The notes under the pieces were generated by a model. It was not told the DNA's origin. It saw only the letters and a program-made list of their open reading frames with translations, and did no database searches. Of a DNA stretch of 64,000 bases, positions 1 to 64,000 are shown one piece after another. The stretch comes from Planctomycetota bacterium (GTDB lineage Bacteria; Planctomycetota; Phycisphaerae; Phycisphaerales; UBA1924). The position numbers were made by a program, and so were the translations under genes. Location of the stretch: assembly GCA_013285505.1 (NCBI GenBank), contig CP053450.1, positions 1,844,796-1,908,795 on the forward strand, given 5' to 3'. The first letter of the stretch is position 1. Every line of letters begins with the position of its first letter.

Positions 1-48
1 CGGGAAGCACTCGGTTGGTAGAGACCCGGACAGACTGAGCGGATCGGC

Positions 49-88
49 CCCGAGAGGATCGCCTCGGTCGAGTTTGGTGCCTCTCGGG
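49..88 (+). promoter_or_regulatory. Leader inverted repeat before the RRM gene
   Basis: CCCGAGAGG at 49-57 and its perfect complement CCTCTCGGG at 80-88 can form a 9-bp stem with a 22-nt loop. The right arm ends one base before the AGGA Shine-Dalgarno (90-93) of the RRM gene. A 5' leader structure that tunes translation is plausible; no promoter elements were identified in the 100 bases available. Confidence 0.4.
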
Positions 89-101
89 CAGGATCGCAAC
101 G

Positions 102-473
<372 letters not shown>

Positions 474-517
474 ATCGCCCGATCGTTCACCCGACCATCA
501 CGCGGAGCCATCCGGCA

Positions 518-817
518 TCACTTGCGGCTGAAGGGCCAGGCCTTTCGGCCGCTTTCTTTTTTCTTCACCTCGACCACGCGTGTCGTCGTCGCCTTGCCCG
601 TCGCGGAGTTGAAGCCGCAGTGCGTGCAGACCACGTTGCCGTTGGGCAGGTAGGTCTTGCAGTTGGGGCAGGGCGTGGCGTTGGCGACCTTGGACTTGGC
701 CAGGAGATCACCCATCACGTTGGGCGATTTCGAGGCGGGCTGGGAACCGGCCGAGCGCGCCCGGGAGTCGTCGTTATCGCCGGGGTGGGCGCTGCCGTTG
801 CTGCGGTTTGTGTTCAT
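518..817 (-). CDS. Small double-CxxC zinc-ribbon protein
   Basis: Predicted 99-residue protein of unknown function. The N-terminal half is polar and probably disordered (Ser/Asn/Asp rich). Residues around 55-75 hold CPNC and CTHC knuckles about 14 residues apart, a zinc-ribbon that probably binds one zinc ion. The C-terminus is basic (VEVKKKESGRKAWPF). The ATG at 817 is chosen because the frame upstream of it reads as Arg/Ser-rich shadow sequence and overlaps ridA; no strong Shine-Dalgarno is visible. It is convergent with the RRM gene and ends inside that gene's terminator. Similar small zinc-ribbon proteins are common in planctomycetes, but no specific role can be assigned. Confidence 0.7.
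   Translation of the reverse strand: MNTNRSNGSAHPGDNDDSRARSAGSQPASKSPNVMGDLLAKSKVANATPCPNCKTYLPNGNVVCTHCGFNSATGKATTTRVVEVKKKESGRKAWPFSRK
525..563 (+). terminator. Rho-independent terminator of the RRM gene
   Basis: CGGCTGAAGG (525-534) pairs with CCTTTCGGCCG (541-551), with one bulged T and a G-U pair, and is followed by CTTTCTTTTTTC. It lies entirely inside the 3' end of the convergent zinc-ribbon gene, whose last codons are encoded by the complementary strand of the stem and T-run. Confidence 0.8.
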
Positions 818-887
818 GGCGGCAAGCGTAGCGCACAGCCGCCCCGGGTCGAGCACGAAATCCGCGCGGGTTGCGCGCGCCTGGTTA

Positions 888-1349
888 TCACACGTCGACC
901 TCGAAGAGGAACTCGATCTCCACCGGGACATTCAGCGGCAGCGCGACCGAGCCGACCGCGGCTCGGGCGTGGCGGCCGGCGTCGCCGAAGATCGACACCA
1001 GGAGTTCGCTGGCCTCGTTGGCGACCTTGGGCTGCCCGCCGAAGCCGGGCTCGCTGGCGACGAAGCACCCGACGCGCACGACGCTCCGGATCCGGTCGAG
1101 TGAGCCGAGGGCCGCGCGGGCGACGGCCAGGCCGTTGAGCGCGCACTGGCGCGCGCACGATCTGGCCTCCTCCTCGGAGACCTGATCGGGCACGCGGCCC
1201 TTGGCCATTAGCGAGCCGCCGGCGATCGGGATCTGGCCGCTGACGTAGAGCAGGTTGCCGACGCGTTTGGAGGGGACGTACGCCGCGACGGGCGAGGGGG
1301 CGTCCGGCAGGGTGATGCCGAGCTCCTGAATACGGCTTTCGTATGACAT
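888..1349 (-). CDS. RidA family protein (YjgF/UK114)
   Basis: 153-residue member of the RidA/YjgF family, cytosolic trimeric proteins that hydrolyse reactive enamine/imine intermediates made by PLP enzymes. The sequence shows the family hallmarks GNLLYVSGQIP near residue 30, the ARQCALNGLAVARAALGSLDRI helix, and FVASEPGF. It is slightly longer than the usual 125-130 residues and has the VP(V)E..F..EV ending typical of the longer RidA subgroup (AtA family). In that subgroup the Arg that defines archetypal RidA (usual context CR.E) is not evident at the C-terminus here, so deaminase activity is uncertain. The start at 1349 has AAGGA about 9 nt upstream; an extension to 1412 reads as non-conserved sequence. 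Confidence 0.88.
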   Translation of the reverse strand: MSYESRIQELGITLPDAPSPVAAYVPSKRVGNLLYVSGQIPIAGGSLMAKGRVPDQVSEEEARSCARQCALNGLAVARAALGSLDRIRSVVRVGCFVASEPGFGGQPKVANEASELLVSIFGDAGRHARAAVGSVALPLNVPVEIEFLFEVDV

Positions 1350-1782
1350 TTGAACGGTCCTTGTTCGGATTATTTTGCAGAAATCGCGTTCTGTGCGGTC
1401 CGATGGGAACATAGAGGCCTTGACAGCCGGATAGCTGTTGGTAGCGTATCACCAGATCGCACGTGCGAAGGCGGGTGTGTGGAAACTCGGTCGGCGTTGT
1501 ACCAAACGTCCTCATCTCGCGGCCTGCATCACGGGTCGCCATTCTCGTTCCCGACCGGGGATCGACAGCCTGCCGACAACTCGGGCAGCTTTCCGGCGCT
1601 TCGCCGGGCACACACACCGTGCCCGCTGTTGCGTCACAAGGCTCGCCGAAATGGTCGTCGGTGGGATGTCTCCTGCTTACTGTCGGGCACTGTGCCCGCG
1701 GAGTGAGGGGCACCCTGTAGAAGAGTTGTGTATCTGTCCCGCAGGTGGTGTGCCGCGGGACGCAACGCACAGGAGTGCATCC
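1350..1782. other. Intergenic region between ridA and pseudopilin 1
   Basis: A 433-base gap between divergent genes. It has no recognisable gene; the long open frame running through it on the + strand has no protein-like pattern before the pseudopilin start. A perfect TTGACA sits at 1420-1425 on the + strand, but the -10 candidates 17-18 nt later (AGCGTA/GCGTAT) are poor, so a promoter there is only possible. AGGAG at 1771-1775 is the ribosome-binding site of pseudopilin 1. Confidence 0.5.
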
Positions 1783-2778
1783 ATGAAGAATCGTGCATTT
1801 ACCCTTATCGAACTCCTGGTGGTCATCGCGATTATCGCGCTGCTCATCGGCATCCTTCTGCCCGCGCTCGGCAAGGCTCGCGCCACCGCCCGCCAGCTCA
1901 AGGACACCAGCCAGATCCGCGGCATGATGCAGGGCATGGTCCTGTTCGCCCAGAACAACGACGATGACTACCCCCTGCCCAGCAACCTGGACAAGGCGGA
2001 CAACACCGTCACCGGGTCCCCGCCCCAGCTCAAGGACAACACCCGCAACATCGTCTCCGTGCTCGTCTGGAACGCCTTCTTCCCGACCGAGATGGGCGTG
2101 AGCCCCGCCGAGGTCAACGGCGACATCCGCGAGTACGCCGATTACGAGTTCGACGAGCCGCGCGCCGCGCAGGGCTCCAACAAGAAGCTCGCCCTCTGGG
2201 ACCCCGGCTTCCGCGCCACCCCCGAGGACCAGGACGACGGCAACTTTAACGGTCAGGACGGCGCCGGCGGCTTCTCCTACGGCCACACCATCCCCTTCAA
2301 CAAGCGCAAGTCGCGCTGGTCCAACACCTTCGTCTCGACCGAGGCTGCCCTGGCCAACCGTGGCCCCAGCTTTGAGCTCATCGGTGGCAACGACACCGGC
2401 ACCTGGGAGCTGATCAACGACAGCGGCAACAACTCCAACTACGACACCGAAGTCGGCCAGACCTCCAACACGCTCCTTATCCACGGCACCCGCACCAAGT
2501 GGGAAGGCGGCGTGGGCTACAACGACAACCACGTCGATTTCGAGAACTCCGCTGATCCCGAGGGCATCACGTTCACCTTCACCGGTCTGAACGCCGAGAA
2601 CCGCTCGCAGCGCGACAACATCTTCGTCAACGAGAGCGACAGCGACCGTTCGAAGCAGAACAGCCAGACCCTCACCGGCAACGCCAGCAACGGCAACGCC
2701 TACCTCCGCTCCTACTTCGTGACCGGCTACACCACCGGCAACAACGCCGGCGCGACGATCGACGTCTTCTACGACTAA
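1783..2778 (+). CDS. Type II secretion-like pseudopilin 1
   Basis: 331-residue pseudopilin with the classic class III leader: a short basic head MKNRAF, prepilin peptidase recognition FTLIE, then the hydrophobic helix LLVVIAIIALLIGILLPALGKAR. Cleavage by PilD would leave Phe/Thr at the mature N-terminus. The remainder is a soluble, Asn/Asp-rich domain with a tail GVGYNDNHVDFENS that corresponds to the GYxDGHV element of planctomycete prepilin-processing-associated proteins. AGGAG at 1771-1775 gives a 7-nt spacing to ATG 1783. It is followed by a terminator (2826-2863) and then by a homologous second pseudopilin. Planctomycetes carry many such genes per genome; the specific secretion or surface structure served is not known. 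Confidence 0.9.
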   Translation: MKNRAFTLIELLVVIAIIALLIGILLPALGKARATARQLKDTSQIRGMMQGMVLFAQNNDDDYPLPSNLDKADNTVTGSPPQLKDNTRNIVSVLVWNAFFPTEMGVSPAEVNGDIREYADYEFDEPRAAQGSNKKLALWDPGFRATPEDQDDGNFNGQDGAGGFSYGHTIPFNKRKSRWSNTFVSTEAALANRGPSFELIGGNDTGTWELINDSGNNSNYDTEVGQTSNTLLIHGTRTKWEGGVGYNDNHVDFENSADPEGITFTFTGLNAENRSQRDNIFVNESDSDRSKQNSQTLTGNASNGNAYLRSYFVTGYTTGNNAGATIDVFYD

Positions 2779-2825
2779 GTTCGTCCATGCCGCCGGGGCC
2801 TGACGCCCGGCACTCGCAGACTCAC

Positions 2826-2863
2826 GGGTCCGTCGCCTACCGGCGGCGGACCCGCTTCTTTTC
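2826..2863 (+). terminator. Terminator after pseudopilin 1
   Basis: GGGTCCGTCGCC (2826-2837) pairs with GGCGGCGGACCC (2842-2853), a 12-bp stem with one G-U pair and a TACC loop, followed by GCTTCTTTTC. It separates the two pseudopilin genes into independent units. Confidence 0.75.
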
Positions 2864-2942
2864 AGGAACGCCGATCCCGACACACCGATCGGCGGGATCA
2901 TCAACCGAGCAGGGGCTCGCTGTGGGGCCAGAGGGAATCGCC

Positions 2943-3936
<994 letters not shown>

Positions 3937-3988
3937 TCGGGCCGGCCCTAGTCCGAGCGATCCCGCACCGGCACAGATTCGAAACACA

Positions 3989-4026
3989 CAACCGCCCCGC
4001 GTTCGCCGCGGGGCGGTTGCTTTTTT
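3989..4026 (+). terminator. Terminator after pseudopilin 2
   Basis: Perfect 13-bp stem CAACCGCCCCGCG (3989-4001) with CGCGGGGCGGTTG (4007-4019), 5-nt loop, then C followed by six T (4021-4026). A textbook intrinsic terminator. Confidence 0.95.
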
Positions 4027-4062
4027 GACGGATTGTCGGCGGGCGTCCGCAGACGCCTCGCT

Positions 4063-6209
4063 TCAGTCGACGTTCAGGTTGTTCAGGTACTCCTGCAGTT
4101 CCTGCTGCCGGGCGTCGCGCTCGGCGGTGGTCGTCCGGATCGACTCGACAATCTGCTCCAGACGTGTCTCCTGCTCGGCGAGCTTCTGCATGTAGCGGGC
4201 GTAGAGGTCGCTGTTGCGGTCGATCGAGTCCATGTTGGAGCGGATCCGGTTCTGGTCCTGGCCGATCTCGTTGCGCTCGACGACGAGCTGGCCGAGTGTG
4301 CGTTCAGAATCCTGCACGCGGGACTGCAGCCGCTGGGCCTCGCGGAACGCATCGACCACCGCCCGCGACACCTTGCCGTCGCGGGAGTACCGCATGAGCG
4401 AGTTGACGTCGTAGTTCAGCAGCGCGATCGACTCGTACCGCGTGCGGCGTTGGGTCACCGAGAGCTCGCCCTTGGCCCCGGGCTCGAGCTCGAGCTCGAA
4501 CCGATAGAGGTCGCCGGCGACCTCCTCGGGCTTGGGTGAGTCGACCAGGTCCCAGCCGTTGTACTTGGCGTGCTCGACGATGACGGTGCGGTCGCGGAAC
4601 TGGTCGTGGCTCTCGAAGAAGTAGGTGGCGCTGTTCTGCTCGATCATCTGCTGGCGGAGCATGCCGCGGACGATGCTGAGCTTCTGCACGGTGCTGGTCG
4701 AGCCCGGCTCGACGCGGGCGTCCACGTCGAGATCGACCGCGTAGGCCAGCAGCCGCTCGTCGGAGCGGGAGACGTGCCCGATCTGGGCATCGCCGGCGTA
4801 GGAGGTCCCGTCGTAGACCGCGATGGGGCCGGGCATGAGCTGCAGGCCGGTGTCGTTGGTGATCTCGACGCCGCGCATCGGGTGGGTCAGCCCGTCGTTC
4901 TGGTTGAAGATGCTGACCCGGCGGCCCTCGATGTCGCCCGCGATGATCGGCAGCATCGCCGACTGCTGACGGCCGACCGTGACGGGGGCGTCGAGCGTGA
5001 ACTGGAAGACCTCGCCCACGGTCTCGCCCGAGGCCGCGGCGGCGACAGTGTTGCGCATCGCGGCACCCATCTCGGCCTCGCTGAAGTCCGCGGACAGGCC
5101 GGCGGCACGGGCGCGATTCGGTGGCCGTCTCGCTTCGTACGCGGCCCGGGGCCTGCGCCGCGGACGGGGCAACGCTCTTGAGGTCATAGAACGCCTGCGC
5201 ATCGTCGTTCTTGTCGAACAGGTCGATCCCCCCCCGCATAGCTCCGCGGCCGCGCCCCGGCCGCCGTCGGCACGGGCATCTCCGGCCGCGTGATGTAGAC
5301 CGGCTCGTAGAGGTCCATCGTGAAGCTCACCGGCTGCCCCGCGACGAGCGAGAGCCGCACGTCCTCCCAGTCCTCCTCGGTGGTGTTCTCGACGATGGCC
5401 CAGCCCTGCAGCGTGAGCCGGTCGCCGGCCTCCTCGGGCATGACGAGGCGGTAGCTGGTCTTCCAGACGGGCGTCTCGTGGACGTAGCCGACCATGACGT
5501 CGCGCTGGCCGCTGCCCTGGAAATTGAGGTCGAGTGTTTTGACGTTGTCGGCCCGGTGCTCGGCGAGGGCGACGAGGGCCTTGTTGAGTTCGGCCGCGAG
5601 CGCGTCGTCGAGCAGCCGGAAGCTCAGGATCGAGTCCACATCCGACGACCAGATGCCGGCCGAGGTAACGAGGCTGACGGTGGCCCGGGTCTCCTGCTGT
5701 CCCTGCGGGTAGACCACGTTCTGGCGTTCGACGCCGAGGATCGAGCCCTGCTGCTCGCCCTCGCTGGTGCGGACCGAGACCCGCGCTCCGCGGAGCCTTT
5801 CGAGAAGCTCGGCCCGGCCGGGGTTGTCGGAGATATCCACCGCGAAGCTGGCTAGGCGGCGGCTGAGGGGCTCCTTCGAGCCGTAGGTGGCACCCTCGAT
5901 CCGCCCGCCGTCGAAGTCGAGCACGACCATCGACTTGAGGATGTCATTGATCTGGTCGGTGCGGAACCGGAGTTGGATGTCGGCGTTGCCCTCGACCGCG
6001 CCCTCGCGGACGAACGACCCCACGCCCGAGCGGTAGAGCGTGATGCGGCTGACCGGCAGGTCGTCAGGATCGGCCGGGCTGGCCAGGGCCAGGGGCGAGG
6101 CGAGGCTCGCGCAGAGCCCCGCGGCCAGTGTGATCGCTGAGGTTGTCGTTGCCAGTCGCGAGCGACGGGACAGGGCGGAAGACGGCGTGCGGTTCGGCTG
6201 ACGGTTCAT
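4063..6209 (-). CDS. DUF4139-like exported protein (two frameshifts)
   Basis: Exported protein of roughly 715 residues. An N-terminal signal peptide (Arg-rich start, then TTTSAITLAAGLCASLASPLALA) is followed by LPVSRITLYRSGVGSFVREG, typical of the opening beta strands of the mucoidy-inhibitor-like/DUF4139 family, and later by VMVGYVHETPVWKTSYRLVM and WAIVENTTEEDWEDVRLSLVAGQPVSF, the conserved DUF4139 core. The C-terminal 110 residues form a heptad-rich coiled coil (LVVERNEIGQDQNRIRSNM). Similarity moves through three frames: breaks lie near 5230-5260, beside a run of eight C (5228-5235), and near 5130-5170. Start ATG 6209 has AGGAG about 8 nt upstream. Function in the family is unclear (envelope or surface related). 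It is divergent from the FAD/Fe-S gene. Confidence 0.8.
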
Positions 6210-6393
6210 AAAGAGGACTCCTTGCGTGAATGCTCGGTTGGATATACCGGCCGGCTTGCCAAAAGTGCCGCGATGGGGCCGGGCTGTGACACAACCGTGA
6301 CAGAAGACGCCCGAGCGGCCGTTCCTGTTCGGTGCGAGATGCCCGCAGCACCGCAGGGGCGTGGCTGGACAGCACTCTCGCTATAGTCCGAAC

Positions 6394-9300
6394 GTGACCA
6401 GAGCAAACGGCAAGGACGGCCCAAACGGCGGACGAATCCCGCTTCCTGTGCTGGAAACGCGCGGCGGTGGGGGCGACGCGTCCGGCCTCGTGGAAACGGC
6501 GCTGCGGTCGCGGGTTCGGGGCGACATCCGGTTTGGCCGCCACGACCGCATGCTCTACGCCACTGACGCCTCGATGTACCAGGTCGAGCCGCTGGGCGTG
6601 GTGATCCCCGAGAGTGTGGACGACGCGGCCGAGGCGGTGCGGGTGTGTGCCGAGCACGGCGTGCCGATCCTGCCGCGGGGCGGCGGGACGAGCCTGGCCG
6701 GGCAGTGCACCAACAGGGCCGTCGTGATCGACACCTCGCGGAGTTGCTGCGCGGTGTCCGAGGTGGACACCGAGCGGGGGAGCTGCGTCGTCGAGCCGGG
6801 TGTGACTGTTGACGATCTCAATGCGCAACTCGCCCCGACGGGCTGGTTCTTTGCGCCCGACCCGGCGACCAGCCGGCACGCGTGTGTCGGCGGGTGTATC
6901 GGCAACAACGCCGCGGGGTCGCGGTCGGTGCGGTACGGACGCACCAGCGAGAACCTTCACGGCATCGATGTCTGTCTCGCCGACGGGCGCCCGGGTGCGC
7001 TTTTGCGCAGGGGGCGGGGCGCACCGATGCGCGCGCGGGCGTTGGCGATGGGCGTCGCGGACATCGTGCAGCGGCACGCGGCCCTGATCCGCGAGCGGTT
7101 CCCGAAGACCGTCCGCCGCAACGCCGGCTACGGGCTCGACATGGTCCTGGCCCAGCTCGACGCCGGGGTCGCCCCCGAGGATCTCGATCTGACACCCCTG
7201 CTCTGCGGCAGCGAGGGGACGCTGGCCTACACACTCGGCGCCACGCTAAAGCTGCACCGGGTGCCGGCCACGCGGGGGCTCGCGGTCGTCGCATTCGAGA
7301 GCGTGGAGGACGCCATCGACGCCGTGCCGGCGATCCTGACGACCGGGCCGAGTGCGGTCGAGTTGCTCGACGACATGGTGATCGGCCTGGCCCGGGCCAA
7401 CCGTGAGTACCGGCGGGATGTTGACCTGCTCCCCGAACTCCCGGGCGGGATCGTGCGTGCCGTGCTCTATGTCGAGTACTTCGCGGATCGCGACGCGGAT
7501 CTCGACGGTGATGAGCTGGCGGAGCGGTTCGAGGCGTTGCGGAGTGTTGTGCCCTCACCCGGTGTGGCGACGCACACCGACGCGAAATCGATGCAGCGGG
7601 CGTGGGCGTTGCGGAAAGCGGGCGAGCCGCTCCTGCACGGCATCGCGGGCGACCGCAAGCCGATCACCTTTGTCGAAGACAACGCGGTTCCGGTCGAGCG
7701 GCTCGGCGAGTTTGTCAGGCGGTTCCGCGAGATCGTGCGGCGCCACGGCACGCAGGCGGCGTTTTATGCCCACGCGTCGGTCGGTGTGCTGCACGTGCGG
7801 CCGCTGATCGACCCGCACTCGCCCGCCGACCGCAAGATCATGCAGCAGATCGCGGTCGAGGTTGCGGATCTGGCCAAGGAACTCGGCGGGGTCATGTCCG
7901 GCGAGCACGGCGACGGGAAGCTGCGGTCGCCGCTCTTGGAGCGTTTCTACGGCCCCGAACTCGTGCACGCGATGCGCGAGGTCAAGACGCTCTTCGACCC
8001 CCGCGGTCTGATGAACCCGGGCAACATCGTCGAGCCGCTGGGTGCAGAGGCGCTGCCGCGGCGGATCGAGTCGATCAGCGAACGCACGCGCCTGGCACCG
8101 ATCGGGCAGGAACGCGACGTGCCGCCGGTGTGGACGCACTTTGCGTTCGCCGATCAGCACGGCTTCGGCGGGGCGGTGGAGATGTGCAACGGCGCGGGCG
8201 TCTGCCGCAAGCGGAGCGGGGGGGACGATGTGCCCCTCCTATCAGGCCACGCTCGACGAGCGACACTCGACCCGGGGGCGGGGCAACGCGCTACGGCTGG
8301 CCATCACCGGGCAGCTCGGCGCCACGGACGGTGCCGCGGGGGACCGCTCCGAGCCCCCGCAGCCCGACTGGAACGACGCCGAGACGCTCAAGACCCTCGA
8401 CCTCTGCCTGAGCTGCAAGGCGTGCAAGGCCGAGTGCCCGAGCAACGTGGATGTCGCCCGGCTCAAGGCCGAGTATGTCGCGCAGAGTTACGCCGCCCGG
8501 GGCGGACCGCCGCTGGCCGCGAAGCTGATGGGCAATGTGCGCGCTCAATCGCCTCGGCTCGATCATGCCGGGCGTGGCCAACGCCATCGCGTCGTCTTCG
8601 ATCGGCAAGGCCGTCGCGCGCCCCTGCTCGGCATCGATCCCCGGCGGAATCTCCCCCGTTCGCCCGCCCGCTCACGCGGCAGGTCGATCGAGAGGTCGCC
8701 AGGTGTCCGGCGGACCTTCCTGCGCGCGCCGGCGGTCGTGCTCTTCGGCGATTGCTTCACGATGTTCAACGAGCCTGGCATCGGCATGGCGGCGGTGCGT
8801 GTGCTGCGGGCGTTCGGCTACAGCGTCGGGCTCGCCGACGCCGGCTGCTGCGGGCGTGCCCAGATCTCGACGGGGTTGCTCGGCGAGGCCTCGCGGACGA
8901 TGGCCCACACCGTCGAACGGCTCATGCCGTGGGTTCGCGACGAGCGGGTGCGGGCGATCGTGGTCGCCGAGCCCTCGTGCCAGTCGGCGATCTGCGACGA
9001 CTGGCTCGATCTCCGCTCGCCGGCACCGGACGCCGATGTGCGCGCAATCGCCGCCGAGACCACCAGCCTTGAGTCGTTTCTCGAGTCGCGGTGGGGGAGT
9101 CATCCTCGCACGCCGGAGTGGACCGAATATCGGGAGGATTCTGGCGACGACGTGCTCTATCACGGCCACTGCCACGCCAAGGCGCTGTGGGGCAACGGCG
9201 CGCACACCGGCGCGTTGCAGCGGGCGGCGGGGGGGCGGCTGCGGGTGCTCGACACGGGTTGCTGCGGCATGGCGGGCGCGTTCGGTTACGCCGCGTCCCG

Positions 9301-9475
9301 TTTTGACCTCTCGATGCGGATCGGGGAGATGACCCTGCTTCCCGCGGTGCGCGACTGCGCGCCGGGCTCTGCGGTCCTCGCGGCCGGCACGTCGTGCAGG
9401 CACCAGATCGCCGAGGGCACCGGCGAGCGAGCGTTGCATCCGGTGGAGTGGCTGGCCTCAAGAATCGCGGACTGA
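6394..9475 (+). CDS. FAD-linked oxidase plus Fe-S protein, YdiJ/GlcD-GlcF type (several frameshifts)
   Basis: Fusion of a flavin-dependent 2-hydroxyacid dehydrogenase with a GlcF-like iron-sulfur unit, about 1020 residues, the size of E. coli YdiJ (D-2-hydroxyglutarate dehydrogenase). The FAD-binding PCMH domain has PRGGGTSLAGQ; the FAD-oxidase C-terminal domain follows, with the conserved HASVGVLHVRP and SGEHGDG. Cys clusters CNGAGVC...MCPSY and CLSCKACKAECPSN bind two 4Fe-4S clusters, and the two cysteine-rich CCG repeats are seen as DAGCCGRAQ and DTGCCGMAG. A shift near 8217-8225 is in a run of seven G; two or more compensating indels lie at 8530-8700, where NRLGSIMPGVANAIASSSIG and then PPFARPLTRQVDREV are read in different frames. 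The start could be GTG 6394 or GTG 6361. The substrate (lactate, 2-hydroxyglutarate, glycolate) cannot be settled from sequence. Confidence 0.88.
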
Positions 9476-9524
9476 CTGATTTGCGCGCACACTGGGGCGG
9501 CGCTCGGCGCCGCTCGGAAACCCG

Positions 9525-9734
9525 TCAATCGCTCTCGATCTCCGTGCGTTCGCCGTCGTCGTAGCGGTAGACCTTGCCCTCCTCTTCCGACTTGCACGCC
9601 TTGTGGGTGCCGTCGCAGAAGGGCATGTTCTTGGAGATGCCGCAGCCGCAGATGAACATCGGCTTGCCGACGGGGAAATCCTCGGGCTCGATTCGGTAGG
9701 GGCCGGTCTTTTCGTGTCGGATCATTCGGGCCAT
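9525..9734 (-). CDS. CDGSH iron-sulfur domain protein
   Basis: 69-residue CDGSH-type protein. The signature CGCGISKNMPFCDGTH supplies the three-Cys, one-His ligand set of the 2Fe-2S cluster. These proteins are redox or cluster-transfer factors, here without a membrane anchor and therefore cytosolic. Length and motif position are normal for the bacterial single-domain type. It is convergent with the FAD/Fe-S dehydrogenase, whose stop is only about 50 bases away, and lies downstream of the MoxR gene on the same strand with a 57-base gap, so cotranscription with MoxR is possible. Confidence 0.93.
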   Translation of the reverse strand: MARMIRHEKTGPYRIEPEDFPVGKPMFICGCGISKNMPFCDGTHKACKSEEEGKVYRYDDGERTEIESD

Positions 9735-9791
9735 GGTGCGGGTCCTTCGTTGGCGGGGCTGTGGCGATGGGGCGGGAGCAGAGCGTCGATC

Positions 9792-10727
9792 TCAGACGGG
9801 GCTCTCGAGCGACTGCACGATGCTCGTGAGGATGTGCTCTGAGGCGGTGAGTTCGGCGCCCTCCGGCGTGGCGCGGGGCACGATCCGGTGCGAGCAGACC
9901 GCGTGGATGTTGTCGAGCACGTCCTCGGGGATCACGTAGTCCCGGTTGTGAAAGAGCCGCCGTTGCGCGCAGCCTGCGCCCAGCGCCAGCGAGCCGCGGG
10001 GCGAGAGCCCGAGCCGGAGCCGGTCGTCGTCCCGAGTCGCGGCCGCGAAGCCGACGATGTAGTCGAGGATCGCGTTGTCGATCTTCACCTCGTCGGTCTT
10101 GGCCTGCAGCGCGACGAGTTCACCGCCCGAGATCACGGGCTCGATTCCGTCGAGGACCGTGGTCGCCGGCCTGGTGTTGAGGATCTGTCGCTCGTGCTCG
10201 GGCTTGGGGTAGCCGAGGCTCAGACGCATCAGGAACCGGTCGAGCTGGTTCTCTGGCAGCGGATAGGTGCCCTCGAAGTCGTACGGGTTCTGCGTCGCGA
10301 TGACCATGAAGGGCGGTTCCAGGGTGTGCTGCGTCCCGTCAATCGAGACCCGGGCCTCGCTCATGGCCTCGAGCAGGGCGGTCTGGGTGCGGGGGGTCGT
10401 CCGGTTGATCTCGTCAGCCAGGATGAAGTTCGCGAAGATCGGGCCGCGCCGGAACACGAATTCGCCCGTGTCCCGGTTGTAGATAGTCACGCCGAGCAGG
10501 TCGGCCGGGAGCATGTCCGGGGTCAGCTGGACTCGGCTGAACGAGCACTGGACGCTCCTGGCGATCGACGCCGCGAGGATGGTCTTGCCCACCCCGGGGA
10601 CGTCCTCGATCAGGATGTGCCCTCGGGCGAGCATGCAGCAGATCACACGGTCGATCGCGGCGTCGTTGCCGATGAACACACTGGCGATGGACGCTCGGAG
10701 CCGTCCGATGGATGGGTTGATCTTCAT
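9792..10727 (-). CDS. MoxR-type AAA+ ATPase
   Basis: 311-residue AAA+ ATPase of the MoxR family, chaperones that commonly act with VWA-domain partners in metal insertion or complex assembly. Walker A is EDVPGVGKT, Walker B ILADEINR, sensor 1 VIATQNP followed by the family signature GTYPLPENQLDRF, and the C-terminal lid contains GLSPRGSLAL. Start ATG 10727 gives a normal MoxR N-terminus (SIASVFIGNDAAIDRV). The GAGGAA motif is about 12 nt away and therefore weak. DUF58 and VWA genes, which normally follow moxR, are absent: downstream is the CDGSH gene and upstream a divergent membrane protein. Confidence 0.95.
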   Translation of the reverse strand: MKINPSIGRLRASIASVFIGNDAAIDRVICCMLARGHILIEDVPGVGKTILAASIARSVQCSFSRVQLTPDMLPADLLGVTIYNRDTGEFVFRRGPIFANFILADEINRTTPRTQTALLEAMSEARVSIDGTQHTLEPPFMVIATQNPYDFEGTYPLPENQLDRFLMRLSLGYPKPEHERQILNTRPATTVLDGIEPVISGGELVALQAKTDEVKIDNAILDYIVGFAAATRDDDRLRLGLSPRGSLALGAGCAQRRLFHNRDYVIPEDVLDNIHAVCSHRIVPRATPEGAELTASEHILTSIVQSLESPV

Positions 10728-10859
10728 GGGCTGGTGGCTGGTTCCTCGCCCCCGCGAGTGGTCGCGGAGTATACCGGTAGGGCCCCGCCGCGGCACGATA
10801 TGATCCTCATGAGGCCGGGTGCCGCCGGGGCAAGGCCAAGGCCCAGGAGAGTTGCCACG

Positions 10860-11848
10860 TTGCCGGACCATGATGGCCAAGCCCGACCACCGGTCCCGCC
10901 GCCGGCCGTGACCACGACGCCCGGGGGTGCGGACCGCGAGGCCGAGCCGCCGATCGTGCACGAACTGACCGGGCCGCTCCGGTGCGTTTCGTGCCGGTAC
11001 GAGCTCCGCGGCCTGAGCATCAAGGGAAACTGCCCGGAGTGCGGTCTGCCCGTCCGTGCCACGCTCCTGAGCATGGTTGATCCGCACGCGCTCGAGTTGC
11101 AGCCGATCAGCCGGCCGCGGCTGGTCGCGGTCGGTCTGCTGCTCTGGGCGTTTGGCGGTGCGGCCGCGCTCGTCTTTGGCATGATCGCTTGGGCGGGGGC
11201 GATCTTCGACGGCGCGGTGCAGGAGTCGGTACGCAGTAATCTCGTCTTCGGTGGGGCGATATCGCTCGGCGTCTCCGGGCTGGGTGCGATCGCCTTCATT
11301 CGGCCGCACGCGGGCATCTCGCATCGCCGCACGGTCGTGGCGGGTGTCGCGATCCTCCTCTATCCGGTCGCGTGCAGGCTCTACCTCGATGTCGGTCTCA
11401 ACGCGATGCCCGGCACCGGCGCATCGCTGCTGGCGGTCTGGTCGCAGGGCGCCGAGGCGATGTCGTGGCGCGCCGAACGCCTCGGTCTCTGGCTCGCGCT
11501 CGCGCTGGCGACGTGGCTGCTCCGCCCCAACCTGCGGCTGCTCGCCGCCCGCTCGCTGGTGCTCAGGTCGCGGAGGGTGGACCGCCAGACCATCGCGGCG
11601 ACGGTGGCGGCGATGCTGATCGCGGCCGCGGGAGACGCGGTCGGGCTGAGCGCCGGGCTGGCCGGCGACTGGGGGGGCGACGCTCGCGCTGTTCGCCGAG
11701 GTGTTCGTGGGGCTCGGCATGGTGCTGCTGGGCGCTGGGGCTGTCCGGCGTGGCGATCGACACGGTGCGGCTGCTGCCGGCGGTGGTCCAGCGGCCTCTG
11801 ACGATGGCGGATGTGGTCGCCGCCGAGTCCCGAGAGGCCACGGCATGA
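10860..11848 (+). CDS. Zinc-ribbon multi-pass membrane protein (two frameshifts)
   Basis: Integral membrane protein of about 330 residues, function unknown. It begins with a Pro-rich stretch and a zinc ribbon CVSCRYELRGLSIKGNCPECG, the CxxCxYxLRGL...CPECG motif that recurs in planctomycete membrane proteins. Hydrophobic segments follow (LVAVGLLLWAFGGAAALVFGMIAW, LVFGGAISLGVSGLGAIAFI, TVVAGVAILLYPVACRLYL, LGLWLALALATWLL and two more). The frame breaks near 11670-11680, in a run of seven G, and near 11735-11745; the segments FAEVFVGLGMVLLGA and LGLSGVAIDTVRLLP restore the last TM helix and tail. TTG 10860 is favoured as start because AGGAGA (10845-10850) lies 9 nt upstream; ATG 10800 is an alternative. 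The stop overlaps the next start (ATGA), indicating translational coupling. Confidence 0.75.
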
Positions 11849-12249
11849 CCGACGACGAGCGAGACCGGTTCGACGCGCTGCTGGTGGGCGTGCTCGAGGC
11901 GCTGCCCGGGCAGGTGGTCGCGCTGCTCGAAGAGGTGCCGCTGATCGTCCTTGACGAGCCATCACCGGAGATCCTGCGGTCATTGGAGGTGCCCGAGGAA
12001 CTCTGGGAGGAGGAGTCGCGTACGCTTTGCGGCCTGCATTCCGGGCACTCGCTGCTCGAGCAGAGCGTCGAGATCTCGGGCGAGCTGCCCGAACAGATGC
12101 ACCTTTTCCGGTGCGGCACGGTGCACGCGGCCGGTGGTTGGCTCGACGAGGAAGCGCTCGTCGAGGAGATACGGATCACGGTCCTCCACGAGATCGGGCA
12201 CCACTTCGGTCTCGACGAGGAAGACCTCGAACAGCTCGGGTACGGCTGA
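11845..12249 (+). CDS. Minimal zincin-type metallopeptidase family protein
   Basis: 134-residue protein of the small metallopeptidase family sometimes called zincin-like or DUF1025-type. The C-terminal HEIGHHFGLDEEDLEQLGYG contains HExxH with the third ligand region (HExxHxxGxxE/D) characteristic of the family. The N-terminal half has the usual ALLEEVPLIVLDEPS motif. Length is standard. The ATG overlaps the stop of the membrane protein by four bases (ATGA), so the two are translationally coupled, and sppA follows 32 bases later. Known relatives are cytoplasmic and their substrate is unknown; linkage to a membrane protein and SppA suggests a membrane protein quality-control context, which is inference. 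Confidence 0.87.
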   Translation: MTDDERDRFDALLVGVLEALPGQVVALLEEVPLIVLDEPSPEILRSLEVPEELWEEESRTLCGLHSGHSLLEQSVEISGELPEQMHLFRCGTVHAAGGWLDEEALVEEIRITVLHEIGHHFGLDEEDLEQLGYG

Positions 12250-12281
12250 CGCGTTCGGCCCGCACGATGAAGGAGAGTCCG

Positions 12282-14057
12282 ATGAGGAGCAACGCACGAT
12301 GCAGGGGAGTCCTGGCCGCCGGCGCGGCGGCGGCGATGATGCTCGGGGGTGCCGCGGGCGCCCAGACCGACATCGCCATGATGGAGATTGAGGGCGGCCT
12401 CTCCGAGCAGCCGAGCCCCCTGGCCTGGATCCAGTCCTCCGGCTCGTTCACGACGCTCGCCGAGGTTGTCGAAGCGCTGCACGGTGTTGCCGAGAGCAAC
12501 CGCACCGACGCGTTGGTCATCCGGCTCAAGGACGCCGCGCTCTCGACGAGCCAGATCGAAGAGATCGGCGGCGTCATCCGCAAGGTCCGCGACAGCGGCA
12601 AACGCGTCCACGTGTTTGCGGAGAACTACGGCAACGCCGAGATCCTCCTCGGCTCCTACGCCGACGAGACCATCCTCCAGGCCGGCGGCGCCGTGTCGCT
12701 GAGCGGGCTCCACATGGAGGAGATGTTCCTGAAGGACACCCTCGGCTGGATCGGTGTCCGGGCGGACATGGTGCAGGTCGGCGACTACAAGGGCGCCAAC
12801 GAGATGTTCATGCGCAGCCAGCCCAGCGAGGCGTGGGACCAGAACATCAACCAGTTGCTCGACAGCATGTACGGCGGCATGCGATCGACGCTGAAGACCA
12901 ACCTCGCGATGAGCGATGCCGAACTCGACGCCGCGATGGAGGCCGGCTGGCTCACCGGCGCTGACGGAGCCGTCGAATCCGGGCTCGTCGACACGGTGGT
13001 CGACCTTCCGCTGCTCACCGAGCACCTCGAGGACGCCTACGGGGACGAGATCGCCTGGTCCGACGTCGAGCCCGACGCGAGCATGAAGATCGACCCGGCC
13101 AACCCCTTTGCCATGCTCCGGATGCTCACCACCCCGCCGGACCACACGCCCAAGGGCGACACCATCGCCGTGCTCAATATCGTCGGCACGATCGTTGACG
13201 GCGAGTCGGTCGCCGGCGGCCTGCTCGGAGGCGAGTCCGTCGGCAGCCGGACGATCCGACGTGCGCTCGAGGACATCCTCGCCGAGGAGTTGATCAAGGG
13301 CGTCGTCGTCCGCATCGACTCGCCCGGAGGCTCGGCCATCGCCAGCGAGGTGATGTGGCAGGGGCTCCGCCGCGTGGGGGCCGAGAAGCCCGTGTGGATC
13401 AGCGTCGGCTCGATGGCCGCCTCTGGCGGGTACTACACCGCCGTCGGCGGCGAGAAGATCTACGTCAACCCCTCCAGCATCGTCGGGTCGATTGGTGTCG
13501 TGGGCGGCAAGTTCTCCATGGGCGAGCTCTACGACAAGCTGCACATCAACATCGTGGAACGCTCGCGCGGGCCGCGGGCGGGGCTGTTCTCGTCGGTCTC
13601 CCCGTGGAGCGAGAGCGAGAGTGAGTTTGTCCGCGCCAAGATGGCCGAGACCTACGAGCTCTTCGTCTCGCGGGTCGAGGCCGGCCGACCGGGCATGGAT
13701 ATCTCCAAGACCGCCGAGGGCCGCCTCTTCACCGGCGACCGGGCGATCGCGCTGGGCATGGCCGACGAGATCGGCTCACTCGACGACGCCGTGACCGACC
13801 TGGCCGCGTCGCTCGGGATGTCCCGCTACGACGTCATGAACTACCCCGGCCCGAAGAGTTTCGACGAGGTCATCAGCGAGGCACTCGGCGGCTTCCTGCA
13901 GGCACCGACGAGTTCACAACTCGGTGCCGCGGCCGCGGTGCGCGAGCTGCTCGGCGACCGATCCTGGCGACAACTGTCCAACGCCGGCCGGGCCCTGCTC
14001 AACTTCCGTGAGGAGCCCGTGCAGGCGGTGATGCCCCAGGTCATGCTCTTCGATTGA
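12282..14057 (+). CDS. sppA: Signal peptide peptidase SppA, 67K long form
   Basis: 591-residue serine protease of the S49 family, which cleaves remnant signal peptides and membrane stubs in the inner membrane. It has two tandem S49-type domains like E. coli SppA. A signal or anchor segment (VLAAGAAAAMMLGGAAGA) is at the N-terminus. The catalytic Lys lies in VGDYKGANE at about residue 170 and the nucleophile Ser in SMAASGGYY at about 381, matching the Lys/Ser spacing of the long bacterial form; VVVRIDSPGGSAIASE and SSIVGSIGVV are the other conserved blocks. ATG 12282 is used because AGGAG (12271-12275) is 6 nt upstream; ATG 12267 would leave the site inside the gene. Third gene of a probable operon 10860-14057. 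Confidence 0.95.
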   Translation: MRSNARCRGVLAAGAAAAMMLGGAAGAQTDIAMMEIEGGLSEQPSPLAWIQSSGSFTTLAEVVEALHGVAESNRTDALVIRLKDAALSTSQIEEIGGVIRKVRDSGKRVHVFAENYGNAEILLGSYADETILQAGGAVSLSGLHMEEMFLKDTLGWIGVRADMVQVGDYKGANEMFMRSQPSEAWDQNINQLLDSMYGGMRSTLKTNLAMSDAELDAAMEAGWLTGADGAVESGLVDTVVDLPLLTEHLEDAYGDEIAWSDVEPDASMKIDPANPFAMLRMLTTPPDHTPKGDTIAVLNIVGTIVDGESVAGGLLGGESVGSRTIRRALEDILAEELIKGVVVRIDSPGGSAIASEVMWQGLRRVGAEKPVWISVGSMAASGGYYTAVGGEKIYVNPSSIVGSIGVVGGKFSMGELYDKLHINIVERSRGPRAGLFSSVSPWSESESEFVRAKMAETYELFVSRVEAGRPGMDISKTAEGRLFTGDRAIALGMADEIGSLDDAVTDLAASLGMSRYDVMNYPGPKSFDEVISEALGGFLQAPTSSQLGAAAAVRELLGDRSWRQLSNAGRALLNFREEPVQAVMPQVMLFD

Positions 14058-14102
14058 GGCGCACGGGGTACCGATTCACACCACAAAGCCAAACGCCAGA
14101 CG

Positions 14103-14126
14103 AGCCCCGGGCGCAAGCCCGGGGTT
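14103..14126 (+). repeat. GNRA-loop hairpin repeat, copy 1
   Basis: Perfect 8-bp stem CCCCGGGC (14105-14112) and GCCCGGGG (14117-14124) closed by a GCAA tetraloop, extended by AG/TT at the base. TCTCTGTT follows. It lies between convergent sppA and xerC and belongs to a family with copies at 14183-14205, 28149-28174 and 44750-44776. Confidence 0.75.
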
Positions 14127-14182
14127 CTCTGTTGCTTGACATGCGCGCGAATCCGGACTCTTGCTCCGCCACCAAATACAAG

Positions 14183-14205
14183 ACCCCGAGCTTGCGCCCG
14201 GGGCT
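14183..14205 (-). repeat. GNRA-loop hairpin repeat, copy 2 (inverted)
   Basis: On the minus strand CCCCGGGC, GCAA loop, GCTCGGGG. It is the inverse of copy 1, 57 bases away, with one mismatch compensated as a G-U pair. The two copies face each other between convergent genes and could serve as terminators, one per direction. Confidence 0.75.
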
Positions 14206-14285
14206 TGTAAGAGGTCGAATCGTGTCGGCTCACGCCGGCCTGCTCTCGGGCTGGCGATGCGCCGGGTCGGTCAGTCTGGTGCCCT

Positions 14286-15317
14286 TCAGCCGGCCTCGGC
14301 CCGCGGGTGCGCGTCCTTGTACGCATCCTGCAGCCGCTGGCTCGAAAGGTGCGTGTACACCTGCGTGGTGCTGAGCGACTGGTGGCCGAGCAGCTCCTGC
14401 ACGCTCCGGAGATCGGCGCCGTTGTCGAGCAGGTGCGTGGCGAAGCTGTGCCGCAGGGTGTGCGGGCTGATGCTCGGATCGAGCCCCGCCTCGCGGAGGT
14501 ACTTGTCGAGCTTGCGGCGGACCGAGCGTGAGCTGAGCCGCCCGCTGTGCTTGTTCAGGAAGAGCGGGGCCTGATGGCGGTTCTCGCCCTGCCAGACCTG
14601 CGAGTGCTTGGCATCGGCGTTGACCATCTCGATGTAGGACGCGATCGCGGCGAGGGCGTGTGTGCCCAGCGGCACGAGGCGTTCCTTCTTGCCCTTGCCC
14701 CGCACCCGCAGCGCCTCGCCTGGGACGTCGAGGTCCGTGACGTTGAGCCCGACCAGTTCGCTCACGCGGATGCCGGTGGAGTAGAGCGTCTCGAGCATCG
14801 CACGGTCGCGTCGGCCGAGCACGTCGGCCTGGCTGGGGCTCGAGAGCAGCTTCTCCACCTGCTCGACGGTGATCGCCTTGGGCAGACGCTTGCTCTGCCG
14901 GGGGGTGCGGATGAGGGTCATCGGGTTGGTCGCGGTCAGCCCGCGCCGCTCGCCCCACTTGTAGAACGAGCGGAGCGTGGCGATCTTGCGGGCCATCGTC
15001 GCGGCCGAGTACTGCTCCTCGGACAGGTGGGCGAGAAACTGCCGGATCAGATCGGCGTCGGCGCCGCACACGATCTCGGTAATCGTCTTGGGCCCGATCG
15101 AACCGACGACCTCGGCCCCGGCGCTGCCGGAGGCCGCCTCACGCCTGGCGAGCGCGTCGCGCTCAGCCTGATCGTTGAGCTCGATTCCCGCGGCATCGCA
15201 GAGGAACTCGACGTACTGCCGCAGGTCCGCCCCGTAGCACCGCGCGGTGTAGGGGCTGAAGTGGCGCTCGTCGGTGAGGTAGGAGGCAAAGGCTTGGGTG
15301 ATGGGCAGTGTCGACAT
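14286..15317 (-). CDS. Tyrosine recombinase XerC/XerD
   Basis: 343-residue tyrosine recombinase that would resolve chromosome dimers at dif sites. The N-terminal SAM-like DNA-binding domain (FASYLTDERHFSPYTARCYGADLRQYVEFL) carries an insertion of about 40 residues (residues 45-85) not present in E. coli XerC/D. The catalytic domain has all active residues: Arg in TGIRVSELVG, Lys in GKGKKERLVPLG, His/Arg in SPHTLRHSFATHLL, His in LLGHQSLSTTQVY and its nucleophilic Tyr. ATG 15317 gives the normal family N-terminus. A small conserved-looking gene ends 43 bases upstream. No integrase-associated genes or att repeats are nearby, which favours housekeeping Xer over a mobile element. Confidence 0.93.
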   Translation of the reverse strand: MSTLPITQAFASYLTDERHFSPYTARCYGADLRQYVEFLCDAAGIELNDQAERDALARREAASGSAGAEVVGSIGPKTITEIVCGADADLIRQFLAHLSEEQYSAATMARKIATLRSFYKWGERRGLTATNPMTLIRTPRQSKRLPKAITVEQVEKLLSSPSQADVLGRRDRAMLETLYSTGIRVSELVGLNVTDLDVPGEALRVRGKGKKERLVPLGTHALAAIASYIEMVNADAKHSQVWQGENRHQAPLFLNKHSGRLSSRSVRRKLDKYLREAGLDPSISPHTLRHSFATHLLDNGADLRSVQELLGHQSLSTTQVYTHLSSQRLQDAYKDAHPRAEAG

Positions 15318-15360
15318 CTTCAATCTCCGGTTGGCTACCCGCGGTGCGGGGCGATTCGTC

Positions 15361-15633
15361 CTACAGATGGTGTCCCGAGTCCGGCCGTGCGTCGTGGGAG
15401 GTGCCCGGCGCGGGCCAGGCGTCGAGCCGTCGGGCCAGGATGGCCGCGTCGGCCAGGTCCAGGCCCCCCTGTCCCTTGAGGGCCGCCTTGGCGACCGCCG
15501 TGACCAGCGAGCGTTCCTCGCCCCGGTGGCAACTGAATCGCCAGCGGTGCCGTCCGTGCACGAGCGTGACCACACGCAGCGCGTCCTGCGCGTCGTTGTG
15601 GTTCGGGCTGTCGTGTCCTGGCGTCCGTGCCAC
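15361..15633 (-). CDS. Small hypothetical protein upstream of xerC
   Basis: 90-residue protein of unknown function. The GTG start at 15633 is preceded by GGAG with 8-nt spacing. The middle is protein-like (RVVTLVHGRHRWRFSCHRGEERSLVTAVAKAALKGQGGLDLADAAILARRLDAW), with a probable beta hairpin followed by two amphipathic helices; the ends are polar. It lies on the same strand as xerC with a 43-base gap, so it is probably the first gene of that unit. No signal peptide, TM segment or catalytic motif is visible. Confidence 0.6.
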   Translation of the reverse strand: MARTPGHDSPNHNDAQDALRVVTLVHGRHRWRFSCHRGEERSLVTAVAKAALKGQGGLDLADAAILARRLDAWPAPGTSHDARPDSGHHL

Positions 15634-15684
15634 GTGATCTGCTCCGAGTCGGCCCGTGGTTCTGGGTCGGCTCGGTGCCGATCC

Positions 15685-16491
15685 CTAGGGCGTGGGGGGG
15701 TCTTCTGCGATGGCCAGCGGGGCGAGGCGTTGGTGCTCTTGTTCCACAAGAGCCGCCACGAGATGCTGGGCCGCGAACTGCGTGTACAGGTCCATGCTCG
15801 CTGTGTAGCGTTTCCAACCCAGGGACGACACAGGGTCGTGCCGGCCCTCGGCGTAGGTGCGGAGTGCGGTCAACACCCCGTGGTCCCGGGCGTTGAGATT
15901 GGCGCTCACGACCGCCGTCGGTCGGTCGCTCAGCAACGCCCGCGGCGACTGGGTCTCGGTCGGAGCGGCGCTCAGTGTTCTGGGGTCCAGCGTGGTGCCC
16001 GAGTCCCGCGAGTCCATCGCCGATGTTCTCGCATACAGCGCCAGCGACATCCCGATCGTCGGGGGGTCGTACGGGTCGTAGGAGGTGATGGTTCCGAGGA
16101 TGATCCCGTCGACACCCATCGCCGAGGCGAGCTGCCGCACCTGCTCAGGGGTCTGCACGCCCTTCATGTCGAGGGCGTGCATCGCCTGCAGCGTGCGGTT
16201 GAGGGGCACGGCCCGGACGCCCACCACCTCTTCCGCGGCCGCGACGAGCTTGTCGCTGACGATGAGGGGGTCGACCAGTTCCGTGCCCGACTCGTTCGAG
16301 AGCGGGATCACCGCCCAGAGCACCTCGCCGAGCGAGGCGTCGTAGGGGGCCCGGGTCACCTGCGGCGGGGTGAGCTCGTCCTGCTTCCGGAGGCCCTCGC
16401 ATCCGAGGAGGGAAATGAGGGAAACCGCGAGCGCAAGAACGGCGCACCGCACCGGTGTGGTATTTGCAAGCATGGTCTGTGCACTTGTCAT
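15685..16491 (-). CDS. Lipoprotein with TolB-N/CsgG-like alpha/beta domain
   Basis: 268-residue lipoprotein. A signal peptide ends in the lipobox LISLLGC, after which Cys would be lipidated; the next residue is Glu, so outer-membrane sorting is likely. The mature part has VLWAVIPLSNESGTELVDPLIVSDKLVAAAEEVVGVRAVPLNRTLQAM and, later, RQLASAMGVDGIILGTITSYDPY. This is the strand-helix pattern of the N-terminal domain of TolB and of CsgG/LpoB/FlgO-type proteins, in which a family of names (root gene, number, level) is compared. ATG 16491 has GGCAGGA 6 nt upstream; ATG 16473 is an alternative. It lies just downstream of the PD40 lipoprotein gene on the same strand. Confidence 0.75.
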   Translation of the reverse strand: MTSAQTMLANTTPVRCAVLALAVSLISLLGCEGLRKQDELTPPQVTRAPYDASLGEVLWAVIPLSNESGTELVDPLIVSDKLVAAAEEVVGVRAVPLNRTLQAMHALDMKGVQTPEQVRQLASAMGVDGIILGTITSYDPYDPPTIGMSLALYARTSAMDSRDSGTTLDPRTLSAAPTETQSPRALLSDRPTAVVSANLNARDHGVLTALRTYAEGRHDPVSSLGWKRYTASMDLYTQFAAQHLVAALVEQEHQRLAPLAIAEDPPTP

Positions 16492-16628
16492 GGCGTCCTG
16501 CCGTGGGTTTGACGCGAGGATTCCACCATCGCGACGCAAGTTCCGGACCGGTGTGTTTCAACCGGCACCGGCATGTGGTTTGATCGGCGGTCAGACGCTC
16601 CGGTCTGCACACCGGAGAGAGGTTTCGG

Positions 16629-17825
16629 TCACTCTCCCGTGGGCACGTTGGCGTAGGGCAGGGAGGGGCTCAGGCCGGCCGCGTACATGGCCTCGCCGGC
16701 GTCGATCGACCAGATATTGTCGTTGCCCGTCCGGGTCGAAACGAAGTAGATTTTCCCGTCGCTTCCCCAGGCCGGCATCAGGTCAGACGCTCCCCCGGTG
16801 GTCAGGCTCACCCGGGTCGAGCCGTCGGCGGACATCATCCAGAGGTCGCTGTCGCCAAAGCGGAGTGAGTTGATCGACTGCACCGCCCCCGGCTGCTCCA
16901 CCGACGCGAACACGATGTACGCACCGTCCGGCGACCAGGTGGGGTTGATGTAGGCGGTCGTCGCGCTCCCGGCCATCTGGCTGGGGCTGCCGACGTCGCC
17001 GTCCTTGTACTCGAGGGTCCAGATGCCGAAGGCCCGGTCGCCCCGCTCGGCCGAGCGCTGGTAGAGCAGCAGATCGCCGCCGGTGGGCCCCGTCCCGGGC
17101 TTCGGGCACCACTCCGGGAACAGGCCGTAGCCGATGAAGTGGGGGGTCGCCGTGTTCGAGACCTCGGTGACCCAGATCTCCCATTTCCCGGAGCTGCTGC
17201 CGAGCTTGGAGAAGGCCAGACGCGTCCCGTCGGGCGACCAGCTCGGGTGCAGCTCGGCGTTCGGGCCGGAGGTGATCTGCACCGGGCGGCCGCCGGTCAC
17301 AGGCATGACGTAGATATTCCAGTTTGACACGCGATCGCTCGCGAACGCGATCCAGGCACCGTCCGGGCTGATCGAGGGCATCACGTCACGGCCGGGGTCG
17401 TTGGTCAGCTGGGTGATCACCTTGCTTCCCGTCCGCTTTATGTAGATGTCGGCGTTGAGGCTGTGCTGGGTGCTGGCGAAGACCATGTAGCGGCCGTCAG
17501 CCGAGATGGTGGGGTCAAAGTCGGCGCCCTGTTCGGCCGTGGTCACCCGCGAGACGTCCGCCGAGTCGGGCGAGGCGGTCATCGGGATCGGATCGGCCGG
17601 GAGCGAGTCCGGCGACGCCCAGGCGATGTCGTCGTCGCCGAAGAGCGACAACTCCGCGGTTAGCCGAGCGGGCTCGGCGGGCTCGACGACCGGCTGGGGC
17701 GCGGGCTCGAAGGCGGCGGAATGGCTGTGGCAGCCGGAGAGCACCGCGGCGCTCATTCCCGCCGAGAGCAGGAGCAGTGCTGCGGGAGTGGGCCGGGCGA
17801 GACGTGCGGGGGCTTCGGCGTGCAT
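16629..17825 (-). CDS. TolB-like PD40 beta-propeller lipoprotein
   Basis: 398-residue lipoprotein. Signal peptide with lipobox AAVLSGC, then a Pro-rich linker of about 60 residues, then a WD40-like beta-propeller made of TolB/PD40 repeats: FDPTISADGRYMVFAS, VMPSISPDGAWIAFASD, LHPSWSPDGTRLAFS, INPTWSPDGAYIVFAS and LMPAWGSDGKIYFVS. This is the propeller fold of TolB without the TolB N-terminal domain. GGGAG lies 5 nt before ATG 17825. The next gene on the strand (15685-16491) encodes a lipoprotein with a TolB-N-like domain. No tolA, tolQ, tolR or pal is in the window, so a Tol-Pal role is inference. Confidence 0.88.
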   Translation of the reverse strand: MHAEAPARLARPTPAALLLLSAGMSAAVLSGCHSHSAAFEPAPQPVVEPAEPARLTAELSLFGDDDIAWASPDSLPADPIPMTASPDSADVSRVTTAEQGADFDPTISADGRYMVFASTQHSLNADIYIKRTGSKVITQLTNDPGRDVMPSISPDGAWIAFASDRVSNWNIYVMPVTGGRPVQITSGPNAELHPSWSPDGTRLAFSKLGSSSGKWEIWVTEVSNTATPHFIGYGLFPEWCPKPGTGPTGGDLLLYQRSAERGDRAFGIWTLEYKDGDVGSPSQMAGSATTAYINPTWSPDGAYIVFASVEQPGAVQSINSLRFGDSDLWMMSADGSTRVSLTTGGASDLMPAWGSDGKIYFVSTRTGNDNIWSIDAGEAMYAAGLSPSLPYANVPTGE

Positions 17826-17990
17826 GGGATCTCCCGAGTGCGCGTGGTGCTCGGGGGCGGCCGCCGATGGGCCAGACCCTCCCGGGCTGCAGGCCTCATC
17901 GACCCGCCGGGAGGGCGTATTCAGTCCAGTAACTTGATTCGCGCGAGTTTCTTCCGGCCAGGGATATTCCTGGCTTGCGAGGGAAACCGC

Positions 17991-18269
17991 CTACTCGGCG
18001 GATTCGCGCCCGATGATCGCCGGCGAGTCGCAGGGACGCTCCCACCGCGCCCCGCGAGGTGCCCCGGCCGACTCCAGATGGGCCAGGTACATCGAGAGCG
18101 ACCGGTCCGTGAACGAGCCCAGATACTCGCTACTCGCCGTCGGGTTGAGGGCCATGATCCGCTGCACCAAACCCAGCCGGTCGAGCGCCTGGCGGTCCGA
18201 TGAGTCCGCGGCGGTCTCGGGAGCGGGGGTCGCGGCTTTGGTCTCGTGACGGCGGAGCAGCAATTGCAT
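17991..18269 (-). CDS. Small hypothetical protein
   Basis: 92-residue soluble protein, unrecognised. It begins [20 protein letters not shown], then has a helical segment [49 protein letters not shown] lies upstream of ATG 18269, which supports this start; longer readings to 18434 have no protein-like pattern. It is divergent from nuoC and precedes the PD40 lipoprotein gene with a 165-base gap holding an 8-bp inverted repeat (17878-17885/17907-17914) of unknown role. Confidence 0.6.
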
Positions 18270-18568
18270 CGGGTCGGCCTCCTCGGCGGGTCTTCGGTCG
18301 CGTCGTGCAGGTCCGATCGACGCGCAAAGGTCGACGCGCACAGCCTGTAACGCCGGCGGACCTTGCGCATCGGGGGCCTGTCCGCGGCACATTCCTGCGC
18401 CTGCCACAAGGACTGGGTGTCGGGCCCGCTCCATCCTCGACTCGTGGTGGGTGGCTCGCCCGGAAAGTTTTTTTGGGACCTTCCGGGTCCGCGCGGGCGG
18501 TCTCTGGTCCCGTCGAGCCGCGCGGGCCTCTCTGTCCTATCCTGTCTCTCTCTGGAAGGAGCCGACAG

Positions 18569-19138
18569 ATGGCCGCACCCGCCGAAACCACCTCCCCGAT
18601 CGACCACCCCGCCCTGACCCGCGTCAAAGCGGTCTTCGGCGACCGCCGACTCCGGGCGACTCGGTTCCGGGGCCAGGTCACCCTCATCGTCGAGCCGGCG
18701 GACCTGCACGCCATCATGCAGTTCTTGCGGGACGACGAGGCCTGCGCGTACAACTTTCTCTCGGATGTGACCGCGGTGGACTATCTGCAGTACCCGCAGG
18801 CGATGCCGGGCCGATTCGGCGTGGTCTACAACCTGCTCAGCCACGCCCACGACGACCGGATGCTGGTCAAAACCTTCGTCGATCCCTCCATCCCGACCGA
18901 CGGCATCGAGCCCGACCCGGCCCTCACCGTCGATTCGGTGACCGACATCTGGCCCGGTGCCGAGTGGACCGAACGCGAGGTGTTCGATATGTTCGGGATC
19001 CGTTTCCGGAATCACCCGGACCTGCGGCGGATCCTCACCTGGGAGGACTACCCCGGCCACCCGCTCCGCAAGGACTACCCGCTCCGCGGCCGCGGCGAGC
19101 GGGAGAGCTACCGGGTCGTGGACCGGACCTCCTCCTGA
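18569..19138 (+). CDS. nuoC: NADH-quinone oxidoreductase subunit C
   Basis: 189-residue subunit of the peripheral arm of respiratory complex I. The 30 kDa-subunit signature is visible as [42 protein letters not shown], and the N-terminal domain has [22 protein letters not shown]. Length is normal for a stand-alone NuoC. GGAAGGAG (18554-18561) lies 7 nt before ATG 18569. Unusually no other nuo gene is adjacent: upstream is a divergent hypothetical gene and downstream a secreted protein with its own promoter. Either complex I genes are scattered in this genome or this is an isolated copy. Confidence 0.95.
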
Positions 19139-19197
19139 CGGCTGTTCGCGCAGGACGCGATGACCCCATCCTCTCAAGGTACAGGTTGCCCGTCTGA

Positions 19198-19236
19198 TTG
19201 CGGACTAATCAATGATCAATTAGTTCGCGTCCGCAA
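19198..19236. promoter_or_regulatory. AT-rich inverted repeat upstream of the PEP-CTERM-like gene
   Basis: TTGCGGAC (19198-19205) and GTCCGCAA (19229-19236) are perfect complements, with a nested CTAAT/ATTAG pair inside. The AT-rich core stands out in this GC-rich DNA. It ends four bases before the likely -35 box (19240), a typical place for an operator or activator site; it could also be a stem-loop ending the nuoC transcript, though no T-run follows. Confidence 0.5.
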
Positions 19237-19239
19237 ACC

Positions 19240-19269
19240 TTGAAAAATCTGGTTGCATGCCGGTGCTAT
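19240..19269 (+). promoter_or_regulatory. Candidate sigma-70 promoter
   Basis: TTGAAA at 19240-19245 and TGCTAT at 19264-19269 with 18-nt spacing, about 90 bases before the start of the secreted protein gene. Confidence 0.45.
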
Positions 19270-19358
19270 TTGGTGCATGCTAAGAGCCTCAGCGGGGATT
19301 CCCCCGAGCCGCGCGATGTCGCGTGGGGTTGGATTTGTGGACAAGAAGGAGAGTTGCT

Positions 19359-19961
19359 ATGAGGAGTTCGCTCGTCAGGGCCGCGATCTGCGTGGTCCCA
19401 GTTCTGATTGTGGGCCAGGCCGCGACGGCCCAGATCATTCACCCGCTGGAGGGTCTTGATCCCTCCGGATTCAACACCAACAACCCGTCGTCGTGGTTCC
19501 GCGGCTACGAGTTCACCGTGGCCGGCGACGGCGTGACCGCCGTCGAGATCGGCATGCGGACCCCCGCCTCGGGCGAGGCCGTGACGCTGCAGATCTGGGA
19601 TGTCAACTCACAGACGCTGCTCACGTCCGCCGCGGCCAGGACCCACGGCAACTCGTGGCAGTACTACGACGTCCCCGACGTCGCTCTCGCCAACGGCGGC
19701 ACCTACGTCGTCGGCATCCTCGCGCAGAACAACAGCGCGAACTACTTCTTCCAGAGCGGCCTCGGCAACGAGTGGTACCCGACCGGCGTGATCAACTACA
19801 ACACGATGCGCTTCAACGGCGGTGACGGCTCGTTCCCGACCAGCACTCTCGACGGCTACCACTACGGCGTGGTCGATCTCGGCTACACCATTCCCGCCCC
19901 GGCCAGCGCCGCGCTGCTGGCGATGGGCGGCATCGCCGCCGTGCGTCGCCGCAGGGCCTGA
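19359..19961 (+). CDS. Secreted protein with PEP-CTERM-like sorting tail
   Basis: 200-residue exported protein. A signal peptide (MRSSLVRAAICVVPVLIVGQAATA) is followed by a beta-rich domain (WFRGYEFTVAGDGVTAVEIGMRTPASGEAVTLQIWDVNSQTLL...GGTYVVGILAQNN) that resembles DUF4082-type wrap-around beta sandwiches. The C-terminus is TIPAPASAALLAMGGIAAVRRRRA: short Pro/Ala motif, hydrophobic helix, Arg cluster, the three-part layout of PEP-CTERM/exosortase substrates as seen in Phycisphaerae. AAGGAG (19346-19351) is 7 nt before ATG 19359. A strong terminator follows. Probably anchored on, or processed at, the cell surface; biological role unknown. Confidence 0.85.
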   Translation: MRSSLVRAAICVVPVLIVGQAATAQIIHPLEGLDPSGFNTNNPSSWFRGYEFTVAGDGVTAVEIGMRTPASGEAVTLQIWDVNSQTLLTSAAARTHGNSWQYYDVPDVALANGGTYVVGILAQNNSANYFFQSGLGNEWYPTGVINYNTMRFNGGDGSFPTSTLDGYHYGVVDLGYTIPAPASAALLAMGGIAAVRRRRA

Positions 19962-20002
19962 GTGAACCGCGGATCCGACGATCCGTGGCAAGCACGCAAC
20001 CG

Positions 20003-20037
20003 AACCGCCCGGCCCGCACGGCCGGGCGGTTTCTTTT
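20003..20037 (+). terminator. Terminator after the PEP-CTERM-like gene
   Basis: Perfect 12-bp stem AACCGCCCGGCC (20003-20014) and GGCCGGGCGGTT (20020-20031), 5-nt loop, then TCTTTT. Stops + strand transcription before the convergent LptC/LptA-like gene. Confidence 0.9.
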
Positions 20038-20069
20038 GAGATGCAGAGCGCGTTCCCTCGGGCGGGTGA

Positions 20070-23000
20070 TCAGCGGGGGATGACAACGGTGCTCGGGTCG
20101 ACCACGTCCACACGGTCGCTCAGCAGGTCCCAGATCAACGCCGACGCCGTCATCGGTGAGCCGGTCTGCCGGTCCAGGATCCGGACAGTCCCGAATCCCT
20201 CGGCCAGCGCCCGCGCGATCCCCGCGTCGGGGTCATACTCCACGACGTCGGCGGTGAGCTCCTGCGTGTCGGTGCGCAGATAGACATTCTCTGTCGCGAT
20301 CGCCGACCGGAGGCCGCCGAAGAGGTCTTCCGGATCGTCGCCCTCACTGGGAGCAAAGTTGATCCGCAGCCGCATCGATTCGAGGATCGCTCTGGAGCCG
20401 TCCCGCGTGTTGGTGTGACTCATCTGCACGGTGTCGAGCATCTCGGCCTGGCCCAGCGCGCGGTCGGCGTGGAGCGAGCCGGCCCAGTCAAACAACGCGG
20501 CCCCGCGCTGCTCGCCATCGTCCGCCGGCGAATCGGGCGTCTCATCGGCCGGCACGCGCAGATCGGCGACGAACAGCCGTCCGCGCCCGGGGACGTCGAG
20601 CGTTCCCGCGGTGTTGTCTGAGACGATCTCAATGCCGCTCAGACGGAACGCACGCTCGAGCGGGGGCTCGGACTCCGATGCATCGGACGGATCCGGCAGG
20701 GGTTCGACGAAGCGTGCGGACTCGACTGTCGCGAGTTCCTCACCAAGCCCAAAGTGCGCTGCGCTCGCCGCGTAGACCGTCCGAATCGGTCGGTCCTGCC
20801 CGCCGAGCGCGTCGAGGCCATCTTCGCTGCCGTCGTCGGTTGTGGCCGACGCCGTTTCCGCAACCGCCGGCTCGAGCTCCACGCGCAGCTCGGCCGCGGC
20901 GATGGTCTCGCGAGTCCAGGGGTCGGGGCGGTTGATCGCCCGCACCTCGCCCGCGGCTTCGAGCAGGCCCGCCGCGTCGTCAAACGCCATGCCCTGAGTC
21001 CACTCTGCGGTGACCCGTGAGGCGGTATCGCCCTTGCCGGCACTGTGGTCGAACATCCCCGGTCCGGTCACGATCGCGGTTCGTTCGAGCCCTCGCAGCG
21101 TGACCGATTCGCCCTTGATGACCGTCGGGCCGCGGGCGACGTGGGCGAGTGCGCCGTCGTGCTGGACCTCGAGCAGTTCGGCATCGAGGTCGGCGAACAG
21201 CTGTTCGCCGCGGATCTCGATCTGGTCTGTGTACCGCCGGAACCGGACCGCGCCGTCACCCCAGGCCTTTGCGACCTCGAGGCCGCCGCCCTCGGGTGTG
21301 CGGAGGGTGGCGTACAGGTGCTCGGCGTCGACCTTGGCGGTCCGGTCGCGGAAGCTCGCCCGGCCCTGCGCGTCGAAAGACGTCGGCTGGGGTTCATCGG
21401 TGTTGGGCGCGAAGGCGACATCGAGCGCATCGCACGTGCCGCCGTTGCCCTGCCCGTCGCTCAGGCTGACCGTGTCGCGCGCGATCAGACGGCGGAGCTT
21501 CGAGCCGCCGGAATCTCCGATGTCGAAGTAGGCGTGCAGGAAGTCCGACTTGAGGGTCGAGTCGGCGTCGGAGGCGACCACGCTGCCCTCGCAGATCACC
21601 TCGCGCAGCTCGCCGGTGACACGCCCGTCGCGGGCCGCGAACCGGAGCGTCGTCCGCTCGCGCGCATCGAGCTTGCTGACCTTGTCGTTGGCGACCACGC
21701 CGAACGGCCCGGGCACGAGGCCGTCGCCGGTGCCGAGGTCGAGCTCGAGCCGTCCCATGGTGGCCCGGCCCATGGTCGGCGAGGTCAGGAAGACGCTGCT
21801 CTCCTGTGAAGGTCCGCTCAGGATCAGTCGCTGCGAGGTGAAGCCGTACTCCACCGTCGCCGCCCGACCGCTCGCGTCGGACGCCCGATCGGCGAAGGTC
21901 ACCACGCCGCTGCGGCTCGGCGGTGAACCGCGCGAGGAGGTCGTTCTCGGTGAGCTCGTCGGGCTCGAGCGCGAGCGGCTTGATCTCGAGCAGCCCTGAC
22001 CACCGGAGCACCGCGTCCTCTGTCACGGGTTCGGCTTCCGGCGCTGTCGCGTCGGCGGTCTCGCTGCCGGGTGAGCCCGCAGGTGTTGAGCGGGAGGGTG
22101 TTTGGTCCTGCGGATCCTTCGATGCGAGGGCCTGGTCCGTTGCCGCGTCCGGCTGAGGAACGGTCGCCCCATCGCCCGCTTCTGCTGATGCGGGCTGGGT
22201 GGGGGTGATCTCGACGCTCGCGATAGCGCCCTCGGGCAGGGCGTTGTCGATCGTTCTGGCGAAGAGATCCAGTCGGTCGCTGGCGATGTTGTGGCCCGCG
22301 CGGTCGAGACGGACATCGTCGCGCATCACGGCCTGATAGAGGGTCACGACGGGCGGCGGTGGGAGGGGTGCGGGCTCGGCCTCGGCGGTCGCCTCGCCTG
22401 CGGCCTTCGGCTTGCCGGTTCCGTCTTGCGAGGCAGCGGCCGCCGGCGTCTCCGCAGCCGGTGTCGGTTCGGTCTCGGCGGGGTCCTCCACGGCGAAGGC
22501 GGTGAGCACTCCACCCTGGCGGACGGTGAGAAGCTCCAGCCGCTCGAGCGTCTGGTTGATCAGCAGCTTCGCGTCTCCGGCCCGAAACTCGTACCCCGGC
22601 GAGGTCAGCACGAACGGCTCGGTCGTCGAGACCTCGCCGAGCGTGGCGTCGAAGGTCAGCGACTCGCCGGTCCAGGTCATCGAGGGCTCGTCACGGTCCG
22701 GGTCGGGCTTGCCCCCGTCCAGCGGCACGCTGAACAGGCGCACCACCACGTTCTCACGCAGCGTCCCGGTCTCCGGCGTCTTCGTGCGGTCGGGCATCAC
22801 CATCGTGCCGCCCTCGGCGCGGATGTGCGCCACGCGCCCGTCATCGAGGTAGAACGTCGCCCGCGGCTGCGTCACCTCGTAGCGCTGGGCCTGCAGCGGC
22901 GTGATCGTCTCCGACCGGAATTCGGCCGAGACGCGGTCGCGGTTGTCCCGGTCCATGACCTGGATCTGCAGCCCCTTCGCGCCCGAGTCCTCGCCGAGCA

Positions 23001-23172
23001 GGCTGCCGTCGGCACCGCTGGCAAACGCCCCGTCGGTCTCCGGGCCGCTGCCGCTCTGCGGTGCGGTCAGCGCGCGGATCAGGATGACGCCCACCGCGAG
23101 CACGCAGACCAACGCCGCGCCGACAGCCACGTAGAAACCGAGCGGACGAGATGCCTTGGCGGGTGGTGTCAT
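20070..23172 (-). CDS. Very large LptC/LptA-like LPS export protein (one frameshift)
   Basis: Envelope protein of about 1030 residues. A single N-terminal TM helix (FYVAVGAALVCVLAVGVILIRAL) is followed by an LptC-like periplasmic region (IQVMDRDNRDRVSAEFRSETITPLQAQRYEVTQPRATFYL, HIRAEGGTMVMPDRT), a low-complexity Ala/Pro/Glu linker of about 130 residues, and then many OstA/LptA-type strands (GELREVICEGSVVAS, HGALAHVARGPTVIKGESVTL, ENVYLRTDTQELTADVVEYD). LptC is normally about 190 and LptA about 185 residues, so this looks like an expanded or fused jelly-roll bridge protein. The frame shifts once, near 21905-21915 (LLARFTAEPQR / GVVTFADRAS). It starts 36 bases after the kdsD stop, the same linkage as the E. 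coli kdsD-kdsC-lptC-lptA cluster. Confidence 0.8.
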
Positions 23173-23208
23173 AGGTAGGGATCGTATCGCGCCCGGTCTG
23201 CCGGCGGC

Positions 23209-24332
23209 TCAGGCGTCCGAGGCACCTGTCCGGCCCTGTTCGCCCCGCACCAGCCGCATCGCGATCAGGTCCTGGACGTCCAGCACGCCGACGGGCTCGC
23301 CCGCCGCGTCCACGATGGGGATCTCGTCCACGCGGCGTTCGCGGGTCAGCAGCACCGCGTCGCGGACCAGCCGCCGTCTCGGCCAGCGAGACCGGCGAAC
23401 GGGTCATCACGGTCGCGATCGGGTCGCGCATCCACTCGCCCGGGCCCTGCTCGGAGAGCTTCCGCCGCAGGTCGGCATCGGTAAAGATCCCCGTCAGCCT
23501 GCCGCCGTCGTCCACGACCAGCACCGCCCCGGCTCTGCGCCCCGGACCGGCCCCGATGGCCTCGAGGATCGGCGTCGATTCGCCCACCGTCGGGCAGTTG
23601 GGGCCGATGCGGACCCGCAGGATGTCGCCGACGGGGCGGAGCAATCCGCCGAGTGTGCCGCCGGGGTGGCGGCTCGGCGAAGTCGGCATCGGTGAAACAG
23701 CGCCGCCTCGCGGCCGCGAGGGCGAGGGCATCGCCCAGCACCAGCGTCGCCGTGGACGAGGCGGTGGGGGCCTCGGGGCCCTCGCCGGCTTCGGCAAACT
23801 CTCCGAGGTGGAGGGCGACCGTCGCGAGGCGTTCGAGGCTGCTCGGTGCGCGCTGTCGGTGCCGTCCTGCCGCGGCGGCGTTCCCCCGGTGATGCTGATG
23901 ATCGGCAGCGTGTCCTGCCGCAGGATCGCCGCGAGGTTGACCACCTCGTCGGTCTCGCCCGAGCGGCTCAGGCAGATGACGGTGTCTGTCCGCCGGAAGC
24001 GTCCCAGGTCGCCGTGGGCCGCCTCGGCGGGGTGGACCGGGTGGGAGGGGATGCCCAGCGAGGCGAGCGTCGCGGAGATCTTCGCCCCGATCAGCCCGCT
24101 TTTGCCCAGGCCGGTGACGAGGACCGTCCCCCCCCGCCTCGGCGCAGGCGACCAGCAGCGAGACGGCCTCGACGAAGGAGCCGTCGAGCAGGTCGGCCGT
24201 CGCCCGGATCGCCCCGACCTCGGCGGCGTAGACGCGTCGGGCGTAGGCCAACTCGTGCTGCGCGGCCGCGTCGGGGGCGTTCCCGTCGGCGGGGGTGGTC
24301 GATGGGCTGGTGGTCGTGGGGGTTCCGGCCAT
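23209..24332 (-). CDS. kdsD: Arabinose-5-phosphate isomerase KdsD (several frameshifts)
   Basis: Isomerase that converts ribulose-5-phosphate to arabinose-5-phosphate, the first step of Kdo synthesis for LPS. The SIS domain is read as VLVTGLGKSGLIGAKISATLASLGIPSHPVHPAEAAHGDLG and VICLSRSGETDEVVNLAAIL, with the following SHPGG-type motif as HPGGTLGGLL; two CBS domains follow (DADLRRKL, RERRVDEIPIVDAAGEPVGVLDVQDLIAMRL). Expected length is about 330-370 residues and the span fits. Similarity crosses frames near 24130 (run of six C), 23850, 23660 and 23375, the worst-affected gene in the window. ATG 24332 is the first in-frame start. The next gene, 36 bases downstream, is the LptC/LptA-like protein. 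Confidence 0.85.
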
Positions 24333-24433
24333 GGACAAGGGTAGAGCCCCGCCGGCCGGAGAGCGGCCCGGCCCTCCCCGCCCCGATCGCCCCGGCAACC
24401 CCGCCCGCACGCCCCCGGCATCACCCCTTCATG

Positions 24434-24464
24434 CAGAAAGGACGCGGGGCCCCCCGGCCCCGCG
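24434..24464 (-). terminator. Possible terminator of the FN3-like gene
   Basis: CGCGGGGCC (24443-24451) pairs perfectly with GGCCCCGCG (24456-24464), 4-nt loop. On the minus strand the stem is followed by TCCTTTCTGC, a weak T-tract, so termination is only probable. Confidence 0.4.
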
Positions 24465-24506
24465 CCCCTGTCCCCATCCCGCTTGGCGTCGGCCGCGTCT
24501 GCCCCG

Positions 24507-24527
24507 CGGCCTCCGCGTTCTGGCCTT
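24507..24527. repeat. CCGCGGCCTCCGCGTTCT-type 9-mer repeat fragment
   Basis: CCCGCGGCCTCCGCGTTCTG here matches the second half of the larger 9-bp periodic array at 28232-28272. It is a short intergenic copy of the same repeat family. Confidence 0.45.
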
Positions 24528-24554
24528 GGCGTTTCCGGCCGTCGCGGCCGGGCG

Positions 24555-25238
24555 TTACGCCGCGAGCGTCAGCCCGCCCTCGCCGGAGCTCTCGCCGCCC
24601 GGCCCGGGGATGTTGACCCCGAACTGGACGGTGAACTGCTGGCTGGGGACGCCGGTCAGCTCGCCGCGTTTGGGGGTGATGACGTACGTCGCCTGGCTGG
24701 TGCCCAGGGGGATGGTGTTGTCGGTGAAGGTCTTCGCCCCCGCGGTGCCGCGGAGGGTGAAGCTCGCCTCGCCGTTGAGGCGGCGCTGGATCTCGAAGTA
24801 GGCCCCGCTGCTGGGCGCCGCGTCCGTGGCCTTCCAGGTGATCTCCAGCTGGCCGATGCTGTTGAGTCGTGTCTGGATGTCGGTGGGGGTGCCGGGCGCG
24901 CCCTGGGGCTCGGGGTCGGCGGGCGGGGGGACATTGGCCAGCACGTAGACGTTGGGGTCGTCGCTGGTCTCGGCGAAGGCCTTGATGGTCTTGATCAGGT
25001 CGCGGCCGTCGGCGGACATCTCGCCCTCGGCGTCATAAAACGCGACGGTCGCCGAGCGGCTGTCGTCGCGGGCCTGCTGTGCGGCGTTGTAGGCGACGCG
25101 GGCGGCGGCGATCTCGGTCTGCAGCTGCGTGACCTGCGCCGGGGTCAGGCCGATGTCGGTCGCGTTGGCGACCCACGCGGCCAGGCGCTGCTCGAACCAC
25201 TCGATACGCTCGATCCTCGAATCCGGCAAAACGCTCAT
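24555..25238 (-). CDS. Helical protein with fibronectin type III-like C-terminal domain
   Basis: 227-residue protein. The N-terminal half is helical (IEWFEQRLAAWVANATDIGLTPAQVTQLQTEIAAARVAYNAAQQARDDSR) and resembles small planctomycete proteins that handle spacer-like helices; the C-terminal half has an FN3-like strand pattern (GQLEITWKATDAAPSSGAYFEIQRRLNGEASFTLRGTAGAKTFTDNTIPLGTSQATYVITPKRG). There is no signal peptide or TM segment. AGGAGT lies 6 nt before ATG 25238. It is unlinked in function to its neighbours: kdsD downstream with a hairpin between, and a repeat-rich gap upstream. Function unknown. Confidence 0.7.
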   Translation of the reverse strand: MSVLPDSRIERIEWFEQRLAAWVANATDIGLTPAQVTQLQTEIAAARVAYNAAQQARDDSRSATVAFYDAEGEMSADGRDLIKTIKAFAETSDDPNVYVLANVPPPADPEPQGAPGTPTDIQTRLNSIGQLEITWKATDAAPSSGAYFEIQRRLNGEASFTLRGTAGAKTFTDNTIPLGTSQATYVITPKRGELTGVPSQQFTVQFGVNIPGPGGESSGEGGLTLAA

Positions 25239-25430
25239 CGGTGTACTCCTTGTATTGATGAGTCCCACGCGGCGCAGCACGCGCCGCCGTTTTTGCGGGA
25301 TCGGCCGCGGCGGGCGGCGGCTTGAGTGCGAAATGCAAGTTCGTCGGCCGTGATGAGATCACGCCATGCAAGAAGTGAACCTAAGTCTTGGCGTGACAGG
25401 AGTTCGGGCAGAACGGCAAAGCAGGATGCA

Positions 25431-25458
25431 CCACAGAGGCACAGAGGGCACAGAGGGG
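25431..25458. repeat. CACAGAGG 9-bp periodic repeat
   Basis: Three consecutive units CACAGAGGC, ACAGAGGGC, ACAGAGGGG, preceded by AC. It belongs to the CACAGAGGA-type intergenic repeats that turn up in unrelated environmental bacteria; function unknown. Confidence 0.6.
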
Positions 25459-25546
25459 GACAGGCAGGAGGCGCGAGGGGAAGCACGCACGGGGCCCCCG
25501 GCGGGGCGGTGGGGGGTGTTTGCGGCTGTATCGGACCAGAGTCAGT

Positions 25547-25713
25547 CGCTGACGCTGGCGGGTCTGTCGTTGACGCTGGGGTGTCGGGCGTTGACGCTGC
25601 AAAGGCAGGCGTTGACGCTGGCCGGTCGGGGGCGGACGCGGCAGGGGCCACGGCAGACCCGGCAGGGGCCGGTGCTGACGCAGGCGGGTCGATCGCCGAC
25701 GCGCCCGCGTGCG
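25547..25713. repeat. 21-bp degenerate tandem repeat, about 8 units
   Basis: Units start at 25547, 25568, 25589, 25610, 25631, 25652, 25673 and 25694. The best-kept part is the first eleven bases, CGTTGACGCTG, followed by a G-rich ten-base variable part. Units 2-4 are the most alike; units 5-8 drift toward GGCAGACCCGG and CGCCGACGCGC. It ends 63 bases beyond the TPR gene's stop codon. Confidence 0.8.
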
Positions 25714-25776
25714 TTCGTGCCGCCGGCCCCGCCCTGAACGACACCGGCCGATCGGCAGCAGACCCGCCGCAATCCC

Positions 25777-28040
25777 TCACCGCACAAGGCGGAGCCGGGG
25801 GCCGCTGTCGTCGTCGTCACGCGCCCTCCGGAGCCCGTTGCGGATGTGCCGACGATTCTGCTTGATCCTCTCCCTCTCCGGATGGCCTCTCGGAAGGCAT
25901 CGTCGTGCCATCGCGAGCGCTTCTCTGTTCGCACGCAACGCCGCGTTGCCTTGCCGAAGATCATGCCTTGCCATGGCGAGGTTGTTGAGGCAAAGGGCCG
26001 TGAATGGATGATCGCCGGGGAAGACGCCCCGAGACATCGCCACCGCGCGCTCGAACAGGGCGAGTGCCTCCTCGGTGCGGCCGAGCGTCCGCCGCACGCC
26101 GGCGAGGTTGTTGAGGCATTGTGCGACGTCGGGATGGTCGCCCGGGAAGAGTCGCATGGTCATCGCCAGCGCTTCCACAAAGACGGGTTCGGCCTCGCCT
26201 GCCCTCCCCGACTCACGGAATGCGTACGCGAGATTGTTGAGACTCTGGGCAACCTCCGGATGGTCGCCCTCGAAGAAGCGTTGGCGCATCGCCAGGGCGT
26301 CTCGCAACATCGGCACCACGTCCTCGGCGCGGCCGAGGTCGAGTCGAAGCAAAGCGAGATTGCTCAGCGAACCCGCAAGGTCCGGATGGTCGCCCGGATA
26401 CACGCGTTGGATCATCTCGATCGCGGCTTCGAAGAGGGGCTCGGCCGCCTCGCGCTTTCCGAGCGCTTCTCGCACAAACGCGAGGTTGTTGAGGCTCTTC
26501 GCGACATCCGGGTGATCTTCCGGGTACAGACGCTGCCGCATCGCCAACGCTTGCTCGTAACACGACTCGGTCTCCTCGTTCCGCCCCAGCGCCCGTCGGG
26601 CAAACCCGAGGCAAGTAAGCATGCGCGCGATCTCGGGATGGTCGCCTGAGTAGAGCCGCTGTGCCATCGACATGGCTTCCGCAAAGAGCGATTCTGCCAG
26701 ATCCGCCCTGCCGAGTGCTTGGTGGGCGCCTGCCAGATTCAGACGACCCCGACCAATTCCGGATGGTCACCGGTATACAGGCGTCGCGTCATCGCGCAGG
26801 CCTCTTCGAATGCCGGAAGGGCTCTGTCGGTGCGGCCGAGGCTCATCCACGCGAACGCCAGACTGTTCATGCTGCTCGCCACGGCCGGGTGGTCGCCGGG
26901 AAAGAGCCGTTGCCGCATCGCCAGCGCCGCGGCGTACAGCGGCTCGGCCTCGGCCGTACGGCCGATGTCATCGAGCACGAACGCCAGATTGTGCAGGGTC
27001 GAAGCGAGGTCTGCATCGTCCCCGGGGCACTTCCTGCGCTGGAGTTCGAGCGCGTTCCGCAGAAGCGATTCGGATTCGATCAATGCCGATCCGAAGTCGG
27101 AGTGCCGGCGGCTCAATCGGAGGGCACCCGCGAGGTTGTTCATGACGGATGAGTCGTCCGGCTTGGCACGCAGCGCGGCGCGGTACGGCTCGATCGCCTC
27201 ATCGTCGCGGTCCGCATAGAAATGCCGGTCGCCCCGGGCGCGGTGGTACACAAAGTCCTCCTTGGCACGTTGCTTGTCCCGCAGCCGCTCGACCTCGGGC
27301 TCCAGCTCTCCGGCCAGTTCGTCGTCGCCTTCGGCCACAGCGATGCGGTACCGCGTCAGCGCGTCGGCGAAGGGCTTCACCGAGTCGAGCAACGCCCGGT
27401 CCTCGTCACGCAGCGGCGGACGTTCCGGCGGCGCGTCGGAGCCCGGCGACATCGCCGCGGGAATCGACTCGATCGCCTCCAGACGCCGCAGGACCTCGTC
27501 GAGCTTGGCGGCATTGGTGTCCAGTTTCTCGTGCGTGACCTCCTGGTTCGCCTCGATCCGCTCGAACCCCTCAACCACCCACGTCGAGATATTCGAGAGG
27601 AAGATCCGAACGTTGTCGAAGTTCTCGTCGGTGTCGGCGGCGAGCTGCGTGAGTGTCGTGGTCAACACCGACTCGAACGCGGCCTCGGGCGAACCCGCCC
27701 GCCGTCCGGCTTGCCTCAGCCGCTTGCGCATCTCGCTGTCGCGCCGAAGCAACTCTTTGAGCAGCCCGGCGAGTTCTTTCTGGGCGGTGACGGCGTCTTC
27801 GATCCCGCCCAGCCGTGCGCGCAGGGCACGGAACTCTGCCTTGGCCGCCTCCGCCTGCCGGGCGTCGGCCTTCCATTTGAGAAACGCCCCGCCCGCGTAG
27901 ATCCCCAGAAAGGCCAGCGGCCCGCCCGCCACCCCGCCGAGCACCGCCAACGCGGTCGGCAGCGAGTCGGCGTCGGCCAGCTCGCCGAGCCGCGGCCTTG
28001 CAGGTGTCAACGAACCCGGCGGTCGCGCATTCCTGGGCAA
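25777..28040 (-). CDS. Kinesin-light-chain-like TPR protein with N-terminal anchor (one frameshift)
   Basis: Protein of about 755 residues. Near the N-terminus is a hydrophobic segment (LPTALAVLGGVAGGPLAFLGIYAGGAF), then a coiled-coil region (KADARQAEAAKAEFRALRARLGGIEDAV, EKLDTNAAKLDEVLRRLEAIES), then at least ten TPR units of the kinesin light chain type, each 42 residues with the YxGDHPxVAxSLNNLAxxxxxxGR signature (for example RLYPEDHPDVAKSLNNLA). Such repeats normally form protein-binding superhelices. The frame shifts once at about 26750, at GACGACCCCGACC: HPELVG continues as VRLNLAGAHQALGRADLAESLFAEAM. The start is uncertain: TTG 28040 or ATG 28074, the latter needing another indel. The partner is unknown; the gene is divergent from scpA. 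Confidence 0.8.
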
Positions 28041-28148
28041 ATCGGGTTGGTATCAGTGCGGTCAGTCGTCCCATCCGACCAATGGTATCACTAAGGTTCG
28101 CGTCGGTCGGACGATGCAGTGCATGGCGGCGGTCGAGTGGCCGCGGCG

Positions 28149-28174
28149 TGCCCCCTCGCTCGCGCGAGGGGCTC
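28149..28174 (-). repeat. GNRA-loop hairpin repeat, copy 3
   Basis: On the minus strand CATAGAG precedes CCCCTCGC, GCGA loop, GCGAGGGG. It shares 26 of 27 bases with the copy at 44750-44776, including the CATAGAG flank, the only difference being in the tetraloop (GCGA here, GCAA there). Confidence 0.75.
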
Positions 28175-28231
28175 TATGTGCGGGATTCGGGGCGTCGATC
28201 GCCGAGCGCGCGGCCCACGTCTTTTGCCTTT

Positions 28232-28272
28232 CTCCGCGTCCTCCGCGTCCCCCCTCCGCGGCCTCCGCGTTC
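28232..28272. repeat. CTCCGCGTC 9-bp periodic repeat
   Basis: Four units: CTCCGCGTC, CTCCGCGTC, (CCCC), CTCCGCGGC, CTCCGCGTT. Its complement is GACGCGGAG, a GC-rich relative of the CACAGAGG family. It lies about 80 bases upstream of the scpA start. Confidence 0.6.
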
Positions 28273-28353
28273 TGCCTTCCCGCCTTCGAGACCGGCGGGC
28301 GGCAGGCCGCCGGTCGCCGCCCCGTATACTCCGGTGTCCCCACGGAGGCCGCG

Positions 28354-29181
28354 ATGACGACGACCGAGCCCGCGATGGGCAACAAGGAGTACACCGTCCG
28401 GCTCGAGGCCTTCGAGGGGCCGATCGACTTGCTGTATTTCCTGATCCGGCGGGCGGAGGTGGACATCACCGATATCCCGATTGCGACGATCGCCGACCAG
28501 TACATGGCGTATCTCGACGGGATCGACCGGGTGGACATCGACCGGGCGGGCGAGTTCCTGCTGATGGCGGCGACGCTGACGGAGATCAAGTCGCGGATCC
28601 TCGGGGCCGAGGCCGCGGGCGAGCGGGAGGAAGGGGCCGACCCGACCAACCCTTCCGACGAGCCGGACCCGCTGGCCGAGCTGGTCTCGCAGCTGCTCGA
28701 ATACAAACGCTTCCGCGACGCGGCCGACTCGCTGGAGAAGCGGTTCGAGACGTGGAGCAAGCGGCACCCGGCGGGGCGGACCGGCTACGACACCGAGCAG
28801 ATCCGCACGATCATGGCCGAGGAACGCGAGCTGGACATCGAGGACCTGTCCGTGGTGGACCTGGTCGAGGCGTTTACGAAGATCTGCGACACCATCAACT
28901 TCGAGCGGCTCGGCGAGCACGAGGTCGTCTCCGACGAGACGCCCATCGAGCTGTACGCCGAGGACATGGTCGACACCCTGCGGCGGGGGGCGGGGGAGGG
29001 CAAGGAGACGATGACGCTCCGGTCACTCTTCGTCGGCCGCCCGCGGCACGAGATGCTGGGGCTGTTCCTCGCGCTGCTGGAGCTGGTCCGCAACCGGCGG
29101 GTCCGCGTGAAGCAGGACAAGGAGTCGGGCGAGATCGTGCTGGGGCTGCGGGAAGAAGACGCTCCATCAGTGGAGTTGTAA
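28354..29181 (+). CDS. scpA: Segregation and condensation protein A
   Basis: 275-residue kleisin subunit of the Smc-ScpAB condensin, which compacts and segregates the chromosome. The N-terminal signature YTVRLEAFEGPIDLLYFLIRRAEVDITDIPIATIADQYMAYLD and FLLMAATLTEIKSRILG is diagnostic; an acidic linker follows and the C-terminal winged helix is seen in TLRSLFVGRPRHEMLGLFLALLELVRNRRVRV. GGAGG (28344-28348) is 5 nt before ATG 28354; ATG 28375 (MGNKEYTV) is a possible later start. scpB and smc are not in the window. Intact, with normal length. Confidence 0.96.
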   Translation: MTTTEPAMGNKEYTVRLEAFEGPIDLLYFLIRRAEVDITDIPIATIADQYMAYLDGIDRVDIDRAGEFLLMAATLTEIKSRILGAEAAGEREEGADPTNPSDEPDPLAELVSQLLEYKRFRDAADSLEKRFETWSKRHPAGRTGYDTEQIRTIMAEERELDIEDLSVVDLVEAFTKICDTINFERLGEHEVVSDETPIELYAEDMVDTLRRGAGEGKETMTLRSLFVGRPRHEMLGLFLALLELVRNRRVRVKQDKESGEIVLGLREEDAPSVEL

Positions 29182-29212
29182 TCCCGAATTTCGCTTCGCG
29201 AATCCCACGCCA

Positions 29213-29677
29213 TCAGTCGTGAGGTATCGCGGTGGCGAACGTCGCGTCAGCGGCCCTCTCCAGATCTCTAATCAAGCCCTCGCAGGGCAATTTCATAATG
29301 TGTGAGCAACCCCGGACCGCTTTGATTCGGCGCCGTACAGGCTTGTTGGCAAGATCGATGCGCCAGCCCTCGACAGAAGACGGGCAGACCATTGTTTCGA
29401 ATATCTTTCCGTGACGCCGAACGCATAGCCAGACTGTTCCTTGATCAAAGAGGCCAAACGGCAGGCACCACCGCTTCCGGATGCCAGGCTTTGTGATCTC
29501 GCGGACAAAGAGCCTCAGCATACCGCCAAAGACTCGGCGGGCATCGGCTTGGGAGTCGTCATGCGCCGCCGCGAGAGCGAAGTAATAGCTGTCCGCAGGC
29601 CAGGATTCATCACCTATCCGCAGCGTGATGTCATCGTGCAGAGAATCTGTGATCGCCCACTCGATGCGCAGATCCAT
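29213..29677 (-). CDS. Hypothetical protein, base composition unlike neighbours
   Basis: 154-residue protein with no recognised family. It starts MDLRIEWAITDSLHDDITLRIGDESWPADSYYFALAAAHDDSQADARRVFGGMLRLFVREI and ends with FETMVCPSS and HIMKLPCEGLIRDLERAADATF, so it has a plausible mixed alpha/beta soluble fold with several Cys and Trp. There is no signal peptide or TM helix. The DNA is visibly lower in G+C than all flanking genes and the codons are more A/T-ending, which suggests recent acquisition. ATG 29677 is chosen because the frame upstream of it is inside the aminotransferase. It lies directly after aspC on the same strand and convergent with scpA. Confidence 0.65.
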   Translation of the reverse strand: MDLRIEWAITDSLHDDITLRIGDESWPADSYYFALAAAHDDSQADARRVFGGMLRLFVREITKPGIRKRWCLPFGLFDQGTVWLCVRRHGKIFETMVCPSSVEGWRIDLANKPVRRRIKAVRGCSHIMKLPCEGLIRDLERAADATFATAIPHD

Positions 29678-29718
29678 ACCAATGCCCCCCACTGGGCCGT
29701 TTGTTTCAATCGTTGATG

Positions 29719-30990
29719 CTACGAGAGCGATTTCAGGAACGCCTCGAGCCGGTCCATCCCCGCGTTGATCTGCTCCTCGCTGCACGCAAACGAGATCCGC
29801 ACGCACTTCTCGCCGCAACCGCCGAAATCCTCGCCGGGAACGAAAGCGACGTGGGCCTCCTCGAGCAGCGCCTCGCTGAACTGCAGCGCCGAGTTGATCG
29901 GCTTGCCCCCGCCCGAGGTCGTGCCGAAGAACTTCGAGACATCGGGGAAGGCGTAGAACGCGCCGGTCGGCTTCGGGCAGACCACGCCCTCGATCGCGTT
30001 GAGGCGTTGGAAGATCACCTCGGCGCGGGCCGCGAAGGCTTGGCGCATCTGCTCGACCTCGCCGTTGCAGTCGGCCAGCGCGGTGCGGATCGCCGGGTAG
30101 AGGAACGATGTGATGCAGGTGGTCATCTGCCCCTGCAGCGTGCCCATCGCCTTGATGAGCGTCTTGCCGAATTCTCCCGGAACTGCGGCGTACCCGATCC
30201 GCCAGCCGGTCATCGAGTAGGCCTTGCTCATGCCGTTGAACGTAACCACCCGGTCAGCGATCTCCGGCACCGAGCCGATCGAGAAGTGCTCGATCCCGCC
30301 GTAGACGATTTTCTCGTAGATCTCGTCGGAGAGGACGACCAGGTCCGGGGCGACCGTCGAAGCGGCCTCGGCGACCACCGCCGCGAGGGCCCGCAACTCG
30401 TCCGGTGAATACATCGTGCCGCACGGGTTGCTCGGGCTGTTGAGCATCAGCAGGCGCGTCCGGGGCGTGATGGCCGCCCGGAGCTGCTCGGGCGAGATCT
30501 TGAAATCGGTCTCCGGTCCGGTGGGCAGCTCGACAACCTTGCCGCCGGCCATCTGGGCGATCGGGGCGTAGCTGACCCAGGCCGGCACCGGGATGATGAC
30601 CTCGGCCGCGTCCTCGCCGGGCCCGGGCGGGTCCAGCAGGCAGTGGCAGCAGACATAGAGCGAGTGCTTGCCCCCGGCCGAGATGGCGATGTGGTCGGCG
30701 GTGAGGCCGGGGATGCCGTTCTCACCGGCGAGCTTGTCGGCGATCGCCTGGCGGGTCTTGGCGTCGCCGAGGGTCGGCATGTATTTGGTCTGGCCGGCCA
30801 GCAGTGCCTCGATCGCGGCCTGCTTGATCGGTTCGGGGGTGTCGAAGTCGGGCTCCCCCAGGGAAAAGCTCAGGACGTCGATCCCCGCCGCCTTCATCGC
30901 CTTGGCCTTGCCGCCGAAGGCGACGGTGACCGAGGGCTTGATGGACTGGACTCGTGCCGAGGTCGAGAGTTGGGTGGTGGCGGGGCTCAT
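29719..30990 (-). CDS. PLP-dependent aspartate-type aminotransferase (class I)
   Basis: 423-residue fold-type I aminotransferase, cytosolic, transferring amino groups between aspartate or similar donors and 2-oxoacids. Visible motifs: SLGEPDFDTPEPIKQAAIEAL near the N-terminus, YMPTLGDAKTRQAIADKL, LMLNSPSNPCGTMYS, DLVVLSDEIYEKIVY, the PLP lysine in FNGMSKAYSMTGWRIGY (about residue 255), and the substrate-carboxylate Arg in KCVRISFACSEE. Compared with the usual 390-400 residues it has a Gly/Pro insertion LLDPPGPGEDAAEV. The pattern is the Ib subgroup (AspC of Thermus type). It precedes the low-GC hypothetical gene; upstream is the rpsO promoter on the other strand. Confidence 0.94.
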   Translation of the reverse strand: MSPATTQLSTSARVQSIKPSVTVAFGGKAKAMKAAGIDVLSFSLGEPDFDTPEPIKQAAIEALLAGQTKYMPTLGDAKTRQAIADKLAGENGIPGLTADHIAISAGGKHSLYVCCHCLLDPPGPGEDAAEVIIPVPAWVSYAPIAQMAGGKVVELPTGPETDFKISPEQLRAAITPRTRLLMLNSPSNPCGTMYSPDELRALAAVVAEAASTVAPDLVVLSDEIYEKIVYGGIEHFSIGSVPEIADRVVTFNGMSKAYSMTGWRIGYAAVPGEFGKTLIKAMGTLQGQMTTCITSFLYPAIRTALADCNGEVEQMRQAFAARAEVIFQRLNAIEGVVCPKPTGAFYAFPDVSKFFGTTSGGGKPINSALQFSEALLEEAHVAFVPGEDFGGCGEKCVRISFACSEEQINAGMDRLEAFLKSLS

Positions 30991-31112
30991 GGCCGAACAG
31001 TACCCGCGGGATCGTGCCTGAGGGGGTCGAAACGGGGGAGATCGGGACAGATCTGGCGATGACGCTGGTCGGGGGAGGGGAGGGCCGATCGAGCCTGAGA
31101 GGCATCTGGCGA

Positions 31113-31140
31113 TTGATCGGGGTTTGGGCCGGGCTATTAT
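31113..31140 (+). promoter_or_regulatory. Promoter of rpsO-pnp
   Basis: TTGATC (31113-31118), 16-nt spacer, TATTAT (31135-31140), the best sigma-70-like match in this gap. Transcription would start near 31147, giving a leader of about 115 nt before rpsO. Confidence 0.65.
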
Positions 31141-31146
31141 TCGGGG

Positions 31147-31262
31147 TCCGACTCTGCCCCCACGGCAAGCGCGGCCTCAGGCCGGGCGTGGGGGCGGTCG
31201 AGGCGTTTCGTTCCCGTTCACTTCCATCGAGTGTTACCCCTCGATCAGGCTGAGGATTGCTG
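31147..31262 (+). promoter_or_regulatory. Structured rpsO leader
   Basis: The leader contains GCCCCCACG (31156-31164) and its perfect complement CGTGGGGGC (31187-31195), with an inner GGCC(TCA)GGCC hairpin (31174-31183). In E. coli and Thermus, S15 represses its own translation by binding a leader structure; a similar autogenous site here is likely by position, though the folds of such leaders differ between phyla. Confidence 0.5.
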
Positions 31263-31532
31263 ATGCCGACGGCTCCCGAACTCCGCTCCGAAATCATCTC
31301 CGAGTACGCCATGCACGACGGCGACGTCGGATCGCCGCAGGTCCAGATCGCGCTGCTGACCCAGCGCATCGCCGAGTTGTCCGGCCACCTGCGTGAGCAC
31401 CGCAAGGACTTCCACTCCCGTCGCGGCCTGCTCGCGATGGTCAGCCGCCGAAACCGGCTGCTGCGATACCTCGCCAAGAAGGATCGCCAGGCCTATCTCG
31501 ACACGATCGGGAAGCTCGGCCTGCGCAAGTAA
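31263..31532 (+). CDS. rpsO: 30S ribosomal protein S15
   Basis: 89-residue primary 16S rRNA-binding protein of the small subunit. The family motif is complete: [48 protein letters not shown] and the end [15 protein letters not shown] 31263 is chosen over TTG 31257 because GAGGA (31252-31256) is 6 nt upstream and because this gives the standard 89 residues. A terminator (31541-31577) separates it from pnp, 230 bases downstream, the same gene order as in E. coli. The leader may mediate autoregulation. Confidence 0.98.
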
Positions 31533-31540
31533 TCAACCAC

Positions 31541-31577
31541 ACGCCGCCGACGGAAACGTCGGCGGTGTTTGTTTTTG
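31541..31577 (+). terminator. Terminator after rpsO
   Basis: ACGCCGCCGACG (31541-31552), GAAA tetraloop, CGTCGGCGGTGT (31557-31568) with one G-U pair, then TTGTTTTT. Partial read-through into pnp is likely, as in E. coli. Confidence 0.9.
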
Positions 31578-31762
31578 GACCCACAACGGGATCCGCGGTT
31601 CTCGCGGGGTGTTCGACGCGGCAGTCGGCACGGGGCAGCCCTTCGGGCCTGCCACATGCCTTCTGCCTCCCGGACCAGCCGCAGGGCCCCGGGTCAGCCG
31701 CGATCGGTCGCTCGGCGTGTGGCTGGGGATCGGCAGCGGCGCAGTCTCAAGGCAGAAGCACC

Positions 31763-33934
31763 ATGACAACCAAACCCCTTGGCAACGTCTCCGTCTCGCG
31801 TGAGATCGGCGGCCGCACCCTCACCATGCAGACCGGCAAGGTCGCTCGACAGGCCGGTGCCGCGATCATCGCGACCTACGCCGAAAGCACGGTCCTCGCG
31901 ACCGTCGTCCGCGACAAGCCCCGCGAAGGCCTCGACTTCTTCCCCCTCGCGGTGGACTACCGCGAGAAGCTCCCCGCCGGCGGCAAGTTCCCCGGCGGCT
32001 TCCGCAAGCGTGAGGGCGCGCCCAACGAGAAGGAAGTCCTCACCATGCGGATGATTGACCGCCCGATCAGGCCGCTCTTCCCCGACGGCTTCATCGACGA
32101 GGTCCAGATCCAGTGCTGGGTCATGAGCCACGACGCCGAGAACGACACCGACGTCCTCGCGGCGACCGCCGCCTCCGCGGCGCTGGCGATCAGCAACGCG
32201 CCCTTTGAGGGTCCGACCGCCACGGTCCGCGTCGGCCGCATCCACACCGACGACGGCCCCCAGTTCGTCATCAACCCGACCGTGTCGCAGATGGACTACT
32301 CCGACATGGATCTCGTCCTCGCCGGCCACGCCGACGGGATCAACATGATCGAGGTCGGTGCGGCGGAAGTGCCCGACGACGACGTCCACGCGGCCATCGC
32401 GTTCGGCTACGAGCACATCAAGGAGATCCTCGGCCTGATCGACGAGCTCGTCGGCAAGGTCGGCCAGGAAAAGGTGCTCGGCAACCTCACCCTGCCCCGC
32501 GACGAGGTCATGGCCAAGGTCAAGGAAATCTGCGGTGACGCGATGCTCGAGGCCCGCCAGATCGGCGGCAAGCAGGAGCGCAACGACCGCGTCAACGAGC
32601 TCCGCACCAAGCTGCTCGACGAGCACTTCCCGATCAACGAGTCCGGCACCTACGGCGAGTTCGCCGAGAGCGCCAAGCTGCGGTCCGAGGCCAAGGAGGC
32701 CTTCCGCACGCTCGAGAAGAAGACCACCCGCAAGCTGATCGCCGAGAAGCACCGCCGCGCCGACGGCCGCGCCCCCAAGGAGATCCGCCAGATCGAGGCC
32801 GAGGTCGGTGTGTTCCACCGCACGCACGGCTCGGCGTTCTTCCAGCGCGGCGAGACGCAGAGTCTCGTGTCCTGCACGCTCGGCACCGCCCGCGACGAGC
32901 AGATCGTCGACGGCCTGCTCCCCGAGTACTCCAAGAAGTTCACGCTGCACTACAACTTCCCGCCCTTCTGCACGGGCGAGGCCAAGCGCATCATGGGCCC
33001 GGGTCGGCGTGAGGTCGGCCACGGCGCTCTCGCCGAGCGTTCGCTGATGGCGATCCTCCCCAGCCCGGAGGACTTCCCCTACACCGTCCGTCTCGTCAGC
33101 GACATCACCGAGAGCAACGGCTCCTCGTCGATGGCGTCGGTGTGCGGCGGCTGCCTGGCGCTCATGGACGCCGGCGTACCCATCCACGCGACCTGCGCGG
33201 GCATCTCCGTCGGCCGCTTCACCGATGAGGACGGCGGCCGCGAGGTCTTCGTGACCGACATCCTCGGCGAAGAGGACTTCTTCGGCGACATGGACTTCAA
33301 GGTCTCCGGCACCCGCGAGGGCATCACGGGCATCCAGCTCGACCTCAAGGCCCGCGGCCTCAGCCTCGAGCAGATCAAGACCATCTTCGCGCAGGCACGC
33401 GAGGGTCGTATCGAGATCATCGAGACCATGGAGAAGTGCATCGACAAGCCCCGCGAGAAGATCTCGCCGTTCGCCCCGATGATGGTCACGCTGCAGATCG
33501 CGGTCGACAAGATCGGCAAGCTGATCGGCCCGGGCGGCAAGGTCATCCGCGCCCTGCAGGACAAGCACGAGGTCAACATCGACGTCGAGGACGACGGCAC
33601 GGTGATGATCTCCAGCTCCAACGGCCCCGCCGTTGAGGCCGCGCTCGCCGAGGTCCAGGCCCTCTGCGAGGAGATCAAGGTCGGCACCATCTACGAGGGC
33701 AAGGTCGTGTCCGTGAAGGACTTCGGCGCGTTCATCGAGCTCGCCCCTGGCACCGACGGCATGTGCCACATCTCCGAGCTCGCCGACGGTTTCGTCAAGA
33801 GCGTCGATGAGGTCGTCAAGGTCGGCGACACCGTCAAGGTCAAGGTGATCATGGTTGACGAGCAGGGCCGCATCAAGCTGAGCCGCAAGGCGGTTCAGGC
33901 CGCGGAGAAGCAGGCCGAGACGGTGGACGCCTGA
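31763..33934 (+). CDS. pnp: Polyribonucleotide nucleotidyltransferase (PNPase)
   Basis: 723-residue phosphorolytic 3'-5' exoribonuclease, a trimer that is a core of RNA degradation. Two RNase PH domains flank a helical domain: the first has [30 protein letters not shown], the second [39 protein letters not shown] and [15 protein letters not shown]. The KH domain has [15 protein letters not shown] (about residue 583) and the S1 domain begins [20 protein letters not shown] (about 640). Full length and unbroken. ATG 31763 gives the family N-terminus; GGCAGAAG is only a weak ribosome-binding site. Linked to rpsO and followed by a terminator. Confidence 0.98.
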
Positions 33935-33981
33935 TCCTCATCGCCACGGCAGGGCCGTAGCGATGCCTTCTAAAATACGAA

Positions 33982-34017
33982 CAATCGGGCGTCCTCCGGG
34001 ACGCCCGATTGCGTTTT
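33982..34017 (+). terminator. Terminator after pnp
   Basis: Perfect 13-bp stem CAATCGGGCGTCC (33982-33994) and GGACGCCCGATTG (33999-34011), 4-nt loop, then CGTTTTC. Confidence 0.9.
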
Positions 34018-34217
34018 CGGACGGAAGTTGACGCCGACGGGCAATCTGGTAATCTGGTGTGTCCGGCCGGAATCGGTTTCTCGTGCCGATTCCGTCCGGA
34101 CCGCGGACCGTGCGGCCTGTTCTGGGCCGCCGGGCGTGCCATCCACGCCGATTCGGGTTGCCGGGTTTGTGCTGGCCTCCGTCTCGCGTCGGCGTGGGGA
34201 ACGTTTGGGGGTGACCC

Positions 34218-34502
34218 ATGAGCGACCTGGATTCTCCGGGCAGGCTCGAGGGCGTCGACGGGCAGGTGAAGTGGTTCGACCCTCGCAAGGGATTCGGATT
34301 CATTGTCGGCCCTGAGGGACAGGACATCTTCGTGCATTTTTCGTGTATCGAGGGCGAGGGCTTCCGGGTCCTCAAGGACGGTGCCGATGTCACGTACGAC
34401 GCCGAGAACACCGACAAGGGCTGGAAAGCCACGCGCGTGCAGTACGTCGAGCCCACGGTGGTGGTGCCCAAGCGGCAGTACACCCGCACGCCCCGAAGAT
34501 AA
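34218..34502 (+). CDS. Cold-shock domain protein
   Basis: 94-residue single-stranded nucleic acid-binding protein. The cold-shock domain has RNP1 KGFGFIVG and RNP2 DIFVHFSCI, opening with GQVKWFDPRKGFGFI. It differs from classic CspA by a short N-terminal extension of about 15 residues and a basic tail (PKRQYTRTPRR). ATG 34218 is preceded by GGGGGTGACC, a weak ribosome-binding site. The gap to pnp (283 bases, with terminator) could hold a cold-responsive 5' leader, but nothing specific was recognised. Cold regulation is family inference. Confidence 0.93.
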   Translation: MSDLDSPGRLEGVDGQVKWFDPRKGFGFIVGPEGQDIFVHFSCIEGEGFRVLKDGADVTYDAENTDKGWKATRVQYVEPTVVVPKRQYTRTPRR

Positions 34503-34565
34503 ACCGCGTCGAGACGCACTGCCGCCGCACACGTGGACGTGTCCCGTGCTCCGTAGACTTCTGCC

Positions 34566-35493
34566 ATGCCGAGCACGTTGGCGGTTCCAGTCTGGGTTGT
34601 GATCGCCGCCGTGCCGCGGGGCGCGACCATGTCGGCTGCGCAGAGCCGCACTGATCGGCTTTGCCATCGGCCTCTTCGTGGCCGCGGCCGCCGCGACGCA
34701 CTTGGTGCGGCGGCACGTCCGCCGCGTCCGCGCGGCCGACGCCCGTGCCCGCCGCGCCGAGCGGCTCGCCGAGCTGGGCTCCATGACGCGGGGCCTCGCC
34801 CACGAGATCAAGAACCCCCTCTCCACCATCGGCCTCAATGTGCAACTCCTCTCCGAGGGCGTCGAGGAACTGCCCATCGAGGACGAGGCCCGCGCCCCGC
34901 TCCTGCGCCGGCTCGGATCGCTCGGGCGCGAGGCCGAACGCCTCCGTGGCATCCTTACTGACTTTCTCGAGTACGCCGGCGAACTGCGGCTCGACGCCCG
35001 GGCCGCCGATCTGAACGAGGCGATGGACGAGCTCATCGATTTCTTCATGCCCCAGGCCGAGCAGCAGGGCGTCCGGATGCGGAGCGATCTCGTCGGGGGC
35101 AGGCTCGAAGCATGGTGCGACCCGCCGCTGATCAAGCAGGCCGTCCTCAACCTCATGCTCAACGCGGTGCAGGCGATGTCGCAGCAGCCGGGGGGAGGTC
35201 CCCGCGAACTCATCCTTCGCACCGGCCGCGGCGAGGACGACGACCGCAACCCCACGGCGATCCTGCACGTCATCGACACGGGCCCCGGCATCGATGACGC
35301 CGCCGCGGCCAGGATCTTCGACCCGTACTTTACGACCAAGTCGGGAGGCACCGGTCTCGGCCTGCCGACCGCGCGACGCATCGTCGAGGCACACGGCGGA
35401 CGCATCGAACTGCACAGCGAACCGGGGAGGGGCACCGACCTGCGGCTGACGCTCCCCGCGACACCGCCGGCCGAGAACAGCATCAGCGGCTGA
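34566..35493 (+). CDS. Membrane-anchored sensor histidine kinase (frameshifted N-terminus)
   Basis: Two-component kinase of about 300 residues, similar in its catalytic part to NtrB/AtoS. An N-terminal TM helix (ALIGFAIGLFVAAAAATHLV) is followed by the H-box ELGSMTRGLAHEIKNPLSTIGLNVQLL, N-box LNLMLNAVQAM, G1 VIDTGPGIDD, F-box IFDPYFTTK and G2 GGTGLGLPTARRIVEAHGG. ATG 34566 (PSTLAVPVWVVIAAV) probably starts the protein, with a frameshift near 34630-34650 before the TM helix; otherwise GTG 34678 would be the start. There is no separate sensor domain and no response regulator gene next to it, so it is an orphan kinase. Confidence 0.85.
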
Positions 35494-35536
35494 CGCCCGC
35501 GCTCGCCCCGCGGTTCACGCCGAGCGGCCGCGTCGT

Positions 35537-35797
35537 CTACCTGCTGCTGTCGGCGAAGTCGCCCTCGTCGAGAATCGGGACAAACGAGAGCGAGGCGGAC
35601 CATGTCGAGTTGGCCCGATCGGGCGTGAACTCCACGATCGATCCGTCACCGCGTTGTGCTTCGTGGGCTGCGCCGCGGGACACGAGGTAGTCCGTCCGCG
35701 CAGAGCCCGTCGCGCACCCGCTCCCGGCGAGCACCACGACCACCATCACCGTCCCCTGCCCCGCCGTCTTGACTGACCGACGAATGGACATGCACAT
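35537..35797 (-). CDS. Small lipoprotein
   Basis: 86-residue lipoprotein (84 if the second ATG at 35791 is used). The signal peptide SIRRSVKTAGQGTVMVVVVLAGSGC ends in a lipobox-like AGSGC, then a short mature domain (ATGSARTDYLVSRGAAHEAQRGDGSIVEFTPDRANSTWSASLSFVPI) of unknown function. GAAGGGA is just upstream of ATG 35797. It is convergent with the histidine kinase gene and not evidently cotranscribed with it. Confidence 0.65.
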   Translation of the reverse strand: MCMSIRRSVKTAGQGTVMVVVVLAGSGCATGSARTDYLVSRGAAHEAQRGDGSIVEFTPDRANSTWSASLSFVPILDEGDFADSSR

Positions 35798-36071
35798 TCC
35801 CTTCAGGCTCCGGGCCACACTGTGCCCGCCCCGTGTGGATGAAGAATCGGAAGCCGATCCCCGTCCCGGCCAGCAAAGGCCCGGGGGACGGGTCGCGGCG
35901 GGGTCGGATCGCTCCGCCTGCGTCGGCTCTTCCGCGTGTTGCGCGGTCTGGGAGGCCTGCTCCGATCCCGGCGTCGCGGCCGAGAACCCGGCGGGCCCGC
36001 CGGACTGTGCGCCGCTACCATGAGGCCGGTTCCCTCGGCCCGCTCCCTGAATCGCCTGCGAGATACCCGGT

Positions 36072-36972
36072 ATGCATCGTTCCATGAAGATCGCTTTCAG
36101 CACGGTCGCCTGTCCCGATTGGACGCTCGAGCGCGTCATGAGTTTCGCCGACGAGGTGGAATACCAGGGCGTCGAGCTCCGTACGTTCGGCTGGGGCGGG
36201 ACCGATCTGGCCTGCGAGCCGGCGCTGACGGACCCGAAGAAAGTCCGCCGTCTGGCGATCGAGTCGGGCACGCACGTGATGTCGCTCGGCACGTCGCTGC
36301 GGTTTGATGCGCCGGTGTGGCCCCCCGTCATCGGCCGCGCACTCCCGGGACACGACAGCAACCTGCAGAGCGCGCGCAGATTCGTCGCCCTCGCCAACGA
36401 CATCGAGTGCCCGCACCTCCGCGTGTTCGGCTTCGACGCGACGACCGGCGAGAAGCGAGGCCGCACCGTGGCCCGCGTCATCGAGCCGCTTGCAGGAACT
36501 CCTCACCGCCGCCAGCAAGCACCGCGTCTCGCTGGTCTTCGAGAACGGCGGAACGTTCAGCCGGGCCGAACAGGTCGCCGAGGTGCTGCGCGAATGCCCG
36601 AGCCCGTGGCTCGGCGCCAGCTACAACATCGCCGTCGGCGCGCGCGACGGTGACCATGTCGAAGCCGCGCTCGACCTGCTCGGTGACCGGCTGATCTCGG
36701 TCAAGCTCAAAGACCTCCAGGGCAACCAGCCCGTGGAGATCGGTCACGGCGAGATACCGCTCGAACGCGGGGTTTCCCACTTGGTCCGTACCGAGTACAC
36801 CGGATGGCTGGTGGTTGAGTGGATGCGCTGCTGGCGTCCGGAACTCGCCGAGGCCGACGGCGTCCTCCGCCGCGCGCTCAAGACCGTTGAGTCGTGGATT
36901 CTCGCCGCCCGCGAGAGCCACGTCCCCCGCACGAGCGTCCACTCGCCGGCCACCGCCGCCGCCAGCGCGTGA
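36072..36972 (+). CDS. Sugar phosphate isomerase/epimerase (frameshifted)
   Basis: TIM-barrel protein of the AP endonuclease 2/xylose isomerase-like family, about 300 residues, cytosolic, possibly isomerising a sugar, inositol or hydroxypyruvate-type substrate. MKIAFSTVACPDWTLERVMSFADEVEYQGVELR is the first barrel strand and helix; PHLRVFGFD, LVFENGG (metal-binding Glu), and LISVKLKDLQG (metal His replaced by Lys in this subgroup) follow. The reading frame shifts near 36485-36495, at CGCTTGCAGG: VIEP continues as LQELLTAASKHRVSLVFENGG. ATG 36072 or 36084 is the start; no good ribosome-binding site is visible. QueG follows 28 bases downstream, probably cotranscribed. Confidence 0.82.
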
Positions 36973-37000
36973 TGCAGCAACCCCCGGGGCGCACCCCGAC

Positions 37001-38125
37001 ATGAGCGCCACCGACCCCGCAGCCGCGACCCGGACGATCCTCGCGATGTGCGAGCAGGAGGGCTTTGCGCTCTCCGGTGCCGCGCCGATCGAGCCGAGCC
37101 CGCACGCGGCCGCCCTCCGCGAGTGGCTCGACGCGGGCAAGCACGGCGAGATGGGCTGGCTCGCCGAGACCCTCGACGAGCGTCTCGACCCGACCCGGGT
37201 GCTCCCCGGCGCACGGTCCGTTGTGATGGTCGCCGAGTACTACGGGGCCCGCGGCACCGCGCCGGACGCCCCGGATCCCGAGCGAGGCCGCATCGCCCGG
37301 TACGCCCGAGGCCGCGACTACCACGCGGTGCTTAAACGCCGCCTCCATCGCGTGTGCGACCAGGTCCGCCGGGCCTACCCCGGCGCCGCGACTCGGGCCT
37401 TCTGCGACACCGCCCCGGTGCTGGAACGCGAACTGGCCCTCCAATGCGGCCTTGGATGGATCGGCAAGCACACACTGCTCATCCACCCCACGCACGGCAG
37501 CTGGATGGTGCTCGGCGGGTTCTTCACGACGCTCGATCTCTCGCCCCCGCCCGGCCAAGGCCCCGAGCCCGACCACTGCGGCACCTGCACCCGCTGCATC
37601 GACGCCTGCCCAACCAACGCCATCACGCCCTACAGCGTCGACGCCCGGCGGTGCATCAGCTATCTGACGATCGAGCACGAGGGTGAGATCGAGCCCAAAC
37701 TGGCCGCGTCGCTGGACGGCTGGCTTGTCGGGTGCGATGTCTGCCAGGAGGTCTGCCCGCACAACTCCGCCCGCGGCAGCCCGACGCACCGCGACGAGAC
37801 GCCGCTCAACCCCTCCCTGGCCCCGACGAGGGAGGGCTTCGACCTGCTCAGTGTCCTTGGCTGGGACGAAGAAGCCCGCCGCGCCCGCTTTGCCAGCAGC
37901 GCCATGAAACGCATCACCCTCACTCAGGCCAAGCGCAACGCCATCCTTGTGGCGGCAGGGAGCCTGGACCGTCGCGACGACCACGGCAGCCCGCGGGCCG
38001 GGTCTTGGCGTGAACGGTTCTGCGACAAGCTCACAGACATCGCCTGGGACGCGGGCGAGCCCGAGATGGTCCGGCAGACCGCCCGAGAGGCCCTCACGCG
38101 GCTCGACGCGTCTGGCGGGGCCTGA
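37001..38125 (+). CDS. queG: Epoxyqueuosine reductase
   Basis: 374-residue cobalamin- and Fe-S-dependent enzyme for the last step of queuosine synthesis in tRNA. Seen in order: N-terminal GFALSGAAPIEPSPHAAALREWLDAGKHGEMGWL, RYARGRDYHAVLKRRL, AFCDTAPVLERELALQCGLGWIGKHTLLIHP, the two 4Fe-4S motifs CGTCTRCIDACPTNAI and CDVCQEVCPHN, and a HEAT-like C-terminal segment. Length is typical. ATG 37001 is 28 bases after the isomerase stop. Its 3' end overlaps the convergent membrane protein gene by 32 bases. The other queuosine genes are not in the window. Confidence 0.96.
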   Translation: MSATDPAAATRTILAMCEQEGFALSGAAPIEPSPHAAALREWLDAGKHGEMGWLAETLDERLDPTRVLPGARSVVMVAEYYGARGTAPDAPDPERGRIARYARGRDYHAVLKRRLHRVCDQVRRAYPGAATRAFCDTAPVLERELALQCGLGWIGKHTLLIHPTHGSWMVLGGFFTTLDLSPPPGQGPEPDHCGTCTRCIDACPTNAITPYSVDARRCISYLTIEHEGEIEPKLAASLDGWLVGCDVCQEVCPHNSARGSPTHRDETPLNPSLAPTREGFDLLSVLGWDEEARRARFASSAMKRITLTQAKRNAILVAAGSLDRRDDHGSPRAGSWRERFCDKLTDIAWDAGEPEMVRQTAREALTRLDASGGA

Positions 38126-39268
38126 CGGCCAGCCTCGCCAGCAGCACGAGCCCCAGGCCCGGGACCAGGAAGAATTCCTCCATCGCGATGAGTCCCATGC
38201 CGAAGCACGGTGCGGCGACTCCCACCGCCGCGCACCACACTCGCAGCTTGAGCCGGCCCCGGCCGCCGCGAAGGCCCGAGTGGCCGTCCGCCGTCGGGAT
38301 CATGCAGATCCACACATACGCCGGGAAGACCAGCCCGTAGAACGCCATGAAGCAGTAGTACATGACCTCGTACGACGACGACCCCGCCAGCGTCCAGCCG
38401 TGGAAGACCGGGAGCCCGATGCAGAGCCCGAGCAACGGCACCACGAACAGCACGCGCCCGCTCAGCGGCAGGCCCTCCTTCCACTGCAACGCGCACGTGT
38501 AGATCGCTTGTGACCCGAAGTGGGCGATGAGCAGGCCGAGCGTGAGCGTGCCGGCAAAGCCCATCGTGAATCCATCGACGGGGAAGAGCACCGCGTAGAG
38601 CAGTGTCAGCACGATCATTACGGCGAAGAAGAACCCGAACCCGAGCCCGAAAGCGACCTTGGCGTGACCGGCATCACACGAGCGGCGCGCGCGCAGAAAT
38701 GTGGGATCGAGGTACGGGCAGAGGGCAAAGCCGAACACGCACACCGGCGCGAGCCAGAGCAGGTCGAGGGGGCGTCGGCGTGCCCCAGGGACCAGTCGGC
38801 CGCCGCCGAGCGATCGCGCAGCACCGACGCGAGCGTCGCGATCGAGACCAGCCACACCGCCAGCGCGACCCCGCGGAGCGTCCGCTGGGAGAGCCGCAGG
38901 GCAATCGCCCCCGCGATGGGCATCGCCACCAGGGCACCGATCCACCAGCCGCCGGTGATACGGGTGCCCAGCCACTGCAGGAAGAACAGATGGAACGCGA
39001 TCGTGACCGCCGCGAACAGGCCGCACGCCATCGTGTGGTCGCGGACGATCCGCTCGGCCGCGTCCGAGGTCCTGAGCACCCAGCCCATCGCCGCGGCACC
39101 GGCCACATTGGGCGCCGCGAAGACCACGAACCCCCAGAGGCCGTAGTCGCCGATCAGCAGGATGGGCAGGAACATCCCGATGCACCATGTCCACGAGCAG
39201 CCGAGATACACCGCCCAGCCGAGGGCGGTGCGGAGCGTGGACGGGCTGGTCTGAGGAGCGGGGTTCAC
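38094..39268 (-). CDS. Multi-pass membrane protein (one frameshift)
   Basis: Integral membrane protein of about 390 residues and 10-11 predicted helices: LGWAVYLGCSWTWCIGMFLPILLIG, GLWGFVVFAAPNVAGAAAMGW, MACGLFAAVTIAFHLFFLQWLG, WIGALVAMPIAGAIAL and GVALAVWLVSIATLASVL in one frame, then LDLLWLAPVCVFGFALCPYLD, VAFGLGFGFFFAVMIVLTLLYAVLFP and five more in the next. The shift is near 38775, at CGTCGGCGTGCCCCAGG: SLGHADAP continues as LDLLWLAPVCVFG. No transporter signature was recognised. The ATG at 39268 opens a plausible polar N-terminus. Its stop lies inside the queG coding region by 32 bases, and it is divergent from the peptidase-like gene at 39414. Confidence 0.75.
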
Positions 39269-39413
39269 AGGTCGGCAAGTCTAGGAGAGGCGCGAATCTC
39301 CCGCGAATCGGCTGGCGTGGACCCGGTTGGTGTGGCATGGTTGCACCGGCCGCCCGATCGGTGACGCTTGTCGCCTGCGCTCAGCCGCCCGACACTTCGA
39401 GGAGACCAGACCC

Positions 39414-40259
39414 ATGCACCCCGCCCGCCGACACTTCCTCGTGATCCTCGGCCTCGGGGCCGTCACTCCCCTCGCCAGCGCCGACAACACCCGCAACATC
39501 ATGATCACCGGCTACTGGCCGCCCACCGCCAACATGGTCCAGCGGTTCAGCACCAACCCTGAACTCAACCCCGAAGGCTGGGTCGGCGGCAACTGGGAGG
39601 GCCGCGGCTACAACGTCTACTCCTACTTCCCCACCTTTATCGACGACGGCGACAATAACTGGGGACAGGGCTCAGGCGACTTTGAGGTCGACTACCAAGA
39701 CACTTCCGCCGACTGGCAGCGCATCACGAGCGAGATCAAGCCCGCCGCGATCATCACCTTCAGCCGGGGCAACCGGGGCACCAACTGGGAGATCGAGAGC
39801 CGGCACAACCTCCGTGCTCCGGAGAACTGGGCCGCCGACTACTCCGAGCCGTTCCGTCCCACGCTCGACATGCCGATCTTCCAGTCGCTCGACATCGGCA
39901 CCAATCTCTACAGCAGCCTGCCGATGGAGGCCATCCGCGACGCGGTCATCGACTCCGGCGTCATCAACAACGCCTACATCGACGAAAACGGCACGGGAGG
40001 CAACTACCTCTCCGAGTTCATCGGGCTCCACGGCGTCTGGTACAACTCGCTCAACAGTGCGCCGGACGCCGAGTGGCGAAACTTCGCCGCGGGACACATC
40101 CACGTCGGCATCAACACACCGCTCGACGCCGCGATCGCCGCGACGGAGATCTCGATCCGTGAGGTCACCGACTACCTGGACACGGTGATCCCGGCACCCG
40201 GCACGCTGGCCGCGGTCGCGCCGCTGGTGATGGTGGGGGGCGTCGGGCGCAGGGCCTGA
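39414..40259 (+). CDS. Secreted pyroglutamyl-peptidase-like (C15) protein, Cys replaced
   Basis: 281-residue exported protein. A signal peptide (HFLVILGLGAVTPLASA) precedes a domain laid out like pyroglutamyl peptidase I: NIMITGYWPPT (the family's ITGFxPF opening), AAIITFSRGNRGTNWEIESRHNLR (catalytic Glu region), GTGGNYLSEFIGLHGVWYNSL (equivalent of the AGTYVCNHLFY block) and FAAGHIHVGINTP (catalytic His). In the third block Ser occupies the place expected for the nucleophile Cys. The C-terminus VIPAPGTLAAVAPLVMVGGVGRRA is a PEP-CTERM-like tail. GAGGAG lies about 9-11 nt before ATG 39414. It may be an inactive or altered-specificity surface homologue; PCP-I enzymes are normally cytosolic. Confidence 0.72.
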   Translation: MHPARRHFLVILGLGAVTPLASADNTRNIMITGYWPPTANMVQRFSTNPELNPEGWVGGNWEGRGYNVYSYFPTFIDDGDNNWGQGSGDFEVDYQDTSADWQRITSEIKPAAIITFSRGNRGTNWEIESRHNLRAPENWAADYSEPFRPTLDMPIFQSLDIGTNLYSSLPMEAIRDAVIDSGVINNAYIDENGTGGNYLSEFIGLHGVWYNSLNSAPDAEWRNFAAGHIHVGINTPLDAAIAATEISIREVTDYLDTVIPAPGTLAAVAPLVMVGGVGRRA

Positions 40260-40310
40260 GCCGCGACATACGGCGCGCGTGGTCCGCAGCGTTCCGTCGA
40301 CCACCGACGG

Positions 40311-41057
40311 CTACCGGAGCCGGCCCTTGCTCCGCTGCTGCGCCTTGGGCGTGATGTGGAACGTCGCGGTGCACCGCCCGACGCGGCGGTCCTTCGAGCC
40401 CGGCTTGTTGATCGCCTGATAGATCTCCATCTCCAGCACCGCGTTGAACTCGGTGCCGCTGGCGACCTGCGCCTCGATATCGTCGCGGGGCTTGATGCGA
40501 TAAATCGCCGGCCCCAGACACGGGCGGAGGAACTTGTACTCGAGGTGCTTGCACACCACCGTGTAGTCGCTCCCGCAGTACCCGAAGACGTACGTGCCGC
40601 CGGCGATCTCCGAGTTGCCCAAGAGCGCCGCGCCGGCCATCGCGTTGTACCAGTTGCGGTTGAAACGCCGGAACGGCAGCGTCGCCTGGAAGGTCTGCCC
40701 GTCGAGCCGCTTCATCTTGATGCCGGAGTGGAACGCGTACGGCAGCCAGATCAGCGAGCAGACCCGGTGCCAGAACGTGTTGCGCGTGCTCAGTCGGCTC
40801 ACGAATGCCTCCATGCGGACAAAGAGCGACCTCTTCTGCTTGCGGCGCTTCTTGCCGGAGCCTTTCGCCCGCGGCGTCCCCATCGTGGCCGATTGCGACC
40901 GCGACTCGGCCCCCGTGCCGGCCGGTCCAGCTTCGGAAGCTGCCTGGGGTTCTCCCGGGGCATCTTCGCCGGCGGCTGTCGCGCCGTCTGTTTCGTCTGG
41001 AAGCGTGGCGTTGGGGGTCGTCACTGTTGGGCCTCTGGGTCGTCTCTGCTTCCGCAT
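40311..41057 (-). CDS. Hotdog-fold DUF4442-like protein with basic linker
   Basis: 248-residue protein. The first 90 residues are low-complexity and polar to basic (Ala/Glu/Ser, then GSGKKRRKQKRSLF). A compact domain follows: FRRFNRNWYNAMAGAALLGNSEIAGGTYVFGYCG, then YTVVCKHLEYKFLRPCLGPAIYRI and VLEMEIYQAINKPG. This is the helix-strand pattern of DUF4442/PaaI-like hotdog thioesterases, in which the MAGAALLGNSEIAGG helix lines the substrate pocket. ATG 41057 is used because upstream sequence overlaps the MBL gene in a shadow frame. It is in tandem with the MBL gene, 68 bases downstream. Acyl-CoA thioesterase activity is inference. Confidence 0.7.
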   Translation of the reverse strand: MRKQRRPRGPTVTTPNATLPDETDGATAAGEDAPGEPQAASEAGPAGTGAESRSQSATMGTPRAKGSGKKRRKQKRSLFVRMEAFVSRLSTRNTFWHRVCSLIWLPYAFHSGIKMKRLDGQTFQATLPFRRFNRNWYNAMAGAALLGNSEIAGGTYVFGYCGSDYTVVCKHLEYKFLRPCLGPAIYRIKPRDDIEAQVASGTEFNAVLEMEIYQAINKPGSKDRRVGRCTATFHITPKAQQRSKGRLR

Positions 41058-41125
41058 GATACGCCGCGGGACCCCACAGCCGAGGCCCGGGGGGCTCTCG
41101 CCCAAAAGATCCGTCCGATCCGCCC

Positions 41126-42118
41126 CTACGACGAGCCGCGGATCGACTGTGGTGAGAGCTCGTACCAGCCCTTGGCAGTCGGAGCCGCCGTGACCACCGG
41201 CGTGTTCGGTTCGTGGTCGAGGACCAGCGTCCAGCCCAGACGGGCGGCCGCGTCGAGATACCACCGCCGCGAGACCATGCTCGTGTAGGGCTCCACGTCG
41301 TAGGCCAGGCTGTAGGCCGGGCCGGCGTGCCAGACCGTCGGCAGGACATCGGGCGTGAAGACGATCTGCCTCCCGTCCACGTCCGTGAACCCCACCGCCT
41401 GCTGGCCCCACGTGTGGCCGGGCGTCAGCATCACCCACACCCCGGGCTCAGTCTCCGTGCGGCGGACCTCCGCCGCCGTTCGCGGCAGCTCGTCGCGGTG
41501 GGGGATCCGTCCCGGCGCAAACGGCGGCACTGACTCCACCAGCCGGACCCGCGGCTCGATGGGCACAAGGTGGTCCCGGTAGTAGGTCCGCGTCATGACC
41601 GAGGTGTTCGCCAGCGCATCCTGCCACTCGCGTCGCTGCACCCAGACGGCGGCGTTGGGGAACGTGAGCTTCAACTCGGCGGCGTCGCCGGACGCCTCGC
41701 GCGGGCCGGCCGTCCAGTCGGCGGTCTCGCCGTCGCGGCAGCGCCTCGTCAGCCCTCCGGCGTGATCAAAGTGCAGGTGGGTCACCACCACACCGTCGAT
41801 CTCCGCCGCGTCGAGCCCGGCCTCATTGAGCGCCGTCTCCACCGTGCGGTCCTCGAGCCCAAAAATCGTCCGCATCTTCTCGTCCAGCTTGTCCCCGGTG
41901 CCGGTCTCGATGAGCACGCGCCGGGGCCGGCCGAGCTCGGGGTCCGGGTGCTCGCTCTCCAGCAGCAGGCAGTTGTGGTTGACGGCGATGCGGTTCTGGT
42001 CGTCGGGAGTGACCATGCGCGACCAGACCACCCGCGGCACCACGCCGAACATGGACCCGCCGTCAAGCAACAAGGGACCCGCGCTCAGCATTTTCCAGCG
42101 ATAGCGAACGTGCTTCAT
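41126..42118 (-). CDS. MBL-fold metallohydrolase
   Basis: 330-residue metallo-beta-lactamase-fold hydrolase. The zinc-binding HxHxDH motif is THLHFDHAGG (about residue 115), with the later ligands in MLTPGHTWGQQAV, FTPDVLPT and the C-terminal LVLDHEPNTP. The N-terminus (GPLLLDGGSMFGVVPRVVW) and NHNCLLLES are characteristic of the group of lactonase/glyoxalase-like enzymes such as the AiiM/AttM relatives. The protein is cytosolic (no signal peptide). ATG 42118 is close to the stop of the GH43 gene (42184), so these genes and the hotdog gene may form a single minus-strand unit. The substrate is not predictable. Confidence 0.88.
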   Translation of the reverse strand: MKHVRYRWKMLSAGPLLLDGGSMFGVVPRVVWSRMVTPDDQNRIAVNHNCLLLESEHPDPELGRPRRVLIETGTGDKLDEKMRTIFGLEDRTVETALNEAGLDAAEIDGVVVTHLHFDHAGGLTRRCRDGETADWTAGPREASGDAAELKLTFPNAAVWVQRREWQDALANTSVMTRTYYRDHLVPIEPRVRLVESVPPFAPGRIPHRDELPRTAAEVRRTETEPGVWVMLTPGHTWGQQAVGFTDVDGRQIVFTPDVLPTVWHAGPAYSLAYDVEPYTSMVSRRWYLDAAARLGWTLVLDHEPNTPVVTAAPTAKGWYELSPQSIRGSS

Positions 42119-42183
42119 CGCAGATGGTACCCCGCCGCGTCGCGGCAGGACCCGCCCGTGTCCGTCCACCGGCCGCACGCCAC

Positions 42184-43821
42184 CTAGCGCGTCGGACGGG
42201 CCGGCACCGACGGCGACCCGAGCGTCGGTCCCAAGAGCGGCGGGGGCGTGCCGACGCGGAAGAACTCGAACGCCGCGTCGGCCCTCCGGTCGTTGCCCGG
42301 TGTGCCCGCCCACAGCCCGACCTGGACCTCGCTGAAGTCGGCCGCGAGAGGCGGGCCGACGGGCCACCAAGTGCTGCCGTCGGCGCTCACCGAGCACGAG
42401 TAGGTCCGGCCGCGGCGCGTGATCTTCATCCAGACCTCGTCGCCGATGGTGTTCGGCGATTCGTGGAGCACCGGCTTGCCGCCCAGCTCGCGCACGACCT
42501 GCCACTTCCGCCCACCCGCGTAGACGTTGCTCAGGCGGATGTAGTTGTTGTGGTCGCACCAGATAAACAGCGACGCGTTGTCATACCCCTGCCGGACGAC
42601 GAAATCGGTCTTGGTGATGATCTCAAAGTCGCCGGGTCCGGTCGGCTGCAGAAACAGATTTCGCAGGTCGTACTTGTCGCCCCACACGTTTCCGCCCTGG
42701 GTCGAGATCTGCAGCTTCCCGTCGCGGAGCTTCCACGCGCCGCCGTCCTCGCTCACGATCGTCCAGCGTGTCCGGTCGAGCGTGCCGCCGTTGAACTCAT
42801 CCGATGCCGCCGGCAACGGCCCCAGCGCCCCCGAGGGGAGTTTCTGCGCCAGCGTCGTCGGGCCGTCGATCTGCACCCGGACGCCGAACTTCGGGTCGTC
42901 CACGAACCGCATGCGGTCAACCGCGATCTGCCGCGGATCGCCCCCGACGAGCTGCTGGTGCGTGTGATACACGATGAAGGTCTCGGTCCCGTCCGGCGAG
43001 GTCGTGACGCCGTTGTGCCCCGGCCCCGAGACCACCGCCGACTGCGTGAGCACCGGGGCCCCGTACGGCTTGAGGAACGGGCCCATCGGCGAGTCCGCCA
43101 CGCCGTACCCGACCGAGTACTCCGGCATGTCGTAGCCGGGCGAGGAGTAGAACATGATGTACTTGCTGCCGCGGCGGAGCACGAAGGGCGCCTCCGTCCA
43201 CTTCTTCTCCCACGGCTGCGTCGGCGACAACGCGACCGCCGGTTCGCCCTCGGTCCTGGTGAGCGACTTGTCCAACCGCACCGCCATCACGCTGCCGGTG
43301 ACGTAGTACAGGTACCCCAGCCCGTCCTTGTCCACCAGCACGTGCGCATCGATCGCCATCCGCCCGCGGTCAAACAGCGGGGCGGCGACGTCCTTGAACG
43401 GCCCCAACGGGCTCGCGGCCTCCGCGACACAGATGCGGTGCCCCGACGCCCCCTCGCCCGCGCTCTCCGGCTGGGCGTTGTAGTACATCAGGTACCGCGA
43501 GCCGCTCTTGATCACGCACGGTGCCCAGTAGTCCTTCTGCCCCCAGCTCGAATCGGTCTTGCGCAGCGCCAGCCCCCTGTGCCGCCACCGGACCAGGTCC
43601 GTGGACGTCCACACCACAAACCCGAAGCTCGCCCGCGACGTCGCGTACATGTAGTACGTCCCGTCCTCAAAGAAGACGTCCGGGTCGGCCGCCTGCACGT
43701 CCAGCGGGTTGGCGAAGGTGCTCACCCGCGGGATCGGGCCGACCTGTGCCGACGCCCTCCCGGACGCGAGCAGCGTGCTTGCAAGAGACACCATGAACAG
43801 CAAGTACCACGTTCGACGCAT
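42184..43821 (-). CDS. Secreted glycoside hydrolase family 43 enzyme
   Basis: 545-residue exported enzyme. A signal peptide (YLLFMVSLASTLLASGRASA) is followed by a five-bladed GH43 propeller: catalytic base Asp in AADPDVFFEDGTYYMYAT (about residue 45), Asp that modulates pKa in AIDAHVLVDKDG (about 158) and acid Glu in KWTEAPFVLRRG (about 208). The C-terminal 190 residues form a concanavalin-like beta sandwich (FNGGTLDRTRWTIVSEDGG...SLFIWCDHNNYIRLSNVY), as in GH43 enzymes that carry a DUF1349-type domain. Activity on arabinan, xylan or galactan is expected. AGGAA precedes ATG 43821. It is divergent from the GNAT gene, with an 84-base shared promoter region. Confidence 0.92.
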   Translation of the reverse strand: MRRTWYLLFMVSLASTLLASGRASAQVGPIPRVSTFANPLDVQAADPDVFFEDGTYYMYATSRASFGFVVWTSTDLVRWRHRGLALRKTDSSWGQKDYWAPCVIKSGSRYLMYYNAQPESAGEGASGHRICVAEAASPLGPFKDVAAPLFDRGRMAIDAHVLVDKDGLGYLYYVTGSVMAVRLDKSLTRTEGEPAVALSPTQPWEKKWTEAPFVLRRGSKYIMFYSSPGYDMPEYSVGYGVADSPMGPFLKPYGAPVLTQSAVVSGPGHNGVTTSPDGTETFIVYHTHQQLVGGDPRQIAVDRMRFVDDPKFGVRVQIDGPTTLAQKLPSGALGPLPAASDEFNGGTLDRTRWTIVSEDGGAWKLRDGKLQISTQGGNVWGDKYDLRNLFLQPTGPGDFEIITKTDFVVRQGYDNASLFIWCDHNNYIRLSNVYAGGRKWQVVRELGGKPVLHESPNTIGDEVWMKITRRGRTYSCSVSADGSTWWPVGPPLAADFSEVQVGLWAGTPGNDRRADAAFEFFRVGTPPPLLGPTLGSPSVPARPTR

Positions 43822-43905
43822 AGTGTTTCCTCCGGTGAGAGAGACTGTAGTATCCTGTCGCCCGGCCGATCTACCATCCCCCTCGACCCGCTCAGGAACG
43901 TCGCT

Positions 43906-44754
43906 ATGCCGCTCCCGCCCGTCCTTTCGCCCATCGAAGTCGCCACCATCAACGAGAACCGCCAGCGGAATGCGCTGGCGGAACTGGCGGACGAAGCCGT
44001 GCCGCTCGCCGGCGGCGTGCTCTGCTTCAGCCCCGGAATCGACTGGATCAACCACGCGACGATGCTCGGCTTCAACGTCGATGTCGAGGAGCCCGACCTC
44101 GACACGTTCGAGGCGTTCTTCACCGACCGCGGCACCACGCCGAAACTCGAGATCACGACATTCGCCACCGAGCCGTTCCTCGCCAGCCTCGCCGCCAGGC
44201 ACTACACCCTCGACCAGTTGGAGCACGTGTTCGTGCGCCGGTTACGCCCCGAGGAGGACCCATTTGCCGCGATGACCCACCCGCCCGCCGGAGGGCTCGA
44301 GATCGTCCCGACCGATCCCAAAGACGCCGAAGCGTGCCGGCAGCACGCCATCCTGGTCATGTCCGGATTTATGCCGCAGCCGATCCCGGAAGAGCACATC
44401 GAGATGGGCGTTCGCTCGATTGTTCACCCCAGATCAGCCGGATTCACCGCCCTCATCGACGGTGAGCCCGTCGGTGCCTGCGGCATGGAGATCTTCGAGC
44501 ACGACGGCCGCCGGGCCGCCTCGCTCTGGGGGGCGGCCGTCGCAGAGCCGTTCCGCGGCCGCGGCGTGCAGCAGGCGATGCTCGCCCACCGCATGGCCCA
44601 CGCCCGCGACCACGGCTGCGAACTCGCGCTGATCGAGAGCAAGCCCGGCATCGCGACCGAACGCAACGTGGCCCGCATGGGCTTCACCCTCGGCTACGCC
44701 CGCGTCTGCATGGCCAAGAAGACCCCCACGAGCGATACGACGAAAGCCCCATAG
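43906..44754 (+). CDS. GNAT family acetyltransferase
   Basis: 282-residue protein with a C-terminal GNAT domain: VGACGMEIFEHDGRRAASLWGAAVAEPFRGRGVQQAMLAHRMAHARDHGCELALIESKPGIATERNVARMGFTLGY, in which motif A is FRGRGVQQAM (acetyl-CoA pyrophosphate loop). The N-terminal half (FSPGIDWINHATMLGF, HYTLDQLEHVFVRRL) resembles a degenerate second GNAT-like domain, as in two-domain GNATs. Substrate unknown. ATG 43906 is preceded by CAGGAACG. The gene ends three bases before hairpin repeat copy 4 and is convergent with the deaminase gene. Confidence 0.88.
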   Translation: MPLPPVLSPIEVATINENRQRNALAELADEAVPLAGGVLCFSPGIDWINHATMLGFNVDVEEPDLDTFEAFFTDRGTTPKLEITTFATEPFLASLAARHYTLDQLEHVFVRRLRPEEDPFAAMTHPPAGGLEIVPTDPKDAEACRQHAILVMSGFMPQPIPEEHIEMGVRSIVHPRSAGFTALIDGEPVGACGMEIFEHDGRRAASLWGAAVAEPFRGRGVQQAMLAHRMAHARDHGCELALIESKPGIATERNVARMGFTLGYARVCMAKKTPTSDTTKAP

Positions 44755-44776
44755 AGCCCCTCGCGCAAGCGAGGGG
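44750..44776 (+). repeat. GNRA-loop hairpin repeat, copy 4
   Basis: CATAGAG, then stem CCCCTCGC (44757-44764), GCAA loop, GCGAGGGG (44769-44776). It overlaps the last bases of the GNAT gene (stop TAG within CATAG), and lies between convergent genes, where it may act in termination. Confidence 0.75.
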
Positions 44777-44822
44777 ACCCGCGACCCACTCGCACGCGCC
44801 AACGCCCCCCATACCCCGCCCG

Positions 44823-45275
44823 CTAATACGCCTTCCCGCTCGCTCGCTTCCACTCGTCAAAGAGCGCCGCGCACTCCTCACGCATCACGTCCGTGACGAT
44901 CCGCACGTCGCTTTTGCCCTCGCGGTAGATCGTCTCGATTGGCAGCGTCAGCTCACGAAACCCCGCGGCCTCGGCATCGGCGATCCTCGCCCCGAAGTGC
45001 ACCGCGTCCAGGTTCGCCCAGTGAATCGCCGAAGCGCACATCGGGCACGGCTCGCACGTCGAGTACAACTCGCACCCGCGAAGATCGATCGTCCCGAGCA
45101 TCCGTGAGGCGTTGCGGATGCACACCACCTCGGCGTGCGCCGTCGGGTCGGTCCACGCCCAGACATGGTTGTGGCCGGTAGCGACAACCTCGCCACCACG
45201 CACGATGACCGATCCAAACGGCGACTGCCCGGCCGTGATGCTGGCGCGGGCGGAGGCGATGGCCAGCGGCATCAT
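44823..45275 (-). CDS. Nucleoside deaminase (guanine deaminase/TadA-like)
   Basis: 150-residue zinc-dependent deaminase. The zinc-binding signatures are AHAEVVCIRNA (HAE) and STCEPCPMCASAIHWANL (PCxxC), and the substrate-binding start SPFGSVIVRGGEVVATGHN is typical of GuaD/cytosine-type and TadA proteins. HAEVVCIRNA...GTIDLRGCELYSTCEPCPMC is nearest to guanine deaminases of the GuaD type, but TadA is not excluded. The start may be ATG 45275 or GTG 45305; the latter overlaps the E2 stop by eight bases and would be translationally coupled. Last gene of the PDH cluster. Confidence 0.85.
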   Translation of the reverse strand: MMPLAIASARASITAGQSPFGSVIVRGGEVVATGHNHVWAWTDPTAHAEVVCIRNASRMLGTIDLRGCELYSTCEPCPMCASAIHWANLDAVHFGARIADAEAAGFRELTLPIETIYREGKSDVRIVTDVMREECAALFDEWKRASGKAY

Positions 45276-45297
45276 CTCGTGGCCGGCAGCGTCTGCT

Positions 45298-46735
45298 TCA
45301 GGCACGCGCCGGCCCCAAGAGCTGCTCCGGCTCCTGCAGCAGCTCGACAACCCTCGCCAGGCACAACGCCCCGGTCGCGCCATCGACGACACGGTGATCG
45401 CACGCGAGGCTCAGCGGCAGCAGCTTGCCCACGCGGAACCAGCCGCCCTTGCCGACGACCATCCCCTCGCGGACGCGCCCCGCCGCCAGGATGCCCACCT
45501 CGGGGTAGTTGATCACGGGCGTCGCGAACCGCCCGGCGTAGCTGCCGACATTGGTGATCGTGAACGTCGAACCCATGAGCTGATCGCGGGGGATGCTCCG
45601 GTTCCGGGCCGCGGCCGCGATCGCGCCCGATGTGGCGACCGATCTCCAGCACGCCCATCCGGTCCGCGTCGCGGATCACCGGCACCATCAGCCCCGACTC
45701 GGTGTCGGTCGCGATGCCCAGGTGCACCGAACGGTGCTGGATGATCTCCTCGTTCGCATCATCCACCGTCGCGTTGAGCACGCCGTACTGTTCCGACAAC
45801 GCCCTCGCAACCGCCGAGCACACAAACGGCAGGAAGCTCACCTTCTCGCCGCTTGCGGCCGCCAACTTCTTCCGCAGCACGTCCAGCTCCGAGACATCCG
45901 CCTCGTCCATCACCGTAAAGTGCACCGCCGTGTCCACGCTCTCGCGGAGGCGGTTGGCGATCGTGCGACGCACGCCGCGGAAGGGCACGCGGGCCGAGTC
46001 GGCCCCCGGCGCGAGCGCCGGAGACTGGTTCGGCGTGGGCACGCCCGAGGCCCCGCTCTGCGCAGGCGGCGCGGGCATCGGGAACCCGGGAGAGTTGGTC
46101 GTCGTGCGAGCCGTCGGCTGCGGTGGGGGAGCGGCTGGGCCGGCTCGCTGTCGGGCGCGGGCTCCGCCGCGGCAGCGCCGCCCGACTGCCCGAACGCCCG
46201 CACGTCCTTCTCCGTCACCCGCCCGCCGATGCCGCTGCCCGGCACGCGGTTGATGTCGATACCAATGTCTCGCGCCAGCCGCCGGACCGCCGGCGTCGCG
46301 AGGGCCTTGCCCTCACCCGCCGAGAGCCCCGCCAGCGCCCCGCCGACCTGCCCGACCACGGTGCCCGCGTCCTCGCGGCTCTTCCGGCGCGTCCGCTTCG
46401 GGCTTGGGCTGCGTGGCCGGCGTGCTCTGGGCTGGTGTGTTCTGAGGAGGAGTGTCGGGGGCCGTCGCTCCGCCGCCCTCACCCTCGTACTCGACCAGCA
46501 CGTTGCCGACGTTGAGGATCTCGCCCTCGCTGCCGTGGAGCGACTTGATCACGCCGGTGCGTGGGCTCGGCACCTCCACGAGCGCCTTGTCGGTCTCCAT
46601 CTCGGCGAGAATGTCGTGCTCGTTGACCCGATCGCCGACGGCCACCCGCCACTTGATCAGCTCGGCCTCGTGCACGCCCTCGCCCAGGTCGGGCAGGATG
46701 AACTCATTGGGATTGGTCGACTTTGCTTGAGCCAT
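45298..46735 (-). CDS. pdhC: Dihydrolipoamide acetyltransferase E2 (three frameshifts)
   Basis: E2 core of the pyruvate (or branched-chain 2-oxoacid) dehydrogenase complex, about 475 residues. One lipoyl domain with the lipoylated Lys in EMETDKALVEVPSP (about residue 48), a Pro/Ala linker, the peripheral subunit-binding domain (ALATPAVRRLARDIGIDINRVPGSGIGGRVTEKDV), another linker, and the catalytic domain (GVRRTIANRLRESVDTAVHFTVMDEADVSEL, the active site DHRVVDGATGA). Similarity shifts frame near 46390, 46090 and 45640. The E2 start ATG 46735 follows the 52-residue membrane protein by seven bases. All three catalytic and lipoyl motifs are intact, so the frame breaks are probably errors. Confidence 0.9.
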
Positions 46736-46742
46736 GTCTTGT

Positions 46743-46901
46743 TCAGTCCTTGTCCATCTTCATCTTCACCAGCAGGGCGATGACCCCGATCAGGATCGCT
46801 CCGCCGATCACCCACACGAGGACGACCCTCTCGGGGCTGTCCGCCCACTCGGCGATCTCCGAGCCCACCCCCGCGCCGCCGCGGCCGCGTTGCGCGAGCA
46901 C
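46743..46901 (-). CDS. Small single-TM protein between E1beta and E2
   Basis: 52-residue protein that begins at GTG 46901, two bases after the E1beta stop, and ends seven bases before the E2 start. Sequence: a Gly/Arg-rich start (LAQRGRGGAGVGSE), IAEWADSPER, a single TM helix VVLVWVIGGAILIGVIALLV, and a basic-polar tail KMKMDKD. The TM helix with a charged cytoplasmic end is strongly protein-like, and the tight spacing with no untranslated gap favours a real, translationally coupled gene. It could tether the PDH complex to the membrane or be an unrelated passenger; it is not a known PDH subunit. Confidence 0.6.
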   Translation of the reverse strand: MLAQRGRGGAGVGSEIAEWADSPERVVLVWVIGGAILIGVIALLVKMKMDKD

Positions 46902-46903
46902 AC

Positions 46904-47878
46904 TCAGTACGCCAGACACTCCTCGATCGCCTTCTGAATCCGGGGCGTCTCCGGCAGATACTCCAGCTCCAGCTTGTAATACGGCATGATCGTGTCAAAG
47001 CCGGCGCACCGCTGCACCGGGGCCTCGAGATGCAGGAAGCAGTTCTCCTGGATCAACGCGCTGATCTCGGCGCCCATCCCGGCGGTCTTCGGCGCTTCGT
47101 GCACCACGACACAACGCCCGGTCTTCTTCACGCTCTCGACGATCGTCTCGATATCGAGCGGGTAGATCGAACGCAGGTCGATCAACTCGACGCTCACATC
47201 TTCCGGCAGGTTGTCGAGCGCCCCCAGACACTGGAACACCGGCCCGCCCCACGTGACCACCGTGATGTCGTCGCCCTCGCTGACGACCTTGGCCTCGCCG
47301 ATCGGGATCGTGTAGTCCTCGTCGGGCACTTCCTCGCGGAAGCTGCGGTACACCCGCTTGGGCTCGAAGAAGATGACCGGGTCCGGGTCGCGGATCGCCG
47401 ACAGCAGCAGCCCCTTGGCGTCGTACGGCGTGCTCGGCATCACGACCTTGATGCCCGGCGAGTGCGTGTAGATCGCCTCGGGCGAATCAGAGTGCAGCTC
47501 CGGCGCGTGGATCCCGCCGCCGACCGGCACGCGCACCGTCATCGGCACCGTGATCGCGCTGCGGGTGCGGGTCCGCATCCGCCCGGCGTGGTTGACCAGC
47601 TGGTCGTACGCCGGGCCGAGGAACCCCTCGAACTGGATCTCCGGGATCGGACGCATCCCGCCAATCGCCAGCCCGATCGCGCTGCCCATGATGCCCGACT
47701 CATCGAGCGGCGTGTCCACGACGCGGTCCTTCCCGAACCGCGCCTGGAGGCCCTCGGTGACCCGGAACACGCCCCCGTTGGGGCCGACGTCCTCGCCGAG
47801 AATGACCACGCGGCTGTCGCGTTCCATCTCCTGGGCGAGGGCGGTGTTGATCGCTTGTACCAGAGTGAGTTGCGGCAT
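46904..47878 (-). CDS. pdhB: Pyruvate dehydrogenase E1 component, beta subunit
   Basis: 324-residue E1beta subunit, which with E1alpha decarboxylates 2-oxoacids using thiamine diphosphate. The motifs are LTLVQAINTALAQEMERDSRVVILGEDVGPNGGVFRVTEGL, VVDTPLDESGIMGSAIGLAIGG, IQFEGFLGPAYDQLVNHAG and SPGIKVVMPSTPYDAKGLL, then the transketolase C-terminal domain. ATG 47878 follows GGAG with 5-nt spacing; the upstream extension to 47929 is in the FlbD-like gene's tail. Between pdhA and pdhB lies the small FlbD-like gene, an unusual insertion. Intact and full length. Confidence 0.95.
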   Translation of the reverse strand: MPQLTLVQAINTALAQEMERDSRVVILGEDVGPNGGVFRVTEGLQARFGKDRVVDTPLDESGIMGSAIGLAIGGMRPIPEIQFEGFLGPAYDQLVNHAGRMRTRTRSAITVPMTVRVPVGGGIHAPELHSDSPEAIYTHSPGIKVVMPSTPYDAKGLLLSAIRDPDPVIFFEPKRVYRSFREEVPDEDYTIPIGEAKVVSEGDDITVVTWGGPVFQCLGALDNLPEDVSVELIDLRSIYPLDIETIVESVKKTGRCVVVHEAPKTAGMGAEISALIQENCFLHLEAPVQRCAGFDTIMPYYKLELEYLPETPRIQKAIEECLAY

Positions 47879-47888
47879 TGTCTCTCCG

Positions 47889-48095
47889 TCAGTGCTTGAC
47901 CTGCTTGCGGTAGCGTTCGTTGATGGCACTCTCCAGCTTGACCTTCACGTCGAGAAAGGCCTCGGCAACCATGTACTCGTTGCCATCGGTAGTCTCGATC
48001 GCGGTGCTCTCGGGATCACGCTCCATAATCAGCGCGATGGCCAGCGGGTTGACCGCCACGTTCTTGCCTTCAGTGGTCTTGAGCTGGACAAACAT
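47889..48095 (-). CDS. FlbD-like small protein in the PDH operon
   Basis: 68-residue protein: FVQLKTTEGKNVAVNPLAIALIMERDPESTAIETTDGNEYMVAEAFLDVKVKLESAINE. The pattern (short strand, L..G..V.VNP..I..I......T.I.T.DG..Y.V.E....V..KL) is that of FlbD-family proteins, about 60-70 residues, whose function is associated with flagellar gene clusters in Gram-positives. No flagellar gene is near. ATG 48095 opens the frame, and the gene sits between pdhA (stop 48140) and pdhB (start 47878). It is on the same strand and close enough to be cotranscribed. Confidence 0.75.
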   Translation of the reverse strand: MFVQLKTTEGKNVAVNPLAIALIMERDPESTAIETTDGNEYMVAEAFLDVKVKLESAINERYRKQVKH

Positions 48096-48139
48096 TGAGC
48101 GTCTCCTGCGTTCGGCGGTTCCGGGGGAAGGCCGGCGGA

Positions 48140-49264
48140 TCAGACCCGTTGCGCCCGGGCGCCGAGCCCGACCTGGTCCGGATCGAGCCCGAGGCTCGAG
48201 GTCCGCATGGTGTCACGCTGCCGCGCCAGGTCCGCCGGCAACTCGGCGAACATGTGGTTGAAGAAGTCCGACGTCGAAGGCGCCTCGATCTCGAGAGCCG
48301 TCTTGGCCACCTCGTCCACGATCCGCTTGGCCCGCTCCTCGAGCTCCGTCTGCTGTTTGTCGCTCCACAGGCCCTTGCCCTCCATGTACAGACGCGTGCG
48401 GATCAGCGGGTCCTTGCCCATCCACGCGTCGAGCTCGGCCTGGTCGCGGTAGCGCCGGGCGTCGTCCGCCGTCGTGTGGTCGCCCAGCCGGTACGTCACC
48501 GCCTCTATGAAGCTCGGCCCGCCACCCTCGCGGGCACGCTTCGCAGCATCCTTCGTCGCCTTGTACGTCGCGAAGATGTCGTTGCCGTCGATCTGGATCG
48601 TCGGCATGTCGTAGGCGAACGCCTTCTGCGCCACCGTCGCCGAGTTCATCTGGCTCTCACGCGGCACGCTGATCGCCCACTGATTGTTCTGGCAGTAGAA
48701 CACCACCGGCACCTGCATCACCGTCGCGAAGTTCATCGCCCCGTGGAAGTCGCCCTCGCTGGTCGCGCCGTCCCCAAAGAACGTCGCCACCACCGAGTCG
48801 TCACCACGCAGCTTGTTCGCCCACGCGATACCCGTCGCGTGCAGCATGTGCGTCCCGATCGGGATCGACAGCGGCGTCATGCGACAGTCCTCAGGAATCT
48901 GGTTCCCCCGCTCGTCACCCATCCAGTGCAGCAGCACATAGTGCATCGGCAGCCCGTGCATGAACAGCGCCGCGTTCTCGCGGTAGCAGGGGACCAGCCA
49001 GTCCTTGCCCTTCTCCAGCGCCAGCCCGGCACCCACCGCGTTGGCCTCCTGGCCTTTGTTCTGCGGGTAGGTCCCCATCCGCCCCGAACGCTGCAGCTTG
49101 AACGCGATCTCGTCGTACTGGCGACAGATCGACATCTGTTCGTACAGGTACACCACCTGCTCATCGGTGAGTGTGTCCTTGGCGAGTTTCTGATCGAGCT
49201 TCCCGTCCTCGTCGAGGATCTGCAGGTGCTCGATCTTGGCTTCGTACACGACTTTCTTCGGCAT
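48140..49264 (-). CDS. pdhA: Pyruvate dehydrogenase E1 component, alpha subunit
   Basis: 374-residue E1alpha subunit with the thiamine diphosphate motif GDGATSEGDFHGAMNFATVMQVPVVFYCQNNQW; the conserved GNQ/YRENAALFMHG, and the phosphorylation-loop-like region YRLGDHTTADDARRYRD follow. It differs from mitochondrial-type enzymes in having a long N-terminus (KKVVYEAKIEHLQILDEDGKL) like the Gram-positive/planctomycete 2-oxoacid subunits. ATG 49264 precedes a normal N-terminus. It is first in the operon pdhA - FlbD-like - pdhB - small TM - pdhC - deaminase. E3 is not in the window. Branched-chain substrate preference cannot be excluded. Confidence 0.95.
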   Translation of the reverse strand: MPKKVVYEAKIEHLQILDEDGKLDQKLAKDTLTDEQVVYLYEQMSICRQYDEIAFKLQRSGRMGTYPQNKGQEANAVGAGLALEKGKDWLVPCYRENAALFMHGLPMHYVLLHWMGDERGNQIPEDCRMTPLSIPIGTHMLHATGIAWANKLRGDDSVVATFFGDGATSEGDFHGAMNFATVMQVPVVFYCQNNQWAISVPRESQMNSATVAQKAFAYDMPTIQIDGNDIFATYKATKDAAKRAREGGGPSFIEAVTYRLGDHTTADDARRYRDQAELDAWMGKDPLIRTRLYMEGKGLWSDKQQTELEERAKRIVDEVAKTALEIEAPSTSDFFNHMFAELPADLARQRDTMRTSSLGLDPDQVGLGARAQRV

Positions 49265-49342
49265 CGCGGTCTCCGATTGGTCCTGTCCGCGGTCTCTCGG
49301 CACGCACCGCCCGGCCCCACGGAAGGGCCTTGCGACTACAGC

Positions 49343-49372
49343 ATAGCCGGTCCGGGCTGCGCGGCCCGGACC
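49343..49372 (-). terminator. Hairpin after the acyl-CoA dehydrogenase gene
   Basis: GGTCCGGGC (49349-49357) pairs perfectly with GCCCGGACC (49364-49372), 6-nt loop, just after the dehydrogenase stop. There is no T-run downstream on the minus strand, so it may be a weak or Rho-assisted terminator. Confidence 0.4.
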
Positions 49373-49379
49373 CCCTCTC

Positions 49380-51305
49380 CTACTCCGTTGGCGACGCCTC
49401 GCGGCTCACTCCCGGGAACTGCTTCACCGCCGAACGCTCGGGCGTACGCCCCTTGCCGCGAAGGTCCGTCGGCGTCCGCTCGGGGATGATGAAGTCGGAC
49501 GCCGGCTGCGTCTCGCTGAACGCGATCGCCGCGTCCGCAGCCGCGAACATCGTGTCGTCCGCGTGGTAGTACAGATCGCGGAACTGCTTCTGGATCTCGA
49601 GCTCCGACAGATCGAAGAAGTGCATCGCCGCGGCCTTGTCGCGTGCAAACTCCTCGCCGCCGTTCGACCCGTTGGCCTTCACGTCGCGGTCCAGCTTCGA
49701 CAGCGTGCAACTCCACGCGTGCAGCTGGATCGCCACCAGCGCCAGCCGAGTCTGCACCACCTGCCGGTTCACGATCGCCGCGTCGTACCGCTTGCTCGCC
49801 TGCTTGAACTGGTACGTGAACTCACTGATCATCCGGCCGAGACGCTCGGCGGGACCACGCAGCGATTCGTGCACGCCCGTGATCTTCGGCGCCGACTTGC
49901 GGATGCCCAGGAACACTTCCGCCGCCAGCGGCAGGATCTGCGGCAGCATCGAGAGCTTCTTGCCCAGCGGCGCCTCGCGCACCCCCAGCATCCACTCGCC
50001 GAGCTGCTTGCCGCCGTAGGCAAACACAAACGACCACATCAGGTCGTTCGACCCCTCCACGATCAGGTTGATCCGAGAGTCGCGGAAGATCCGCTCGATC
50101 TCGTTCTCGGTCATGTACCCCTCGCCGCCCATGATCTGCATCGCGTCGTTGACCACCCGCCAGCCCATCTCCGAGCAGAAGACCTTGCACACCGCCGTCT
50201 CGACCATGATGTCCTGGTCGCCGCGGTCCAGCATCGCCGTGGTCATGTAGAGCACTGCGTCGCTGGCGTACGTCAGCGCCGCCATGTTCGCGATGCGCTG
50301 ACGCACCAGCTCCTTCTCCGCCAGCGGATCGCCGAACTGGTACCGCGTCTGCCCCCACTTGATCGCCTGGTCCATCGCCCGCTTGGCCCCGCCCAGCATG
50401 CCCGCACTCAGCGTGCACCGGCCGTAGTTCAGGCACGTCAGCGCCACGTTCAGCCCGCGGCCCTCTTTGTGCATCAGATTGAACTTCGGCACCTTCACGT
50501 TCGTGAACCTGATCCGCGCCTGCCATGTCCCGCGGATGCCGCACTTCGAGCGGTTCTTCTGGAAGATGTCGATGCCGTCCATGTCCGGCGTGCAGACCAG
50601 CGCCGTGACCTTCGTCTTCCCGTCGGCCATCTTCTGCTTGCTCATCACCGTGAACAGGCCCGCCAGCGCACCGCTCGTCGCCCACTTCTTCTCACCGTTG
50701 AGGATGTAGTGCTCGCCGTCCTCGCTCAGCTCACACGTCGTCTCCTGCCCGCCCGCGTCGCAACCGACGTTGGGTTCGGAAAGACAGAACGCACTCAACT
50801 GATCGCTGGCCAGCCGCGGCAGCCACAGCTTCTTCTGCTCGTCGGTCCCGAACAGCATCAGCGCCTTGCACCCGATCGACTGGTGCGCACTCACCATCAC
50901 CGCCGTCGAGCCGCAATACTTCCCGATCGTCTCGAGCGCCCGGTTATAGCTGGTAATCCCGAACCCGCCCCCGCCAAACTCCTTGGGGATCGTCATCCCC
51001 AGCACGCCCATCTTGAACAGGCGGTCGATCACCCACCGCGGGATCTCCTGCTCCTGGTCGATCTGCACCGACGGGTGCTCGTTCTTGAGGTAGTCCTCAA
51101 GCTCGGCCACCAGCTGGTCGCACCGCGCGACCTCCTCCGGGTTCCCCGCCGGATAGGGCATCACCATGTCCGCCCGGAACCGACCCCAGAAGAGGTTCTT
51201 CACGAAGCCCATGGATTCCGGCTCCGGACCCAGCAGATCCTCGGCCTCCGCGATCAGCTTGCGGTCCTTCTCAGAAACACCCTTCATCGATTTCAGATCA
51301 GCCAT
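49380..51305 (-). CDS. Acyl-CoA dehydrogenase, long form with C-terminal extension
   Basis: 641-residue flavoprotein that oxidises acyl-CoA to enoyl-CoA. The acyl-CoA dehydrogenase core has GVLGMTIPKEFGGGGFGITSYNRALETIGKYCGSTAVMVSAHQSIGCKAL, LSEPNVGCDAG, YILNGEKKWATSGALA and the FAD-binding QIMGGEGYMTENEIERIFRDSR; the catalytic Glu is in NLIVEGSNDLM (about residue 415). The C-terminal 200 residues (QFKQASKRYDAAIVNRQVVQTRLALVAIQLHAWSCTLSKLDRD) are a helical extension like that of VLCAD/ACAD9-type enzymes. Intact. It may form a unit with the two enoyl-CoA hydratase genes upstream (51419-53241). Confidence 0.94.
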   Translation of the reverse strand: MADLKSMKGVSEKDRKLIAEAEDLLGPEPESMGFVKNLFWGRFRADMVMPYPAGNPEEVARCDQLVAELEDYLKNEHPSVQIDQEQEIPRWVIDRLFKMGVLGMTIPKEFGGGGFGITSYNRALETIGKYCGSTAVMVSAHQSIGCKALMLFGTDEQKKLWLPRLASDQLSAFCLSEPNVGCDAGGQETTCELSEDGEHYILNGEKKWATSGALAGLFTVMSKQKMADGKTKVTALVCTPDMDGIDIFQKNRSKCGIRGTWQARIRFTNVKVPKFNLMHKEGRGLNVALTCLNYGRCTLSAGMLGGAKRAMDQAIKWGQTRYQFGDPLAEKELVRQRIANMAALTYASDAVLYMTTAMLDRGDQDIMVETAVCKVFCSEMGWRVVNDAMQIMGGEGYMTENEIERIFRDSRINLIVEGSNDLMWSFVFAYGGKQLGEWMLGVREAPLGKKLSMLPQILPLAAEVFLGIRKSAPKITGVHESLRGPAERLGRMISEFTYQFKQASKRYDAAIVNRQVVQTRLALVAIQLHAWSCTLSKLDRDVKANGSNGGEEFARDKAAAMHFFDLSELEIQKQFRDLYYHADDTMFAAADAAIAFSETQPASDFIIPERTPTDLRGKGRTPERSAVKQFPGVSREASPTE

Positions 51306-51418
51306 CGCTCAAACTCCTCACCCGCCGCCTCGACGGGACACTTTCAGGATATCGTCATCCGGTTCGGTGCCAAGGGCGACACCGTCCCGCGCGAGATCGT
51401 CGGTCGCCACCGGCCAGA

Positions 51419-52327
51419 TCAGGCCTTGGCCGCCGACCGCTCAAAGAACGCCTGGATCGCCGCGGCCCCCTCGGGCGTGCGACGCAACCGCACCAAGTGT
51501 CGACGCTCGCAATCGAGCCGCCGCCTGCCAGCCCCGCGTCAGGCCGGCATCGATCGCATCGGCAACCGCCGACGCCGCGTCGGTCGCGGGCAACTCACCC
51601 CGCACCGAGTCAAACGCCGCCAGGCACGCCGCTGCGCCATCGCGTCGTCCAATCCATCGAGTCGGTGCACCGTCACGCACCACCGCCCCGGCACCGATCC
51701 GCGCCGCAACCCACCGCCTGGCCTCGTCGATAAGGTCGCCCGCCGAAGCCGCGACCGCGTCGAACAGCCCCGACTCCCGAGCCTCGTCAAACGTCAGCGG
51801 CCGTCCCGCAGCCGTCCGCCGCATCGCTTCGGCCGGGTCCATCCTCGCCGGCAACAGGTTCGTCCCGCCCCAACCCGGACAGATCGCCAGCCCCGCCTCA
51901 GGAAGGCCGACCGGGTAGGGCTTGCCGCTGGCCGAGGGGCGCCGCCACGAGCGCATCGCAGTGCATCGCGACCTCCAGCCCGCCGCCAAGCACCGCGCCC
52001 GTTGATCGCCGCCGCAGTGGGGAACGGCAACTGCGAGAGCCTGCCGAACACCCGCTGCCCGTACGCCAGATACCGATCCAGCGCGTCGTCGTCGAGTTCA
52101 ACGATCGTCTTGAGATCCGCCCCGGCGACGAACACCCGCTCGCTCGCCGAAGCCATCACCAGTCCAGTGCAACCGTCCGGCAACGCGTCCAGCGTCGCGT
52201 CCAGCCGCCGGATCAGCGGTTCATCCAGCACGACCACAGGCCGCCCCGGCTGTTCCAGCCGGAATGTACAGATCCCGCCAAAGGGGCCGGATGGTTCACG
52301 TTCAATCGGAAAGGGGGTCGCTGTCAT
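51419..52327 (-). CDS. Enoyl-CoA hydratase/isomerase (three frameshifts)
   Basis: Crotonase-fold protein of about 300 residues. It starts FRLEQPGRPVVVLDEPLIRRLDATLDALPDGCTGLVMASASERVFVAGADLKTI, where GADLKTI forms the first oxyanion-hole segment; the second is rebuilt from two frames as INGRGAVLGGGLEVAMHCDALVA. The C-terminal part reads LPEAGLAICPGWGGTNLLPARMDPAEAMR and RLRRTPEGAAAIQAFFERSAAKA. Breaks lie near 52000, 51930 and 51500. The predicted glutamates of the crotonase active site cannot be verified across the broken region. The end at 51419 is inferred from continued similarity in the third frame. Confidence 0.8.
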
Positions 52328-52473
52328 GGGGGCTCCGCTCCCACGATGCCGACTGTCCCGGCCACCAACAGTGCCGGGCCAACCGGCCCTGGTGCACAGT
52401 ATAGGGGCGATTGAGCCCCCGGGGCACCCCCGACCCGCATGTTGCGGGAATCACCGGGAGACCCCTCCGAGAC

Positions 52474-53241
52474 TCACCCAAATCGCGACCGCAACGCCGC
52501 TTGAGCCTCCTCAGACGCCACCACAGACGCGGACGTCGCCGCCCCCCGACGCACGATCTCCGCGTCCGTCGAGCCGTCCAGATCGTTCAGAAGCCGCTTG
52601 GTCTCCCGCAGGGCCAACTGCCCGCCTCCCGCGATGCGGTCGGCCAGCGTCGCCACCTCGTCCTCCAGCGCCTCTACCGTCGCGAGCGAGCGGTCGAACA
52701 GCCCCATCGCCGCTCCCTCCGCCCCGGACAGCAGCCCGCCGCGGAGCAGGATCTGCCGCGCCCGCCCCGCCCCGACCTTCCGCACCACCCACGGGGCCAC
52801 GACCGCCGGGCAGACCGCCAGATCCACCTCCGGGAATCCCACCTTGGCCGCGTCGTGGGTCAGCGACATGTCGCACACGCACGTCAGGCCGCACCCGCCC
52901 CCGATGGCCGCACCCTGCGCCTGGGCGATCACGACCGCCGGGAGGTTGCGGATCTCGATCGTTAGCTCCGCCAGCCCGCCCAGCAGCGACTCGGCCAGCG
53001 AGTTGTCCGCAGCCGACGCGCCCAGCACCGCCTTGAGATCCATCCCCGCGCAGAACGACTTGCCTTCCCCTCGCACGATGACGACCTTGGGCCCCCCCGC
53101 CCGGGCAGCGCGGGCCTTGAGCTCCTCGACGCACTCGGCCAACGCCGCGAGCAGATCGAGCGAGAGCGCGTTGCGCTGCTCTGGACGGTTGAGTGTGAGA
53201 GTCGCGATCGATCCGCGGACGTCAAGGGTGGCCAGGCTCAT
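52474..53241 (-). CDS. Enoyl-CoA hydratase
   Basis: 255-residue crotonase-fold enzyme, hydrating 2-enoyl-CoA. GSIATLTLNRPEQRNALSLDLLAAL opens the fold; oxyanion-hole residues are in GKSFCAGMDLKAVLG and QGAAIGGGCGLTCVCDMSLTHDAAKVGFPEVDLAVCPAVV, where FPEVDLAVCP keeps the glutamate position of hydratases. The end is RLLNDLDGS with a helical tail. Complete and in one frame. ATG 53241 starts a normal N-terminus. Downstream on the same strand, past a 146-base gap, is a second, frameshifted hydratase. Upstream is a terminator for the subtilase gene. Confidence 0.93.
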   Translation of the reverse strand: MSLATLDVRGSIATLTLNRPEQRNALSLDLLAALAECVEELKARAARAGGPKVVIVRGEGKSFCAGMDLKAVLGASAADNSLAESLLGGLAELTIEIRNLPAVVIAQAQGAAIGGGCGLTCVCDMSLTHDAAKVGFPEVDLAVCPAVVAPWVVRKVGAGRARQILLRGGLLSGAEGAAMGLFDRSLATVEALEDEVATLADRIAGGGQLALRETKRLLNDLDGSTDAEIVRRGAATSASVVASEEAQAALRSRFG

Positions 53242-53311
53242 GGCGCATCGTACCGGCACGACCGCCCACGGGCGATCACCGACCGCACCATCCGGTCGGA
53301 GAGTCCGCGCA

Positions 53312-53342
53312 GAAAAAGGCCTCCCCCGGTCGGGGGAGGCCT
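53312..53342 (-). terminator. Terminator of the subtilase gene
   Basis: AGGCCTCCCCC (minus strand) pairs perfectly over 11 bp with GGGGGAGGCCT, GACC loop, then TTTTT (complement of 53313-53317). It lies 29 bases after the subtilase stop. Confidence 0.95.
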
Positions 53343-53370
53343 GGAACAGTCAACCAAGTCTCGGCGCGAA

Positions 53371-56300
53371 TCAGATCGAGCTGGTCGTGCCCACCGGCAC
53401 GCCGAGCGTGCCGAACGCACCCGGGAAGAACGAGTCGTAGCGACCGAGATACGCCACGATCGGCGAGGCACCCTTTACGGTCACGCCGTAGAAGGTGTCC
53501 TGGATCCGACGATCGCCGGTGACGAACTCGTGGATATCAAACTCGGCGACACGCCGGGCCGGGACAACCTTGCGGAAGGTCTCCTGCCCGAGCGGCACGT
53601 TCGTGCCCTTGAAGTTCCCGTCGAACCGGACCGTGATCTCGATGACCACGTCGGTGTCCGAGGGGTTGAAGATGCGGAGGTACTCCGTCACGACCTGCGG
53701 CGTGCCGTCCATCGGACGGAAGCCGGCGCCGAACGCCCAGAGCGTGTACGCATCCTGCGAGAAGGCCGACGATGCCCCGTCCTCGAAGATCAGCGTCGGC
53801 AGCGAGAGCGCGACCGGCAACGTCGCCGAGTACGCGATCGAGTAGGGCTCGCCGGACGGGAAATTCGGCAGCGAGGCCACGTCGAGCTCCGCACGTCCAC
53901 GCGCGGCAACGTCAACCTTGGTCCGGTAGGCACTGCCGCTCTGGAACAGGAACGACAGCGTGACCGAGGTCTTCGCGGTGTTCGCGTTGGTGATCCCGAC
54001 CACCTCTTCGGTCGAGTTAAGCCCAATCTCGCCCTCCGGTGTCGCACCACTCACCGAGCCCAGCCCGGCAAAGCCGACCGCGCCGGTCGCCGAGATGCGG
54101 CCAGATGTGGTCCCGTCGTCGTAGCTCGAGAGCGACGCGACGATCTGCCCCGCGGCCTCGACCACCATGCCGTACTCACCGTCCGGGATGCTGTCGATCG
54201 AGGACAGGTTCCAACCGCCGCGGCGGTGGGCGCCGAGTTCCTGCGTCAGCACGATCTCGTCACCGCCGCCTGTGGGCAGCAGCGTCGTCGTGACCTTGAC
54301 CGGCGCATCTGACGTGTTGATGTAGACCGGGAAGTCGAACCGCCCGTCGGCCTTGCCGACGCTCGCGAACGTCCACGTGTCGCTCGTCGTCGCCGTGAAC
54401 GACTCGCCGACCGCCGCCTCCTCGCCACCGAGAAGGAACGTGTCGAAGTAGCTGAACGTCGCCGCGATCGGACGCTCCGAACGCACCTCGAGGGCGTACG
54501 GCTCCAGCGGCCGCACCAGCGAGCCGCCCGGGTTGCCGTACCCGGTCGCGAACGTGGCGGGGGTGTTCGTCGTGATGCCGCCGCGGGCCTGCGCCGCGAT
54601 GGTGAAGTCGGCGATCAGATCGTCCCGCTCGCCTACCTCGTAGCGGGCGATCGCGACGACCCGCGTCGCCTCGTCGTGCGGGTTGATCATCGGCACGAAG
54701 CTGAAGATGTTGTCGCTGCTGAACCCGGCCGGGAAGTAGTAGACATACGGCAGCGTCGGCGCCAGCTCGCCGTTCGAGAGCGTCTCGGTCGCCGGCGTCG
54801 CCGAGTCGGCCGCGAGGTTGCCCGCGCCCGTGCCCGCGTTGACCTGGTCGTAGAAGCCCTGCGCTCAGACGGCGTGTCCCCCAGGAACACGAAGTACCGG
54901 AGGTTGGCCGTGTCGCCCGGCTCCAGCGTGCCGATGTCGAAGGCCAACGCCATGTTCAGGTCGCCGCTGGTGCCGTCGGGATCGTTGAGCCCGAAGTCGA
55001 GCACCTGGCTCGGGTCGCGGATGACCAGAGAGTCCGGGTCGATGAAGGTCGCCAAGGCTCGGCCGTCCGACGCCGGGGCACCCATCGAGATCGTCAGGCC
55101 GTCCGGGTACGCGTTCGTCGAGACACTCGCGCTGGCGTACTTGCCCGCCGAGTCCACATCGTTCGAGGTGCTCGGCCCGCGTCCGTCCAGGTTGCTCCCC
55201 TGGTTCGGGTCCAGCATCTCAAGCCACGAAACGTCGGTCGCGTCGGTCAGCCCCGCGTTGGTCAGCACCACATCGAAGACCAGGAACTGGTCGCTCTTGC
55301 CCAGCGTCACCGAACGCTCCACGCGGATGCCGCGGAAAGCACCCGACGCCGTGATGCGGTTGTTGAGCGGGCCGGACTGGTTCGTCAGCGAGACCGGGAG
55401 CGCCGAAGCCCCCCGCGAGCCGTCGTTCAGGAAGTCGTACCCCGAGGCCGTCAGCCCGTAGAGCGAGTTGAGCCCCGCACCCGTCCCCTGCGTCAGCAGG
55501 AAGTCGGTGCCCGCGTACTGCAGACCCAGAGGATCGCCGTTCGCGTCCGTCGCGCCGAGCGTGCCGTCGCTGGCCACGCCGACATCCAGCGAGTCGCTCG
55601 CGTACGCAGCCGCCGAGTCCGAGATACCCGCCGACACGTTCACGCTCAGCGTGTACGTCCCCGTCGTCGCCGCCGGCGTGCCGGTGGTCACATTGAACGG
55701 GTCGTACCCCGTGTTGCCACCCTCGCTCACCGCGATGTAGTAGGTGCCGCCGGCCGCAAACACAAAGCTCGTCAGCGTCGCGTTGTCGGTCCCCGTCGGG
55801 CTCGCGGCCTTCAACTCCGTGCCGTCGGCCTCAAACAGCCGCAACGCAGTGTTGAGCGACCCGCCCGAGTTGACCGTTGCGTTCAGCGTCGCGCCCGCGT
55901 CCACCGTGAACTGGAAGATATCGCGATCGAGCGTCCCGAACCCGCCGTCGCCGATCTCGGCCTGACGGATCGCCGTGCCCGTGCCCGAGATCTCATCCAG
56001 GCTCCGCGCCGTCGCAAGCGTGTCGTTCGACTCAAACGCACCGAAGATGTCGTTCTCCAGCGTGAACTCCAGCGACCAGCTGTTCAGCTGCCCGCTGTTG
56101 AGCGCCTGACGGTCGCGGATCAGCAGCGTCCACGTGCCGATCGCCGCCTTGCCGTCGAACGTGTTCAGCCCGTTGGTCGGCCTGAGGCTGCCCGAGTAGG
56201 GCGGCGTCGCGTTCACGATCGACGACCCGGCCTCGTCGTCCAGCAACAGGTCCTCGAAGTCGTCGCCGTCGTTGCCGTGGCGGTTGAACACGATCTGCTC

Positions 56301-58866
56301 AGTCCCGTCCGGCGCGATCAGCGTGATCTCCAGATCGCTCACGTAGTTGTGATCCAGATCGAGGCGGAGGTTCACGTCCTTGATCGCCCGCGCGTCCGAC
56401 ACGAAGATGCTCGCACTCTGCGAGCCCTGCGTCCCGACCGCCGGGATCGGCAGCGGCTCCGAGAGCGTGTCCGACACCGTCAGACGGTCGTCGGCGATCC
56501 GCTGATAGCTGAAGTTGACGTCGTACACGCCGGTCGACTGGCTCCGCCCGCTGCCCGACACCGTCGGGTCGTAGTCGAAGTTCGGGAAGCCCGACACGCC
56601 GACGTAGTACGTCCCGCCCGTCGTCACGAAGAAGTCCAGGAACGAGTCCCGACCGTTGAACTGATCGTTGTTGGCCAGCTCTTCCCCGTTGGCGTCAAAG
56701 AGCCGGACGTACGAGTCGAGCGAAGACGGCACCGTCAGGTTAGCCGCCGTGATCTCCACCGTGATCAGACCGCCCCGCGGCACATCCACGCGGTACATGT
56801 CCACATCCAGACCCGCCGCGAGCCCGTCGCCGAGCGTCACGCTCGAGAACGACCCCTCACCCGATCCGCTAAACGCCACCGGCGTCGCCAGCGCGAGCGT
56901 GTCGTTCGGCTCAAACGCCCCTCCGACACCCACGACCTCGAAGTCGTACGTCTCGTCAGAGCCGCTCGAGCTGTCCCCGTTCAGCAGGTTGCCGTCCAGG
57001 TCCTGGAACTTCGGATCAGACGACGTGCCCGAGAACAGCGTCACCCGATACTTGCCCAGCGGCAGCCGCTGCTGCGGCACACCGGACAGGTCCAGCTCGA
57101 TATCCACGATCCGCGTCTCGCCCGACTGCAGCCCCACGCTGTCGATCGGCGTCAGCACCGCGTTGTCATCGCCCGTGCCAAACAGCCCGTCCGGGCCCGC
57201 GAACGTGATCGACGCGGCCGTCTCGTCCAGCGTCGAACCGTCGATGTCCTTGTTGAACGTGACCGTGACCGTGTCGATCGGCAGATCCGTGTTCGCGTCC
57301 AGCCGGCTCGTGATCGGGCCGGGCTCGAAGCCCACCGCGATCGGGCCGTCCGTGCCAATGACCTGCAGCGCACGCTCCATGTTCAGCCTGCCGCCAGACA
57401 CCACGCGGCCCTGGAACGACGGCAACACGTCCACGCTGTCCAGCAGCGCCTGCCTGATCTCCACCGCCGAAGCGTTCGGCCGGAACGCCTTCAGCAGCCC
57501 GACCGCACCCGCGACGTACGGACCAGAGAACGACGTGCCGCTGATGTAGCCGTACGAGCCACCGTTGAACGTCGTGTAGACCTGCTCACCCGGAGCCGCG
57601 AGATCGACCTCGCTCGCCCCGTAGTTGCTAAAGCCCGCCAGCGCGTCCTTGTTGTCGCTCGCCGCGACCGAGATGATCCCCGGGATCGGGTACGACGCCG
57701 GGTAGTTCGTAAAGACCTCATCGTTGTCGTTGGCGTCATTGCCCGCCGATGCAACAAACGACGCACCCGTCGCGATGAACCGCTCGATCGCCTCCTGCTC
57801 ACCCGCAAAGCCCTCGGGGAACTCATCGAGGTAGAACGACGGCACAAACGCCCCGTAGCTGTTGTTGCTCGCGACGATGTTCTGCCCGAAATCGGTGATC
57901 ATCATCGTCAGGTAATCATGCCCCGCGACGATCGCCGACGTGCTCAGTCGACCAAACTGGTCCGCGATCTTGATCGGCACGATCGAAACGTCCCAGTTGA
58001 CGCCCGCCACACCGATGCCGTTGTTCCCGACCGCACCCAGCGTCCCCGCGACCGCCGTCCCGTGCCCAGCCTCGTCGTCCGGGTCGTTGTCCGACTCGCC
58101 GAAGTCCCAGCCGTTCACGTCGTCAATGAAGCCGTTGCCGTCGTCGTCGATGCCGTTCCCCGGAATCTCACCCGGGTTCACGTAGATGTTCGCGATCAGG
58201 TCCGGGTGCTGCAGGTCCACGCCCGTGTCGATCACCGCGATCGCCACGTCCCGCGAACCGATCGTGATGTCCCACGCCTCGAGCATGTTCGGGTCCGCCC
58301 CGACCACACCGACGCCCGAGCCCGGCACGTTCTGCCCCGTGTTGTCCAGCTGCCACTCACGCCCGAACGACGCGTCGTCGGGGATCCGGTCCGTGCGGTA
58401 CACCGCGTTCGGCTCAAACGCCAGAACCGCAGGAGACGACTCCGCCGCCGTCCGCACCGCCCAGTCGCTCGGCGTCGACGAGAACGACACCTCCGCCCAG
58501 CGGCCGCGACCGAGCGATTCCACGCCCGTGATCGTCTGCCCGGTCGCCGAAGCCACCTGCACCGCGAGCCGCTCGGCCTCCTCAGCGCCCGTACGCATCG
58601 TCGAAGGTCAGCAGCCAAGACCGCTCGATCACCTCGATCGTGCCGCCACGCCACGCGACGTACTCCACGCCCGACTCCGACAGGGCGCTCGGCCCATACG
58701 CGAGCTCCGGCGACATCGCGCCCGACCAGTCGGCACTCAGCAAGACGCGCGACTCGAGCGTCTCAAGCATCGACTCGGCTTGGCCCGCAGCGCGCACCAC
58801 CGAGGACAGACTCCCCTTGGCGACGGCATCTACAGACCCGCGACGAAAAAAGCGGCTCATCGACAT
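53371..58866 (-). CDS. Giant secreted subtilase with LEPR-XLL-like N-terminus (two frameshifts)
   Basis: Multi-domain exported protein of about 1830 residues. Near the N-terminus AESMLETLESRVLLSADWS is the LEPR-XLL-like element of planctomycete secreted proteins. Then an S8 domain with complete triad: Asp in AVIDTGVDLQHPDL (about 213), His in EAGHGTAVAG (about 267), Ser in SGTSFSGPYVAGAVG (about 445). PPC-type beta domains follow (GGTYYVGVSGF, GGTYYIAVSEGG), a proprotein-convertase P-like domain (HNYVSDLEITLIAPDGT...IGTWTLLIRDRQA), and about 650 residues of further beta-rich sequence. Frames change near 58600 (WLLTFDDA / RTGAEEAERL) and 54870 (GDTPSE / AQGFYDQVNAG). A perfect terminator follows. 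It interrupts a set of acyl-CoA genes and probably degrades extracellular protein. Confidence 0.9.
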
Positions 58867-59125
58867 AGCAAATTCTCCAACTGCGGGGGTGGTCCCTGCA
58901 ACCTTCCGTGTGGCAGGATACCGTCCGGCTCGTCACCGTGCCGGGGACGCCGGACGTCGGGCCAGCGGTGGGGTGGCCAGGGCGGCCTCGCCGTGCCCGT
59001 GTTCGTCCCACGATATCCGATCCGGACCGTTCCGGGGTTCCCGATCTTCTCATTGCACCAATTTTCTGCATCTCGCGCCGAGCGAGCCGGTGTTTGTGTG
59101 GGTTGGCCGGACGCAAGCACGAAGT

Positions 59126-59872
59126 TCACCCCCCCGCCCGACCTTCCCAAAACCGCCGAAGCAGCTCCCGCTCCTCGTCCCCGCCCGTCAGCCCCAGCGA
59201 GCAGTCCAGCCCCGCATCCCCCGCCTCAGCCGCCCCATCAATCTCATTCAACCACGATTTCGTCGCCGCGACGCCGACCCGGGGCTTCCGCGCCAAAGCC
59301 CCCGCCAGCGCCAGCGCCGCCGGCCCGACATCCGCCGCCTCCTCCACAAGATCACTCACCAGCCCCAGACCCAACGCCTCCTCGCCGCCGATCAGCCCCG
59401 GGTCGAGCGTCAGACGCCGCGCAGCCCCTGGCCCCACAGCCGGACCCAGCGTCGGCACCGAGACCGCCGGCGAGATCCCGAGCAGCACCACCGGATACCC
59501 AAACCGTGCCCCACGGTCCGCCACCGCAAAGTCCGCGGCCGCCACCAACGCACACGCCCCCGCGATCGCCGCCTTGTGCGCCGCCACTACCACCGGCACC
59601 GGGCACGCCCGCATCGCACGCACCACCGCGTCGAGCCCGCGCAACAGATCCCGCATCGCCGAGCCATCAGGCGAACCCTCGCACAGCGAGAGGTCAAACC
59701 CCGCGCAAAACGCACTCCCCTCCCCAGCCAGCACCACCGCCCCGACCCGGGCACCGAGTTCCCCGATCCCCCCGCGCATCTCGTCCAGCATCTCCGGCGT
59801 CAGCGCATTCCGCGTCCGCGGCCGCGCCAGCGTGATCGTCCCCACATCACCCTCGGTCTCGACACGAATCAA
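59126..59872 (-). CDS. Enoyl-CoA hydratase/methylglutaconyl-CoA hydratase-like
   Basis: 248-residue crotonase-fold protein. VGTITLARPRTRNALTPEMLDEM opens it; GSAFCAGFDLSLC is the first oxyanion segment and HKAAIAGACALVAAADFAVADRGARFGYPVVLLGISPAV the second, in which the usual GGG is replaced by AGA, and the catalytic Glu positions are not both obvious (FGYPVVLLGI). The start is TTG 59872, whose last bases overlap the HMG-CoA lyase stop (TTGA), indicating translational coupling. With HMG-CoA lyase adjacent, a role in leucine degradation (methylglutaconyl-CoA hydration) is plausible but the altered motif leaves activity uncertain. Confidence 0.82.
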   Translation of the reverse strand: MIRVETEGDVGTITLARPRTRNALTPEMLDEMRGGIGELGARVGAVVLAGEGSAFCAGFDLSLCEGSPDGSAMRDLLRGLDAVVRAMRACPVPVVVAAHKAAIAGACALVAAADFAVADRGARFGYPVVLLGISPAVSVPTLGPAVGPGAARRLTLDPGLIGGEEALGLGLVSDLVEEAADVGPAALALAGALARKPRVGVAATKSWLNEIDGAAEAGDAGLDCSLGLTGGDEERELLRRFWEGRAGG

Positions 59873-60819
59873 GAAGCCGACCCCTCCGCCAGCCGCGAAT
59901 CCGACACCAGCCGCTGCGCCAGCGCCGCCGCCGCACCCAGGGCCTCCAGATCCACATCGTGCCGCAGCCCCGCCCGCTCGACCTCACGCACCAACACCTC
60001 CGTCGAGATGTTGCCCGGGGCCCGACGCTCCGGCGTGCTCGCAAAGGGACACCCGCCCAGCCCGGCGACCGAGCCATCAAAGCTCCGCACGCCCAGCTCC
60101 AGCGCCACCCTCACACACTCGGCCGCGAGCCCGTGCGTGTCGTGCAGGTGCACCGTCACCCGCGAGGCGTCTGTCCACTCGTGCGCCTCGTCCAGCGCCT
60201 GCAGCGTCGTCGAGAGCACCCGGCCAAACGTCGCGCCCGTCCCCGCGCCGATCGTGTCGCCCAGATCGATCTCATCGATACCCAGATCAGCCAGCCTCGT
60301 CGCCACCGCCGCCACCGCAAACGGCTCGATCGGCCCCTCGAACGGGCACGCCACCACGCACGAGACATACCCACGCACCGCCAGCCCGTGCTTCTGCGCG
60401 CCCGCCACCACCGGCCGAAACCGCTCAATCGTCTCCGCGATAGAGCCGTTCGTGTTCTTCCGGCTGAACGTCTCGCTCGCCGCGGCAAACACACTCACCT
60501 TGTCGATCAGCTTCATCCCCGCCCGTTCATTCGCCGCCAGAACCCCCTCCAGCCCCTTCTCGTTGGGCACCAGCGCCGAAAACCGCACGCCCTCAGGCTT
60601 GTGGCCCGCCAGCAGGTCGCACAACGCCGCGGCATCTCCAAGCTGGGGCACCCACTCCGGCCGCACAAAGCTCGTGACCTCCACCTCACGCACGCCCGCC
60701 GCCGCGATCGCGCGCACAAGCTCGGCCTTCGACGCCGTGGGGACAAAGCCGGGCTCGTTCTGCAGCCCGTCCCGGGGCGCAACATCAGTAATACGGACTC
60801 GTTCAGGCATGGTGGCCAT
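59869..60819 (-). CDS. Hydroxymethylglutaryl-CoA lyase
   Basis: 316-residue TIM-barrel lyase that splits HMG-CoA to acetyl-CoA and acetoacetate, the last step of leucine degradation. The DRE-TIM signature is VRITDVAPRDGLQNEPGFVPTASKAELVRAIAAAGVREVEVTSFVRPEWVPQLGDA, with catalytic Arg in APRDGLQ and the metal ligand Asp. Later motifs: GDTIGAGTG, VTVHLHDTHGLAAECV (metal His) and the flexible-loop Cys in SVAGLGGCPFA. ATG 60819 or 60810 is the start; no strong ribosome-binding site. The stop overlaps the hydratase start by four bases. It is divergent from the ECF sigma gene. Confidence 0.95.
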   Translation of the reverse strand: MATMPERVRITDVAPRDGLQNEPGFVPTASKAELVRAIAAAGVREVEVTSFVRPEWVPQLGDAAALCDLLAGHKPEGVRFSALVPNEKGLEGVLAANERAGMKLIDKVSVFAAASETFSRKNTNGSIAETIERFRPVVAGAQKHGLAVRGYVSCVVACPFEGPIEPFAVAAVATRLADLGIDEIDLGDTIGAGTGATFGRVLSTTLQALDEAHEWTDASRVTVHLHDTHGLAAECVRVALELGVRSFDGSVAGLGGCPFASTPERRAPGNISTEVLVREVERAGLRHDVDLEALGAAAALAQRLVSDSRLAEGSAS

Positions 60820-60933
60820 GGTATCCGGACCCGGGCACCCAAACGGGCAACCATTCCCAAGATCGGTGAACCCCGACGCCCCCGGCCCGGACTCTCTCTC
60901 CGGACAACGCCGCCGATCCCCCCGGAGACCACC

Positions 60934-61512
60934 GTGCCCCGCCAAGCCGACGCCATCCTCGACGACTACATCGTGCTCCAGGCGATGGAAGGCGTGCCCG
61001 AGGCCTGGCGCCAACTCGTCACCGCGTGGCACCCGCTCCTGCTCCGCCGGGCCACCCGCCTGCTCATCGACCCCGCCGAGGCCGCAGACGCCACCCAGGA
61101 CACGTGGGTCGCCGTCGCCAGATCGCTCCCGCGGCTCGAAGACCCCTCCCGCTTCGCACCCTGGCTCTACCGCATCCTCGCCCGACGCTGCGCCGACCGT
61201 TCAACTCTCCGAAGCCGCCGCGTCGAACGTCCCCACCCCGAAGGCGACATCGCCCGGGCCCAGTCCCCAGCGCCCGACACCGCCAACGAACCCCTCGACG
61301 CCCTCCGCCTGGCCATGCAGACCCTGCCGGCCGACCAGCGCGTCCTCCTCTCGATGCGCTACGCCGACAACATGCCCGTCCGTGTCATCGCCGAGATGCT
61401 CGGCATCGCCGAGGGCACCGCCAAATCCAGACTCTTCACCGCCCGCGAGGCGCTCCGCGCACTCGTCGAGGCGGCCGAACCACCGCCGCCCGCAAGGGCC
61501 GCGACCACCTGA
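60934..61512 (+). CDS. ECF-type RNA polymerase sigma factor
   Basis: 192-residue sigma-70 family factor with regions 2 and 4 only. Region 2: EAWRQLVTAWHPLLLRRATRLLIDPAEAADATQDTWVAVARSLPRLEDPSRFAPWLYRILARRCAD; region 4: RLAMQTLPADQRVLLSMRYADNMPVRVIAEMLGIAEGTAKSRLFTAREALRALV, with the recognition helix in GTAKSRLF. GTG 60934 is chosen because GGAG (60924-60927) is 6 nt upstream. The next gene, 12 bases downstream, encodes a two-TM protein that would be a natural anti-sigma candidate. Divergent from HMG-CoA lyase. Confidence 0.93.
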   Translation: MPRQADAILDDYIVLQAMEGVPEAWRQLVTAWHPLLLRRATRLLIDPAEAADATQDTWVAVARSLPRLEDPSRFAPWLYRILARRCADRSTLRSRRVERPHPEGDIARAQSPAPDTANEPLDALRLAMQTLPADQRVLLSMRYADNMPVRVIAEMLGIAEGTAKSRLFTAREALRALVEAAEPPPPARAATT

Positions 61513-61524
61513 AGGAGAACCGCC

Positions 61525-61926
61525 GTGGACGAATTCGAACGCAAGATCAGCCAGGCCCTCCGCACCGACGAGGCCGCCGACTACGAGAAGCTCTCGCCCG
61601 AGATCCCGCCCTGGGAAATGGTCTTCGACACCTTCAAGGGCCGCAACCGCTGGCTCAACGCCCTCACCGGCTTCTGGATGATCGTCTTCTTCATCGCCGC
61701 CGTCATCTGCATGGTCCGGTTCTTCAGCGGCGACAACGTCGAGTCGATGCTCCGCTGGGGATTCGGCGCACTGCTCCTGATGATGGGCTCCTCGTTCCTC
61801 AAGCTGTGGTGGTGGCTCGAGATGCAGAAGAACGCGGTCATCCGCGAGGTCAAACGCGTCGAACTGCAACTGGCCAGCCTCTCCCGGTCGGTCGCCCAGT
61901 CAGTCGCCCGCGACACCGACGCCTGA
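61525..61926 (+). CDS. Two-TM protein linked to an ECF sigma factor
   Basis: 133-residue inner-membrane protein. The N-terminus MDEFERKISQALRTDEAADYEKLSPEIPPWEMVFDTFKGRNRWLNA is acidic and amphipathic; two TM helices follow (LTGFWMIVFFIAAVICMVRFF and WGFGALLLMMGSSFLKLWWWLEM), then a basic coiled-coil tail (KNAVIREVKRVELQLASLSRSVAQSV). The pattern is that of the DUF6768-like family. GTG 61525 has AAGGAG 8 nt upstream. Being 12 bases after an ECF sigma gene, it may be its membrane-bound regulator, although the classic zinc anti-sigma motif (HxxxCxxC) is absent. Confidence 0.75.
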   Translation: MDEFERKISQALRTDEAADYEKLSPEIPPWEMVFDTFKGRNRWLNALTGFWMIVFFIAAVICMVRFFSGDNVESMLRWGFGALLLMMGSSFLKLWWWLEMQKNAVIREVKRVELQLASLSRSVAQSVARDTDA

Positions 61927-61927
61927 T

Positions 61928-62884
61928 TCAGCGGCGGCCCCCCCGGCCCGAGTCCACGACCCCGCGCGTGATGTCCGGGTTGTTCGTAAACAACCCGCTC
62001 ACGCCCCGCTCCACGAACCGCCGCTGCCGCGCCCGATCCGTCCCGAACGTGTACGCATACACCCCCAGCCCCCGCCCCAGCGCCCGCTCGATCAGCGTTG
62101 GGTCCTCCCCCGCCCCGCCCTCTTCGGTCTCGATCAGCTTGAAACTCGGGCCGATCCCGTCAGCAAACGACGCGACCTCATCCAACACCCCGTCCGGAAC
62201 CGGATCGCCGCACAGGTACACCAGCCGCAGCTCGCAGCCCAGTTCCTCCCGCATCCTCCGCAGCGCCGCAAGCTCAAAGCACTGCACCACCGCGCTGTCG
62301 CCCCGGTGCACATAGCCCGCCCCCGACAACGCCGACACCAGCGACGCCGCCAGATCCATCCCCTGCTCCCGGTGCCACGCCGGCCGCTTCGGTTCGGGGA
62401 TGACACCTACATCCCGCCCCGTCTTCGCATTCAACTCACCGACCAACGTCAGGCATTCCCCGAGCGTCGCGATCCGCAGCCCCGGCACACGCTCGCCGCC
62501 GCGCCCCGGGCTCTCATCCAGCGACCGCAGCTCCTCGAGCGTGAAATCCATGTAGTACCACTCACCGTCCTCCCGCACTCTGCCCGGGAATACTCGCTCC
62601 ATCACCGCCCGGTTCGAAACCGTCGTGTCGTGCGAACACACCAGCCGCCCGTCCGCCGTCATCACCACGTCCGGCTCGATAAAGTCCGCGCCCTGCCCAT
62701 ACGCCAGGGCATACGCCGCCAGGGTGTGCTCCGGCAGATACGCACTCGCGCCCCGATGCGCAATCACCAGGCACGCCCGCTCCTCGGAGCCGCCCCCAAG
62801 CGCCGCACCCATCCCCACACCCATCGCCACACTCACGCACAGCCCCAAAGCCGCGATCGTCCCGACAACCCGACGTGTCCGCAT
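61928..62884 (-). CDS. Glycerophosphodiester phosphodiesterase
   Basis: 318-residue exported GDPD-family enzyme that hydrolyses glycerophosphodiesters to glycerol-3-phosphate and alcohol. A signal peptide (VVGTIAALGLCVSVAMGVGMGAALG) precedes a TIM barrel with IAHRGASAYLPEHTLAAYALAYGQGADFIEPDVVMTADGRLVCSHD: catalytic His in HRGAS, Glu/Asp ligands in EPDV, and the second His in SHDTTV. VGVIPEPKRPAWH and VQCFELAALRRM follow, as in periplasmic GlpQ. GGAGAGGGCGGC precedes ATG 62884. It ends two bases after the convergent two-TM gene. Intact. Confidence 0.94.
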   Translation of the reverse strand: MRTRRVVGTIAALGLCVSVAMGVGMGAALGGGSEERACLVIAHRGASAYLPEHTLAAYALAYGQGADFIEPDVVMTADGRLVCSHDTTVSNRAVMERVFPGRVREDGEWYYMDFTLEELRSLDESPGRGGERVPGLRIATLGECLTLVGELNAKTGRDVGVIPEPKRPAWHREQGMDLAASLVSALSGAGYVHRGDSAVVQCFELAALRRMREELGCELRLVYLCGDPVPDGVLDEVASFADGIGPSFKLIETEEGGAGEDPTLIERALGRGLGVYAYTFGTDRARQRRFVERGVSGLFTNNPDITRGVVDSGRGGRR

Positions 62885-63064
62885 GCCGCCCTCTCCCTCC
62901 GCCCCGGGCACTCCCGCCCCGGCAGCCCACCATAACTCCGCAGCCAACACCCCGACACCACCTGCCCCCACCCGACGACGGACTTCTTACGCCCTTAACC
63001 CAACCACGCGCCCGAACCACATGCCCAGGCCGTGACACCCAGGCACCCCGACCCGCCCACCCAC

Positions 63065-63099
63065 AAAAAAGCACAACCCGGCCTGAGGAGGCCGGGCTG
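63065..63099 (-). terminator. Terminator of the W/N/Q-rich gene
   Basis: On the minus strand CAGCCCGGCCT, CCTC loop, AGGCCGGGTTG (11 bp with one G-U pair), then TGCTTTTTT (complement of 63065-63070). It lies 40 bases after the stop at 63139. Confidence 0.9.
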
Positions 63100-63138
63100 C
63101 GAGGAGACATCACGATAAGGCAGAGGCCGCAAGCCCGA

Positions 63139-64000
63139 TCAGGCCGCGTCGCGCCCGTTGCAGTTCACGGGGTTCTGCGTGAAGGAGCCCGTGTTGCCGG
63201 CGTAGTTCTCAGGAGTGCCCGTGTACGACGGCATCGGCTGCTGCCAGTTGCCGCCGTTGGGGGTGTAGTTCGCACCGGAATTGGGCGTGAACCCGGGGTT
63301 GCCGTTCTGGTTGAAGTTCTGCGCGAAGTTGGGATGGAAGCTGGGAGCGAAACCGGCAGCGAAGTTCTGCCCGAAGTTCGAGTTGAAGCCGCTCGGCGAA
63401 TTCCAGCCAAAGCCGGTCGCGTTCCACGGAGTGCCGCTGAACGGTGTGGCGGTGGTGTTCTGGGTGGTCGGGGTGTTGAACCACGTCCCGAAGGGCTGCC
63501 AGCCCGTGCCGTTCCACGCCGTGTTCGAAGTCTGCGGCACGTTCGCACCCGCGTTCGAGAACCACGGCGTCGCGGAGTTCGAGAACCACGGCGTGGTCGC
63601 CGAGCCCCAGCCGTTGAAGCCGTTCTGGAAGAACGGCTGCGACTGGAAGTTGGAGTGCCCCGTGTTCCAGAACTGACCAAAGCCATTCCCGGCAAACGGC
63701 GTCCCGAACGTCGCAGCGTTACCGAACCACCAGCCGTTGGGGCCGTGGCCATACCCGTTGAAGGGCTGCCCGCCAAACGGCGACGGCTGGCTCCAGCCGG
63801 TCGCCGGGTTCCAACCGGTGGACTGGTTCCAACCGGTGTTCTGGTTCCACGGGCCGTTCTGGTTCCAGGAGCCCTGAGGCGCCGGGAACCCGCCCTGCCC
63901 GAACGAGTTGAACGGGCTCGGCGTAGAGCCGCCGAAGCCGTTCTGGTTCCAGCCCCCGTTCCAGCCCTGCGAGAAGTTCGGGTTCCAGCCCTGGTAGCCG
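63139..64000 (-). CDS. W/N/Q/G/F-rich low-complexity protein, 5'-truncated by the window edge
   Basis: The minus-strand frame stays open from the window end to the stop at 63139, at least 287 residues without a break, so the gene begins beyond 64000. GTG 63540 is inside it and is not the start. The sequence is almost wholly Asn, Gln, Gly, Trp, Phe, Pro, Ser, Thr, Ala, with hardly any charged residues: GYQGWNPNFSQGWNGGWNQ, then GSWNQNGPWNQNTGWNQ, NSFGQGGF, PFFQNGFNGWGSATTPWFS, and further on FNSNFGQNFAAGF and NFAQNFNQNGNPGF. GWN/GWNQ/TGWN motifs recur every 4-8 residues at the N-terminal side. There is one Cys, at the end (NPVNCNGRDAA). Function unknown; the composition is prion-like. A perfect terminator follows. 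Confidence 0.85.
   Translation of the reverse strand, partial: GYQGWNPNFSQGWNGGWNQNGFGGSTPSPFNSFGQGGFPAPQGSWNQNGPWNQNTGWNQSTGWNPATGWSQPSPFGGQPFNGYGHGPNGWWFGNAATFGTPFAGNGFGQFWNTGHSNFQSQPFFQNGFNGWGSATTPWFSNSATPWFSNAGANVPQTSNTAWNGTGWQPFGTWFNTPTTQNTTATPFSGTPWNATGFGWNSPSGFNSNFGQNFAAGFAPSFHPNFAQNFNQNGNPGFTPNSGANYTPNGGNWQQPMPSYTGTPENYAGNTGSFTQNPVNCNGRDAA

Follow-up and report, generated by a model that had tools for sequence, protein, structure and literature searches.

What kind of protein is encoded at the edge of a 64,000-nucleotide stretch of a Planctomycetota genome (the window), where a long frame rich in W, N, Q, F and G is nearly free of charged residues? Is it a gene with relatives, and what could such a protein do in a bacterial cell?

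A nearly uncharged aromatic protein

The host genome is one contig of 4.12 Mb, of which the window is G000:C1:1844796-1908795. On the minus strand, the frame is open at 63139-63999, which translates to 286 residues. The genome record lengthens it past position 64000, free of any stop or frameshift, to an ATG at window coordinate 64083 (G000:C1:1908878), giving a complete ORF of 314 residues that occupies 63139..64000 of the window and has its first 83 bases, ATG included, beyond it. The Shine-Dalgarno-type sequence AAAAGGA lies 5' of this ATG, and the sequence just 5' of the ATG is AAAAGGACAAGATC. The stop codon (63139-63141) is directly followed on the same strand by a terminator-like hairpin of 13 pairs with a T-run (63062..63101); the scan that recovered it gave four terminator-like sites in the 64-kb stretch against a mean of 2.1 in shuffles. 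A GDPD phosphodiesterase gene (PF03009) is next downstream in the window. At 54687-58598, also on the minus strand, the window holds a 1303-aa ORF, putatively a subtilisin-type protease with further repeat-like regions.

The protein begins with MNTPFANW and ends with CNGRDAA. In keeping with the composition first reported for this frame, 61 of its 314 residues are aromatic (34 Phe, 22 Trp, 5 Tyr); charge is confined to E292, R311 and D312, and L, I and V are represented by V182 and V306 alone. With 19 Asn/Gln in its richest 60 residues and 23 in its richest 80, it contains a long Asn/Gln-rich, low-charge segment of the kind expected of prion-like low-complexity proteins. A composition score computed over 80 residues at a time (N+Q+W+F+Y minus D+E+K+R+I+L+V) reaches 0.49 in this frame and 0.10 in the runner-up among the 431 open segments of the window. 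TRF detects three short arrays in the gene, of two to four copies each; with arrays so few and short, the frame is no accidentally translated DNA repeat, in line with what had been argued from its codons. The GWN repeats initially taken as a signature are present in six copies but are not conserved: the 25 further genes recovered from the syntenic place (see below) have 0-3, and GWN is therefore a local rather than a defining feature.

AlphaFold2, run on a five-sequence alignment, returns a mean pLDDT of 39.3 and a pTM of 0.13 without any helix or strand element, low values that so shallow an alignment could give by itself; the protein is predicted to be disordered over its whole length. The expectation of an undescribed type was supported by searches of Pfam (eight family members tried), NCBIfam (five), PHROGs (three) and, for the 314-aa protein, of PDB sequences and phage records, all without a match. 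A phage origin of the gene is without support, neither the phage records nor PHROGs giving a match. Titles and abstracts of the literature searched contain no description of such a family, and the string 'planctomyc' is absent from the main text of a survey of bacterial prion-like proteins (PMC4606120).

A family recovered by synteny

Sequence searches recovered few relatives. In 5.8 billion proteins, phmmer and a subsequent profile search found three in all: P0001 (47% identity, 316 aa) and P0002 (41% identity, 273 aa) by phmmer, and P0003 (293 aa) added by the profile. Among 61 genomes, matches were confined to the host genome and a sister genome of the same genus, G001; scans of genome contigs gave none in one and one locus in another. 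The G001 gene is publicly available within JAUZRR010000036.1, a record of a Planctomycetota MAG. It has the same divergent upstream neighbour as the 314-aa gene, and the gene downstream of it is presumably hydroxymethylglutaryl-CoA-lyase-like. A five-sequence set of close relatives has in common an N-terminal MN[TA]xF[AT]NW, a central GP[NQ]GWWFG and a C-terminal CNGRD[AV]A. The middle motif, encoded as GPNGWWFG at 63721..63744 on the minus strand, is the best conserved inner motif (5/5). Of 301 genomes of the order, two contain a GP.GWW-type DNA pattern for it, the host's own being one of them.

The near-orphan status suggested by these counts (two to three relatives; 2/61 and 2/301 genomes) was overturned by synteny. 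In f1, the taxonomic family to which the host belongs, 60 of 61 genomes contain a match to the divergent neighbour gene (317-aa match). We kept 57 of these 60 places, the host's included; G023 and G307 have only a longer paralogue, and G034 lies at a contig edge. About 5 kb upstream of the neighbour was taken at the 57 places, in 38 further f1 genomes and in 17 genomes outside f1, with less than 1 kb of upstream sequence at seven places (G033, G212, G190, G029 and G291 in f1; G178 and G135 outside). The composition scan, read in three frames, identified an aromatic low-complexity ORF divergent to the neighbour at 14 of the 57 and 12 of the 38 places, 26 of 95 f1 loci altogether, and at none of the 17 loci outside f1. 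Together with the close relatives, these loci supply the homologues of the same composition on which the initial annotation had made its proposal depend.

The family genes are set apart sharply: the 112 loci contain 4003 open segments of 80 aa or more, of which these 26 score at least 0.21 and all others at most 0.11. Twenty-five are strong members spanning 14 genera, and the frame of the last, G221, brings the number of genera in which it is open to 15. Assigned starts are preceded by sequences resembling a Shine-Dalgarno element except in G221, which is weak and short and has no clear one. Every one of the four species in the window's genus carries the gene, and so does each of the six species fetched from genus g23, which includes near-complete genomes in 1-2 contigs. 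The G221 variant (L124:4275-4676, minus strand) encodes 134 aa at the same place, is less aromatic, contains a Gln/Ala-rich stretch and ends in RDVA; it is perhaps a shrunken family member.

A profile built from 28 sequences (A6) matched 13 of 150 f1 genomes, always at the syntenic place. It misses carriers that synteny had revealed, among them G002, G003, G011, G015 and G022, and its silence is therefore no evidence for the absence of the gene elsewhere in a genome. At the syntenic place the gene is missing from 69 of the 95 f1 loci. Since most f1 genomes are without it there, the gene is not essential to f1. A quick tree was built from 99 proteins of the neighbour gene, with 13 of the 17 non-f1 rows deliberately omitted; in it, all 25 strong carriers fall in one branch of 45 rows together with 19 non-carriers and G221 (SH-aLRT 90, not starred). 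Mapping presence and absence on this tree takes 10 changes against a mean of 22.1 in shuffles, none of 500 being as low. The pattern fits a single origin followed by losses or moves, although the number of changes does not separate gains from losses.

The divergent neighbour and upstream elements

The divergent neighbour of the 314-aa gene lies just outside the window (L003:6399-7466; G000:C1:1909398-1910465) and looks exported, opening by eye with a stretch resembling a signal peptide. From the look of its sequence we labelled it, as a working assumption, STN-like. No Pfam family was matched by more than one of 12 members (best E 0.02), NCBIfam gave none, and a PDB search recovered only stretches of DNMT3B and Msh6, with a best whole-sequence E of 0.0006 and no single stretch passing. 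Farther up the same region, at L003:8303-9352, is a protein that combines a PQQ-type beta-propeller and a dockerin-like end (PF13360, PF00404).

Upstream of the family genes, leader elements were observed in two genera. GCGCGAT[GC]GT[CT]GCGCG, which forms a hairpin that is perfect or nearly so, occurs in 6/6 species of g23 (alignment A7), and GCGCAGAAA[CT]GACGC in 4/4 species of g1 (alignment A8); both are possibly regulatory. The hexamer CCGATA is enriched on the gene strand in the 450 bases upstream of the 26 genes, with 14 occurrences in 11.7 kb against 36 in the 154 kb of whole loci, the 11.7 kb included. No consistent partner box accompanies CCGATA upstream of the 26 genes, no sigma-70-like site was found upstream, and Rfam gave no matches for the upstream regions of six loci.

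Selection on composition and on the C-terminal tail

The bodies of these proteins are scarcely alignable across genera, with a mean column identity of 20-21%. In the 25 strong members aromatic residues make up 13-23% of the sequence and each protein has one to nine charged residues, 81 of the total of 122 falling in the last 20 positions. This shared composition is partly true by construction, because the scan searched for composition; the tail was not selected for. The last four residues of the 26 proteins are RDAA (9), REAA (9), RDVA (2), REVA (1), GLAA (2), NQAA (1), CEAA (1) and RNGV (1). An R[DE][AV]A end is found in 21 of 26 members and in none of 1308 background ORFs; for AA ends the counts are 22 members and 23 background ORFs. 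The background comprises upstream ORFs of 150 aa or more from the same loci, some of which are not genes. One of the two RDVA ends belongs to G221, a locus picked by a weak composition score. The tail, encoded in the window at 63142..63153 on the minus strand, is the main part of the protein whose sequence is conserved across genera.

The body evolves fast within a strict composition. For the ortholog pairs G099-G201, G009-G102, G025-G061 and G000-G001, dN/dS is about 0.23, 0.60, 0.54 and 0.32, and in their neighbour genes about 0.02, 0.08, 0.16 and 0.15, respectively. Over seven pairs, some of which share species, the range is 0.23-0.70 and all values are below 1. Amino-acid changes involving a charged residue number 0 of 36, 0 of 69, 2 of 131 and 1 of 102 in the four pairs, or 3 of 338, and 11 of 848 in the seven pairs sharing species. 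From the codons, with weighting for transitions, 20-24% of single-base nonsynonymous changes would lead to a charged residue. As charged changes are 3 in 338 where about one in five is expected, and R[DE][AV]A ends occur in 21 of 26 members against 0 of 1308 background ORFs, both composition and tail are under selection, purifying in the case of composition; that the composition is selected had been the initial view.

Discussion

Our leading interpretation, which we hold tentatively, is that the 314-aa protein, with its predicted disorder, stays in the cytoplasm, condenses via its Trp and Phe residues and is turned over through its Arg-Asp-Ala-Ala tail. Low-complexity proteins that condense are known to follow a grammar of polar spacers, aromatic stickers and near-zero charge, and it is because the composition obeys this grammar that we favour cytoplasmic condensation. 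Trp and Phe would act as the stickers driving condensation and Asn, Gln, Gly, Thr and Pro as the spacers, and the condensed body would be an intracellular droplet or gel. The tail would be recognised by a ClpXP-type protease, so that the balance of synthesis and tail-dependent proteolysis would set the amount of scaffold and, through it, the condensed state.

The family resembles the prion-like low-complexity domains of yeast prions and of FUS- and hnRNP-type proteins in being rich in Asn, Gln, Gly and Ser, in its aromatic stickers and low charge, and in conserving composition more than sequence. It differs from them in being bacterial, in being low-complexity throughout, without a folded or nucleic-acid-binding domain, in the dominance of Phe and Trp over Tyr, and in its conserved short C-terminal tail. 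Among bacterial proteins, the curli assembly factor CsgF is reported to condense through Phe (PMC10133297), a likeness to the putative condensation proposed here; CsgF acts at the cell surface, and a relation in sequence neither emerged nor was expected.

A ClpXP-type recognition of the tail is favoured because, of all elements of the ssrA degron, the Ala-Ala-carboxylate is reported to matter most to ClpXP, with related Ala-Ala degrons targeting other proteins (PMC7652416), because the host's own tmRNA tag, ANNSGYALAA, ends in ALAA, and because two members end in GLAA. The protein thus shares with ssrA-tagged and other Ala-Ala-ended substrates (PMC7652416) an Ala-Ala-carboxylate on an unstructured tail, found here as RDAA and in 22 of 26 members. 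It differs in that its tail is gene-encoded, its degradation putative, and the residue before Ala-Ala, which is Leu in ssrA, mostly Asp or Glu: Asp in the 314-aa protein, Leu in 2 of 26. The remaining four of the 26 tails have VA (three) or GV (one) in place of AA. A remark on DAS-ended tags appears in PMC8512704.

The Asp or Glu before Ala-Ala in most members makes the main rival a docking peptide in place of a degron, which we consider unlikely but worth weighing: the free R-[DE]-A-A end would bind one folded partner, and the body would tether or coat a compartment, membrane or pole. The Arg and the acidic residue, fourth and third from the end, are kept in 21 of 26 members, which is more than a ClpXP degron needs, and residues before the tail are conserved within genera, as in INV[SG]QR[DE]AA in 6/6 of g23. 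The charged pair is nonetheless missing from the two GLAA members and the NQAA member, the partner is hypothetical, and no regulon of same-tail proteins emerged, a genome-wide search giving 13 pattern matches against 14 in a reversed control, a chance-level result that weighs against the degron reading as well. Besides the 314-aa gene, one match ends a 504-residue frame, presumably an HD-type phosphohydrolase, and most others end short or spurious-looking frames.

An exported structural protein, part of a matrix, adhesive or wall, is considerably less probable. Aromatic Asn/Gln/Gly-rich repeats do occur in secreted fibres and adhesives, and the start of the divergent neighbour looks like a signal peptide; both speak for export. 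The N-terminus of the 314-aa protein, MNTPFANWTPTSTFNT, has neither Lys/Arg nor a hydrophobic stretch, and the adhesive or matrix role suggested initially is disfavoured on that ground; by eye, no signal-peptide-like start is visible in it or in the other family starts listed, and an Ala-Ala tail has no obvious extracellular role.

A selective barrier of the kind formed by FG nucleoporins, in which an uncharged cohesive meshwork would fill or line a passage of the cell, appears highly improbable. Like these nucleoporins, the proteins are long and predicted to be disordered, with Phe and Gly together in a near-uncharged Asn/Thr/Ser background, and every member contains FG dipeptides (2-41 per protein). 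In contrast to them, GLFG is found in 0 of 26 members, FxFG occurs zero to four times per protein (0 in the 314-aa protein), Trp is abundant, no sequence relation was found, and no anchoring domain is visible in Pfam or, as a folded region, in the five-sequence AlphaFold2 model. Structures resembling nuclear pores have been claimed in the planctomycete Gemmata (PMC5287468), a compartment claim that has been disputed (PMC5394234, PMC6554331).

That the gene is a chance or neutrally drifting frame in GC-rich DNA is very improbable: rapid sequence turnover and patchy presence (26/95 f1 loci) would suit it, but the frame is open in 15 genera, with each of the seven dN/dS values below 1, near-absent charged substitutions, a conserved tail, Shine-Dalgarno-like sequences (G221 apart) and a terminator.

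Returning to condensation with tail-dependent turnover, a broader and distinctly more speculative proposal is that condensation through aromatic stickers and spacers lets a bacterial family without a folded domain assemble a membraneless compartment, which an AAA+ protease reading a four-residue C-terminal handle would dissolve on demand. Only composition, locus and handle would be conserved, which would make the family invisible to ordinary homology search. Disordered aromatic proteins that preserve their composition but not their sequence have been studied extensively in eukaryotes. Here, synteny retrieves a disordered family that sequence search misses (three relatives in 5.8 billion proteins), and the role of its short tail is open to direct assay. 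The 25 natural bacterial versions at one neighbour gene, with the same composition, mostly the same tail and otherwise different sequences, are a ready-made evolutionary experiment on what stickers and spacers need.
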